In this document: one piece after another, positions 1-64,000 of the stretch
Numbering within the stretch: the first letter of the stretch is position 1
How the letters are laid out: the number at the start of each line of letters is the position of its first letter
NCBI GenBank assembly: GCA_034509925.1
Contig: CM067532.1
Location: 4,916,142 to 4,980,141, forward strand
Length of the DNA: 64,000 nt
DNA from: Hirudinaria manillensis
Taxonomy: Eukaryota > Annelida > Clitellata > Hirudinida > Hirudinidae
Direction of reading: 5' to 3'
Position numbers and translations under genes: made by a program
The notes under the pieces: generated by a model
Told to the model about the DNA's origin: nothing
Seen by the model: only the letters and a program-made list of their open reading frames with translations
Databases searched by the model: none

Positions 1-507
1 GTAGAGAAAGGCGTAAAGTTTGCAAAACAAGTGAATGTCGGAAAAGTATAGTTACAATAAAGATCTTCATTTTTCATATCTCTCCCTTTCTAATTTCTTT
101 TAATCTTTTAAGTATTTTTTGCATTCGGAACAGGCCGTACAAGTAGGTCCTATCGATATAGGCGATCCACCCTGATCTTCGGACGCTTACAACGTGGGCT
201 TTCCTGACTTAAAGCTGTTGACCTAAAAAGGCCAAAGAGCCTACTTGAGCCGACGTTTACCGTTTCTCAAAGTGTATACTTACGTGTATACATTGACTTC
301 AATTCAACAATAAGTTGCTTTCACGAATAGCAGACGAACAATGTGAAAATAATTGCTTATCAAAGGAATTTGTGTTATAATTTAATTATGCTACAAAAAT
401 TATTTTTTGATTTTACTTCAAGTAATTGATTGAGACTGATCGCTGATTTTTCTTAAAGAATACTTGACATCAGAAAATAGAAAATAAAGGAATAAATTTA
501 ATTTCAG
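1..507. other. Intron and upstream flank of peptide gene copy 1
   Basis: No first exon is visible here. Bases about 360-507 align closely with 2030-2158, the intron end of the second copy. If the duplication unit is about 1651 bases (the distance between the two second exons), the first exon of copy 1 would lie about 460 bases before the window start. Confidence 0.5.
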
Positions 508-693
508 AGATTCGTATACGACCAACCATCGAAAGTCGTCCACAAAAGCGTACCCCAAGAAGAGAACATTCTCGATGAAATTATGGACGATTCTGTCAAC
601 CAAAAGGCAAAACAAGCAGCTCTTTGGAAAAGGAAAAGCCTGCAGAAACGCGTTCCAATCCAATGCCTCATAAACATTATCGCCTGTTGGTGA
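508..693 (+). CDS. Allatostatin-C-like prohormone, copy 1 (terminal exon, partial)
   Basis: This is the 3' coding exon of a secreted peptide precursor. An acceptor (tttaatttcag) ends at 507; a phase-0 frame of 61 codons then runs to TGA at 691-693. The C-terminus reads QKR followed by VPIQCLINIIACW. A dibasic KR site would free a 13-residue peptide with Cys-x6-Cys, Asn at the third loop position and one terminal aromatic residue. That is the layout of the allatostatin-C family, whose peptides carry one disulphide loop, end in an aromatic residue and act through somatostatin-type receptors. The remainder of the exon is a charged spacer starting RFVYDQPSK. An AATAAA lies at 786-791. The exon is nearly identical to 2159-2344, differing in the first mature residue (Val here, Asp there). 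The signal-peptide exon should lie left of the window. Function is inferred from the motif only. Confidence 0.7.
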   Translation, partial: RFVYDQPSKVVHKSVPQEENILDEIMDDSVNQKAKQAALWKRKSLQKRVPIQCLINIIACW

Positions 694-785
694 TTAAAAC
701 ATTATAGATTGCTTTCTGCATTCAGAAGTTAACGATTCAGAAATCGATCACATTTCGTGAAACGTCATATTACAGATTTAGTTTG

Positions 786-791
786 AATAAA
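786..791 (+). promoter_or_regulatory. Polyadenylation signal of peptide gene copy 1
   Basis: AATAAA lies 93 bases after the copy 1 stop codon. The second copy has the same hexamer at 2403-2408, in the matching position. Confidence 0.55.
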
Positions 792-1026
792 CGCGATGTT
801 ACTTTGTATCTGTAGCAATTCACTGTAAACTGTTCTTTGATCGGTGGTAACGTGACAATAGCCGCTACGCACTTGAGAACGACCTCTCCGATTTTGTCAC
901 CTCTGATTACTAGTAAAAGATGTATAATTGACACGCAGATGAGATTAATCAAGAGAACTATTATCGATTCACATTTTCTTCGAAGGAGAGGTTGAAATCG
1001 AGAGAGAGTAAGGTCTCGAGGATTTG

Positions 1027-1056
1027 CATAAATAAGGATGGAAGCTCAACTCACTT
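1027..1056 (+). promoter_or_regulatory. Probable core promoter of peptide gene copy 2
   Basis: A TATA-like box (CATAAATAAG, 1027-1036) is followed about 25 bases later by an initiator-like CTCACTT. It stands about 160 bases before the ATG of copy 2 and only about 240 bases after the poly(A) signal of copy 1, so the two genes are closely packed. Confidence 0.45.
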
Positions 1057-1187
1057 GCAGTCCTTAGAAGCGACTACATAAAGAACACGTTCAAGTGTTA
1101 ACTTTGTTTAAACCTTTGAGAGGTTCGATAGAACAATTAGTGAAATTAAAAAAAATTACGATTCGTTTTAAAGGCAACACCAGAAAA

Positions 1188-2344
1188 ATGAACAAATTTT
1201 TTCGCCTCGAATTGCTGGTTGTAGTTATCTTGATCTTAGCCACCCTTACGATGAACATGGCAGTACAGAAAAGAGCTCTCAGGAACATCCACAAAAATCC
1301 CTATAGAGTTGGTACATAATTTTTATTAGTAACAAAAGTTATTAATAGATAATTACTGAGGTAAAAAGAGCTTTCATGTGTACCGTTTCTGTGTGAAATT
1401 TACATCAGAGGTGTGACACACTTTTTTTTTACTCGGGCCATTGCATTAAAATAAGTTATACAGCCGGGTCATTCAGTCGAGATGAAGTACATATTGACAA
1501 AGCTGATTTTTTAAATAATTGCACTTGTTGAATAATAGGACTTTATAACACTGTGTAACATATTTTGAACTCAGGGGAGGTTGGCCCGTAGTTTGGATGC
1601 CCCTGGTGTATACAGTAAAACCTTTAAATTGGGACGCCCAATAGTAGGTAAAATCTGTCCCTAGGGCCCTTTTTTCTAGGAACCGATTTTTACTTTAGTT
1701 TAAGTCTCTTTTGCCAACGAGCAGGCTGCACATAGCGATCCACCGAATGTGATTCAAGTAGGCTTTTCCAACGAGATCTTCGGCACCGGGAGCTTTCCTG
1801 GCTAAAGGCGGACTAGGTTTAACACAGACGCCTGGTAAAAGGGACGGCCTGCCCATAGGGACTCTCTTGGGATGTTGTTTCATCCGATAACGTGACAACT
1901 CATCTAAACTTCTTATGAGCAACTCTTATTCCTTAGAACATCATCACATCTACTAACTCGTCAACCTCTCTTTATTATCTCCTCATTTGCCTGAACTTAT
2001 TATAAATCTTAGCAGTGACGGATGAATTTGTTTTGTAATTTAATTATGCTGCAAAAATTATTTTTAATTACATTTCAAGCAATTGATCGAGACTGGTCGC
2101 TGATTTCTCATAAAGAATACTCAGAAAGTAGAAAATAACGGAATAAATTTAATTTCAGAAATTCTACTACGACCAACCATCGAAAGTCGTCCACAAAAGT
2201 GTTTCCCAAGAAAAGAACATTCTCGATGAAATTATAAACGATTCTGTCAACCAAAAGGCAAAACAAGCAGCTCTTTGGAAGAAGAAACGCCTGCAGAAAC
2301 GTGATCCAATCCAATGTCTCATAAACATTATCGCCTGTTGGTGA
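1188..2344 (+). CDS. Allatostatin-C-like prohormone, copy 2 (complete)
   Basis: Two coding exons: 1188-1307 and 2159-2344, 101 residues. Exon 1 encodes a signal peptide: MNKFFR, then a strongly hydrophobic run to about residue 25, then a short basic segment ending NPYR. Exon 2 starts KFYYDQPSK, continues as a Lys/Asp/Glu-rich spacer and ends with KKKR and QKR before DPIQCLINIIACW and TGA (2342-2344). Cleavage after QKR would release a 13-residue cyclic peptide of allatostatin-C type (Cys-x6-Cys, Asn at the third loop position, terminal aromatic). The precursor plan of signal, spacer and a single C-terminal peptide also fits that family. The donor AGA|GTTGGT is weak, but it is the only phase-0 choice that keeps exon 2 open. 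AATAAA at 2403-2408. The family call rests on motif and architecture; receptor and action are inferred. Confidence 0.72.
1615..1695. mobile_element. Possible pogo/Tigger-like terminal fragment
   Basis: TA followed by CAGTAAAACC at about 1613-1624 resembles the left end of pogo/Tigger transposons at a TA target. A degenerate reverse counterpart may lie near 1680-1695. There is no coding capacity. The assignment rests on one short motif. Confidence 0.25.
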
Positions 2345-3315
2345 TTAAAACGATTCAGAAATAGTTACATTCCGTAAAATCTCATATTACAGATTTATTT
2401 TGAATAAACGCGATGTTATTTCGTATCTGTGGCAATCGGTGTTAACAATAGCCGTAAATGTGAGAAGGACCTCTCTGATTTTTGCCACCGTTTCTGGTAA
2501 AATAAGGAGGAGAAAATGTACAATGCAGACCGGCAGATGAGAATTTGTTCGTTGAACAAAAGATGATTCAGTTCTTTAAGTGCGATAATCTTTTTAATTT
2601 TTTTTGCTTGTTGTATTCTTTATGTTGAATGTTATCCGAGATTAGCCGACAACAGAACCATTCTATACTCTGTAGCTTCTCGAAGAATGGTGATGTTATG
2701 TTAGGAAAACTGAAAAACGTATTTTTGTCGCCTTTGTAAAAGGTTCAATGATAACGGAAGTCACGAAATGCGAAGGGCCACATGTTTCTACCACAATCAA
2801 TGCTTACCTTTGAGCAAGCTGATTGATGGTAAAGTGTAGAGAGTGCTAAACTACCCAAGGATTGGCAAGTGAGGCTGCCATTTTCTTTTGTACTCATTTG
2901 AACTATTTCTTATGACTAAATAACATTTTTTAAGAATTTGAAGCGCTCATTAAGTTTTTAGCAACTTTGCAACAGTATGTACAATTTGAAATATTTTTTC
3001 GAGAATAACAGAATGAAAGAAACTTAAAATTCTTAAATTTTAACTTCTCTTGAGACCGCATTATTCAACAACGACATTTATTTATTTATTTATTCATCTT
3101 TTTGGAGACACCAAAATTAACGACACCACACAAATTGGAAAATAAAAAATTTAACGGTGAAACCAAGGATGCCCGAAAAGAATTATTCCCGCTAAGGAGG
3201 CAATCTATAATTTTTCTCTCGACCGGACTGACCCCTTCATAAATTCGATACATCTACTGCTATGATCTCTTTACAGGAAGTACATCTTGTTGGAACAATT
3301 CCTTCAATTTGTCAC

Positions 3316-3440
3316 CAGGGAGCTGCAAATTTTTTTTGTCCAAGCCCGGCCCTCTCTCAGATTTATCATGTCCGTCCGGCTCGATCCTCTAAATGTAAAG
3401 TTGGCCCGGCCCGCACAGGCCCGCTCGAATTATGCATCCA
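3316..3440. mobile_element. hAT-like non-autonomous element fragment
   Basis: A GC-rich island in AT-rich DNA. It begins CAGGGAGCTGCAAA and contains runs of GCCCGGCCC type. Its reverse complement resembles the right part of the element at 49679-50327 (shared GGGCCGG blocks, and GGGCTTGG followed by CAAAAAAA-TTT). The far end and the target duplication were not found, so this is probably a truncated copy. Confidence 0.45.
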
Positions 3441-4757
3441 TCCCATACGTGATCTTAATAACCACACAGCACTATATAGTCTGATATGCAAAATCATGTA
3501 TAATAGATCTGTGAATTTTTGTTATTATAATGCAAAAATGTTGTCTAGTTTTCTGAGTAACCATCGTATGTAAAAAATTGCTAAAAGTCTCAATTGTTTC
3601 GTCTCTATACTCGCTTAATAAAATTTCAATAGTTTCTAGCTGTCACCACAGTAGTTAAACTGGTGCTACCTGAGGGTCATTTTGTGGAAAGTGGTGTTTG
3701 ATGCCACCTCTTCTTGAAAAGCGTTATTGTTGAAACGAAACGATCTTATTATTATTGCATTGACTTCCGCTTTCTTCAAATATGTTCAGTTGTCTTAAAG
3801 AGATGAAATCGTATTATTTTACACATTTCCAAAGAGTTAAAAAAAGCCGACACAACAATATACCTTCAAAAATAACTTTAAAATACTTTTATGAGCCGCA
3901 TGTTATGTGACTAATTTAAGCCACAGCTTTCAAGTTGCTTTTAACCAAATCACTATTTAATTCATTCCCTTCCTGTGTGCTCACTTACAGGACCAATTCA
4001 TCAGGAGAAGCAAATGGAGTCAAATTAAGTTAATTGGCTTTTACTGGTGTTGCCTCGGATGGTCAAAAGCGTTTAAAAACTTTTAGTGAAACCACATCGT
4101 ATTAAGTGATTTTAACGAAATTATTCCGGAACTAATGAATTCATTTTGTTAATTCGGATTCCTTAAATAGAATTTATAAAAATTTATTATTCTAAAAAAA
4201 AATGACTAAATCACGTGGCAGTTAGGATTGAATTCAGTAATAAAGTAAAAGTTCCCGTATTAAAGAAAATTTTTGAATTGGTTTCAGTTCTTGTAACTGG
4301 AGATTCACACTACATGAAACAGATTTTGAGTCAAAACATTATCTGTGTTATATGATTGAAAATATGACAAATCTTATGATATATTACATTATTCTTTGAT
4401 ATCTAATGAAATTTTAAACCTCCTTTAATATATTGATTAAAACTTTAAAATAATCTCACAAAATCGAGGTGGTTTATTCCGGTAGTAATGAATGGACCGC
4501 GCATAGAATTGAACCCTGCCAAGTACTGCTTGAAAGTACTTTGATTATTTTATGATTACCATTGTACATTTATTTGACCGTCATTCATAAATGATTTTTT
4601 TTTATTTATATGTTTATTAATATAGTTTTTTCCTCCTCGAAATTCCCCTTCCAAAGTGTCCAAGATCTACAATGTGTTAAAATGTGATGAAACAATCAAA
4701 ATAAGAATGACAAACAAGGTCTAATTCCGATAAAAACTCTTGCAAAAATTCTTTCAG

Positions 4758-4902
4758 AAATTCTTGCGAAACATTGAAAAAATGCAGATGTCCTCCTCAT
4801 CAATGGGGAGTCACGCTGACCTTGTTTCCAATGCAGTTCAAACATCAACAGACAACAAGATGGCATTTTTCAAGTCGGATAAGCGAAGTTGTGAATAGAT
4901 TG
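4758..4902 (+). other. Exon-like island, unassigned
   Basis: An acceptor-like ttctttcag precedes 4758 and a donor-like ATTG|GTGAGAG follows 4902. Between them one frame (phase 2 entry) is open for 48 codons and includes Cys-rich KKCRCPPHQW. No partner exons were found and I do not recognise the product. It may be chance or a transposon relic. Confidence 0.2.
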
Positions 4903-6097
4903 GTGAGAGTAAAGTTATTCTATCGTAGGTAGTAAGGCGTCTCATTCTACACCTGTGGGATTAATTTTTTAAAATCCTTTTTATCAGTTTTACTTGTTGT
5001 TAATTAAAGTCAACTGGCTTCGGAGTTAATTTACCTTCGTTGCTATGGAGATATGCGGTGTAGCTCTTTTTTTTTGTTTACTTATTCCGGTTTTCAAATT
5101 AACTTTTCAGGCAAAATATTTCAATTTCTGCACAACTTTGACCCTCTGCGTTGCTGCCTAAATGTATGCAAATTATCGTTTATTAATTTTTGAACATTAG
5201 TTTCGACTATGACAGCCTCAAAATTTAAAACAAATTATCCGTCGACCCTCAACCACGTGAAGACAAATATACCACCAACATGTACAATGTTTATACCAGC
5301 TTTAGTTTGCTGAGCGAGCGTTCTATGGCCATGGCAGGGAATGTCGACAAAATATGGGGTCAGACGCATATATTTCTTCGTATTTGGAGAGTCCTTGCAG
5401 TTTGTATTATTTTCAAGCATTAGCTCCGTCAGATTCAATTGGCCTTTTTCAAAATTTGCTTGTTGAACGGATATCGTACAACGTATCTCCATTTCGAGAT
5501 TTTCACCAAGATCAAAGGGATTCACCAATTTTGATATTTATTTTAGTCCATCTTCATGAATTGAAAAGGTTGCTATCAGAAGATGATGAATCTCTCAGAA
5601 CGCTGTTAAATATACGAATACTAAAACGAATAGTTACTCCGCCAATAACTTTGTCCATTACTACTTAAAAGAAAGACTTTCCCAAATAGTTCGTCTTTTA
5701 AAAATTTTGCCTTGCACTCTCTTTTAAAATTCCCTTCGTTGCCCCACCCCTCTTTAAAGCTCCACCGGTCCTCGGAATGCACCTGATGACCCCTCCTAAG
5801 GCCCTTCTTATGATATTCTGAGCTGATAACCCCATTAAACTGGCAAAAAACATCGAAGTTTGTCTTCCGATAAACATTTTGTTGTTTTTAAATCCTCGGC
5901 ATCATAAACCATTTTTCAGCTTAAATCATCTGTTAAAGATACATGAAATCCCTAATTATATCTTATAAATTGTCTGTTAGCTTTTGTGCGGTAACATTGT
6001 CTTTTGTATTTTTGATGAATAGCGCACCAAACATACTTGCTCCAAATAGTTACCAAACGACAACGTACAAAAGACGATCAAATTTAACACTCGGCAG

Positions 6098-6103
6098 TTT
6101 ATT
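6098..6103 (-). promoter_or_regulatory. Candidate poly(A) signal of the CCDC124-like gene
   Basis: TTTATT on the + strand is AATAAA on the coding strand, about 135 bases beyond the stop codon at 6239-6241. Confidence 0.4.
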
Positions 6104-6238
6104 CAAGTAATCGTGATTTAGTGAAAACTGATTAACAAATGATTAACAAATAAGCAGTGTTCGCCAAATTCGGAAAGAAACAAAAAAATAAAGCGTCAAA
6201 CAACTTGTCAAAACTCAAAGATAGCAGATGTTTCAGTT

Positions 6239-6763
6239 TCAAGAGCTTCTGTTGAAAGGATTTTCTGAAGACCTCTTCCACTCCTTGTTGACGATGTCAA
6301 GCATTTGACTGTGACGAAGCTTGGGATTCTCCAACTTCAATTGGTTCAACCTTCTGTCCTCGAAGAGTTGGTAGGCCTTTCTTTCCTTCTTCTCAAGATG
6401 GCGAGCACACTTGAGGCTGAAGTTATCGGCGCTTGAGAATACGTCGATTGCTTCATCTACAGTCGAAGCAGTTTCAGTGTCAGCCATGATCCTGTTCAAA
6501 TTTTCTTCAATTGCTCCCACTTTGGTGATGATATTCTTCGGAGAGTTACTTTTCGTCTCCTTCATTTCCAGCTCAAAACGAGTAACTTTGAGAGGATTAT
6601 TTTTAGCAGTCAAATTGGCCATTTCATCGTCTGCCATGTTTTGGCGTTCTTTCTTCTTCTCAAGTTTCTCCATTCTCTTCAACAACTCCTTATCAGCTTT
6701 ATTAAGCTTTACATTACCGCTTATATTAGACTGTAGCTCTAAACGAGCTTCCCTTCGAGACAT
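6239..6763 (-). CDS. CCDC124: CCDC124/Lso2-like ribosome-associated protein
   Basis: Single open frame of 174 residues from ATG at 6761-6763 to the stop at 6239-6241. CCDC124 (yeast Lso2) binds idle ribosomes and helps them recover from dormancy. Features: a Lys/Glu-rich coiled coil (about 20-60, EKLEKKKERQ), then KVTRFELE, then EENLNR and TVDEAIDVFS, and a C-terminal HMG-like block (about 130-172) with FEDRRL, LKLENPKLRHSQ and NKEWKRSSENPFN. These blocks occur in CCDC124 in the same order. The usual Lys-rich N-terminal helix is not encoded here. The frame stays open upstream of the ATG to an acceptor-like aacttgcag ending near 6787, so a 5' coding exon may exist and the true start may not be this ATG. 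Human CCDC124 has 223 residues. An N-terminally shortened paralogue or retrocopy is the alternative. Confidence 0.75.
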   Translation of the reverse strand: MSRREARLELQSNISGNVKLNKADKELLKRMEKLEKKKERQNMADDEMANLTAKNNPLKVTRFELEMKETKSNSPKNIITKVGAIEENLNRIMADTETASTVDEAIDVFSSADNFSLKCARHLEKKERKAYQLFEDRRLNQLKLENPKLRHSQMLDIVNKEWKRSSENPFNRSS

Positions 6764-6803
6764 TTTTATCCGTTCACTCGTCGGTCTGCAAGTTGTTTAG
6801 CAA

Positions 6804-9138
6804 ATTGTATTCAATGCATCCAAAAGACAACAAATAAGAAAAGATTCTAAAAACATAGAATAGCAAAGCAAATTGGTTAATGAAAACCTAACTGATGTTT
6901 TTGCGGTGTTTATTCTTAAATTACAATTTGCAAATTGCACTATTAATTAAACTCAACTTCTTTTCACATTTTATGATTCCTACAAGATCATCCCATTCCG
7001 TAAAGATGATATGATACGACAATTTTCTGAAAGGTTCCTTCCCAGAAAGATTTGTATTTATCAACGATATTAGGTAATTAAGTGACATTTGAACTTACTC
7101 CAGGTACGTAAGAGGAAATTGTGGGTGGTTCACAAGATTCGCCAAGACATAGGTATAGACCTCATTGGGTGATACCAAATAGTTAAACTTTCAATTTTAC
7201 AAAGCAAAACAAGCGTTAATAAAATAACCAATAATCGTTGCATGAATGGGCACAATCGTCAAACACTTGGTGTTTATTGGGAATCTGAGCTGTTCTTAGA
7301 GCAATTTTGGGTAATTTAAACATTTTTTACACACTGATTAAAGGATTACAATATTTCACATAGCGAAAGTTGATCTGCACAAAGTAGAATTAGTTATCGA
7401 CGCTAGGATGAGCAAGTTAGACATTTTATAAACTTTGCACGAAAAGCACAGCTCATTAGTTGGATGTTCAACAAAAAGCATTTTTAAAAGCAGACCATCA
7501 CGGAATTTCCATAGAAAGAATTAAGTTAAGGCCTAAATAAAGAACGTTAGAAATTAGAGGGTGGTGTATTCACTCGGCAAGAAATAAACAACAGAACCAA
7601 TTGGAACGTTTTAATTGTTTCCATTTTGAACCCCAGGTCAGATCAGCCACAGTTGAGAAAGTGGCAGATTTGAAGCTGTTCACAAAAGTGATGAAGAGTT
7701 AAAGAGATATTTTCCAAAATTTACCCATGTTTATGTTGAATAATCCAAAGATGGACTTAGAAAAAACATAAAGACACAAAAGCAGCTGGTACTGATTTAC
7801 ACAAAGCAAAAGACCAGCCTGCATTTGGAGTTTCACAATTTATAACTGAATGGGAATTTCTAGAATTTCAATCAGAACTTTCTGAGCTTTCATGTATTTC
7901 CAAGAATCTTTGGGTCTGGAGCTTTGCATTAGAGATTTTTGAAAACTGAAGGTAATATTCAGTAAAAAGATACCCACAATCCAATATAAGGGCAAGAATT
8001 TGATATATTTATTTCCTGGACTTATATTAATGAGAATAAAGGTTATGTAAGAAGTCTTTTAGGTGGTGGCTTAACAATGTTTCCCATGCCAATGAGACTT
8101 AAACTTGATTTTAAAACTACAGCATCAAAGCAGTGCCCGAGGCAAATGTTTCTGACGGATCCAAAAGCCTGCACCTAAGAAAGTCTTTCACTTTATGCTT
8201 ACAAAACTCAGGCACTAACCTTCTTAACTCTTAATAACTGAGAAACCTATGGGCTTTTGCCAAACAAAAACTGTCAACCAAACAATGAAGTTCCCATCAA
8301 AAACATTTTTCTGCTTCTGATCAAATTAAACACTTTCATGAACAGTGAACAGATAGATCTTCATCATGTTAGTCCTCTACCACACAAACAAATATGCTTA
8401 ATATTAACAATAATCAATTCAATATTACAATAAGCAAACGAAATGTTGTTAGCCAGAAATTGACTCAATTCAGGCCTGAATATTTAAGAAGCATATTTCA
8501 GAAAGTTTTCATTATTGCTGCAACCACAAATCTTTTCATTTTACAGTAAATTCAGGCATCGACCTTATCGTCAGCTAATCCCAACAAAACTTAATCTTGT
8601 AGAAAAACGTCCACAATTATGGCTTTTTAATTGGATGCAAGCATAAACAAAAACCATAATAACAATATTATGACTATAACCATAACTCCAAAAAGCAACA
8701 AACACTTAAAAACGCTCGTCAAAACATCGATAAGCCTTGAAACGTCACGATCGATATAAACAAATCCGTTCAGAATTCCATGATCTCGACAGGAGTTATG
8801 AAATTGATTTCATCAAAGCACTGAAAGAAACAAAAAGATGGGGGACTCGAACCTGCAACTAACACGTCCAGAGAGGGCGACGGTCTCCCGCACGAAAAGT
8901 CAAAAAACGGCCAAAGAACGCTTCACGATTCCACTTTGAGAAATTGAACGACACGGGCAAAAATTCAGCAGTTATCGAACTTCCATTCCCTCTCGAGCAC
9001 TAAAAATGCAAACAAAAAAACGGCGTCTGCTCACTATTGCTTCGTACAAATTCGAGAACGAACGAACGAACGTCCCAAAAGATGCGCTAAAAATACTAGT
9101 TGCTGTGCCGAGGACTCGTTTCTCGGGGGCCGCGACCT
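6804..9138. other. Intergenic, no supported gene
   Basis: AT-rich sequence with no convincing exon. It includes the FARP 3' flank. At 8842-8853 there is a tRNA B-box-like motif on the minus strand (GGTTCGAGTCCC) without a recognisable A box or cloverleaf; it may be a tRNA-derived SINE relic. Confidence 0.5.
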
Positions 9139-12100
9139 TCAGCTGCTTCGGCCGTCGGTCGCGTACTTCGGAGCCTCTTGTGGACTTTGGAGGGAAATTG
9201 TCACGTGACCTATCACTTCCATCCACCTGTCATCATTAGAGCAACATTGTCATTGAGATCATCACAATCATCATCATCATCATAGCAAGAACATATGCAA
9301 ATTCATTAACGTATAATTTGATCGTTAACTAAAACAAATCATTAACCGAATCAAAATTGCAATTCGACCTGCTGAAGGTGGTGTGACTCTCGGCACGAAA
9401 GAAATAGACGTGGTTCTTGAACTGAAGTTTGAAAACAAAGTCTTTGACGATGCCGTCGGCGTCCGACGGGGTGCTTATCGTGTAGTTGAGCAGGGGCAGA
9501 CTCGCCAGAGGAAATTCATCCTACAATTGAGCAACAATTTGCAAAAAAAAAAATTTTTTAATTTTAAATGAATATAATTCGAGAAAATATTTTTTTGGTT
9601 TTTTTTTAAATTGAAAACCGACCTGAAAGTTCTTGTAGAAGAAAAGGCAGAAATTCGTAAAGACCACCCACAACTTCTGCCAACCGTTGCTGTTTTTGAA
9701 CTTCCGGAGGAGGTAACCACTCAGTTGATTCTGTCGATCGATCGATCGATTCCAGTTACGTAAAATCGAATAATTAACGTAATTAACGATCCAACTCGTG
9801 CTTTCGTTTCGACTCGTCCACTCACTTCAAAAGCAGTGCAATGGTCGCTCAGACTGACGCTGGTGCTTCTGTGCCAACAAACGTGCATGGTGTTGTTGGC
9901 GCGATGCTGCATGACGTTCTGCTTGTCGCCTGCCAAAGGACTTTTGCAGTCGTCGTGAGTGTCGTCCAGTGCTTCCGAGGAGCCTGAGTAGGAAACGAAA
10001 TTTTAAAAAAAGATAAATAAGGAATGAAATTGATCGATTAATCTAATTAGTTTAAATCGATTAATCTAATTAGTTTAAATCGATTAATTTAATTAATTTA
10101 AATCGATTTCAAACTCACTGTTGGACTTCAGGCTCGGGTAAAAGTTCTTGTCGTCCTCCTTGTCTTCCTGACAGTTGCCGATGGCCCTTTTCAAGTCGCT
10201 CATCCACTTTTCTTTCTCTTCTGCGCTGCTCGCAGCCACCACGATGCACTTGTCCTGGCCGTACACCACGAAGCCGTTCGCTACCGAAATGACTTTCGAG
10301 TCTTCGTCCGTCACCTACGATTCGTTAATCGAATAATTAATCGAGTAATATTTGTTAATCGATTAACTAATTATTTGTCCAGTGTAATCAAGTAATCGAG
10401 TAATAGATAGTTACGGTCATGTTCTTGAGAGACATTCGTCCCTGAACTTGAAATTGAAGAGACGGAGTTGCTAGGCGACTCGTATAAACGAGGTGGTCTG
10501 AAAACTGATTACAAAACAAAATTGTATTTTACCAAATATCATGCAGCAAATATTATGCCGACTTGTAACTTATGATTCCTCAATAATTGATTTATGATTT
10601 ATTAATTTTATCGTTTTATGTTAAGATATGTTCTTATCCAAACAATAACAAATTAGTTAGTACTTTTAACTTTAACATACATAATTATTGTGTCAGCAAT
10701 GATTATACAAAACAAGGTCTAGACACCAAAATGTGAAAGCAACGAACCAAGAAAAACATTCTCTGCTGTCCACCTTTGCGTGACAGCTTTTGCAAGCAAC
10801 CCTCTCTTAAAAAAAACTGGAAACGAAATATTTCAATTAACAAAATAATTAAATAATAATAATATAATTAAATTGACATTAATAACATTGGTAGCAGCAG
10901 TTATCAAACAAAGCATGATCAAAAAAACTGAATGGTTAGATTGATTAATAAGGATTAATATAATTAATTGAATAAAGATTAATATTATTATTAATTGATT
11001 AAGGAGTAATATTATTAATTGAGTCACAAACTGTACCCTGTCCTGCTGCACCAAGTCACCGACTCCAAGCAAACCTCGTTGAAGTTCCAAGAGCTTCTGG
11101 AGATTCACCTGAAAAAGAATGAAAAGATGAAAAGTCATCACGTCGCATTCGACGGAAACTTCGAGGAACTCACGACGTCGAGCAGTCGATGGAGGAGTGG
11201 ATCGACGAATCTTAGCAGTCGATCAAGGCACTCTGCATTCAAATGATGTAATTAATACATAATATAATTAAATATTATAAAATAATATAATAAACTTATA
11301 TATATATATCAACAAATCTTAGCAGTCGATCAAGGCACTCTGCATTCAAATGATGTAATTAATACATAATATAATAAAATATTATAAAATAATATAATAA
11401 ACTTATATACATCAACAAATCTTAGCAGTTGATCAAGGCACTCTGCATACCAATGATGTAATTAATATATAATATCAAATAATATGTAAAATATTATAAA
11501 TCATATACATATATATATATATGACTATATTATTATAATGTATATATAAATATAGTGGATCCACAAATCTTAGCAGTTGATCTGCATTCAACTGACGTAA
11601 TTATCATGCAATGAATATTTATAATCAAATAATCACATATATATATATACGTATGTACATAGCATTTTGTTATAACTAATAAGTTAAAATCACCGCAGCA
11701 GCTCTTCATGTCCGCGTGTCCTTCCCTCGGCATGGTTGATATCATCTCTGAAAAGGATAGAAAGGTGTTTATAACACTCGTGTTGTCATCAAGTCCCGAT
11801 GCATTTCAAATGACTTTCTTTGACTCACTTTCAAGGATTTGTTTGTAATAAATTATCCTCTGAGTTGGTTTTAAAATGAATGCATTCAGAGGCAAGAAGC
11901 AGACTTTTTCGGCTTCAAAATCGTTGACCGCCCTCTCGAACTCGTGATTTTGTCTCGTTGCGTGTTCCATTTCCAGCATCAAGTTTCTCGTCTGCTCGAA
12001 GTGCACCTGATACAGCTGCAAAAAAAAAGTACACATTTGAAGTTTGGAGGAAGAAGTTTTAGATTGGTAATTTTAATTTATAAGAATTTTAATAATAATA

Positions 12101-15100
12101 TTATAATTAATTAATATTAATATTTTTAAATAAGAAAATATGTTGCAACAATGAACCAGTTCTGTAGGATACTAAAACTGATGCCAGACAAAATATTCTC
12201 AGTGAATTTATGTGACATTTTCTTAAATTAAAAGTAATAATAAAAAAAAAGATAATAAATTTTAGGTTAATTAGTCAGAAACTTTAACCTTCATGTGATC
12301 ACCAATTGTATGTTACTTACATGTATATATATATATATATACAAGTATGTGAAGAACGTTATTTAATATTAAGTACTGTCACTTATGCAACATAAAATTG
12401 TTGCTACCCAATCGATAATTATGAATAAGTTTCACTCAATTTCTACCCACCGGCAAAGAGGACGTGAGGGTCAACAAAACATCCCCAATTCTTTTCTCTT
12501 CCTTTGACAACTGAGTGCCCGACTTTCCCTCCCTGAGTAATAATTAGTTTTAAAAAAAAATTCTCAAAAATACTTTGAAATTACTTTTAAGTAACGAGTA
12601 ATCAATGATTATCAATGATTATTATTAATGATGATGATGATTGTTGACATTGCAATACAAAGACATTATTTTAATTCATTCACCAGGCCATCAATCGATC
12701 CTCGAGCTGATTGAGAAACTCCGAGTGGAACTTGGAAATCGGCACGAACGTGTTGTAAAACGCCGTCGCCAACTCGTCTGGCATCGCGTCCTGATGACTC
12801 ATCGCTTCGCTAAAATACTGCAAAACGGTTTACGTTTAACAAAAATGATAACATAATACGTTATGTTAATCAGCTACATAAAACTTTAATTATAATACGT
12901 TATGTTAATCAGCTACATAAAACTTTAATTATAATACGTTATGTTAATTAGCTACACAAAACTTTAATTATAATACATTATGTTAATTAGCTACACAAAA
13001 CTTTAATTATAATACATTATGTTAATTAGCTACACAAAAAGCTGTAATTACCCATGTTATGACTTTCAAGTCTTTCTTATAAGTTCTTTCCGTCATCAGG
13101 ATTTCCTTGGCCAGATAGAAAAGGACGTCGACAGACTGTCTCTAAAAGTGGAATTAAATAATTAAATGGTTTTGTTGCCTTAAACTCATTAAAAGTTAAA
13201 CTCGTTGGTTTTGTTAAATGATGCGTTGCAACATCTCATTCGAGGAATTTCAAAGTATTGAACTTCAGTTTGCATGAAATTAGGTACATTAAGTTATACT
13301 TCAGTTAATATTGATCTTTCAAATTGTAACAGCTTCACACATTTAACATTTAAGTCTTAATTTAGCTTCTTGCATTCACCATCCACCTGAACAGGTGTTG
13401 TTCCTCAATTGGAAATTGAAAGCAAATTCAACAAACAAGACTGAGTTAAGTCAATCTAAAATCAAATGGTAACAATTTGTAATAGTATAAATACAAACAA
13501 ACAATATGTATTACTTTGTAATAGTATAAATACAAACAAACAATATGTATTACTTTGTAATAGTATAAATACATTCAAACAATGTTTATAATTACACAGT
13601 TGACAAAAAAATCAATCTTTTAAATGGTGATCTTATTTCAACATCAAAATGAAAACATCATTCAAGATGCCATGTTAATGCATAACACGAACAAACAAAC
13701 ACACAAACAAACAAACAAACAAACAGCTAAACAAAGGCTATCAATTGGAGTTCAATCAAATAATCAACCAATCTTTAAAGCTTTGAAGAAACCAGAAAAA
13801 GAACAACAAAGTTTCCAACCCTTTTCTTTCCTTCGTCGTCCGATCCTTCGGTCTGATAGTTTTTATCGAAGGACCGAGGACTCGGCGTCTGCACGGAGGT
13901 CGGAACGGCATCTTCGAACCGGGAATTTCCGGAGGTGACGTCCGCCTTTTGCGCGTCGGACCGTTTGGAAAACCCGGGGACGAACGCTCCTTTGCGGTCG
14001 TTGCCGTCGGCGACAGGAGGGGAGTTCGAAATCCGCGGGGACAGACGGTCGGGCACGGGGGGAAGGGGACCGATCTGGAAGTCCACGAAGTTGCCGTCGT
14101 CGACGTACGGCAACTTCCTCGGGGAGGAAACGAACTCGTCGACGTTCAGGTGGCCTGGGGAGGGCAGAGGGGGCAGGTCGTCCACGGAGGTTTCGATGCA
14201 ACCTTTCTTCACCACTCCGACTTCGCTCACGCTGTGGTGCAGCATCTGAGGACTTTTGTGCACGTCGACAAAATTAGTTAATGACTCGAATAAAACAAAA
14301 TATTATAATACTTTATTTCAATAAATATTCAACGAACATGAAGTCAAATGATTGATAATTATCCTTTTAATCCTCAAAAAACAAAAACAAAAATCTTTTT
14401 TTAGAATCCAATCGTTCACTGACCTCGAATAGTTAGGCAAGAAAGAAGCATCCACAGCAGCGTGCAAAGACTCTGGTATGTCCTCGATCTCTTTGGTCCT
14501 GGAAAGGACGTCGTTCGGGAAAACCTCCGCGAGTCGGGATTGGGGGGAGTCGTCGAGGAGGGGTTCGGACGACCTCCCCGGGAGTTTCCCGAGCATGAAC
14601 TGCGAGGGGTCGATTTGACTCTGACTTGACTGCAAACTCGGAGCTATGTGCATCATAAAATCACTTGAAACAAAACCTTTGAAAAAACAAAGAGATGAAA
14701 AAGGATCTAAAATAACTGCTAGGAAAAAGTATTTAAAAAAATGAATTAATCAAAAAATATCCTAACAAACAGAAAATCATAGCGCAGTCCACAGTTCTAA
14801 CTGGACAAGCAAATCGCTTACATCTGGCGTTGTTGACGGGAGCCGCGACCGGAGTTTGCCTGTTCGAGTGTTTCCAACTCCCGTCCCTCGAAGATCCGAC
14901 CTGGTGTTGCATCGGCTGCACGTACGTCTGGAAGGGATACGAAGGATCCCGATGGAGGATCGGATTCGACCCTCGGTCCGGGGGCAGTCGATACGACTCC
15001 AGGGCGGCCTCCGGGATGGGGCGTCGGACGTTCCTCTCCGAGCGGACGTCGGGCTGGAAGCGGTGGTGATGATGATCCGACTGCCTCCTGTCGAACGAGT

Positions 15101-18100
15101 GGGAACCGAACATCATGGAATTGGTGTTGTTGAAGTAACCGACGTCGCGTGACGTCAGGGTCCCCGTCTTGGGACTCCCCGCCCTGCTCTGCAGTACGGA
15201 CATCGTTCTCATGCTCGTAGTCCTGCAATGAGTTTGATGCTTTCAATTAATTGATTGATAATTAATTAGTGATTTGTTTGCTTTTAATTGTTCCGATTAG
15301 TTTAATTATTCATTTTGATGGCCAATCTTACAATGCTGCTGAAATTACTTTCTTTGCTTATTCGTTTGAATTGTTAAAGGAATACTTTTAAATAATAAAT
15401 CATATGGAAAGTTAAAAAAAATGCCACCATTCTACATTTTATAAAATAAAGAGTTTGATTCAAACAGTTTCTCAAAGACTTCACCTCTCGAAGGGAGCAG
15501 GTTTGATGCTCTTCTCCCGAGCAAAATCCACCAATTCTTTCTGCGTTCGGCCAGAATATCTGAAATCACGGTCGCAATCAGACAAACTCGAACCTAGATG
15601 CAGGGGTTCATCTTTTCGATGAAAAAGGTCGCGAACCTGAACGAGGATCCGTGGCTGATGACCTTGGTTTTTGTCCGTGGAACTCTTTGGACCGTGTGAC
15701 ACCTGAAGAACGTGTGGTGCTCGATGCATTTCTTCCAGAAGTTCTTGGACCAATTCCGAGAAGGAAAGTAAAACTCCACCACGTCCTTGTATCCCTCCTT
15801 CGAAATGAAAGTTGAATTCAATGGTTCTCAATCAATTCTGATTGCATCCAAAAACTATAAGATTCCATCACTAATTTCATTTTTAAGCAATCTGTTGTGG
15901 GATGCTAAACGCATAATCGGATTTAGCAATAACGTGAAGCTACTTGCGATAAGATATAACAATGGGAACGCTATATTGAAATATGGTAAAATATTGGCAA
16001 TTTCTTTAGTTCTGCATTTGACACATGTTAATTAATTGTACATATGTTGTAATAATTAGTTATAGCTGTAATTGTTACAATATTATTTTAATTTAAATTA
16101 ATTTTATTTGAAGTTTCAGAATCTAATCAGCTTCGTGGCATAAAAACAGAAAATTCTGTTAAGTCATAAAAAAAAAATCCATCCATCCATCCATCCATCC
16201 ATCCATCCATCCATCCATCCATCCATCCATCCATCCATCCATCCATCCATCCATCCATCCATCCATCCATCTCCTTTACCATTCCTTCAGAATGCAATTT
16301 CACAAGGAACTTCTTCCTCTTAAAGCAGAGCTTTCTAATCTTGGCCCACGAGAACGAATTTATTTTCGTGTAATTTTGGAAAACAAGGATCCCGGAGTGA
16401 GAGACTGCCAAGTGAAGGTTCGCTCCGTCGTGGTCCTGAAAATTTAATTGAAATAATGACCCGTCTATCAATAACTGTGCATTGCTAATTGAAAAGCTAA
16501 GTAGAACTTGCAATTACCACAAGGAAGTAATGCACAGACAAACACATCAGTAATGTTATGTCATGTTATGTTGTGTTATGTTATGTTATATCATGTCTGT
16601 CATGTTATCTAATTAGCCAATAAAAGCCAAATTTTAAACCATCAAGTTGCAGCCTCATTCATTCGTTCGTTCGTTCATTCATTCATTCATTCGTTCATTC
16701 ATTGCATGTTGTGCATTTGTATCACAAGCATGTAAACAAACCTATGCTCAATAATAACACTACTATGACTGAAACTTATCATGTCTTGATAAGGATAAAT
16801 AAATAAAATCGTTAAGTAACTATAAATAAGTAAATACAAATAAACCAGTCATGATTTGTAGTCATTTCTACTGCGCAAAAGTTCAACAGAATGAAATTAA
16901 ATTATTAACCTGATTAAACATGAAATTAATGCATTATTTAACAAAATTATTAACAAAGGAGTACCTGAGCAGCATGCAATTGGATGCCATAAAGCTCCAC
17001 CTTCCTTGCTGTGTCCAACAAGTTGAAGTCTGCTTCTGCTGGTGACTGTCCCCTTTTTTTGAAGATTTTTAAATAATTTAATAAATTATTTATTTTAAAT
17101 AATAACAATTAATAAATCGTTCTCAATTACTTAACAAATCTGGGCAAGTTAAATCAAATGATAATAATAATTCCAACTGAGACGTATTATTGCATTCAAA
17201 ATTTCCACATACCACAAAAACCACAAGAACAAGAACAAGGACTTAATTCATCATCTCGGATCAACCATCCTTGACATTCAAAATAAAAAGTAAAAAATAA
17301 TGAAGGACACTCACAAATGTTCTTTGTGATGTTCCATGATTTGATGTTCAATTTCAGGGGTCTGGTTAGGGAGCAGATGTAGCTGACCGATGTACGACTG
17401 GCTGGCATATTCCTCGCAGTAATTCCCCAACTCGGCTAAAATTCAAAATGGCAGACGTTTGATTGATTGACGGTAAGAGACGTTGTTTAAATTATAGTTC
17501 AATAATTAATAATAAATAGGTCTGTCAATTATTTAGGTCAGGCCATCATGTTTTTAATTTAATTTTATTACTAATATTATTATTAATCATTTATATTATA
17601 TATTTATTATGTCTCTATCTGCCATATTAACTGCATGCAATATAAATGCAAGTGAATGCGAATCTCTTAAGTAATTGGCGATAACGATGCCGACGATTCC
17701 CCAAACAATTCTGCTGAAATAGCAGCAATCGGATGAAAAAGGGCGATGAGAACAAAGTGGAGCACGAAGGAAGTCCAAATCATCGCAACAAAATTTATTG
17801 CCTTTTTGCAAATTCGGGCCGAGCAGGACGATGTTTTATTTTCAATAAATTTGAGACGAAGGATGTGTTTCATCCTGGCAAACCTTGCCAAAGAAAAATA
17901 TGGCACGAACTGAACGGAGATCAGAGAGTGTTTGCTTCTACCGATGCCGGTGCAATTTCTACTTTCGATGAGATTTTCAACGTAAACATTGTTGATAGTA
18001 ATGATGACAGGAAATACTTAAACATTATTCAATAAAAGTTGCAAAATAATGGCGTTGAAATGTAACAGGTGACAGATTATTTAAAAAAAACATTGCATAT

Positions 18101-20336
18101 TATGCAAGCAAGCAAATATATAACAATACAATTATACAACTATACAATACAATTACCATTACATTGCATGCAATTACTAATAACTTTTACCAACTCTTAA
18201 ATGAGGCTAATCAGTTTCAATGGCAATGCAACTCAGGAAACAACAACAACTTAGATTATTGAATTAATATTTTCTTATTGTGAGTGAATAACATGTATTA
18301 ATATGAGTGGGTTTTCCAACCATTTTTAAATGAAAACATTAATACAATAAACGAATACAATAAACAGCAATAACAACAACAGCGGAAGGTAATCTCAAGC
18401 AAAAAAAAAGATTTTAAAAATGAATAGCCGGGTTGATTTTTTTTCAACCGGTGTCGAATTACTTAAAATCGTTGGAATCCTAAACATCTCACGTTAGCAA
18501 CTCTCACGACAATATTGGCTTGCAAATCAATGAATGGAGAGTCGAATGACGACATGCGACTGCTGCGATACATTTACATTGCTTTAAAAAAAAACCAAAT
18601 GTAACTCCAACCTTGAACAATGTAGGAAGCCAAAAGCACTGCTGTATGTTCCTGACAGTATAAGTCACCTGAGAGCAAGTCTCTTTTGATCTGCAAGGCT
18701 AGCAAATACCTGCGATATAAATAAGTACAATTATAGGAACTCGCTTATGTGGTGATTGAGGTTAACAATGTATGTAGTTGTCATATCAACTGTGCCTTTG
18801 TTCTTTTGCACATGTTAAAGAGCATTTACTTTGAAGTTTGAACATTTGTTTAAAATAAACAATGGTAACTAAAAGTAAACTTTAATATTCAGGAGTTCAA
18901 AGGGGATAAACAGCATCTTATAATTAAAAAATTATAATAATTATAATTATATTATAATAATTGTGACTTACATTTCTTGACTAATTATTATGTCGTGTGT
19001 TTAATGAAACATTGTTTATGGAATCAATTTAACAGCAACAGTTTAAAAGCATTTATCCCAAACATAGTCAGCAATGAAAACAGATAAATTCCTTCTATTA
19101 CAAAATACGACGTGTTATCATTTGAATAACTCAGAAATCAAGAAAATAAATTTCTTTATTAATCTGCTAACACTTCCTTTAAAAGGACAGTTTGCTTCCA
19201 CATTACTTAACGTGTTACAGGTTACAAATAAGAAGAATAAGAAGAATAAGAAGGCATGACCTCACACCATCAGTGCATAGGATAAAGATCAACCATTGAT
19301 CATAACTCAAGGAAGATCGAACCACAACCAGTAATAGCAATTATTGAGATCATAACTTCAGGAAGATGAATTCAAACATCCAACCTGGTAAATTCTTCTT
19401 CCAACAATCCGGGATCGGGAGTGTAGAATTTGAGAAGGAACTTGAAGAAAAGTTGGGTTCTCTTAACTTGTTTTAAAAGTGGTTTCTCATGGTCCAGCCA
19501 GCACTGTGAACGAATCAATAATAATAATGATACTGAATATGAAGTGAATTATATCATTATATTGGGTATTGAATCCAAATCGAAGCAAAACTTACTGGAA
19601 TGAGCTCCGTATCGTTGTACTGTAAATCAAAATAATCAGACTCCAGCAGTTGAAGTTTGTTGACGACGGCGTCGTATAATACTATTCCTTTCGCTTTAAC
19701 CTGTAATCGTTCGATTGTTATTTGGCATTCAGTAAATATTTCATGCAATGCTTCAATTAAAAACAAAAACATAGCAAGATGAACAGATGCATGAAACAGA
19801 TGAAATTCAGGTACAAAATAGTATTATGAAGGTAACTAATATCCCGATCAATATTGTATCGATATCGTGAATGATCGGAAGCAGCTTGATGATCCAGTTA
19901 AAAAAACACACACCAGTTGGTGGTACCAGCATATAGCATGCAAGAGTTGCAAACAAATTTAGAAACTGCTGATAGAACCTGATGATAAACATCTCTGGTG
20001 ATGCAGCGCATGCATGCATCTTAACACTTCAAAGTGTCCAGTTTGGTCCAGTATAATGACATTAATACTTTTATTTTGCATTTAAAATAGGACAAAATTT
20101 TGAAATGACTAGAATGCTTGTCTATGATCTTGGAAAGCGAATAGATTCTTCTAGAAATATTTATTTGGGATGCTTTTGAGAATTTGAACAACAAGGCTAA
20201 ATGATCAAATAATTCGTTTTGTTTTTCTTACCGGCACTTGGAAAGTCTGTATGGTGTCATCAAGCATCAACACCTTGCAAACCAAAATCCTTCCATGAGA
20301 TGGTGAGGACACTGGTGTCCCACTGTTGCTAGACAT
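9139..20336 (-). CDS. FARP: FARP: FERM, RhoGEF and pleckstrin domain protein
   Basis: Complete gene, 26 coding exons, 1201 residues. FARP proteins are membrane-associated guanine exchange factors for Rho-family GTPases, acting in cell shape and neurite/synapse development. Exons 5'->3': 20336-20232, 19700-19596, 19503-19385, 18709-18612, 17435-17315, 17052-16965, 16435-16280, 15797-15637, 15559-15485, 15222-14822, 14643-14424, 14252-13820, 13141-13052, 12817-12684, 12532-12451, 12015-11829, 11747-11694, 11232-11174, 11108-11037, 10801-10748, 10504-10415, 10314-10119, 9983-9826, 9730-9623, 9520-9369, 9226-9139. Domains: FERM about 17-305 ([28 protein letters not shown]), FERM-adjacent about 310-345 ([11 protein letters not shown]), low-complexity linker 345-695, DH about 697-915 ([25 protein letters not shown]), PH1 about 930-1020 ([15 protein letters not shown]), PH2 about 1088-1180 ([21 protein letters not shown]). 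Acceptors of exons 6 and 20 were chosen to keep frame. Human FARP1 has 1045 residues; the linker is longer here. Confidence 0.93.
10034..10108. repeat. 23-bp tandem repeat in a FARP intron
   Basis: About three copies of cgattaatctaattagttt plus aaat lie just 3' (in transcript sense) of the exon 10119-10314. The third copy is degenerate. Confidence 0.7.
11209..11640. repeat. Tandem repeat duplicating a FARP 3' splice site
   Basis: Units start at 11209, 11316, 11419 and 11567 (spacings 107, 103 and 148 bases). The lowest unit contains the real start of the exon 11174-11232. Read on the minus strand, units 2 and 3 repeat the acceptor (tgcag) and the first dozen codons of that exon (ECLD, then R or Q, then LLRFVD); unit 4 has lost the first nine exon bases. 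All three extra copies lie upstream in the transcript, so they are decoy acceptors. Confidence 0.8.
12855..13048. repeat. 39-bp minisatellite in a FARP intron
   Basis: About five copies of a 39-bp unit (aatacgttatgttaatcagc and so on) fill the short intron between the exons at 12684-12817 and 13052-13141, reaching almost to the donor site. Confidence 0.75.
13476..13583. repeat. 39-bp minisatellite in a FARP intron
   Basis: Nearly three copies of a 39-bp unit starting tttgtaatagtataaatac at 13476, 13515 and 13554. The unit is unrelated to the one at 12855 despite the same length. Confidence 0.75.
16178..16271. repeat. (TCCA)n microsatellite next to a splice donor
   Basis: About 23 copies of TCCA. 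On the coding strand this is (TGGA)n, beginning eight bases after the GT of the donor that follows FARP exon 7 (16280-16435). Confidence 0.9.
17733..18035 (+). other. Opposite-strand ORF nested in a FARP intron
   Basis: A 100-codon ORF on the strand opposite FARP, inside the intron between exons 18612-18709 and 17315-17435. An AATAAA overlaps its stop, and a TATA-like box (caatataaatg) lies about 95 bases upstream of the ATG. The product includes [18 protein letters not shown] and a Cys-containing centre. I do not recognise it. It could be a nested gene, a decayed retrocopy or chance. Confidence 0.25.
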
Positions 20337-22697
20337 TGTTGAGTTCAAACAGAGACAAACATAACGCAAATCAGGGAAGAGAGATTGCCCTACAGTTCAA
20401 TAATTTGTCTTTGAGCAAATCATGTACTTGTATTCATTGATTACCACAAAATGATTCCATCTCAATTAACTAATGCCAGCCAGGGACGGGTCACCATTCA
20501 TCGATGAACGCACTCTGGCGACATCAAGCTAAGTAAGCAAAACATAAATCAACAAAAAATATGTTTTCAAAGCCTACTTTTTACAAACTCACACAATAAT
20601 TTAAGTTAAAGTGCAAATTTTATATAACAAACAATCCTCTCGTCACCCAGGTACGATCGGGCACTCGAAAGTAGAAAGTTGGTTTACAATCCAACAGAAT
20701 TGGACAGAAATTGTAAAAACAAAATTCCTGAGATTACATAACTGCAAAACTCCCCACCTAAACATCCAGAGCCCTCAAAAACATAATGCGAGATAAATAC
20801 GCATGGCGATTTACAGGGCTAGATGCAATCATCGATTATGGTTCTACATTTTAAGTATTTAAATAGTAATTGATTATTATATTTAAAAACTTTAATTTTG
20901 CCTAATGTTTCGCGACGCCATTTAAAATAATAAGCTAGCATAAAATATTTTTAAACATTATTTTATTTTAAAATAATAACATGCTCTGCTTAAAGTGAAT
21001 TACAGACATAATTAGGAAAATATTAGATGTATGTGCCTCACCATAAGGGGTTAAGCTGGTAATGCCCAAGTGTGTTTTATAATCTTGACCGGTGGTGAGT
21101 CCGGCCATAATCCCCGCTCGCGATACAGAAAGAATAAAATGATTTAAGCCTCTTGATTTCGAAAATAAACAATGACCTCTAAATATTTACATATATCGTA
21201 CCCGCCCTAATCCATGTAAATTTCGTCTGCCTACTCAAAATGTTGCTCCCCCAGCCAAAGCGTTCTAGGTCCATCACCGGCCTAATTAATATTTAAGAAC
21301 GAACTATTCCTATCAACTGTGGTTTAGTTCTATCCATCACATGCTAAGGCTAATAAATGTCCTCCCTATGCCTTAAGTTAAGGTTCGATCGGGGACTAGA
21401 TTATGCATTGATGACAAGAAATCTGGTTTCATGACTTGTCCTTAACAAGTCCTTAACTTTATCAAACCTCGTCACTCATCAAAAAATTCTTACTAAACTA
21501 ATTGACACTAAAACTGCACATCCACTAGAAAGTTGTGTTCATTAGCGTATATAAACCTACTTTTATATATAAAGTTTACATATACAATTCAAACTTAATT
21601 AAATTTGTAATTAAATACGATGCTGGATAGCCAAATTGGTTTTTATAGCCTATAGACCTACATATGGGTGTGTCGAAACAAAAAAAATAGGAATCTCTGC
21701 TCTACCAAGTTGCAGAAAAACTGTAATTAAAATTTACTTGTTATTGCTTATTATTACTTGCCTGTCAATGACAAAAAGTGGATTTTCACATAATGCCAGA
21801 AGGTAATTCCTCCAATACTGCAATTCATGTGATACGCAGATAAAATTGTACATATGCAATGACTGGGTCTGTCCCAAAGAGATGAGCATGCAAGTTATAC
21901 TCCACCAGCTAATTACATCTCTTTAAATTTCCCCTGTATAAGCTAAGAACATCTTTAACAGATTGTTTTTTAATTGAGACCTAAAGCGGTAGAGAAATGA
22001 TTTACTTAGCCTCACCACGTTTTATATAGAAAACTAGATGCATTTATTAATTTACTTAAAAAATTCTCAAGAAGCATCTTTACTGTTCAGACCTCAGACT
22101 GACCCAAAGTAATTTTCTAATCATTTTAGTCTATTACTCAGGATATTGGTTTGAGCCCAGTATCTTTTGTTATGCTGCATACTAGTATACAGCGAATTCT
22201 TATAAAAAAAAAAGATTCTAATCAACGTCGAAACCAAACCCCCAAAAGTTGAAAAAAATGGCTACATAACGCCAACAAGTGATTCGGCAAACCGAACTGC
22301 AAATAGGCTACAAAGCCATAATGCTCAGATACCTTAACTCAAGGTAGCATTTCGATCAGCTTAGTTACAAGATTCTCGACACTATCAAACAGTCTATTTG
22401 AATGTTCCCCGTCAGATAAGAGTCTGGCGAGTTGACCGTTTTTCCACCACACCCAAATTCTGCTAAGTAAATAGACCATGAAAAACTTAAAAGATTAGAT
22501 AATAGGAAAACTCATTTGCAGAAAGCCATTAAACATTTCCTATCCTCAAGTTAAACATTAATGAGATTGTAGAATAAAGAGGTCTCATTTTAATCTTATT
22601 TAATTTCTTTGATCATGCTGATATTCAATAGATAGGTTTCCATTCAAATCACAATTATAAACCAAACAATTTTAATTCAAAGGCAACATCTATCTTT
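20337..22697. other. IPO5-FARP intergenic region
   Basis: About 2.4 kb of AT-rich DNA between the importin-5 stop and the FARP start. It must hold the importin-5 3' UTR and the FARP promoter. Neither could be pinned down, and no other exon was seen. Confidence 0.5.
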
Positions 22698-25600
22698 TCA
22701 CTGTGGAAATGTTAGTAGACTCATGAGAACATTTTGCAACTCAGGTGTCAAGTGGGCAAGGCAAGCTTGGAAAATCTGGTTGTTCCCCTAAAATAAAAAG
22801 CATTAGCAATAGGAATCAGAGAATTAAGCCAATAAAACTGTATAATCAAAGTATTTTCTGCATTTTCTTCAAAGTTTAACTTAGCAGTTGAAAATTCACT
22901 TTCACTAGTCAATAGTTTGCAAGCACAATAAGGAGAGTTTGAAATTTGAATATATTTTGGCTGCAGTCAAACATTATTCTAATATTCAGATACTTATTTA
23001 GGGACAATAAAAAGGTGAAATGATTGCAACTGAAGCCTGACAAAATGACAAAAAAAATGGAATAATACCTGAAGCTGTCTAATGATGTTGATTATTCGTT
23101 TTCCAACTTCACTGGCTGGAAGAATGGCATTGAGACTGAATGTCTCACTGAACAGCTTGAGTAAGAAGGGCAAGTTTCGGTTGTTTTCACCCAAGACGAC
23201 TGGATTATTACTGTAGAGACAAACAATTCATAATTTAACAGTTATAAATATAAAAATACTTTGAAGGGAATCTCAATAATCAAGTAGCAAATTATCAAGT
23301 AACAAACTTTACCTTTCTACGAGGTCGCACAAGTAGTTGTAAATGTGGATAGCCTCTTCCTCATCCTCCCAAACGGGAAGCCATGATATCCATGCCGTTA
23401 AAACCTCTGACAAATTTATGCTCCCTGGATTATACTTGCAAATTTTTCCAACAGCAGAAATGGCATTTTCCGTCGCACATGCATTCTCAGGTTGCCTCGA
23501 ATTAGGATCTTGGATGACTCTAATGAGAAGTGGCAGTGCATCTGTAACAGAACAGATTCTATTAAGCATGTCATCATCCACAAACAGATTGCAATTCATT
23601 TCAGTTTTATGCACTGTAAAAAGCACTGAACTTAAGGTCAATTTAGTTTGCTGACAAGAACAGTTAGGAATGGATGATGCAAAGCTGAAAAAACAGCATC
23701 CAAGAGATGCAATGACAAACTGACATGACAACCATTTGTCATCAAACCAATCACTGACCTGCACATGTTGTCGAATAGGCAGGTCCACCGTGCTTGGCCA
23801 TCACTCCGATGCCATAAGCAGCTGCCTGCCTCACTTCTGCTTGTTTGTCTGTCACGTACTGAAGCATTGGTTGAAGGAAATATTGGCTGTACTTCTGAGA
23901 GGCCTGCAAGGGAGATTTCAAAACATAAAATATATAAGTAAAGTGCTTTCAGTTTAAATTAATTCTCCTCACAAAAAAATACTTTTTTAAACCAAATTTA
24001 CAAACTAAAACATTTAATACGTGTCCATGCCAAACCATGGAAATCCATTATTTATGTTTGCACTTAATTAACGAGAAGCATCACTCACACTGCCTAGGTA
24101 CTCCAAGACGTCATCGAAGATGCAAATTCCCCATTGGTGGTCGGTCCACGGTCTCTCAGGAGGCTGACGTAAGAAGACAATTTAGGAACAAAGAGAAAAA
24201 GACATGTCAAAACAAGACAAATGCACCAGTAATTTAACAAAATGTGGAAGGAGCTGATCGAAGAAAGGAAGACTCGATTCCTTCAGCGTTCCGATGACGG
24301 CGTGAACGATGTCAGAAACTCTGCTCAAAATTACGGCATATTCTTCATCCTGTAAGAATTATTTCGATTAAACGACATTAAAAACTTTAATATTATTAAT
24401 TAATTAAACAATATTTAGATTCACCTCTTCTGAAGCCCTTTCTTCATCATAATCTTCATCTGACTGTTGTTCTAAGAAATCAATAAACACGTTAATTAAG
24501 CTTGTATTAAGCAATAATAAGTAACCCAATTAAAATCAATTACTTATTGGAATTAAGAAATCAATTAGTGAGTGAACTTACGCTGCTGTTTGGTCGTTTC
24601 CCTGTCGATGTGTTGAGTTAAAACCTTCTCAAGGATCTGCACAAGTTCCTCAAGGAAGTTGTTTGTAAGACACCCTGGTCCCAATAATTCAATGCACTGC
24701 AACAAAATATTGTATGGTATTTAAATACCAGTAAATTATTTCACAATGATTTTGTTTCTCCAGTATTCTCTCTCAACTTTATGATGCCATAAAATATCAA
24801 TATAATATTAAACAGTTTAAAAAATATCATTTCAAATACATGTTCTCATGTGAATGCAGAAGAATGTTGAATTCTTAACAAAAACAAATTATAATTAGGG
24901 AGTTGACATCTGCCCATAAACAACAATAGTCCCATCATACTCAAATTCATGTGGGGTTCACTACCTGAGCTAAAGAGTTCATGTGTTCTGCTTTAACACT
25001 TCTCTCTGGATCAGATTCTATTGCCCTGAGGAGATCAAAGCAGATGGCATTGCCCACTTCGAGAACATATTTGGGTCCGTTCACCTTGGCACACTCCAGC
25101 AAGAGTGGCATGCTCTCTGCAGCTGCCAATCTTACACCTTTAAATTAATGATCAAAGGATTGCAAGAAACACTGACATTTTAAGAAATCAAGGAAATAAT
25201 CCTCATTACCATCATGAAAGTAAAACTTAAGGTGAGACTGCATCAAGGGAATTACTTCAGGTACATATTGGGCAAAACCTTCTTTCAATTCCCTGGCATA
25301 GCACACAAGCATCTGACAAGCAGTTGCTTTCTCTTCTAAACCAGCTGTTCTGATTCCAAAGCTTTGCTGAAATCATAGCATTATTATTATTAATTATTAT
25401 TATTACCAAGATGGAAAACCCAAAACAAATAGAAGAATGAATAAATGCCAAACCTGATCACCTAGTGTGACAAACTGCCAATCATTGTCATTCTCAAGAG
25501 ATTTCATATCCTCATCTGCAATCACAAGGAATGTTAATGTTAATGCAAGTTCTCTGAAATTTAGGGCAAACAACTAAAGGACATTACTATCTAGGATTGC

Positions 25601-28600
25601 CACTTCAGGCTTTAGAGAAGCAGCCTTTAGAACAGGGCCCATTACCAAAGGGAGATACTGTTCAAAGTCTTTGCCCATAATTTTACAAATTCTTGCCCAT
25701 GCTGATATCATATATGAAATCTGGACAAATCAAAGATTCATCATGAGATTAGCTCTTTTCTTAATAACAAATAACATTTTTCAAATATCACAATAAAAAC
25801 ATTTTCACTTATTACATTACTAATAGTCATTTTGTAAACATTCAGATCCACAGCATTGGAGTAAACAACATTACACAAAGGGTTTCATTTGTCATTACCT
25901 GTGGATCATCATCAGAAAGTTCTTGCCATTCAGTCTGAGTTTTGAGCAGAAGCTCCATGACCTCACTGCAGTCTTGCATGAACTTCAGAAATTTAATAAC
26001 AATTAAGATTAAAGTCACAACAACTAATTAAAAACATTAAACATAAATAGCATAAACAACTCAAATTTAAAAAAAATTCAATAAAACATATATTTAACCT
26101 TGTTTCTGCCAACAGCAAGACCAATCAAAGAGATACATTCAATAGTTTTCCCTCTCAATAACTTCAATTCCACATTAGTTGCATTCTGGAAAATGTACTT
26201 GAGGCAAGGCATGAACCTGTACCAGAAGTTATAAATATAGTAAAGTCATTAAAGTTGCTTGATAAACAATTGATGCACCAACTTGTCATAGTACTGCTCA
26301 AAATTTTCTTCAGCTGTATCAGCAACAGATGCCAAAGTTGAAACAACCTGTTCCAAGACTAGCTTGGTACCTTTCTCCACAAGCTGTTAAAAATTGTGTT
26401 GGTAAGAAATTATAAAGATCAGGAGATGTTAAATAAACAAACCAACCTCCTTAAATTTGGCATTTAGAATCTGTTCCAGAGTATTCATTATGGCTTCAAG
26501 GTAGCTTGTAAGGAGATTTTTTGGGCAACTTTCACTGAAATTGATTAGAGCCGCTCCGGCATGGGCTTGAACCCGGGGGTGGTTATAATTGCTCTCCATC
26601 ACCATCAATAGGCCTGGGACAACCTTAAGCAAGAATTATGCAAGTCAGAAAACAACTACACAAACAGCATTCGATAAGCATTTCAACAACTTTTTGGTGG
26701 AATTTTTTCTGGAAGACAGGCCCAAAATCAGTGGACATTTGACCCAATGCATTGCAGGTGGCGTATCGGACTTGGGGGTGCTGTCAGCAGAAATGGTCAG
26801 AACGTTATTTGGAGTTTTTTTTTAGCTTTTTGTAAGGCAATGAAATCTTACAGGATCCTGAAGATAAGGCAAGATTGCCTCAACAATGTTTGGAAGAACT
26901 TCCTCCATCTGTGTATGACAACCCTCTCCACATGCAGATATGGCCATCAAACCAGCGTGACGACATTTCCAATTTTCTATAAGTGAATGAGAATAATAAT
27001 ATAAATAATAAATTAAAACATAATAATGGTATTATTGTTATATTCAAGTATGTTTAAACCACAACATTTATGACCCGATACTGATAAGCCGGTCCAATTA
27101 CTAAAATTGCAAGACGATAATACTTTCAGTTTCCAAATGAATTAAGATGAACTCACGATCTTGGAGCATTGGAGGAATGTTGCTGATGATATGAGGAAGC
27201 ATGGTCTTACCACTGAGACTGCATGCCAATCGATCCAATGCACTTTCACCTGCCACAGGATTGCTACAACAAAAATGTTGATGCATTTCAAAATCAACAT
27301 TATACCATTCAATATTATTAGTCCATTCAGTGCACTAGTTCTCTATTTCTCTTGAATTAAAAACAATTTAATAATTATTTACGTGTCGCTATCATTGTTC
27401 TCCACTTCATCTGCAAAAGACCAATCTGGATCATCTTCAAGATCAGTCATCAGTCTCAACACCTCAGGAACTGCATGTAAAATAAAATGATTAGGTTATA
27501 ATCCAACTAAACTAGCAAAATACTATTAATTGAATTAGATACTATAGTATCTACCATAAACATTGCAGTGAAATTATCATTCGCTACACTTTTTTTTATG
27601 CCAAATCACAAGAATCCAGGTTTAAAATAAAATCATTTCATAGCCACAGCTGTTACAAAATGGACAGAAAGCAACTTCAAAAAACATTTTAAAAATATCT
27701 AACTAATCTATTGGTTGAGTACAATATAATATAATGATTAAATAGATAGATAACTCTTATAAATATGCAAGAATATATGTAATTTGTAATAGAAAAAGAC
27801 TTAAGATTAAACAAATTATACAACATATTCTTCAAGCAAACAAACAAACAAACATACTAACTTAAAGAGGCAATAAGTTTCTGATGCCTTTTGACCATCC
27901 CAGGAGAAGTTTCAGCCAAAGTGACAATAGCCTCCAGAGCCAACTGCCTCCACTGATCGCCCAAGTTCGAATCGGAAACAATCTCGAAGAGAAATGTTAA
28001 AATTAAATTTACATCTCAGTGATAATAATAGCAATAATTAGTAAAATAATAAATAAATAAATAATAATAATAATAATAAATAAGTAATAATTGGCAGTTG
28101 CATCATTTTGTCAGTTGGCCAGCATGTGCCCAAGAGTTCTGAAATCACGTGCCTACGGCGCTCGCAAGATCGGCCTAACGTAAGGTATAATTAAGAGATG
28201 CTTCATAATTTGCCAATTAAGTTTCTAATTACTTTTAAGCAGAGATTGAAGATGGTCTCCAGCTGACTCTTGAGAAACTTTGGAACGGCGTCTGCGAGGT
28301 CTATGAGGCTCTTTATGAGGGTCTCGTCCTCCCCTCCTATCGATTCGGCGATGCACTGTTTAAAAATCAAGTTGCTTATGCCAAAGATGGACACCCGACA
28401 CTTGTTTCGCCTTATCCAATGATATAAAGTGTTCATTTCATAGCACAACTTAAAATGATAATCATTTTAACTTTTAACTATTTTCATAACTGATTTGGTA
28501 TTTGAAGAACTGAGTGTAATAAACAAATAACTTTTTTGATACCTGAATGATGGCAGGAAGAAGATCCTTCAAATGGTTGAGTACGTGCGGTTCAGTTTCG

Positions 28601-30135
28601 TTGATCAAAATGAACGCCACCACTGCACGGGCAGCCAACATGCGAATCTAAAAGTGAAAAAGATAATAATTAAAATTAAAATATGGTTAATCAACAAATA
28701 AAAATTCATAATACTACTAATAACATGTTTTCATTTCGAAGGAAACTAAGATGGAAGACAAAACGAGCAAATTAAATGGTGAGACATGATGATGATAAAG
28801 GATCAATTGATTCATGTTATTCATGCAACTAAAAATAATTAAAAAAAAACATTAAGCAATTGTTTGAAAAAAAGTTAACCTTAGTGTTGGTCTGATCAGA
28901 TATGCACTGGTAGAACATTTGCTTAATCACATCAAGATGCTGATTCTGCTCACTTCCAAATATCCCTGGCACAATGCTGCAAAGCCACAACTATTTGAAT
29001 TTTCCACTAAATTAAAGGTTGTCAGGAGATCAATGTCCTACCTGAATATTATGAGGGCACTCTCCTTCATGTCAATGTTTGAACTGAGTGTACATTCGAA
29101 CAAAAACTTTACAAATTCCGGCCACTGGTTTGAGCCATCTTCATCTACAATTTCTTGTTGAATTAACCTGACATAACAATATTATTTTTAATATCATTTG
29201 TTTTACCCAACAAATTCCTGGCAAATTCAGAGACACATTCGCAAATCTTCTTCCGTATATTAGGATTGGTTTCCCTCTGAATGCTGGTGATCATCTGTAC
29301 CTTCAACTGGCTCTGAGCTTCTATTGGAAACTGAGGCCAAAACTCCTCAAAGTTTGAAGTATACAGCCTTCTCAGTAACACAGCTGCCATACTTCTAACC
29401 TAGAAACATTGAATTGAAAATATTGTTACATATCAAACTTCACACTGAATGGAATAAATCTTGCCTCATCTGTCAATGTGCTTGCTGTCATTGTTTGTAT
29501 CAGGAACGGAATTTTTGTCGTGGGGTGGACCCCTTCATAATTTGCCTGATAACAAAACAATTTATTTCTTAAGTTGAACGATGTCAAACTTTTAAAACTA
29601 TGAGTTTATAAGTAATAGGTGAACAATAATACAACATAACATAAATCAATTGTGATTTCAGAATTGTAGAGCTATCAAACCAGTATGGGTTAGCATTAAT
29701 TCAAAGTCACTTTTTTGTCATTGCTTCATAATCAATGCTGTGATTTTATGTTTATTTAAAACTAAACCTATTTGCATCCTGATGTTGCAGCCTTATGAGA
29801 TTATTTTTGGTGTAAAATTTAATATGACTTGCGTTAACAATTAGCTGGAAAACTAAACTCTTTAATATCTTTGTTGTTAAACTTAGAAACCGTCGCAGAT
29901 GAATTGTGTTGCAGCCCGAGCAAAATAGTTCTTGTTAACAAATTAGGTTTAAAATCCCTTAACTTTGATAAATTTACGGCATGTGACAATAGTGGGCGAA
30001 GATCAGAAACGCAGTTCCTTCCAGCAACGCTTATTAGTTATAAACTCAACTCACCTCTGCATCTGATCGTGTTGCGTTATCCGAGCTCAAAAGATTTCGG
30101 ATCAGATTCTCAAAACGCTCCTGATCACCATTCAT
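22698..30135 (-). CDS. IPO5: Importin-5 (karyopherin beta-3, RanBP5)
   Basis: Complete gene, 28 coding exons, 1093 residues (human 1097). Importin-5 is a HEAT-repeat nuclear import receptor that carries ribosomal proteins, histones and other cargo through nuclear pores under RanGTP control. Exons 5'->3': 30135-30055, 29545-29465, 29399-29207, 29153-29042, 28976-28880, 28647-28543, 28355-28233, 27982-27862, 27470-27383, 27263-27157, 26976-26852, 26780-26691, 26623-26447, 26383-26283, 26216-26099, 25982-25899, 25720-25588, 25515-25454, 25366-25210, 25137-24965, 24696-24582, 24471-24425, 24349-24239, 24163-24089, 23903-23759, 23541-23313, 23210-23069, 22787-22698. Hallmarks in order: [55 protein letters not shown], acidic insert [25 protein letters not shown]. 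Intron 2 has a GC donor (GAG|GCAAGA). The acceptor of exon 4 is the one choice with an alternative nearby. Same strand as FARP, directly upstream of it. Confidence 0.95.
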
Positions 30136-31037
30136 GTCTCCGCGTTGCACGAATTCCGGCTTAATGCTGCTCTGCCACACACTGTGAGGAAAAAGCCTAG
30201 ATATTAGTGTTACAGGAAAATTTTGCTTCGAAGGAGCCTTATAACAAATATTTTTGGAGATAAAACAAAGTTCTTTGAGACATGTATTTAAACAGCAGGT
30301 CCCAAAAAGTACGATAGTTTCTCAAAATTTCCAAATATTTTTATTTAAAAAATAAAAAATTCTACACCTCAAATTTAAGCGTGTTGATGGACAGAATTTT
30401 TAGGTTTAGTATAACCTGTTATTTTATCAAATATTTAGCAAACGAAAACGATATAATTTAGAAGAATTCAACTGAATTTTATGAAGTGCTAAATTTTTGG
30501 TTAGGTTGCAGAAGGCCAGGTTTTTTGGAAACATTAAATTGTCATTTATTAATAATGTCTTCTGCACCTCATACCGCCAATCACTCACTATAGCTAGGAC
30601 GCAAACTGAATTTCATGTAAAACATGTTTTGAGAGGCAGTGGCGCAAACCTCTAGTGTGACAGGTGTGCCATAACAAATAAAGCTGTTTTTTTAATGGGG
30701 GTGATTTCTTTATGGTATGCAAGACACTCTTTCGACATGGGGTACTCACATTTTATACAATAAAATATTAACATTTTACAAATACTTAAAACAAATGCAA
30801 TAATAAAAATAAATTTGTATTGGAAGTTTCGACTTGTGAATGCAGTATTTGAGACTTAAATTGTGTATTTAAATAAATAATTAACTTTTCAGAATTAGAT
30901 TTACTAAGAATTAAGCATTGATAGAAACTTTATTTTTAAAGTCTTTTTACCAAAAAATTTAATAAATTAAAATTTTGCTATAGTTATGGGCTTGTTAACG
31001 TATTTTGAAACTTGTTGCGGTTCTGGGCGTTGATAGG
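30136..31037. promoter_or_regulatory. Shared upstream region of IPO5 and ING (divergent)
   Basis: The start codons of importin-5 (-) and ING (+) are 902 bases apart, head to head, so both promoters must lie here or in unseen 5' exons. No clear TATA box. A hAT-end-like CAGTGGCGCAAACC lies near 30639, so part may be transposon-derived. Confidence 0.45.
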
Positions 31038-33240
31038 ATGGCGACCGCGGTTTATCTTGAGCATTATTTGGACAGTGAGTAGTTTAGATGAATTGAGAGA
31101 TATTTATTTCCGACAAAAACTCAAAAAAATAATAAAGTTTATAACCATGGATGAACAATGTCAAACTTTTTGTAGGCAGTTATGCTCACTCCACTTTGAT
31201 ACTGCTCATTAATCTATAAAACCAAACATTGTTCAAAGGAAAAACTGATCTAAGAGTAACTGAATCAAAGCCCGATTTTATCGTAACAAAATATTTGTCC
31301 CAGCTGTATGAGACTTTTGCATACCAATCAATTACGTCTTAAGCACTTAAAATTCTCAGTTCGGTCTATACTTACTTACTGTATTTGGATTGAATTTAAA
31401 TTGTCATTGAAAGAATCTAATTTTGAATTGAAATTAAATATATTTTAGGTCTTGAGTCTCTGCCTATGGAGATCTCAAGAAACTTTAATCTTATGAGGGA
31501 TTTAGATGCCAAATCTCAGAGTAAGAAATTTCTATTTGATATTAAAATTATTATTTTTTAGATTTAAGCTCTTCAATTCACTAATGATAATGCATCTAAA
31601 AAGCAATGCGAATGTTTGTAACCCTTTTTCATTTATGGTCAATAAAGGTCTTTCACAAGAGATTGATGAGTTGGCAGACTCATACTTGAGCAATGTGAAG
31701 GATTTGTCAGGGGAGAAAAGGAAGGAAAGACTCACTAAAATACAGAGTTTGTTTAATAGGGGCAAAGAATATGGTGATGACAAAGTTCAGCTTGCCATGC
31801 AAACTTATGAAATGGTGGGAACTAAACATTGGTGATTGTATGAACATTTTGATGTTAATCTAAATAATTTAAAATATTTTTTTTATCTTAATTGTTGCGT
31901 TAATGTCTGCTGTAATAAATTGCAGGTTGACAAGCATATACGAAAGTTAGATGCCGATTTAGCTCGATTTGAAGCTGAGCTCAAAGAGAAAACCAACGAA
32001 TCAAAAAAAGACAGTTAGTTTGTTCACTGCATTTGGATCTGCTTATAATTGATATATGTGAGCATATACATTTTTAAATATTTTGCTACCCTCCAGAATC
32101 AACTGATGTATGATACTTAAGTTCTTATGCAAATTTTAATGTTTTTTTGTTGATGTTTAATGGTGATGTGTCGCATATAAGGCCTCAGTAAAGATTCAAG
32201 AAAGAAAAAGAGGGAAGGACTTGGAAGGGAAGCATTGGATGAATCCATCAGCAAAAAGAAGAGAAAGAAAACTCAACCTGCTGTGTAAGAATTTTTAATC
32301 TCTTACTTACTGCCTCAATCTCACTATATGCACTTGTCTTATAATATAGTAATTCAGCAACTCATGTCCCTGCTTTTTATGTAATCATAATTTTTAAAAA
32401 ATATTTTGCTTGGATATATATGCAGAACCATAATCTCTCTTCATTGAGCATTTTTGTTAGCACTTGGTCACGATTGAATAAAATTATATTATTAAGTTGC
32501 ACCTCAAATTATGCCAATCATTGTCGTCTATCTTGTAGCTGCAGGATATCACTATTAATTGTTATGGTGGTGTTTCTATGATTGTAAACAATTGTTTATT
32601 TGGTTTAGAGATGAAGAACAATCACCTGTAAATTTTGCTGCTACCTTGAGTCCTCCAATGTCTCTTGCATTGGGACATGCGTCTGATGTCTTGGACATGC
32701 CAGTAGATCCAAATGAGCCAACTTACTGCCTCTGTCACCAAGTGTCTTATGGAGAGATGATTGGTTGTGATAATCCAGATGTAAGTTTTAGTTTTACATT
32801 TCACAACATTTCATTACAATAACAATGTAATTCAACAAGCAATCATTTATAATTGGTTGTAATCTCTAACCTAATTGCAATATCAAATATAAACCTTTAT
32901 TTTGCAATTACACATTGTTGATAATGAGTGTATTGCTTATTATGCTAAACACGTATATTTATGCTATTCTCCAAATACCACTTTCTGGACCGTGTTATTC
33001 ACAGAGATATAATTATTTATGCAAAATCAATACATAACCCTTAATTCTATTTATTTATAATAGTTACTCCTTTTGACAAACAATCAACTTAAATTTTATT
33101 TATTAAATTGGTGGTGCATTTTGTTTTTATTTCAGTGTCCAATTGAATGGTTTCACTTTGTATGTGTTGGTCTGACAGCCAAACCTAAAGGAAGGTGGTT
33201 TTGTCCCAGGTGCAGCGTCGACAAAAAGAAGAAACTTTAA
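31038..33240 (+). CDS. ING5: Inhibitor-of-growth protein, ING4/ING5 type
   Basis: Complete gene, 7 coding exons, 247 residues (human ING5 240). Exons: 31038-31074, 31449-31520, 31648-31814, 31926-32013, 32182-32284, 32609-32780, 33136-33240. ING4/5 are chromatin readers in histone acetyltransferase complexes; the C-terminal PHD finger binds trimethylated lysine 4 of histone H3. The N-terminus reads [12 protein letters not shown] as in ING4/5. The ING dimerisation domain follows (about 1-110; [30 protein letters not shown]), then a Lys/Arg-rich nuclear localisation segment (KKKRKK) and a PHD finger near the C-terminus with [25 protein letters not shown] and WFCPRC, giving a complete Cys4-His-Cys3 set. 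ING4 and ING5 cannot be separated from this sequence; a single ancestral gene is likely. Divergent from IPO5. Confidence 0.95.
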
Positions 33241-34277
33241 AAGATTTTGTCAAGATACCCGTGTACAGTTATATTCTTTACAGTTATATCCAATTATTTC
33301 AAAAACTTGCTAGAGTGAGGCAGTGCTATTGCCATGCCAGGCCTTTCATACTTGCCTTATATTTTTTGTTGATCTCACAAACCATGAATCATATGTGTTG
33401 ATGACTATTAATATCTTTTGTATATGTCTCTATTTTGACTGAATATTTTATATACAAAAGAATATTTCCTATATGCCATGATGTTTTGAGATGATTTGGA
33501 ATATGTTTATATGAGTGGGGGATGAATTATGTGATTTGATTTCATAAATATGACTTAAAAGTCAACATTTGTTCTAATTTCTTTAAAATTACATCTTGAT
33601 AAATATAAAGCATACATTCAAGGTGCATCAATCCGAATTGAGTTTTACCAGTTTTGGCTAAAGTGTTTTACCACACACTTAATTGACAATGGACTTGTAT
33701 GGGCATGGTTGTTAGGGAAAGTGTCTGCTCAGGGCCAAAATGGCAACTTTCAATTCACTATTCCAGAAATCAAATCAGATAAACAAAATTGTTTCAGACC
33801 AGCGACTAAAAAGCAAAAGTTGTGCCAGTAGTACGAGTGTGGTGATCAGCCATTATAATTGGATCCCAATCTCCCGGAAACATATTCTACTTCCTTTATG
33901 TCTTGATAAAAGCACTTGCTCGTTCATAAAAAGTGAATGGATTAGTAAAATATGGCATGTTTTGAACAATAAAATAAAGTGTTTAGAAATTGTTGATTTA
34001 CATGACCGTCATTATCCCCTCCTCGAATTCCCCGTTCTCCCTAGGCTGTGCAAGTGCGTTGAGACCTGATCCTCGGTCCCGGTATTTCCGCATTCGAAGT
34101 AAAATACTAACCACCGAAGTGGAGTGATTTTTTTGAAATTAGAAAATCTTAAATAGCTATATTAGTAAGCCACGAGTCGTTCGATGCGATCTTTTTTATT
34201 CAGGAAGTAATGTAAGGTTTTGATGATCGGTTTCATTTTCATTTGGATCGGTGTAAATTTAGTTAATCCAACTGGAG
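33241..34277. other. ING-SHARK intergenic region
   Basis: ING 3' flank and SHARK upstream region, same strand. Tandem AATAAA/ATAAAG motifs occur near 33969. The open frame at 33740-34069 has no family similarity I can see. Confidence 0.45.
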
Positions 34278-37200
34278 ATGTGGTCTGGACTAACAGCAGC
34301 TCGCGAGAACAAACCTATAAAGTTGGCAGAACAAAAATCGAACAAATTGTCTGATGGGGACCTTTCGAAAAAATTACAGGGTGAACAAGCAATTGCTAGG
34401 AAACGCTTGAACAGAATTCTATGGTATCATTGTGATATAAGAAGTAGGAATGAAGCAGAAACAAAATTAAAAGCACATGGTAAGCTAAAGAGCTTTACGA
34501 GCTTTGTTCGTTTAACTTATTCGTCTATTCAAATTAATGGAATGACACACAACCTCTCAGGCATAGAATCAGATGGTACTTTTCTGGTTAGAAGCAGCAC
34601 TGCATGTTCAGATGAATTTGTGCTTTCTTTCATTTACAAAAGAACAATTATACATTTTCAAATTAAGTATCACTCCCACATTGGAGGATACTCTTTGATC
34701 AACAGCAGCAATCCAGAACATCAAAGCATTTATGGTTTGATTATATAATTGTTTTTAATTCATATGTTCATATTAGTTCATTTTAATTCATTGTTCATTT
34801 TAATGAGTTCTGTCAATAACTAAATCATTTCCATGATTTTCAAAACTACAGTCCTTAAAAAATTTCATAGTGTGATTAATTTTACAGATGGACTGGAAAA
34901 ACTAATTGACAATTACCACAACGAAAGTATAATAGGTTCCTGTAAACTTAAAAAACCATGTGCAGGAAGCTGTTCACCCCCTCCTTTGTCAATGTCCTCT
35001 GGAATAACAAATTGTTTGCATAGGGCTATAGAATCAAGTAACCTTTTACTTAATCTGATGCATCCTGATTTTTGTGACTAAGTGGAAATATTGAAGAAAT
35101 ATGATTGAAATTTGATTGGTTTCAGAGAATAAAGATTTGGCTTTGGCTATTTTGAATCATCCTTTATGCCCTCATGTCAACTGTAGAAATTCTGATGGTT
35201 AGGGTCATTAGCAATATTTAAACAACGATGTTCATAAAAATTGATTGCAATGACATAAGGACCATGGATTATGGCATTTACTTTAATTACATTATAGAAA
35301 AACATTATTGAAATCCATTTGTTTTATCATGTTTAGCTGTTTGTTTTATTTTACATATTCTCAAATGGATTATAATTTGTTATTTTTATTGAAATATTTC
35401 TAGGCCTAACACCACTTCATTTGGCCTCAGAAAATGGAGAGCTGGAAACTGTGTTGTGTCTTTTGTCTAAAGATGCAACAGTTGATGCCCTAGTCAAAAA
35501 TGGCTACACACCATTGCATGTCAGTAAAATGAGTTGTTATAAGTTGAAATTGAGTTGACACGATACCTTTTTTAATATTATTAAGTACGCATGCCTAAAC
35601 AACCATGCAAAAATAGCTCATCATCTGATAGTGGATGGCCATGCAAATCCACAAAAACGTATTCATCCATCAGGAGATGTGGCTCTACACTTGGCAGCAC
35701 AGAAAGGCAATGTTGAAATCATTAAGGTAGTTTTTTTTTGGTTAAATTTTGGTTTATTTTCATGAAAGTATCAAATGCAGATGTTAACAATTTATTTATT
35801 TATTTATTAACTTTGCAGGCTTTGTTGAAGCTTGACATTCCATGCTTTCCTAGAAATTATATGAAAATAACTCCTTTTGAAGTTGCTAGGAAACATGACT
35901 TTGCTGAGTGTGTCAAACTTCTTGGTAACAACAACAATAATAATAATTATTATTATTATTGGTAAAATTAATAATACCAAAAATTGTAAAATGATGTAAA
36001 GTCTAAAAATATCAATTGCTATTGAAGTTGAATTTATTGTTATTGCTCACACATGTTTTTTTTTGTGTTTATCTATTTATTATTGTAGATAACTATGAAG
36101 CTCCACCTGCTGTTACTAGGGCTGTTGATTGGTTTCATGCTAATATAACCAATAGAAAGGTCTAGCTTCATTGTTCATAATTCAGCTTATTTTCTATTGG
36201 TTAACCGATAACAATTTCATTGGATTATTGTTTTTTTTTGAAGGAGGCTTCTAACATATTGAATCAATACTCCAGTCAGAATGGATATTTTCTGGTTCGC
36301 AACAGCTCTTCTGATCCCAATAAGAAAGTTCTTGACGTTTGCTTCAATAAAAGACAGGAACATTTTGTCATTGAGTATTGTGTTAGTTGTACTTGTTATA
36401 ATTATAATAGAAAGGGTTATTTATGAATGAATTTGTTCACAGATGTCAGCAGTGTTTATAGATGGTGGACCACTTCTTCCTTCTCTGGAGCATTTAATAG
36501 AATATTACAGCACGTACGCAGATGGCCTACCTGACACGCTTACAGTTGCCGTGTCTCCATGTGAGTTGATTTTTTACTTAATGGTACTGAATTTCATATT
36601 TCCATTGCCTTTAGCAGGAGGACTGGTTCCTATGACTAAACAATCTCCAGTTAAAAAATCAGAAAGTAAAAGTCTGCACTCTGAGAATGTAATTTAAAAT
36701 GTGTTTGTTTTTAGATTAGTGTTATGTATTTATAGCTTTTATTGTTTTTATTCAAGATTCCAAACCCAATTGAACCAATGGTATTGGACAAGAGGAGTCT
36801 TAAAATAGGTAGTTTTTGTAGATTTAGAAGATGAACTTGTAAAATAGCTTTTACAACATATATTTGATAAGAGCTATCACTCTTCTGGGCTTGGGCCTTG
36901 TTCCAGGGTTGATTTGAAACTACAATCAAGTTTTATTAATAAGCATGTGTGCATCCATGCAATCCTTTCTAATAAGCACCAATTTTTCCTAATGCTACTG
37001 TAAATGTCTGTAAATATGATCATATAGCAATGTAGTAATTGCTGTTATTTTTCTTTAAGGTTCAGAATTAGGCCATGGAGAATTTGGTTCTGTTTTGAGA
37101 GGGAAGTGGAAGGCCCCAAATGGTGAAATTGTTAGTAATGCATTTGGTTTTTTGAATAGTTATGACCTTTATAAGCTATTTGGTTGTAAGAATTTAAATA

Positions 37201-38916
37201 TTCTATTTTTCAGGTGGAGGTAGCAATAAAAACTCTACATGAGGAATACATGGCTTCAAATAAGGATAGTTTTTTGTCTGAAGCCAGAATTATGGTGAAG
37301 CTGACACATCCTTTCATTGTTAAACTCATTGGCATATGCCAGGGTCCACCACTCATGCTGGTATTTGTTGATAACTTGTTGTAAACATATTAGGCTTTTC
37401 TTGGGTTATAACAATATTTTTTTAAATGCCAAGAAGAAAATTATATCAAATATGTGATGCTAATATGATGTCATAGTAATAATAGACTTTAAAAACTGGT
37501 AACTATATGTACATTAATATTGTTTCATTTTGTAGGTACAAGAACTACTTATAATGGGTTCACTACTAGACTATATGCTCGATTATCCTAAGCAAATTAG
37601 CATTCCTGTTGGCATTCCTCTATGGGCAGAACAAATTGCAGATGGAATGAAATATTTAGAGAAGGAAAAGTTTGTGCATAGAGATCTAGCTGCTAGGAAC
37701 ATACTTCTTGCTTCTAAGACTATTGTTAGAGTTTGTTCTCAACTTACTTTCATTTCACTACTAAATTTGAACCAATGAATGTTCTAAAATCCCTAAAGGC
37801 CAAGATCTGTGACTTTGGCCTGTCGAGAGCAATTGGATCGAGCAACTACTATAAAGCCTCACAGGGAGGCAAGTGGCCTGTTAAATGGTGGGCTTTTATT
37901 TTTATCATTTTCTTTATCTCATAAGTATTATATATATTTAATATATGGTACTGTAATGTATTATATGTTAAATCATATGATATTAAAATAATTTGTTGAT
38001 CACATGTAAATGTTACTTTCTGATAAGAGCTCATTAAATCTGATCGATGTAATAGCTAGAGATGAGGTACTTGTACCTCAAGTACTTGTTCCATCTCTAT
38101 TAATAGCACATGTGAAGGATACCAAAGTCTTTAAATTCTCTTTTAGGTATGCTCCAGAATCAATTAATTATGGTACATTTTCAAGTGCTAGTGATGTTTG
38201 GAGCTTTGGAGTGACTTTGTGGGAGATGTATTCATTAGGAAGTCCACCGTATGAAGATATGAATGGAGCTCAGGTATTCGCTATTGTCTTAATAGATTTC
38301 TAAACAACATTTTTCAGTATTATTTAAAATAATGAATTTATTCGTGAAGATGTCTTGTCGGTTATATAACAGAAATTCTTTTCTGAAGTGTGGGGGTATA
38401 AGCCCTTAAAATTTTATTCATTTTTTTCTTATCAAAGTTTTGGCAAAAGTATATTTTTGTATAAAGTATAAATTGTTAAATTTTTTAAATTACTTTTTTT
38501 TACTTTCTGTAAAATCAAGGTTCAGACCTTTATCTTGCATGTCTATCCAGATTTTGAACATTTTCTTGATGTGTTTCACGTTTATGAACCATTTGTATTA
38601 ATTTCGAATATTCCAATAATTGAGTCAATGATTTTTTTTACTTGAAATAAGTACCTAGATTGAAGGAATTTTTTGTAATTTGTTTAGCTTTCAACTTCCA
38701 TGGTTATTTTAATTATTCCATTAATATTTAATATAAAATACCTTTACCATCTTATAGGTTATTGAATTCCTTGAAAAGGAAAAAAGATTGGAGCCACCTG
38801 AAGGATGTCCAACGTTTATGGTCAATCTCATGCAGAGGTGTTGGAAATACAATGAGAATGAGCGCCCATCTTTCAAGATCATCTATGATGAATTGCACTT
38901 ATTCAGATTAACTTGA
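34278..38916 (+). CDS. SHARK: SHARK/HTK16-type SH2-ankyrin tyrosine kinase
   Basis: Complete gene, 18 coding exons, 729 residues. Exons: 34278-34479, 34567-34734, 34888-35037, 35126-35197, 35404-35519, 35586-35726, 35819-35924, 36089-36159, 36244-36381, 36443-36560, 36615-36688, 36757-36808, 37060-37130, 37214-37360, 37536-37724, 37799-37887, 38147-38273, 38758-38916. Domain order SH2, ankyrin repeats, SH2, tyrosine kinase is diagnostic of SHARK (fly) and HTK16 (hydra), cytoplasmic kinases that signal from ITAM-type engulfment receptors and epithelial polarity cues. SH2-1 about 48-150 (GTFLVRSS); ankyrins about 170-325 ([30 protein letters not shown]); SH2-2 about 333-425 (GYFLVRNS); kinase about 465-727 with [27 protein letters not shown], tandem activation-loop tyrosines (SSNYYKAS) and APESI. 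All catalytic residues are present. Intron 1 is only 87 bases and in frame, so retention would not stop translation. Confidence 0.95.
38057..38099. mobile_element. 43-bp hAT-like mini-element in a SHARK intron
   Basis: It starts TAGAGATG and ends CATCTCTA as a perfect 8-bp inverted repeat, with further imperfect pairing inside (GTACTTGTAC). Flanking 8-mers are gtaatagc (38049-38056) and ttaatagc (38100-38107), a 7/8 match as expected for a hAT 8-bp target duplication. Confidence 0.55.
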
Positions 38917-39812
38917 AAAACAACTATAAATTGATGCACCTTGAACTTTCATAATTGCAGATTAATGTTAATTTTGGTTCCATTTAATGTTAAATTGAAG
39001 ACATTGAAATTATCCCTTGGCACAGCATTCCACTTGATTTTGTTACTGGGATGGCTTTATTTTGAAAAGTACTCATTAGCATGGATGATTTTGCATGAAA
39101 TGTTTATATTGCTAGCAAACATGAAAAGTGGATATTCCTGTGCAGAGGAAAAAGTGAGCAGATTTTTGCAGACATCTTTTGAGGACAATCTTGAACAACT
39201 TCGATTTTGAATGGGGTTGGCAAATGATAATTTCTATTGATCGATGTGAAACTGCCTGTTGGCTTTTGCCTGTAAACTTTCAATTGTGCGATCTGACTAT
39301 CACTGTTTCATTACCTTTTGCCCTGTGATATCGTCTGGTTTTTCTCAATGGTAGAATGATTGTCATCAATGTCATCAAAATCACTTTATTTGGCATTTAT
39401 CACCATAAATTTCGCAACAAAAGCTTTTTTTTATTTTTGCGGCGTTATTACCTATGAAATAGTCAACTTTTCGCTTGATATATCAAAAATCGACAATTTA
39501 CAGAGTTCCATTGAGTCGAGCAAGAGTTAATGAGGCTCCATCTAAAGTAAATGGCGCCAGAACTGTGACTCGGGGTGCTGAGGGGTTTCATGGTGGCGGG
39601 ATGATATTATCGAAAATAGGTAATCTGTGTGGACGCAGGTAGTATAAGGGTCGGGCTAGATCATCCCAACTAAATGGAGGAAAATATTAATTAGTCTCCA
39701 AAAATATTGAGCGCATAAGTAATGGACCGAATTTTATTGTTTAGATAGGTAACCCGATCTTCAAATTTGGGTTATTTTGCTGTTGGTCCTCGATCTAGTT
39801 GCTGATGCCGTC
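38917..39812. other. SHARK-LanC intergenic region
   Basis: SHARK 3' flank and the upstream region of the first LanC-like gene. An open frame at 38941-39210 follows the SHARK stop but has no recognisable domain and lies where the 3' UTR should be. Confidence 0.45.
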
Positions 39813-42800
39813 ATGTCCATGGCTATGAGAAGAAATTTCTTGAATGCATTTGCAGACTATAGTGGACAGCCATTGTTGCTACCGACGAAGACCGTGAGTT
39901 TCTTAACTATATCCGAATTCTTCCAAAGTCACTTTATTTCTATTGAGAAATTTCTCTCTAGTGAAAAATAAAAGTTTGGTAAAGAAATTTAAATTGGAAA
40001 TTTAAGCTTCTTCCTGATGTCGAGGAACGAATATGGTCAAAAGCCATGGATTTGCTATCAAATCTGGAACATTCATATGTAGCCAACAAAAGAGATTTCA
40101 CTGTTTATACTGGAACAGCAGGTTTGCTTATGTCTTAAATTTTTGTATGCAATGTATATTTTATATGGCATTAAAATTTGTTTTTGAAGGAATGTCCCTG
40201 ATGTACTTTCATTTGTTCAATAAATTGTCAAAACATCCAAATAGAAAGGATTATTTGAATAAGGCTGTGGACTATATTTCAATGTCTTTGAAATATTTAA
40301 ATGCTTCTGATATCACTTTTCTCTGTGGAGGTGCCGGCCCTTTGGCCATAGGTGTCATTGTCTATCATACCAGCGGAGATTCTGTTGAAGCCAAGAAATG
40401 CTTAAATTCGTGAGTAATTGAGTAAACTTTTTAATAATAGATCTGTATTTCTGACTAGAACCTTGTTTATTTAGTCTTTTAGCACTGAACAAACAAGCTG
40501 TTTACAACTCTTCAATACCTGATGAACTTCTTTATGGTAGAGTTGGGTTTCTTTATGCTCTACTCTTTGTGAGACATCATCTTGGTGATGCTATGGTAGA
40601 TGATGGAATTCTGGTGAAAGTAAGCATAAAAAATATAAATAATTTTATTAAAAGTCTTTTCATTTTCTGCAATCATGAATAGTTTTAAAATCCAAATATC
40701 ATATTTTTGTTTATATTCATTAGAATGGTTTACATTTATGTGAAGAAAATATTTTATCTGATTTCAATATTCACTCATACATTGATCCATTACCAGCATG
40801 TATATTGCAAAATATTACTTTAATAACATAATGTTAGAGGATGATCAACAATCTCAAATATTGAAAATATTCATTTCTATCAGTACATTTACATGATGTT
40901 AGGCTCAATTAATGTAGGATGTTTTCTTTGGACCTGTGGCACAATATTTTTTAGAGTTTCTTTGGTAACTTTTTCAAGAGTTCTAGCTAACTGTTAAATG
41001 TACCAATTTCTTCCTTTGGATTATGTTTAGTTTGTTGTCTTATTGCTTCAGAAATTAGTTCTAGAATAGATTGGCATGTGCAGAATAGCTCTTTATTGCA
41101 GCTTTTCTTTAGGCCAAAATTTTAAAGTGGCACAAAGATTCAGGGAAGTTATGCCTTTTTAATTTTGGGATAAACTTTTGGGCTAATGCTTTTGGAACAT
41201 CACAAGAATAACAGTCAGAGTTAACACTTTAAAATTTGCACAAATATTTCATCCCATAAAAAGATCAAAAATAAGACCTCTGATCCATTGAAAAAAATTT
41301 GTTTCAACCACTTTAATATCTATGTAATAATTTTGGAGGATTATTAATAGCTCCACGTGATTTTGATACTATCATGCTTATTTCTGGTTTGCAGTTATTT
41401 TTTAAAATTTTGTTATAGATTATACTAATACTATTAATACTGAGCTTGAAAGCATTCTCCAATAATAAGGTAATCCAATAACAAGATGTTTATAAACATT
41501 TGTTTGTCATTAGATAGCAGATGCAGTGTTTGAAAGTGGACAAAAATATGCTCATAAACACAGAATAGCATCTCCTCTCATGTATGAATGGTATGACACA
41601 ATGTATCTTGGAGCTGCTCATGGAGTTACTGGCATCATTTGGATATTGCTCATGGTCTTCGTTTTTATATCTTGTTGAATAAGTCATTTTTTTATATAAT
41701 TTCATTTGAGATATTTACATATATTAATAATATTTGTTATTCCATAGATTAAAGATTTTAAAACTGTTTCTCCACAACTGGAAAAAATTAGACAGACAAT
41801 TGATTATCTGATGACATTCAAGTTTCCATCTGGAAATTATCCAGCTGCAATTGAACCTCGTGCTGTGGATGAATTAGTCCACTGGTGTCATGGAGCTCCG
41901 GGTTGGATATACATGTTCATAGCTGCTTACAAGGTTTAAATACTTACATTCTTTGGTCTTATTATTCTTTGTTGTTGAAATATACTAGAGTAACCCTTAC
42001 ATGATGAACATTTTTTAAAAAGTATTAAACCCTCTAAAATTGTTAAATTTCATATGAAAAATTATTTGCAAGACAAAATTCTAATGATATTTAAAGGTTG
42101 ATCAAAGGCATCAAAGTTTTTCTAGATGAGAACAAAGTAGTCATTCATTTCTAAGGGACAATTAATCCTGTTAATAACTGTTTTTAGAAACAAATGAAAC
42201 ATGTATTTCATACTTGTGGCCATTTTTTTTCTGGATATTAAAAGGGTTTTTGATAGGATGGTTGCACAATTCTGATCAATAACATGAGTAGCATTTCTTC
42301 TTTGCAAATAATTCACATCCTTTCAGCCAGATTGTACATCAAGAAGCCATCTACTGTAGGATCTGTAGGAGCAACACTTTCCTTAAAATCCTGAAATCTC
42401 TGTCAATTTCTTTGATACATTGTCTTTTTATTGGAAAAGGAGTCCCACTCTGATTCTTTTTATGTTGTGCAGCACTTCTAGAAAGACCTCTATATTATAT
42501 GTTATGATTATTTAATTTTATATTATATATTATATATATATATATATATATTGATAGAAACTCTTGAACGAGCGTTCTGACAGGGATCTTCAGAGGAATG
42601 GCCCCTTCTACGAGTGTTTCGGCCCTGAATCCTGACACTCTCGGGGGCTGGGCCGCATCCGTTGATCAAGCGGATGTCCCTGTCAGATACTTTCTTCCGA
42701 TAACCAGACAACGACTTCCGACAAACAAACAATACTCGCACCGCCATTTTACGAAAAATTCCGCGAGGGCTCCGCCGTCCGAAAAAACCGTCAAAGTAGC

Positions 42801-44745
42801 CATTACGGCACTTCTTATATCACTTTGGTGTGAATGCCGTCCGGGGTGTCTCTTTCCTGGTCTTACACTGGAGTCCCTGTTTTGGTGGAGTGGACAGGGA
42901 CGACTAGCCTCGCCGTGTCTGAGGCTTACCTTCGGTCCTTCGTTGTCCAGATCCAGTGAGAAGCCGATTCTGCGGACTCGGCTATTTTCTGGACGAACTG
43001 CTTGGTTTGCCTGTTTGAAAGGCCTATCTTCCTGAGAAAGGCGTATGTAGACTTGCCTACCAGCCCTCTCGCTCCGACTTCTATTGGTAACACACGGGCG
43101 CTATAACCTTTCCCCTCTAAATCCATCCTCAGCTCTTCATAACGGTCGCTCTTCAGAGCATTGCTGACATCATTCGGTCCTCCCATGGGACCGTCAGCTC
43201 TACGATAATGACGGAATCGGTTGCTGCCGACGCCAGCAACCAGATCAGGCCGCTTGCCGCTCTCTTGTAGCACCTGGTGGTAGTGCCTTTTCCCTGCAGG
43301 TCTGCCGCAACTGTCCAGTCTTTGGCTGTGGACAGCAAGTCCCTCATTTGGGCCATGTTCCTTTTGCGGTGCTGTGTTGAGCCCTCTCTTAAGAAGTACA
43401 TTCTTCTTGGTGCCGCGATTTTCTCGGGCATTCGCCTGGGAGCATGCCGTCTTAGCCGCTTCGACCACGACCTGCAGGACTTGGTTATGTCGCCAAGTGT
43501 AGCGACCGTGAGCAAGGGCGTACGTGCATGATGAAAGCACGTGCCGGAGTGACTGTTCACCTCCGCAGAGCTCGCAGCTGGCGTCTTGAACCATCCCCCA
43601 CTTCTGTAAGTTGGACCCGGAAGGGAGCACGTCGTATAGACCGACCTTATGAGGAATGCCAAGCGGAGGGGAGACTTTTTTCCAAATGTCTTTCCATGTG
43701 ATGGATCTTTGGATGACGTCTTCCCAGGTTGTCCACTGTCCTTGCTGGCTTTGCTGCACTGCCAGCGCAATCCTTTCGGTCTCCATCTCTCGCCTTCTCT
43801 CTTGGATTATCATGGCGGCTTTTGTCTGCACATTCGCTGTGGACCATCTTGGAAAATGGTTCCATCCGACTCCATGGCGGTCTACCTGCACGGGTCCTCT
43901 TTTCTCCTCGAAGGCTAGGATTGCCTCGGATTCCTCAATTTCTTCCTGGGCTCTGAATTTCCTTCCTGAGCGGAGTTGCGGCATGACGTCGCGGACCCTG
44001 CTGTCACTGGAGTTGTTGAGCGACCATTGAGTTCTGATTTTGCTAATTTTATATTCTTCAACGATGGATCTGAGGGGCAGCCTCAACCGTGTGCTTCTGC
44101 TGTACAGGGCGATCGACGATAGCGAAGGCGGCAACCCGAACCATTTCCTCGTACACCGATTTATTTTCCTTTTCCATCTCTTCTACCGACTGCAGGCCTA
44201 TTTCGTAGATGGTCAATGGCCACAGCAGTCTTGGTAGCAGGACGAACTGCAGGAGCCAGACTTTGAATCTGCCCTGTAGCGGCGATTCTGCAATCGCTCT
44301 CAGACCGTCGGTCATCCTACTGACAGTGGCTGCCTCCTGGTTTTTGTCGCGGAGGGACACGTCAAAAAAACTTCCCAAGCTCTTTACTGGCTCTTCTGAG
44401 ACCGTCGGAATGCGTTGTCCTCCGGCGGTGAAGCACACGTCGCTGCGAACTCTCCCTCTTGTGAGAGAAAGACTCCGGGATTTTGCGGGCTTCAGAGCCA
44501 TGCGACACCATTGGAGTAGATCATTGAGCTTGTCAAGGGCTCTTTGGACAATCTGCTGCCTGTTTAGAACGATGGTGGTGTCGTCCATGAAAACCTTTAC
44601 TGAAGGCATAAACACCCCTTTACCCAAACGCATCTCGGGGATCTCAGCTCCTACTGCATTTAGAACGACTTGAATGGCAAGCACAAACAGCGATGGAGAA
44701 ATGGCACATCCCATGGCTATGCCACGTCCATATGGACACTATACA

Positions 44746-44781
<36 letters not shown>

Positions 44782-45558
44782 TGTATAGTATCATATTTAT
44801 TTATTTGACTTTAATGATTCAATTATTTAATATTAAATGTGCTATTGATGTAACTTAACATAATAATGATTGGTGTTCTTATTTTTTATTGAGGACATTG
44901 TATGTGATTCAACTGCTACCAAGTATCAGAACATAAAATGTTAAATAATGTTATGTACTTAATTGTTTTAACTTATTATGCACTTTTCTTCTCAGACTTT
45001 TGAAGATGAGAAATATCTTCAGGCAGCAGAGGAGTGTGCTGAGGTTGTTTGGAGGAGGGGTCTTCTTAAAAAAGGTTATGGCCTGTGCCATGGAGCTGCT
45101 GGCAATGCATATAGTTTGCTGGCTGTATATAAAGCGAGTGGTAATGAAAAACATCTTTATAGGGCTCTTAAGGTTAGAATTGTGAACTTTTTATTATCTC
45201 ATTTTTGTTAATGTATTGCTAAAGAAATTCATTAACTCTAGAACACTAATTGATTGTAGACGAGCAGCATATCTAGTTGTAAGATAGGAAGATATATAAA
45301 CATTTATTTTGCCTAATTTTAAACTTTTTCTCTACTTAAATAGTTTGCAGAATGGATATGTGATTATGGCAAACATGGATGCAGAATTGCAGATACCCCC
45401 TATTCCCTTTTTGAGGGTAATCTGATTTTTCAGTTTTATTCTATTTTTCTGCATTTATGTCATTTACTATAATTACTACAGGAATGGCTGGAACAATTTA
45501 CTTCATGATTGACATATTATCTCCCAAAGAGGCCCGTTTCCCTGGTTTTGAGCTTTAA
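39813..45558 (+). CDS. LANCL: LanC-like protein, copy A
   Basis: Complete gene, 9 coding exons, 404 residues. Exons: 39813-39893, 40007-40121, 40190-40409, 40475-40619, 41514-41654, 41748-41933, 44996-45172, 45344-45416, 45482-45558. Eukaryotic LanC-like proteins are zinc enzymes related to lantibiotic cyclases; they add glutathione to dehydroamino acids in damaged proteins. Seen: FADYSG near the N-terminus, TFLCGGAGPLAIG, DELLYGRVGFLYALLFV, GAAHGVTGI, FPSGNYP, HWCHGAPGWIYM (first zinc Cys), KKGYGLCHGAAGNAY (second zinc Cys and His), SLFEGMAGTIYF and C-terminal FPGFEL. All zinc ligands are present. Intron 6 (41934-44995) is 3 kb because it holds a LINE fragment and TA repeats; the matching intron of copy B is 69 bases. 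Exons 2-9 have exactly the same lengths in both copies. Confidence 0.93.
42560..44737 (-). mobile_element. 5'-truncated, frameshifted LINE (non-LTR retrotransposon)
   Basis: Lies in intron 6 of LanC-like copy A, antisense to the host gene. From 44737 downward the minus strand encodes the later part of a reverse transcriptase: GRGIAMGCAISPSLFVLAI, then the catalytic VFMDDTTIVL, then the thumb region (WCRMALKPAKSRSLSL). In another frame follows the C-terminal zinc-knuckle region (CELCGG, SLRHVLSSC, GRYTWRHNQVL), then a nuclease-like tail split between frames (DLLSTAKDWTV, ELTVPWED, EVGARGLVGKSTYAFL). Reading requires several frame changes, so it is dead. The 5' part (endonuclease and first RT motifs) is missing. 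GC content is clearly above the surroundings. (TA)n tracts lie at both ends; the exact left edge is uncertain. Confidence 0.85.
44738..44789. repeat. (TA)n palindrome at the LINE edge
   Basis: ACTATACAG, then about 34 bases of alternating TA, then CTGTATAGT form a perfect 52-base palindrome able to extrude a hairpin. It abuts the 5'-truncated end of the LINE; a second TA tract lies at about 42520-42552 at the other end. Confidence 0.8.
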
Positions 45559-46188
45559 CTTGTATCTCTTGTTGGGTGTTTTCGACTTTGAGTTTAATAT
45601 TTTGCTTTACCCAGATAGTTTTTTTCTATTTACTTATTTATTTAATTCACAAACTGAGCAGTTTTTAGGACCACTAAGGAAAATCTAAAACATGTTATGC
45701 CATATGACAATTAGGTAACTGATACATGTTGAGTTTAAAGCATTGAAGTGTGAAGTGGTATCCGAGTTCATGATTTCGGTTGGCTTTACGTTTCCTTGCC
45801 AACGGATCGCGAAAATATTTTCTGATAGTCGAGAATGCTGCATCTAAGTTCGAATTGTGACCTCGTGCTTGAGTATTCTATGGACAATGGAGAAGTGACG
45901 GGGCTGGTTTCAAAAGACGTCAATAGTTAATATCATCCATAAAACTAGTAGCTTTATGAGGAATGGCTTGGGTTTTACAAACTTTGAATATGGATTTTTA
46001 AAATCGCAAAATTTAATTTTTAAGATTTATTTAAAATCAGCGAAGTGTTGCTCGTGGTTGAGAATGGATATAATTCGGTGACGCGATCTCAACATTAAAA
46101 GTATAATTGCGCAAATTCGAGCGGTGTTTTTGTTATCAGCTTGTATTTGTAAATATTGTTGGAGACGGGTATCAAACTTCAGCGAGGC
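45559..46188. other. Spacer between the two LanC-like genes
   Basis: 630 bases containing the 3' flank of copy A and the upstream region of copy B. No extra exon seen, and no canonical AATAAA close to the copy A stop. Confidence 0.5.
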
Positions 46189-48337
46189 ATGGCAGTGGAA
46201 TCTCCAAGAGAATTTGAGAATAGCTTTAACGACTATGCGTCGGGGATGTCCGAACATTTCTTAAACAACTCAAGTGCTGCAATTAGGGTGGGCAACGTTT
46301 TTAAATACAGTGAGCGGACCTCTTCAAATTAAGTTCCGTAGCATCTTAAAGGGATAAATAACCATCCTAGGTTCTTTCGAGTTCCTAATGCATGTGATTA
46401 ATGGTTTTCCTATGGAAGACCGACTGACTTACACGCCTTAGCGCCACTTGATTTATTGAAGATTGATTTTCATAATTTTTCTTATGATTTCTAGCTTCAA
46501 AGTGACTTAGAGAGCAAAATTAAAGATAAGATAAGACTTCTTCTTGGTAAACTAGAGGATGAATATTCTATTGACTGGAAAGATTCCTCAGTTTACACTG
46601 GTACTGCAGGTAAATTAAAGAACCATCTTCTCTCAGCATATGTAGATGACATAATTTGTTTCTTTTTCAGGAGTAGCTCTTATGTACTATCACCTATATA
46701 CAGACTTTGATGATAGTCAAAACAAAGCTTTCTACTTATTCAAAGCAGTGGAACTCATTAAGAAAACATTGAAAAATCTCAGCCATAAATCAATCACATT
46801 TTTGTGTGGAGATGCTGGACCCTTGGCAGTTGGGGCTGTGATTTTGAAAGCTGATGGTCAGGAGGATGAATCTAATAAATGTTTAGAAAAGTGAGTGTTA
46901 AAGTGGCAATACAAAAAATATAACAATCTAAATCTATTGAAAATGAAGTTTAAATAGGATGCAGGTATATATTACCCAATCAAAATACAGAATGCATAGT
47001 TGTGTAATTGGTGCTATTGCTCAGAGTCAACTTGTGTCAATTCTGTATTTTTGAATGACAAAATGATATATGTACAATAGACTGAAAGATCTCTTCAAAA
47101 AGATGAAGAATGATTATAATATTGGAGATGAATTGCTCTATGGTAGGGCAGGGCTACTCTATGCTTTCCTGTTTGTTAGGCAACATCTCGGTTCAAATGT
47201 TATTGGTGATGACATCATTGGAGAGGTTTTTCAAACTTTTCTTAATTTCTGTGTGTTGAGCATCATGGATTGTGTTCATTTTCAGGTTGCAAAAAGAATA
47301 ATTGAGAATGGTCGCAAACAAAATGGGGGAGAGACTGCAGAATCACCATTAATGTATTCATGGCACAGCAAGAAATATCTTGGTGCAGCTCATGGAGTGA
47401 TGGGCATCCTTTACATGCTAATGACAGTTAGTCTCTTTTATGACAAGACATTATCTCAAAGCAATTGCTTCATGTTTTTGAATACTTGTCTCATTACAGC
47501 TCAAAGATGACCACTATGTTTCCAGTCACCTACAAGATTTGTTAAAGCCTACTGTAGATTTTATGATGACATTGAAGTATCCATCTGGGAACTACCCATC
47601 GTCAATGAGATCAAAGTCAGACGAATTGGTGCAATGGTGTCACGGGGCTCCAGGCTGGATTCACGCCTTCCTTGCCGCATACCAAGTGCCATATAGAACT
47701 TTATTGACCAGGTGCCAATCAGTCATTCTGACCTGAATTTCTCATTTTTGCTAGACATTTGGGGATGAAAGCTATTTGTCTGCTGCAAAAGGATGTGCAA
47801 AAGTAACCTGGAAAAGAGGGTTGCTGAAGAAAGGATATGGAATCTGCCATGGAGCTGCTGGAAATGCCTATGGATTTCTGGCCATTTTCCGAGCGACTAA
47901 ACAATCTAAATACCTATATTATGCAGTGAAGGTTAGTAATGGATGTACTTTCATGACTCAAAACTAAACAAGTAGAGAGGTCTTAATTCTGAGTTATGGT
48001 GTGAATGACAATCAGATTCGACCCTCATTGAAACGTTTTTCAGTATGCCGAATGGTGTCTCGATTATGGCAAGCATGGTTGCAGGATTGCTGATCGACCC
48101 TATTCCCTATTTGAAGGTAATTATCAAATCATATTTATGAAGCAAATCTAATTATGACATTGCTCAAATTATTAGCAATTTCCCACATTATGTCACTGTT
48201 GTTTAAGTAATTTCATTTCCCTTTACTTATCTGATAAGTTATAACGATTCTATATTTAAGGCATGGCTGGGACTATCTATTTCCTGGTGGACATCCTAAA
48301 GCCCAATCATGCCAAGTTCCCTGCTTATGAGTTGTAA
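46189..48337 (+). CDS. LANCL: LanC-like protein, copy B
   Basis: Complete gene, 9 coding exons, 410 residues. Exons: 46189-46287, 46495-46609, 46671-46890, 47081-47225, 47286-47426, 47500-47685, 47755-47931, 48044-48116, 48261-48337. Same family, fold and predicted glutathione-transfer role as copy A. Seen: NSFNDYASGM, TFLCGDAGPLAVG, DELLYGRAGLLYAFLFV, GAAHGVMGI, YPSGNYP, QWCHGAPGWIHAF, KKGYGICHGAAGNAY, SLFEGMAGTIYF, FPAYEL. Zinc ligands Cys, Cys and His are kept. Exon 1 is six codons longer than in copy A; all other exons match copy A in length and phase, so this is a tandem duplicate. The protein sequences have diverged widely, so the duplication is not recent. Introns are short (60-210 bases). 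Its stop lies 97 bases from that of the convergent CutC gene. Confidence 0.93.
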
Positions 48338-48433
48338 TCCTCCAAATTGATTTGGAAGTGAATGTTAGATTGGATATCGCACAGAGTTCTTTTATCAGCT
48401 CAGAAGTTGTTCAATACAATTACACATTGTTGT

Positions 48434-48439
48434 TTTATT
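48434..48439 (-). promoter_or_regulatory. Poly(A) signal overlapping the CutC stop
   Basis: On the coding strand AATAAA spans the TAA stop (48435-48437). If used, the CutC 3' UTR is only about 10-30 bases, leaving room between it and the convergent LanC-like gene. Confidence 0.5.
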
Positions 48440-49227
48440 TGTAAAAGTTGGCATGAATAGAGACCATGGATTGTACAAGTTCTTTGCTGCAAACCTTTCT
48501 CACATAATCACTAGTTGAACCAAATGTGACATCAGGATTGATGAAAGACATTTTAGATATTTTTTCAGCATTGGCAGATCCATGAAACTCTTTTGCTCCA
48601 GAAACTTGCAAAATTTCTCTGAGGTTGTGTTTTGTGATTCCACCACCAGGCATTATCACAATCTGATTGCCATACTTAGTAATCATCTCCTTCAGAATAA
48701 AACAACCTGCAAAATTCCTGCTTGAGGAAAAAGTAGAAGTAAGATAACTAAGTAAGGTGATTCTCACCGTCAAGGGCTGAAGCCTTCCCTCCAGAGGATA
48801 GGACTCTGTTAAAACCAATGGAAATTAAGGTTGGGATGTTGTCGGCCGGACAGTTACTCGCATCTATGGCCCTGTGAAACGTGATCGGCAAAGGCCTACA
48901 AATGGCTGCAATTTCTTCGCTGCTTTTGACGTCTATGGATCCGTCCTCCAAAAGGGCTCCGAACACGAATCCATTTGCACCACGTTCTTTCAGTAGCAGA
49001 GCATCAGTCTTAATTATTTCCAGTTCAAATTTAGAATATATGAAATCACCACTCCTAGGCCTTAACATAACGAAGACTGGTATCTCGACGCGAGATTTAA
49101 CGGCATCAAACAAGCCCAAGCTAGGGGTCAGTCCTCCACAAGATAAAGCGGAACAAAGCTCCAGTCTCATTGCGCCACCATTAGATGCCTCCAAGGCTGA
49201 TTCCAATGAATCTACGCAAACTTCCAT
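48435..49227 (-). CDS. CUTC: CutC family protein
   Basis: Complete gene, 2 coding exons (49227-48768 and 48706-48435), 243 residues. CutC is a TIM-barrel protein linked to copper tolerance in bacteria and binding Cu(I) in human; its exact activity is unsettled. Seen: MEVCVDSLESA at the N-terminus, GGAMRLELCSALSCGGLTPS, FVMLRPRSGDF, GFVFGALLEDG, ITFHRAIDA, GFNRVLSSGGKASALDG across the intron, IVIMPGGGITKHNL and EFHGSA. These are the family blocks in order. The exon 2 acceptor (aattttgcag, ending at 48707) was chosen because upstream AGs give a stop; it restores DGCFILKEM. Convergent with LanC-like copy B. Confidence 0.94.
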
Positions 49228-49670
49228 GTAGCAGTTGCTGTTCGAACCGATGACTTTTCAATGTTAGGGAAGCGAGTAAAGTATGCGGGAGTGAATATAC
49301 GTTTTCTTTTCGTTTAGGCAAATTGAAACATGCAGCGGTAAACTAATCATTCGTGTCGGGAAGCTAGATGTTTACAGTGAAGCAAATAGAGTTCGTCCAA
49401 GGTAGCCTAGACATAAAAGTGGAATTATGAACCAGCGAAAAGAATTATTTCAATGTTGATTATAGTTCCATTGGAATATTGGTAGAGCAAACAATGATGT
49501 AGTCGAGTTCGACCTCACTGGCGCATGAATCCATGTGGACGAGTAGTGGGGCCGCTTCAATTTTCAAAGACCCAACAGGGGATGGCCTTTTTTTATAAAT
49601 TGATAGATGCAGGGGAAGTGAATTTTTAAATACGATTGATGGATTTCTCAACCAAAATTAATCAAGGGAT
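49228..49670. other. CutC upstream region
   Basis: About 440 bases before the hAT-like element. It should contain the CutC promoter; no clear motif was recognised. Confidence 0.45.
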
Positions 49671-49678
49671 GCTGACGA

Positions 49679-50327
49679 TAGAGACCTGCACGGGCTAGCG
49701 TTCAGCACTTCAAAGCCGGCTTCGGCGGACCATTATCTTTTTTATTATTTGCATATTTTCCTTTGATGATCACTTAAATGACGGCTTATAATCTTTCTAG
49801 AGCGATTCAACCTCCAAGAATTCTCAGAAATTGACAAATTCAAGTCTTTAAAGACAAGAATTTGTCCTTTTTCGATATCATTAAGTCTCTTTTCTAAACT
49901 TATCAATAATAACGTTAGCTACTGGCATTTTTATTTTATAAACATGTTACGGACATCAAATAAAATATGTGGTGTCTTATTATGTTAATGAACTTTTGTG
50001 AAACCTGTAATAAATTGTTATTTTTCACCCCGCGCTCCGTTGCGGAAACTTCGAGAAACAAAAACGTTTCTTGGTGGAATCTCATCATTATTCAAATTTT
50101 ACTGGTAAATTTTATTTTACAAGTACTGTGGGAATCAATTTAGCTCCAGTGTTATTTTTGAATTGTAGTAAGAAAATTTCATAGTTCTATTAAGCATGAG
50201 TTCGCATTAGAACGTATAAATTCGAGCGAACCTCCTCGGGCCGGATTTTTAAACGGTGGGCTGAATAGTCACATCTAGCGGGCTCGGTCGGGCTTGGGCA
50301 AAAAATTTCGACCTGTGCAGGTCTCTA
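49679..50327. mobile_element. Non-autonomous hAT-like element with target duplication
   Basis: 649 bases. The left end is TAGAGACCTGCACGGG; the right end, reverse complemented, is TAGAGACCTGCACAGG. This 15-16 bp inverted repeat has the TAGAG start typical of hAT ends. Flanks are gctgacga (49671-49678) and gctgacag (50328-50335), matching at 6 of 8 positions with a swap at the end, consistent with an aged 8-bp target duplication. There is no transposase frame. Its right portion (50225-50327), rich in GGGC blocks, is shared with the fragment at 3316-3440. Confidence 0.7.
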
Positions 50328-50335
50328 GCTGACAG

Positions 50336-51773
50336 GAATAGGCTAGGAACTTTAATTATTTGATTTGTTGAGAATTATTGCTTAAACGTATTACTTTAGA
50401 ATATAATTTTATTAAGGTTATAAGGTGAACTAAATACGGGACATCTCTGGGATGAAAGGAAAGCTGGAACAAGTGATTCAGGGTTTTTTTTACTATAACA
50501 TCTCCAAACAGAATACTATAAAAGCAACTCGAAATAAATTGAGTAAATAAAATAGACTAAAATTGAAAAAATATGGGTTAAATAATTTTAACAAAGATAT
50601 CTCTGCAGTGATGTCATCTGGATGGGGTGGAAGAAATGGCCCCCTCCAACCATTGATGAGAAGCAAGAAAAAAGCCAACGAGTTATCAAAGTTACAGACT
50701 CAGTTAATTACGCTATTTTGAATCACACCTTTTTGTGGCCACATTAATATTTTATCTTCTGGGTCTTCCTTTTCGTAGTTCAATTATGCAATAATATGGT
50801 CACATCACACGGAGTGAACAAAAACCAATTTCTTACAAAGCTATTAAATATTTCTGCAAAATGTCTAGAGTTTCTCAATGAATTGAATTATTGTAGAATA
50901 AAGTGGACATACTCCTTACATTAATAATTAATATTACATACAATGCGTTGAAATCAGGGATGGAAAATATCATGATATTTTACAAGTACTGTAATTCTTT
51001 CTTATTCTTTTTATATGTCCGATATTTATTTTTAGCGAGAAAATGTTTTAATTGTTGATGTTGACTTAATTAAAGAAAGATGATGTTCTAAAACGGCTAT
51101 TTTTGTCTCTGATATGTTGTTGGTGAATTTTGTAGCAAACCATTTGTTTCAACTTTGCCTAGAATTTATTGTTATTTATAATAAGTATAAGTATTTAAGT
51201 TTTGGGAAAGACCAGAAGAATCATGAATAATAAATAAATTGATGAACAAACGCTTTAATTTTATTATTAATTTATTATTCAATTTATTTATAGTCACCTA
51301 CCTTCAAACAATTACTAATTTTGTGCTGCTTCCAATATTTTTCCATCCGGTAACTTAATAAATGGCAAGGTTTAAGTATGGCCTCTCACGCGTCTCATAC
51401 GAAGACGATAACAGTAATATTTTAAAAGAATAATTTCAAGTCTAAATTGAATTAAATCTTGAAAACATGGAATAATTGAAGCAAACCATTCGCTATGGAA
51501 ATGACGAGGTATTCAAAACCAGTTTTGTTTTAAATAACGTGGAAAATGAAGAATAATCGAATTCAATTCAATAATCAATCAAATGTCGTTCATTTTCTCC
51601 TTTAGACGTCTTCAACAATCTTCGCCTTTTCTTGGAGTTGAAAGCACCGGGTCATTGTATGCCGTTTTAAAATATCTTTTATTAGAATTTTAAAAAAATT
51701 AAATTGTTCGGAAACATCAAAAATATTTTTAGAATCGTAAACGTTCATAAACATTTAAAAAGATTGTGAGATT
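50336..51773. other. Intergenic, no supported gene
   Basis: AT-rich DNA downstream of the GPCR gene. A TTTATT (AATAAA on the minus strand) at 51678-51683, about 90 bases past the GPCR stop, is a plausible poly(A) signal. Nothing else seen. Confidence 0.5.
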
Positions 51774-52931
51774 TCAAATGATATCAGCTCTGCAAGTCGG
51801 ACCCTTGTGCGGTCTGAACTTAGTGCCGAGGTAGGACGACGATTTGTGTCTGAATTTCTTGTCGATGTAGTGTCTCAGTGAGTTCCTGAGCACCTTGTTC
51901 TTGATGCCGTACACAAAAGCATTGACGCTCGGAGATGCCGACAGAAGGAACCCCGATAAGGAGCAAATCGTCGAGGAAAGATGCTGCTGTCCCACTAAGT
52001 GTACGGTGGCGTATGGAATGTAGAAGAGAACAAAAGCTCCCAGAAATTTACAAATCGTTTGAGAAGCTCTCTTGTTTCTCGACGTAACGTGCTGGGTCGA
52101 CTTCTGCGCCTGTTCCTTGGTCAGCGGAACTCCGACGCTCAGAGTGATGACTCTCACCATGGCTGCCATGACGACGATGCGCTTGTTTTGTTGCCTGGCA
52201 ACCGCAAAAATGCGCACGTAGCAGAAGACGAGGACAGCCAGAGGGAGATAAAACGTGGCAAGAAGCCACAAGCAGACGTAAATCCTTTTGAATTCATTGC
52301 TTGTGCTGCCTGTCTCGAAAAATCCGGTCGTTCGATCGTAGATGTATCCGTTGGAAAAGACAATGGGAAAGAGGTCTGTGACGAGAGAGAAGAGCCAGAG
52401 ACTGGACAAGCAGAGACACGTGTGCAGGGACCTGACAGCCGTGGGATGGTGGAGAGGGAGAACGATGGCTTTATACTTTTCCCAGCTCAGTAGGACTATG
52501 GTCCAAATGGAGAGTTGAACGCAGAGATTGCAAGCCACGGCCAGCATGTTGCAGGTTGCCTGCGACCAGATCCACTCATCTCCTAGCAGGAGGAGTACAG
52601 CGCTGACCGGCAGAATAATCAAGCACCAGACAACTCCCGACAGTCCCAAATGGCAGCTGAGACCGTAAACGACTTTCGAGCGCAGACGTCGACTGAGCAA
52701 AACCGCGAAAACAATAAAAGCGTTGAAGATGAGACCGAGGAAGGCCAAGAAACATAATATAATTGCGTGAAATATCGCCAAAATCTGGAATGCCTCCAAG
52801 GAATTTTCATTTACATCGTTGCTATTAAACCATAATGATCCGTTGATGTTTGAAGTGTTATCGTTTGGCACAAGGAAAAGCTCTGCAAGTATTTTATTTG
52901 TTAATTTTAAAATGTTAAAATGATTTTGCAT
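51774..52931 (-). CDS. Orphan class-A (rhodopsin-like) GPCR
   Basis: Single-exon gene of 385 residues, ATG at 52929-52931. The N-terminus is extracellular (about 1-50) with N-glycosylation sequons (NTS, NGS). Seven hydrophobic segments: about 53-78 (with Asn70 at the 1.50 position), 88-112, 127-150, 168-190, 216-240 (Pro230), 293-315 and 322-342. Cys127 is the usual TM3 disulphide Cys. The DRY box is replaced by EKY (151-153), and the TM7 NPxxY by NAFVY (337-341), so Pro is lost. The TM2 Asp is absent (LSCHLGLSG). There is no TM3 Asp of amine receptors, so the ligand cannot be guessed. Intracellular loop 3 is long and basic; the C-tail contains KKFRHKSSS. Intronless among intron-rich neighbours, as often seen in expanded GPCR families. 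Local GC content is higher than the flanks. Confidence 0.85.
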   Translation of the reverse strand: MQNHFNILKLTNKILAELFLVPNDNTSNINGSLWFNSNDVNENSLEAFQILAIFHAIILCFLAFLGLIFNAFIVFAVLLSRRLRSKVVYGLSCHLGLSGVVWCLIILPVSAVLLLLGDEWIWSQATCNMLAVACNLCVQLSIWTIVLLSWEKYKAIVLPLHHPTAVRSLHTCLCLSSLWLFSLVTDLFPIVFSNGYIYDRTTGFFETGSTSNEFKRIYVCLWLLATFYLPLAVLVFCYVRIFAVARQQNKRIVVMAAMVRVITLSVGVPLTKEQAQKSTQHVTSRNKRASQTICKFLGAFVLFYIPYATVHLVGQQHLSSTICSLSGFLLSASPSVNAFVYGIKNKVLRNSLRHYIDKKFRHKSSSYLGTKFRPHKGPTCRADII

Positions 52932-55427
52932 GTTTAGAAAAAAAAATCTTCGTTTATTTTTATTTTGTTAAACCGAAATTTTTTGCCATAAATTCTAATT
53001 TGTAGCGAAGTAAAATTGAAACTTAATGCTTTCATCGGACCTCTCGTTAGTCTTAGAAAGCTTTTGTTGCGAACTTGTCTTCCAGCAGTAGCGAACGATT
53101 ATTTACCAACTGAAATTGATTGAAGGCAATCAATTTCAATCGCGTCTCAAGATAAATCAAGATCACTCAAGAAAACATCGTCCAGAATCAATCAAGACCG
53201 CAATCAATCAATCACTTGGAATGCATCAACCCGGTTCAATCGCCAAACTAGTATCATGCAAAGGCCGCTTTAAATTTATTTAAAGAAATAAACGTAAAAA
53301 GTAAAGGTTGACTTTGAAATAATTTCTTAATCATTCCTGAGGGAGAATTGAAACGAAACTCGTGCTCTTAAAAGACACAAAATCCAAAGATTTTCAAATA
53401 TTTATTGTGGACTTTGCATAGGTAAAAGCATGCAAACATTTGGCCACGTCTTCAAGTAATTTCTAATCAAATACCAAGCAGTATTTAATGATCTGCAACG
53501 ATGTTTCTCAAATATTTTAATAAAATATTCAAAGTTTTAATTTAATTATTAAATATTTCGATTTAATCTCTCATTAAGTTCTTATTTGAAGTGAAATTAG
53601 CAGGGTTTTTTATCTTGATGTTTTCAAGTTTAAAAGTGGAATCCATTTAGGATTCTGTGGATTTTCTGAGGAATCCTGAGGATTTTGCGCTGAAATTTTG
53701 TTGCAACTTTTGTGGCTCCATTTTGTGGAGTTCGTTCGAAATGGGAAGATTTCATGACAATAAAATTACTGACGTCATTTGGTGACGAAATGAGGATGAC
53801 GATGATGATAATGTTGATGTTGATCGTAGTCTTGCTGCGATGATGATGACGACGACGACGAGGAAGGAGAGAATTGTGGTTATGATGATGATGATGATGT
53901 AAGTTGTGGAAACATGGTAGGCGTCATATGTTCGATGGAAATGCAATTTCCTTCTTCACTGCCTGACGTGAAACAAGCGAATGAAACACTTGTCAATGAA
54001 TCCGCGCCTGTTTTAAGCAATTCTCTTCCTAACTAATTATTCACTTTATTAGACATTTAATAATAATAATATAATAATAAAATATAAAATAATAATAATA
54101 ACGAATATTATTATTATTAAATTAATATTTATTAAATTAATATTCATTGAAATAACATTTATTACCTCATGAGACAATAATATGGAAACTGCAACACGAC
54201 ATGTTCAATGAGCTGGAAGGTTTCAATTTCGAAATTGAATCAAACATAAATTAATAAATAAACAAATGTGTATTAATGTTATTATTATTATTATTAATAT
54301 TATTATTATTATTATTATTGTTATTGTTGTTGTTATTATTACGACTTCATTACAGCGACCACAACAATGCAATATAATAGTGCAGTTCCCTTTAAGACTG
54401 AACATCATATGAGTGATAATATTTAATAAGAAATATGGTCGTTTACGTGTGTCCGTGTGTCCGTGTGTGCGCGTTTATGAAAGTCACTCATGCATCAGTG
54501 GCGTGACGTGACTTTTTTGATCAATGATGACAACCTTTGATGATGGTAATGATGATTAATGGTGATCATTCTTTATGATAACATAATCATGATAATCATC
54601 TTTCTCCTAGTGATGATGATGATGATGATGTTTTAATAGTTGGATGTGTCGGTGACGTCGTTGGAGATGAGACTCATGATGATGACGTTGGCGATGGTGA
54701 TGATGACGATGATGAGGTTTTTGTTGACAGTGATGACGCCGCGGATGATAAAGTTGTTGATGGTGCCGCTGCTGATGATTATCATCATCATCATCATCAT
54801 CATCAAGGTGGTGATGATTGTGATGATGGCAATAAAAAAGAGAATGATGATGATGATGATTTTGATGATAATGAAATTTGTGATACGATTTTATGAAGTG
54901 TTTCACACAAAGAAGTGCAAAGCGAAATCAGAAACGTGGTTCGAAATGAAATGTTAATCTAATTGAAGCTTTTAAATAAATAAATAAGAAAAAATAAATA
55001 AACGATGATGCCACAATCCTAAACTAAGCGAACACAAAAGAGCGGATTAAAGGGACAGTCCCCCTAAAGTCACTTATCCTTTTGGAAGCTTATTTCTCTT
55101 CAAATCCTTCCTTCTGGCTTTCTCTTCATTCACCTCCTCATTCAACCAATCACAGCCCTCACACACAATCACAATCTTTTTGGTCTTTTTGTAGAAATTA
55201 AAACAAAATATTCTTCCGAAATTTCTGAATGCAATTTAATCAATGGTCTTAATTGCTTTGGACCGTTTTGCCTCCTTTCAACATCGGACCGGTGAAATGC
55301 AAGTCATTTCCTGGCGTCTGAATCGTGGTGCAAAATCTATTCTGCAGGAATAAGTGGCTTAGAGCCTTTGTTTTGTGGTTCTTGGGAAACATTAGGAAAG
55401 AAACTTTCGGCTCTTGAAATGCAACTC
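52932..55427. other. Intergenic with trinucleotide-type repeats
   Basis: No supported gene. GAT/GAC-rich low complexity at about 53790-53900 and 54600-54870, (TTA)n at about 54275-54320. Long frames there code only His or Asp/Met runs. An exon-like minus-strand island is noted at 55074-55184. Confidence 0.6.
55074..55184 (-). other. Exon-like terminal island, unassigned
   Basis: On the minus strand an acceptor-like tttctacaaaaag is followed by 36 codons and a TAA (55074-55076), with coding-like composition: IVIVCEGCDWLNEEVNEEK followed by a basic tail ending KLPKG. No partner exon was found and the family is not recognised. It could be chance. Confidence 0.2.
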
Positions 55428-55430
55428 GTT

Positions 55431-55940
55431 ACGTGGAATGCACCTCTTTACGTGGAATGCACCACGTTACATGGAATGCACCGCTTTACATGGCATGCAC
55501 CGCTTTACGTGGAATGCACCGCTTTACATGGAATGCACCGCTTTACATGGAATGCACCACGTTACGTGAAATGCACCACGTTACATGGAATGCACCGCAA
55601 TACATGGAACAGACCCCTTGACGTGGAATGCACCACGTTACATGGAATGCACCGCTTTACATGGCATGCACCGCTTTACGTGGAATGCACCACGTTACAT
55701 GGAATGCACCGCTTTACATGGAATGCACCGCTTTACATGGCATGCACCGCTTTACGTGGAATGCACCACGTTACATGGAATGCACCGCGCTACATGGAAT
55801 GGACCCCTTGACGTGGCATGCACCGCTTTACATGGCATGCACCACGTTACATGGAATGCACCACGTTACATGGAATGCACCGCAATACATGGAATGCACC
55901 GCAATACATGGAATGGACCCCTTGACGTGGCATGCACCAC
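55431..55940. repeat. 19-bp minisatellite, about 27 copies
   Basis: Consensus acatggaatgcaccgcttt, with variants ending cacgtt, gcaat or ccccttg. The ccccttg variant recurs near 55619, 55809 and 55923, indicating a higher-order pattern (about 10 and 6 units apart). Because 19 is not a multiple of three and no phase creates a stop, all three + frames stay open over several hundred bases, giving a 19-residue-period translation. No signal, start context or splice site suggests real coding. Confidence 0.9.
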
Positions 55941-57999
55941 GCAAGAACCGATGGCAGGAAATTGGTCGAAAGTCATTAAGTACTTCGTTACGAGCCACGA
56001 GGGAGCAACGACGAGTCCTTCTCACTTGTCACGTGTAATTGTCACGTGACGACTCATTTGTCTAATTAAACGCAAATAAAATTAATGAAGAAGAATGAAA
56101 AGTAATCAATTAAAACCAATTCATTACAAGATAATTTTCAAAACGTAAACAAACTAGATGTAAATATATTATCATATATTATTATTGTTATTACTATGAT
56201 TATCACATATTATTATTATTATTGTTATTAATATCATATATTATCGTTATTATTATTATTATTATTATTATTAACAAATAATAATTGTTTTATATTGTTA
56301 TTATTTCATAATGTTATTATTTATAAAAATAATAACTTAGTAGAATATTGTCATGAGTTATTGTATACCACTATACATTATTATTATTATTATTAATTAC
56401 TATACATTACGTTTTCAAGTCTTGTTCTTCTCGGCCAACAATGAATCCTGAGCATCGCCAGTGACTGCTCCTAGAGTGCTTCATCCAAGCACTTTTGGCA
56501 ACACGTAAGCAGTGTCCAATAAGATTTTCTGAATCTCCAAAAGTCTAGGATGTCTCGGTGCCAATTCAACCCTTTCTGCGAAGTCTTTTCTCAGCACGCT
56601 CCGAGTGCACTTTCAACGACGTAGCTCACGACGCACAACCCAATGAATGTAGCTGACCACCTCGATGATGTTGATGCAAATGTTTAGTTGGTGCTAGAAC
56701 GTTGAAACCCAATGTTTGTCATAAGCCTTGGTTTCCATAAGTTTGTAGTTTCCAGGGTCTTGCCACACGCTCTGAAATTGCCATCGGTTTGCTGCTTTAG
56801 GACTACACGCTGATGACATCCGGTATCGATTGTCTGTTAATCAACCGGCACTAATCAAGCTTTCCGTTTCGCCTTTAAGAAAAGCACTTATTAACCAAGC
56901 AGGACGTTGTCAACACAAAGTTTTCCAAAAGAATTGAACACGTCTTGGATTTTCCCTCAATTCGCCTATTTTCTTTCTCTCCAAGCTCTTCTTTGGCATC
57001 ACGTCCACTGATATTTAAAAGCTTGGCAAAGGCAAAAACAAATATTTTCTTCCAAATTCCCCAAAGGAAGGAATGCGCGGCCTTTCCCACCTCAAGTTCT
57101 TTTGCACTGGCTGGAACTGCCAATACATTTATCGCCAATAATTTTTAGAATTCAACGATAATATCCTTTAGCTCTTGTATCCTTCCTTCTCGTGAATACC
57201 ACAATATTTGTAGACCTCTACTTTGAAGCTTTGAATTGAGTCCTGATCATCAATTGGCACAACCTGAATTCATTTATTTATTTACCACCCTTCATTTGTA
57301 AACCGAACATCATGCAAATGTCATCAGTGAAGGTTTTTGTGGTTAATGCTTTGCTAACCTATGTTTTGGTTATAAATGTTATAAATATATTCACGTGGCC
57401 CATGCATATAAATGAGATATGTATTATTGTATTGATATTATTTCATGGGTTACTTCATTCGGTATAATACTCAGCTTGTTGGTAAGGTATCTAAAGCCAA
57501 ACATAACAGGGCTAGTAAGAGTCGCCTGGAAGATTCTTCTGTTGATGCTTATTTTACCGATTTTTTGTAACATAACAAATGTCAAGGCATAATTTGAGTC
57601 TTCTAAAATCTCATTGAATTTCCTATAGAAAATATCCTCTACGTAATAGTACATAAGTTAACGATGTCAAACTCTAGGAATCACATCTTGGACAAACTGT
57701 CAAAGACTTTCTTGCAACGAATCCATTCCATTGCCAAATTCCGGTTCATTCTTTTGGTAGTCCTTACAACAATCCTGCTGATAAGCTGTTGGTCTTTACG
57801 TCTTCTTGACCCTCTTAGATAAACATTTTGTTCTCTTGCTAGGATTATGCGAGATCTTTTTTTCTGAATATGTGTAAAATCGGTCTGAGGTTATGGATGA
57901 GGTTATAAAATAAGGAAACAAGTTATGGGCTGTTTGCCGTGAGGAAATGAAAGCGAAAACTATTATTATTATTGTCGATGTTATTATTATTATTGTTAT

Positions 58000-58044
<45 letters not shown>

Positions 58045-61000
58045 TCCCATTATTTGGAACATTGATAAAAGCACTCAATAAAACAGTAATGTAATGTTCC
58101 CTTGCCCGTTTGGAAGTGAAAGAAAGTCGTGAATGAAGTTGAAATTGTTTGAAAAGGAAATTTTTTTCCCCGGCAATGAAGTTTTTGTGCACTCAGACCA
58201 CCAACCAATGTCGTCGTCGTCGTCGTCGTGTTTATGTTCATCCATCACAGTCACCATCCTTCAGCGTCATCATTACCACTATCCGTCACCACCACCACCA
58301 TCATCATCATCATTACCACCATCTCCAGGACCACCAACATCCTGTGGAAGCAAATGAAGACGAACATCTGGCAAATAAATGCCTGTTGAGGAGGAAGAAA
58401 CTTCACCGATCCAAACAAATCCCATCAAGACATTCTCAACATTCCCACGGTCAGACATTTCCAATTAATTATCAGATAAATCTCATTATTTACTTCGATT
58501 AATTATATTTATCCGAGTCATTTATATTAATTAATTTCCAGCATTTCCAGTTATAATTTATTATCGACTTCAGAATGTCTTCAGAACATCATCGGTCGAG
58601 TCTGGAAACCTTCATTGATTAAAGATTGGCCTCCTTATTCATTAAATTCTCAAATGTTTCAGCAAATGCCTCGCAACATCGACTTCCATCTTCATCTTCA
58701 GTAGAAATAATTTATTTCACCGGAATGCTTCAGAGGTCAACTTCGATCGAGTGATTGTTGTTGTTGTTATTGTTGTTGTTGTTATTGCTGTTGTTATGAT
58801 TGTTGTTGAAGTTGTTCGAGTGATGGGTTTTTCCGGAGTTATTATCGGATGAAGATTCTTTGATTTGTTTTTAATAAATTCCAAGTTGAAGAATCGTGAT
58901 GGAAACGTTACCGCTCGAGATACCAATACAGGTACAGCAGGGGCACCTGCTTCTTTAATTCATTAATAAGTCGAAGCCTGACAAACAAACATTAACATTT
59001 CCGAGGTGGCGTTTCATATTTTGTTTCATTTCAGCATTTTTTTTTATATAAATTAGGAAAAGAAATGCTTGAGGTTCAAGACTGGTTTGTTTGTTTGTAT
59101 ACATGTATGTTTGTGTGTGTCTGCATATATGTGTGTGTGTTTGTTTGTGTACATATGTGTACGTATGTGTGTGCTTTTTGTTTGTTTTGAAGACAAATGC
59201 CGACGATAAAAATGCACAAGTAAAGGAGTGTTAAAATTATGGAATCGAGAAAGTCAATATTGTCAATGCTTGAATATTCATGAATTTCGCTTCAATTTTG
59301 CATTTTGTTAATTGCCAACTATAAACTTATTTGAGTGGCCGAAAGAAATACGACTTACGTTTTTTATGCTTATTATTATTATTATTATTATTATTTCATA
59401 AACCTATTTTGACGCATTTTATTCCATTTTATGGCAGCCTCATAATTCTCAATGAAGCACGTTGAAATTTTAATTTCCACATCGTCTGAGATAATAACAT
59501 GCGTTAACATGTGTCTACATCATCAGATTTTATCATCGGACGTGTGATGACCGAGTAATGCTAGTGGAATGAAATGATAAAAAACTTCCAACTTCACATA
59601 GAATCATAAAGTTGTGGCCAAATAGAAGTTACAACAAGAGGCACCATAAATATGCACAAAATCCAAGAAAATATTCCGTAATTAATTATTATTAAGAAAT
59701 AATAAATAAATATTAAATAAATAAATAAATAGTTAATTAATTAATCTTTCGCATTTGCATTGCCAATGCCACTGCACAGTCATTGCAGCGTCAACATTGG
59801 AATTACAACAAAAAAACCGTATTTACTTCACCGTTCAAAGGTTATAAAGGATGTTAAATAAAATCAATTTATAAACAAATATTTAAATATTCAACTGAAT
59901 AGAATTATTTTAGAGAGAAATATTTTAAAAAAAACATTCAAATGAATAGAATTATTTTAGAAAGAAAATATATTTATAATAAAATATAAACTGAATAGGA
60001 TTGGTCTAAATAGAGAGAAGTGTTAACAAACATTCAACGTTTAATATGTTATTAAAATATTAAACTGAATATAAAAGTTATTTCTCACCTCCCATGGCCT
60101 CCTTGCAAAGGATTCTTCACGTGGATGGACACGTTGCTTTTCCATCAGACGTGCGCCTCAACGCTCATTCCATGCACTCCAGGGCTACTACCGCAATCGT
60201 CATCGTCACTATCACCATCGTCGACGTTGTCGTCGTCTTCATCACCGTCGTCATCATCATTATCATCACCGTCGTCATCATCGTCATCATTATCATCACC
60301 ATCGATATTTCTCATCACGACTCAATTTATTTTGCCACCGATGGTAAGTGCTTGGAAATTTTCATAAAAATTCTCGGCCTCCTAATTAGTTCAACTAAAA
60401 GCTTCCTTTCTTGGCTCCATGAAAAATGCTTCTCTTCGCAAATTTCAAGGAAGATGGACATCCTGCCAAGCAAATGATGGTCCAGGGATGCAATGCTTTT
60501 CTGGACTAACAGCAACAAAAATTACATTAACCCGTCTTAAGCGGTGATTTAATGGAAATTATTAAAAACATTATTATTATATTATTACGACAAAGTAAAA
60601 GTAATTATTATGTCATAATAATTATTAATTATATTTAATAATGTCATAATATTTATTATTACGCCAGTTGTTATTATTAATTTTTACTATATTTTAATAT
60701 ATTAAATATCATTGTGGCCAGGAAACATCATCATCATCATCACGTCCTTCCTAGTCACGTGATCATGAATAAATGAGTTGAAAATTTAAATAGAACGTTT
60801 CATTTTCCTGCTAAAGTTGGCGATCAAAATTTTATTATAATTTTCTCCTAATTATCATAAGGTCATAATAACACGACCCTAATTAGCATAATCATTGGGG
60901 CCGATAATATTACGATGTGTTAACCGACAGCCTTTCAACTGCCAATCAAATGAGAACGATGATTATTCATGAATAACTTAACATAATGAGTCGAAATAAA

Positions 61001-62872
61001 TAAATAAACAAAATTAATTGATTGCCTTCCAAACGTGTGATTTAAGAAAGTTGCTGTTGTTATCCAAGAAGCAGTTGCACTCCCGACGATGCTTTGGAAT
61101 TTGATTTTAATTTAAATTCATTTTAATTAATTTAAAATTAGTTTAAATTAATTTCCAATTAATTAAATTCATTTAATTTCAATTAATTAAAAATTAATTT
61201 GCGATTAAATATATTTATATTATTTTCCATTTATTAATTAAAATCCATTTGCACTTAATTCTACTCGCGAGGAATGAAAGAACGAGAAGTTACGTTAAAA
61301 TTGATTACTAAATTAAGTTTTACTGGAATTAATTGAATTAATTGTAATTAATCGTAATTAATTGTAATTATTTTCATGAATCATCTTCCTACATCATTGT
61401 ATTCCAATCAAGCGATGCTCACTTGTGTGTTATTGGGACGATAGTGATAATATTAGGAAGAGTTAGGAATGTCATTGAAGATGACGACGACGATGACGGT
61501 GATGGTGGTGGTTGTGAAGAGAACCGACCACAAAGTGGATATTATGCAATGAAATATTATCCCGTATGAAACCATTTTAAAAATTTGTTTTCAATTTTAT
61601 TCATTTAAAAATGTTTTTTAATTTTATTCATTTAAAAATGGAGTAAAAGTCGCAGCTTTAGAGGCAAGTGTTTGAACAGACCTTTCGCGTGACAAATCCG
61701 AACAATTCGTGAAATAAGAATTTCTCAGAAGCGAATGTCGTCTGCAGGAAAATATTTTTCCAGCTCATCACGTGACCAAATGCCTGGAAGCTTTTCCCAG
61801 CGGTCAATTAACGCCTTTATGTAGTCCGAATGATTACATAACAATTGAATTAACGAAATAAATAAATAAATGAATAAATAAATAAATAATTTAAGTCAAA
61901 GGAATGGGAGCTGGAAATGAAGCGCTAGGGAAGCGTAAATGAGGTTGAAGATAAAACAACCACAAGGAAGCAACTTCCGGCATGTGACTTCATCTTCGTC
62001 TTCATCATCGAATGACAGAAAGATGTCCAAAAAAAAACGCGTGGAGTTTTAATAAAATAAAATTTAATAAATTGTCGAAATTTAAGCCTCTTAAGTTTTA
62101 TTAATTCCACGAATTCCCTGAGACGTCTTTTTGAGAGGATTTTTAAAATCTTTGAAATTCAAAGATTTAAGGATTAATTAGTAAAAAGGAAAATATTTTT
62201 GATTTGATTTTAAAAATATTTTTAAATTCCATGGAAGCACAGAATTTAATGACAACAACCAATGACATGAAGTAATTAAAATAACACTACAAATGAAGTG
62301 ATGAAGTTATTACAGTCTTTCTATATATAAATATATATATTTATATTATATATTTATATTTATATATTATATATACGTGTAGGGACAGCTAGATTTTGCA
62401 TGGAAATAGTGTCTTTATGGACAGGATGTCTCTTTTCTTAGGTATCTACGTTAAACTAAAGTAAAACACTTTCCTACAAAATTCGGCCTTTAGCTCGTGT
62501 TTACCCTATTCTCGGTGCCCTAATTCACAGGTTTCACTATGCATGAATATGCATTAACATATTTATTTTGCATTTAATTTAATTTAATTTAATTAAAAAC
62601 ATTTCAGCGTGGAAATGTTCACTTTCATCTTAAAAATGTTCCAATTCAGTGGAGTCGCTCTCAACCTTTGTTCCTTTCAAGAGATTTCTCAGAGCAATCT
62701 CAGGTTCCCTTCACAAATAATGACGAGAGTAAACAAATAACATCACTCTGAAGATTGACTTAGTTTCTTCCATGAGAAAGTTAATAATAATAATAATTAA
62801 TAATACCGCTGTTTATTATTATACTATTAAAAAATATTATTAAGATAACGTTAATAATGATAATAATAATAA

Positions 62873-62903
<31 letters not shown>

Positions 62904-63107
62904 ACTGCAGAACTTTGACTTGGCATCTGCTAGCGTCCAGTCAGTCAGTTGCTTTCATTTTCTTTTCAAGTACATTATTGGAATTGATTTTCTTAAATCA
63001 ATTTATTGCATTCAAAGTGCAATTGAATTTCATTTTACAATTAAATAGATTTCAACAACGTTTAAATAATGGATTAAGGTAGTACTTGTGCACATTGTTC
63101 CTTTCAG
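55941..63107. other. Gene-poor region rich in simple repeats
   Basis: About 7 kb without a supported gene. Contents: (TTA/TAT)n at about 56160-56400 and 57961-58045, CGT/CAC and CAT tracts at 58210-58330, (TTG)n at about 58757-58805, TGTG/TATG tracts around 59090-59180, ATC/GTC tracts at 60190-60310, (TA)n around 62320-62380, (TTA)n at 62840-62905. A minus-strand frame at 56875-57138 may be a decayed transposase end. Confidence 0.6.
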
Positions 63108-63235
63108 GTATTTCCCTCAGGAGAACGGGAGCATATCCCCGGGGCAAAGCCGGTGCCCACTCCCCCCGAAAAAATAAAAGTGATCCGGCACAACATTGAA
63201 GAATTTTTAAAAGAAAATAGAATTACATCAGAAAG
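63108..63235 (+). CDS. Probable isolated exon, unknown protein
   Basis: A good acceptor (gttcctttcag) ends at 63107 and a donor-like AG|GTTGTT follows 63235. The 128-base interval is open with coding-like, GC-richer composition: VFPSGERE, a Pro-rich stretch GAKPVPTPPEKIKV, then an amphipathic IRHNIEEFLKENRITSE. If the donor is not used the frame ends a few codons later (ERLFIG, stop), so it could be a terminal exon. Partner exons were not found in the 7 kb upstream. It is on the opposite strand to AIP. I do not recognise the family. Confidence 0.4.
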
Positions 63236-63702
63236 GTTGTTCATTGGATGATTATAAATTATACAATATCATATTAATAGAGAAGACATTCGCTACTGAT
63301 CACATAGTCTGAAAGGATGCCCCCTTGTGCAAGGGCTCCGTGGTGGTCATGCATTTGCTATCTTGTTGAGGCAGAGGTGGTTCCAAGGTTACTTGAGTCT
63401 AATTAAGCTATCACCCTCCGCCCAAACTCTCTTTAATTATCATTTCCTACACTGCGTGACCTGCTCGCAAATCAACACTCAAACAAATCCATTATTGGCA
63501 TGGAATGTCTCAGAAAAGATTGTAAAGATTGACGTCCGCAAAAGCCACGCCTTTCCAACTCGTTAACATCGTTCACAAAACATTTAATTTCTCAGAAAAT
63601 AAGTAAAAAGCAAGTGACCAGATAATGACTAAAATATGTTTACATCACGTGCATGTATTTCTTCCTTTATTAATTTATTATTTAATTTATATTCAAAGAA
63701 AT
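63236..63702. other. Region downstream of AIP
   Basis: Contains TTTATT motifs (AATAAA on the minus strand), one at 63666-63671, about 35 bases after the AIP stop and probably its poly(A) signal. The open frame at 63327-63566 on the + strand shows no family similarity. Confidence 0.45.
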
Positions 63703-63908
63703 TTATACAAAGAGTTTTCCTTTTAGCAAACTGCTATCCTTCAGTTGCTTTTCTTTTTCCATGGCACCGAGCGCCTGGAGTTCTTTGCGGACGTTTTTTT
63801 CTAGCGACGGATCGAGTCGGAGCGCCCTGTCGAAATCGCTTTTCGCCTCTTCGGGATTCCAAGCTCCGACGTGGGCCTTGCCCCTTCGAAACAGGGCCTT
63901 GACGTTAT
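63703..63908 (-). CDS. AIP: AIP (aryl hydrocarbon receptor-interacting protein), last exon
   Basis: Terminal coding exon, partial gene; the 5' exons lie right of the window. An acceptor (tgcctctcag) ends at 63909, phase 1, and the stop is at 63703-63705. The 67 residues begin NVKALFRRGKAHVGAWNPEEA, followed by SDFDRALRLDPSL and ELQALGAMEKEK. This matches the third TPR and final helix of AIP, an Hsp90 co-chaperone with an FKBP-like N-terminal domain that stabilises cytosolic client receptors. The Trp-Asn and LDP positions are shared with AIP rather than with other TPR-immunophilins. The C-tail is Lys-rich and longer than in human. Confidence 0.85.
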
Positions 63909-64000
63909 CTGAGAGGCATTTTTAAAGTTAATTGTAACTTAATTTATGACGGTTAAGTTTATGTAATGGTTTCTTAGTAAGAAAAACTTCAAAAGCATTT

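Follow-up and report, generated by a model that had tools for sequence, protein, structure and literature searches.

What do two short, similarly built open reading frames at the start of a 64,000-nucleotide stretch of the Hirudinaria manillensis genome (C7:4916142-4980141, + strand; hereafter the window) encode? An earlier sequence-only reading had taken them for tandem genes of allatostatin-C/somatostatin-like neuropeptides. Having followed up this proposal, we consider it very probable that the pair are tandem paralogous allatostatin-C (AstC) prohormones, of the somatostatin type, of this leech. The family assignment is upheld by four lines of evidence: the match of the predicted peptides to mollusc AstC, the phase-0 intron, the spacing of the cysteines (CX6C) and a gene for a receptor of the somatostatin receptor (SSTR) class.

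The locus is a tandem pair of two-exon genes. Copy 2 is complete within the window, its gene model joining 1188-1307 to 2159-2344. Exon 1 (1188-1307, +) carries the signal segment and the start of the propeptide, ends in phase 0 and is followed by GTTGGT; a presumed intron of 851 bases occupies 1308-2158 (+); and exon 2 (2159-2344, +) comprises 61 codons and TGA, its product reading KFYYDQPSK...LQKRDPIQCLINIIACW. Exon 2 of copy 1 (508-693, +), which likewise has 61 codons and TGA, reads directly as RFVYDQPSK...LQKRVPIQCLINIIACW. With the signal exon of copy 2 as query against the 10 kb preceding the window, blastn and tblastn located an intact signal exon of copy 1 about 3 kb upstream of the window, at C7:4913158-4913280 (L003:7017-7139), with identities of 282/341 in the nucleotide alignment and 29/41 in the protein alignment. 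The resulting precursors have 102 (copy 1) and 101 (copy 2) residues and share 80% identity, while the 231-base blocks at 470-700 and 2121-2351 are 92% identical. With the full copy 2 precursor as query and an E limit of 10, a protein search of the whole genome (148,429,096 bases in 23 contigs) found the four exons of the pair and one His-rich match on C8 (E 0.49) that lacks the peptide, and hence no further paralogue carrying it.

Both precursors run from a signal segment through a spacer to Lys-Arg, (V/D)PIQCLINIIACW and a stop codon. The predicted Lys-Arg cleavage sites, read directly at 646-651 and 2297-2302 (+), stand immediately before the 13-residue predicted mature peptides 1, VPIQCLINIIACW (652-690, +), and 2, DPIQCLINIIACW (2303-2341, +), exactly as had been claimed. 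The claimed Cys-x6-Cys loop with Asn at its third position and an aromatic end before the stop is equally present in both copies, in which CLINIIAC places six residues between two cysteines and Trp is followed by TGA. In peptide 1, the cysteines presumably close a ring and the C-terminal Trp is free; as no Gly follows this Trp, no amidation is expected. The position of Lys-Arg before x-Pro had been regarded as unusual, and we know of no barrier to cleavage at such a site. A signal peptide had been assigned to copy 2 on a split exon, which agrees with the model of exon 1 joined in phase 0 and encoding a hydrophobic segment. Such a segment follows the start Met in both copies, with peak 15-residue hydropathy values of 2.71 and 2.75, and the signal peptides are predicted from hydropathy alone.

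Splicing of both gene models is predicted from sequence signals. TTTCAG directly precedes exon 2 in both copies, and the predicted donors (AGA/GTTGGT and AAA/GTTGGT, the slash marking the junction) leave the intron in phase 0 in each case. The usual donor consensus is GTRAGT, from which both leech donors are far removed. However, an in-frame TAA lies no more than 12 bases past the donor in both copies, which forces the exon to end close to this point. A TATA-like element, CATAAATAAGG, for which a promoter role may be supposed, lies 5' of copy 2 (1027-1037, +), and its letters recur identically in the 5' flank of copy 1. Candidate polyadenylation signals, AATAAA, begin 93 bases past the stop in copy 1 (786-791, +) and 59 bases past it in copy 2 (2403-2408, +). 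By blastn, only the first 46 and the last ~140 bases of the copy 2 intron align between the copies. The same intron contains a dispersed repeat of ~93 bases (1611-1703), probably a short mobile element, which has 76-89% identity to at least 40 other places spread over 12 of the 13 large contigs.

Could one of the two genes be a decaying, untranscribed duplicate? The introns are strongly unequal (3368 bases in copy 1 and 851 in copy 2), and the rates of change between the copies would allow relaxed selection. Across 101 codons, dN is 0.105 and dS 0.236 by the NG86 method, and other methods give dN of 0.114-0.115 and dS of 0.181-0.193, that is dS of about 0.2 overall. The corresponding dN/dS, from 0.44 (NG86) to 0.64 (YN00) and thus near 0.5, is also compatible with mild constraint. 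Against decay, each copy retains an open frame, a signal exon, a splice acceptor, a TATA-like element and AATAAA. We therefore regard the loss of one copy as unlikely, and it would in any case be compatible with an AstC prohormone encoded by the other. Within exon 2, amino-acid changes affect 1 of the 13 mature codons and 8 of the 48 others, a difference that is not significant (Fisher P 0.67); the copies diverged too recently for their comparison alone to reveal constraint on the mature peptide.

The motif shared by the two precursors is rare by chance. The window has two instances of a dibasic site followed, after 0 to 14 residues, by C-x2-N-x3-C, an aromatic residue and a stop. In 200 first-order Markov simulations of the window, this arrangement averaged 0.02 per 64 kb, or 0.21 per 64 kb without the requirement for Asn. 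A stricter form, KR-x(0-8)-C-x2-N-x-[IV]-[AS]-C-aromatic-stop, was absent from all 200 simulations. Since both copies stem from one duplication, the pair counts as a single event in this comparison.

The closest likeness of the peptides is to mollusc AstC, with which they share a single CX6C peptide, a loop whose third residue is Asn, whose fourth and fifth are branched-chain and whose sixth is Ala, and a C-terminal aromatic residue. The oyster peptide SHIRCLVNVIACY is likewise 13 residues long and has Ile as its third residue (PMC4200219); it derives from a gene prediction without confirmation by mass spectrometry (PMC4200219). Aligned with it, VPIQCLINIIACW is identical at 7 of 13 positions and positive at 11, with a score of 45, and the form beginning with D scores 47. 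None of 200,000 shuffles of either leech peptide reached its oyster-match score, and the two peptides rank first and second among 188,344 stop-free 13-mers drawn from the window and other genome loci (excluding seven loci that overlap the tandem), with a score of 31 in third place. The C-terminal 13 residues of Aplysia AstC give 4 identities and 8 positives, a result equalled by 0 of 200,000 shuffles; here the leech peptides again rank first and second, narrowly (34 and 32 against 31). Of the 120 orders in which the residues of the loop LINIIA can be arranged, moreover, the actual one scores best against MFNVVA, the loop of Aplysia. A loop without Pro-Ile-Ser had been thought unusual, a claim that does not hold since molluscs share this feature (LVNVIA in oyster, MFNVVA in Aplysia). 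The C-terminal Trp, on the other hand, is indeed absent from the few printed, non-annelid AstC peptides compared: the leech peptides end in Trp, whereas those of oyster (SHIRCLVNVIACY) and Aplysia (SHYSSMCMFNVVACY) end in Tyr (PMC8786951). Another difference from mollusc AstC is the x-Pro start of the leech peptides.

These comparisons bear directly on the idea that the products are unrelated short, cyclic, hydrophobic peptides, for instance antimicrobial ones, whose likeness to AstC arose by convergence. The peptides are indeed short and hydrophobic with one presumed disulphide, and neither precursor has a meaningful match in Pfam. Such an origin is nevertheless hardly credible given the shuffling and ranking results against the oyster peptide, the optimal order of the loop against that of Aplysia, and the shared phase-0 intron. 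Genes for somatostatin and AstC share an intron in phase 0 in their N-terminal part, where urotensin genes have one in phase 1 (PMC7536072), and the leech gene models carry theirs near the N-terminus in phase 0. This also led us to set aside a precursor of the Urotensin II type. AstC is further characterized by two cysteines six residues apart in one such peptide per gene (PMC8786951), and each leech gene encodes a single C-terminal CX6C peptide after Lys-Arg, followed by the stop.

At E up to 10, neither precursor matches a somatostatin-type Pfam family, and the copy 2 precursor and both exons 2 match no Pfam family at all. The sole Pfam match of the full copy 1 precursor, TMEM62_C (E 0.089), is taken as chance. 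Short, divergent prohormones often fall below the detection of profile models, and recognition by Pfam is not counted here as defining for membership in AstC. Exon 2 of copy 2 has no relative in the PDB, where the best match is trigger factor (E 0.6), and of 35 stretches in IMG/VR that matched a pattern, none was confirmed as a relative.

With arthropod AstC, AstCC and AstCCC, the leech peptides have in common the CX6C spacing, a loop with Asn as its third and Ile as its fifth residue, and an aromatic end, the arthropod loop being YFNPIS; they differ by the lack of Pro-Ile-Ser. Against YFNPIS, 3 of the 120 orders of LINIIA score at least as well as the actual one. The PISCF-type AstC of arthropods, for which a C-terminal PISCF is the criterion (PMC8514136), was rejected, as the leech peptides end in IIACW and so do not belong to this subtype. 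The leech copies are near-identical, and their duplication is probably separate from that of the arthropod genes and younger. Vertebrate somatostatin and cortistatin resemble the leech system in their disulphide ring (presumed in the leech), phase-0 intron and SSTR-class receptor. They differ from it by ten residues between the cysteines instead of six (PMC8786951) and by their FWK core (PMC7536072).

Identification of a receptor gene adds a further argument. The whole genome was searched with the transmembrane part of human SSTR2 (279 residues), which yielded, with 139 of 227 candidates scored, at least 37 stretches whose E did not exceed 1e-8. On contig C4, three separate exons on the minus strand (9797795-9798040, 9796888-9797304 and 9782810-9783031) encode an SSTR-class G protein-coupled receptor (GPCR) and together span residues 1 to 271 of the 279 of the query, at 35 to 44% identity. 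When exons 2 and 3 are joined (TM3-TM7) and compared with the PDB, SSTR2 comes first (E 2.4e-41), followed by SSTR1 (1.3e-36), with SSTR4 (1.6e-33) level with the mu-opioid receptor (1.8e-33), among the best 60 of 109 matches. Judging from its genome, H. manillensis thus has at least one somatostatin-class receptor, a candidate partner of the leech AstC peptide. A gene on C12 (L021/L035) places opioid receptors first and SSTR1 behind among the best 60 of 414 PDB matches, and L021 is considered a second candidate receptor only. On C1, a fragment (L033) shows 44% identity to SSTR2 along a stretch of 68 residues.

Two other receptors were rejected as partners. The best match of the SSTR2 query, on C7 (L019), has galanin receptors first in the PDB and is therefore galanin/allatostatin-A-like. 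The GPCR encoded within the window itself (51774-52967, minus) has no somatostatin receptor among the best 60 of its 223 PDB matches.

From these elements, the following course of events can be proposed for the leech peptides. The signal peptide would direct the precursor into the secretory pathway, where a prohormone convertase would cut after Lys-Arg and free the last 13 residues, and a disulphide between the two cysteines would close the 13-mer into a ring. The (V/D)PIQCLINIIACW peptides would then be released from neurons or endocrine cells and probably act as an inhibitory neuropeptide or hormone on a somatostatin-class GPCR, for which the receptor on C4 is a candidate. A peptide with an x-Pro start is a substrate of DPP-IV-type peptidases; we may guess that trimming of x-Pro by such an enzyme would reduce both products to one peptide, IQCLINIIACW. 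For the ring itself there is a precedent in Aplysia, where AstC with its ring closed has an EC50 of 7.8 nM at its receptor and higher doses are required when the ring is open (PMC8786951).

Descent from the somatostatin/AstC family does not by itself fix the present role of the two genes, and one or both copies might now encode a secreted exocrine peptide of saliva or skin. H. manillensis is a blood feeder (PMC6977106) and, with dS at the value given above, the duplication is fairly young, two circumstances that would suit such a change of use. Yet the two 13-mers differ at a single residue, the 5' flanks are 83% alike over 214 bases, which suggests shared expression of the copies, and the leech has an SSTR-class receptor of its own, so that we judge an exocrine role very improbable. 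A more specific version would in our opinion be a long shot: one copy would serve in the saliva and act on somatostatin receptors of the host, thereby lessening pain or inflammation, and the other would keep its neuropeptide role. Bites of this leech do cause little pain, and another molecule has been proposed as the reason (PMC10342134), which speaks against the need for a salivary somatostatin mimic.

AstC as such is already known from leeches. Table 1 of PMC8786951 lists it for the annelids Hirudo medicinalis, Helobdella robusta, Capitella teleta and Platynereis, of which Hirudo and Helobdella are leeches; the likeness to the present pair lies in phylum and family name, by listing and not by letters. 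The available part of that source mentions no tandem pair in annelids and reports for Aplysia only one AstC gene, 'likely' single (PMC8786951), as opposed to the two tandem genes of the leech. In the open-licence literature, we found no published leech peptide with LINIIACW, IIACW or near variants, nor any work tying nlp-64 to somatostatin and allatostatin. The tandem duplication and the C-terminal Trp may be new details within what is a sound, mostly ordinary gene identification, one that leaves the picture of the AstC family unchanged. Its contribution consists in gene models with coordinates for the AstC system of a medicinal leech, comprising two precursors and candidate receptors, and in a tandem duplication of a peptide gene in a leech, similar to those described from arthropods. 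The nervous system of leeches is well mapped, which makes two near-identical peptides and their candidate receptor directly testable.

Other features of the window and of the genome deserve mention. The rhodopsin-class GPCR of the window (51774-52967, minus), perhaps an orphan receptor, has ~390 amino acids in one open frame, matches Pfam 7tm_1 at E 1.7e-28 with a weaker similarity to Srx, and has mainly aminergic receptors, along with bombesin receptor 3, among the best 60 of its 223 PDB matches. The galanin/allatostatin-A-type receptor on C7 (L019, C7:6607953-6608843) lies ~1.7 Mb away from the peptide genes, in a single open frame of 466 codons. In the opioid/somatostatin-class gene on C12 (L021/L035, C12:6114163-6115893, minus), HRKVTRLV precedes TM6, and long extra loop stretches lie inside one open frame. 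The window also contains, on the minus strand, a Ccdc124 homologue (6239-6796; C-terminal domain, one open frame), a FERM-adjacent domain just at the Pfam cut-off (15481-15831) and a CutC homologue (48435-49257) spread over two open frames that presumably represent separate exons. Two separate LanC-like (PF05147) open frames on the plus strand (40018-40413 and 47067-47510), belonging to one split gene or to two, flank a reverse-transcriptase element. This element (42926-44738, minus) is a probable non-LTR retroelement remnant with a reverse transcriptase domain in two overlapping open frames and a zf-RVT match below the Pfam cut-off, and its site is the most GC-rich 2-kb step of the window. 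A minisatellite of 27 copies of 19 bases (55418-55938) gives rise to three overlapping long open frames made of the same repeated words, which are no evidence of genes. Contig C23 (15,581 bases) reads under code 5 as a mitochondrial genome whose genes cox1, cox2, cox3, nad6 and cob follow one another in the annelid order, and the genome has no exact copy of the SL1 22-mer; a nematode origin was accordingly rejected. Finally, telomere-like CCCTAA repeats are found at the contig end at C4:1-180 (start of L008).
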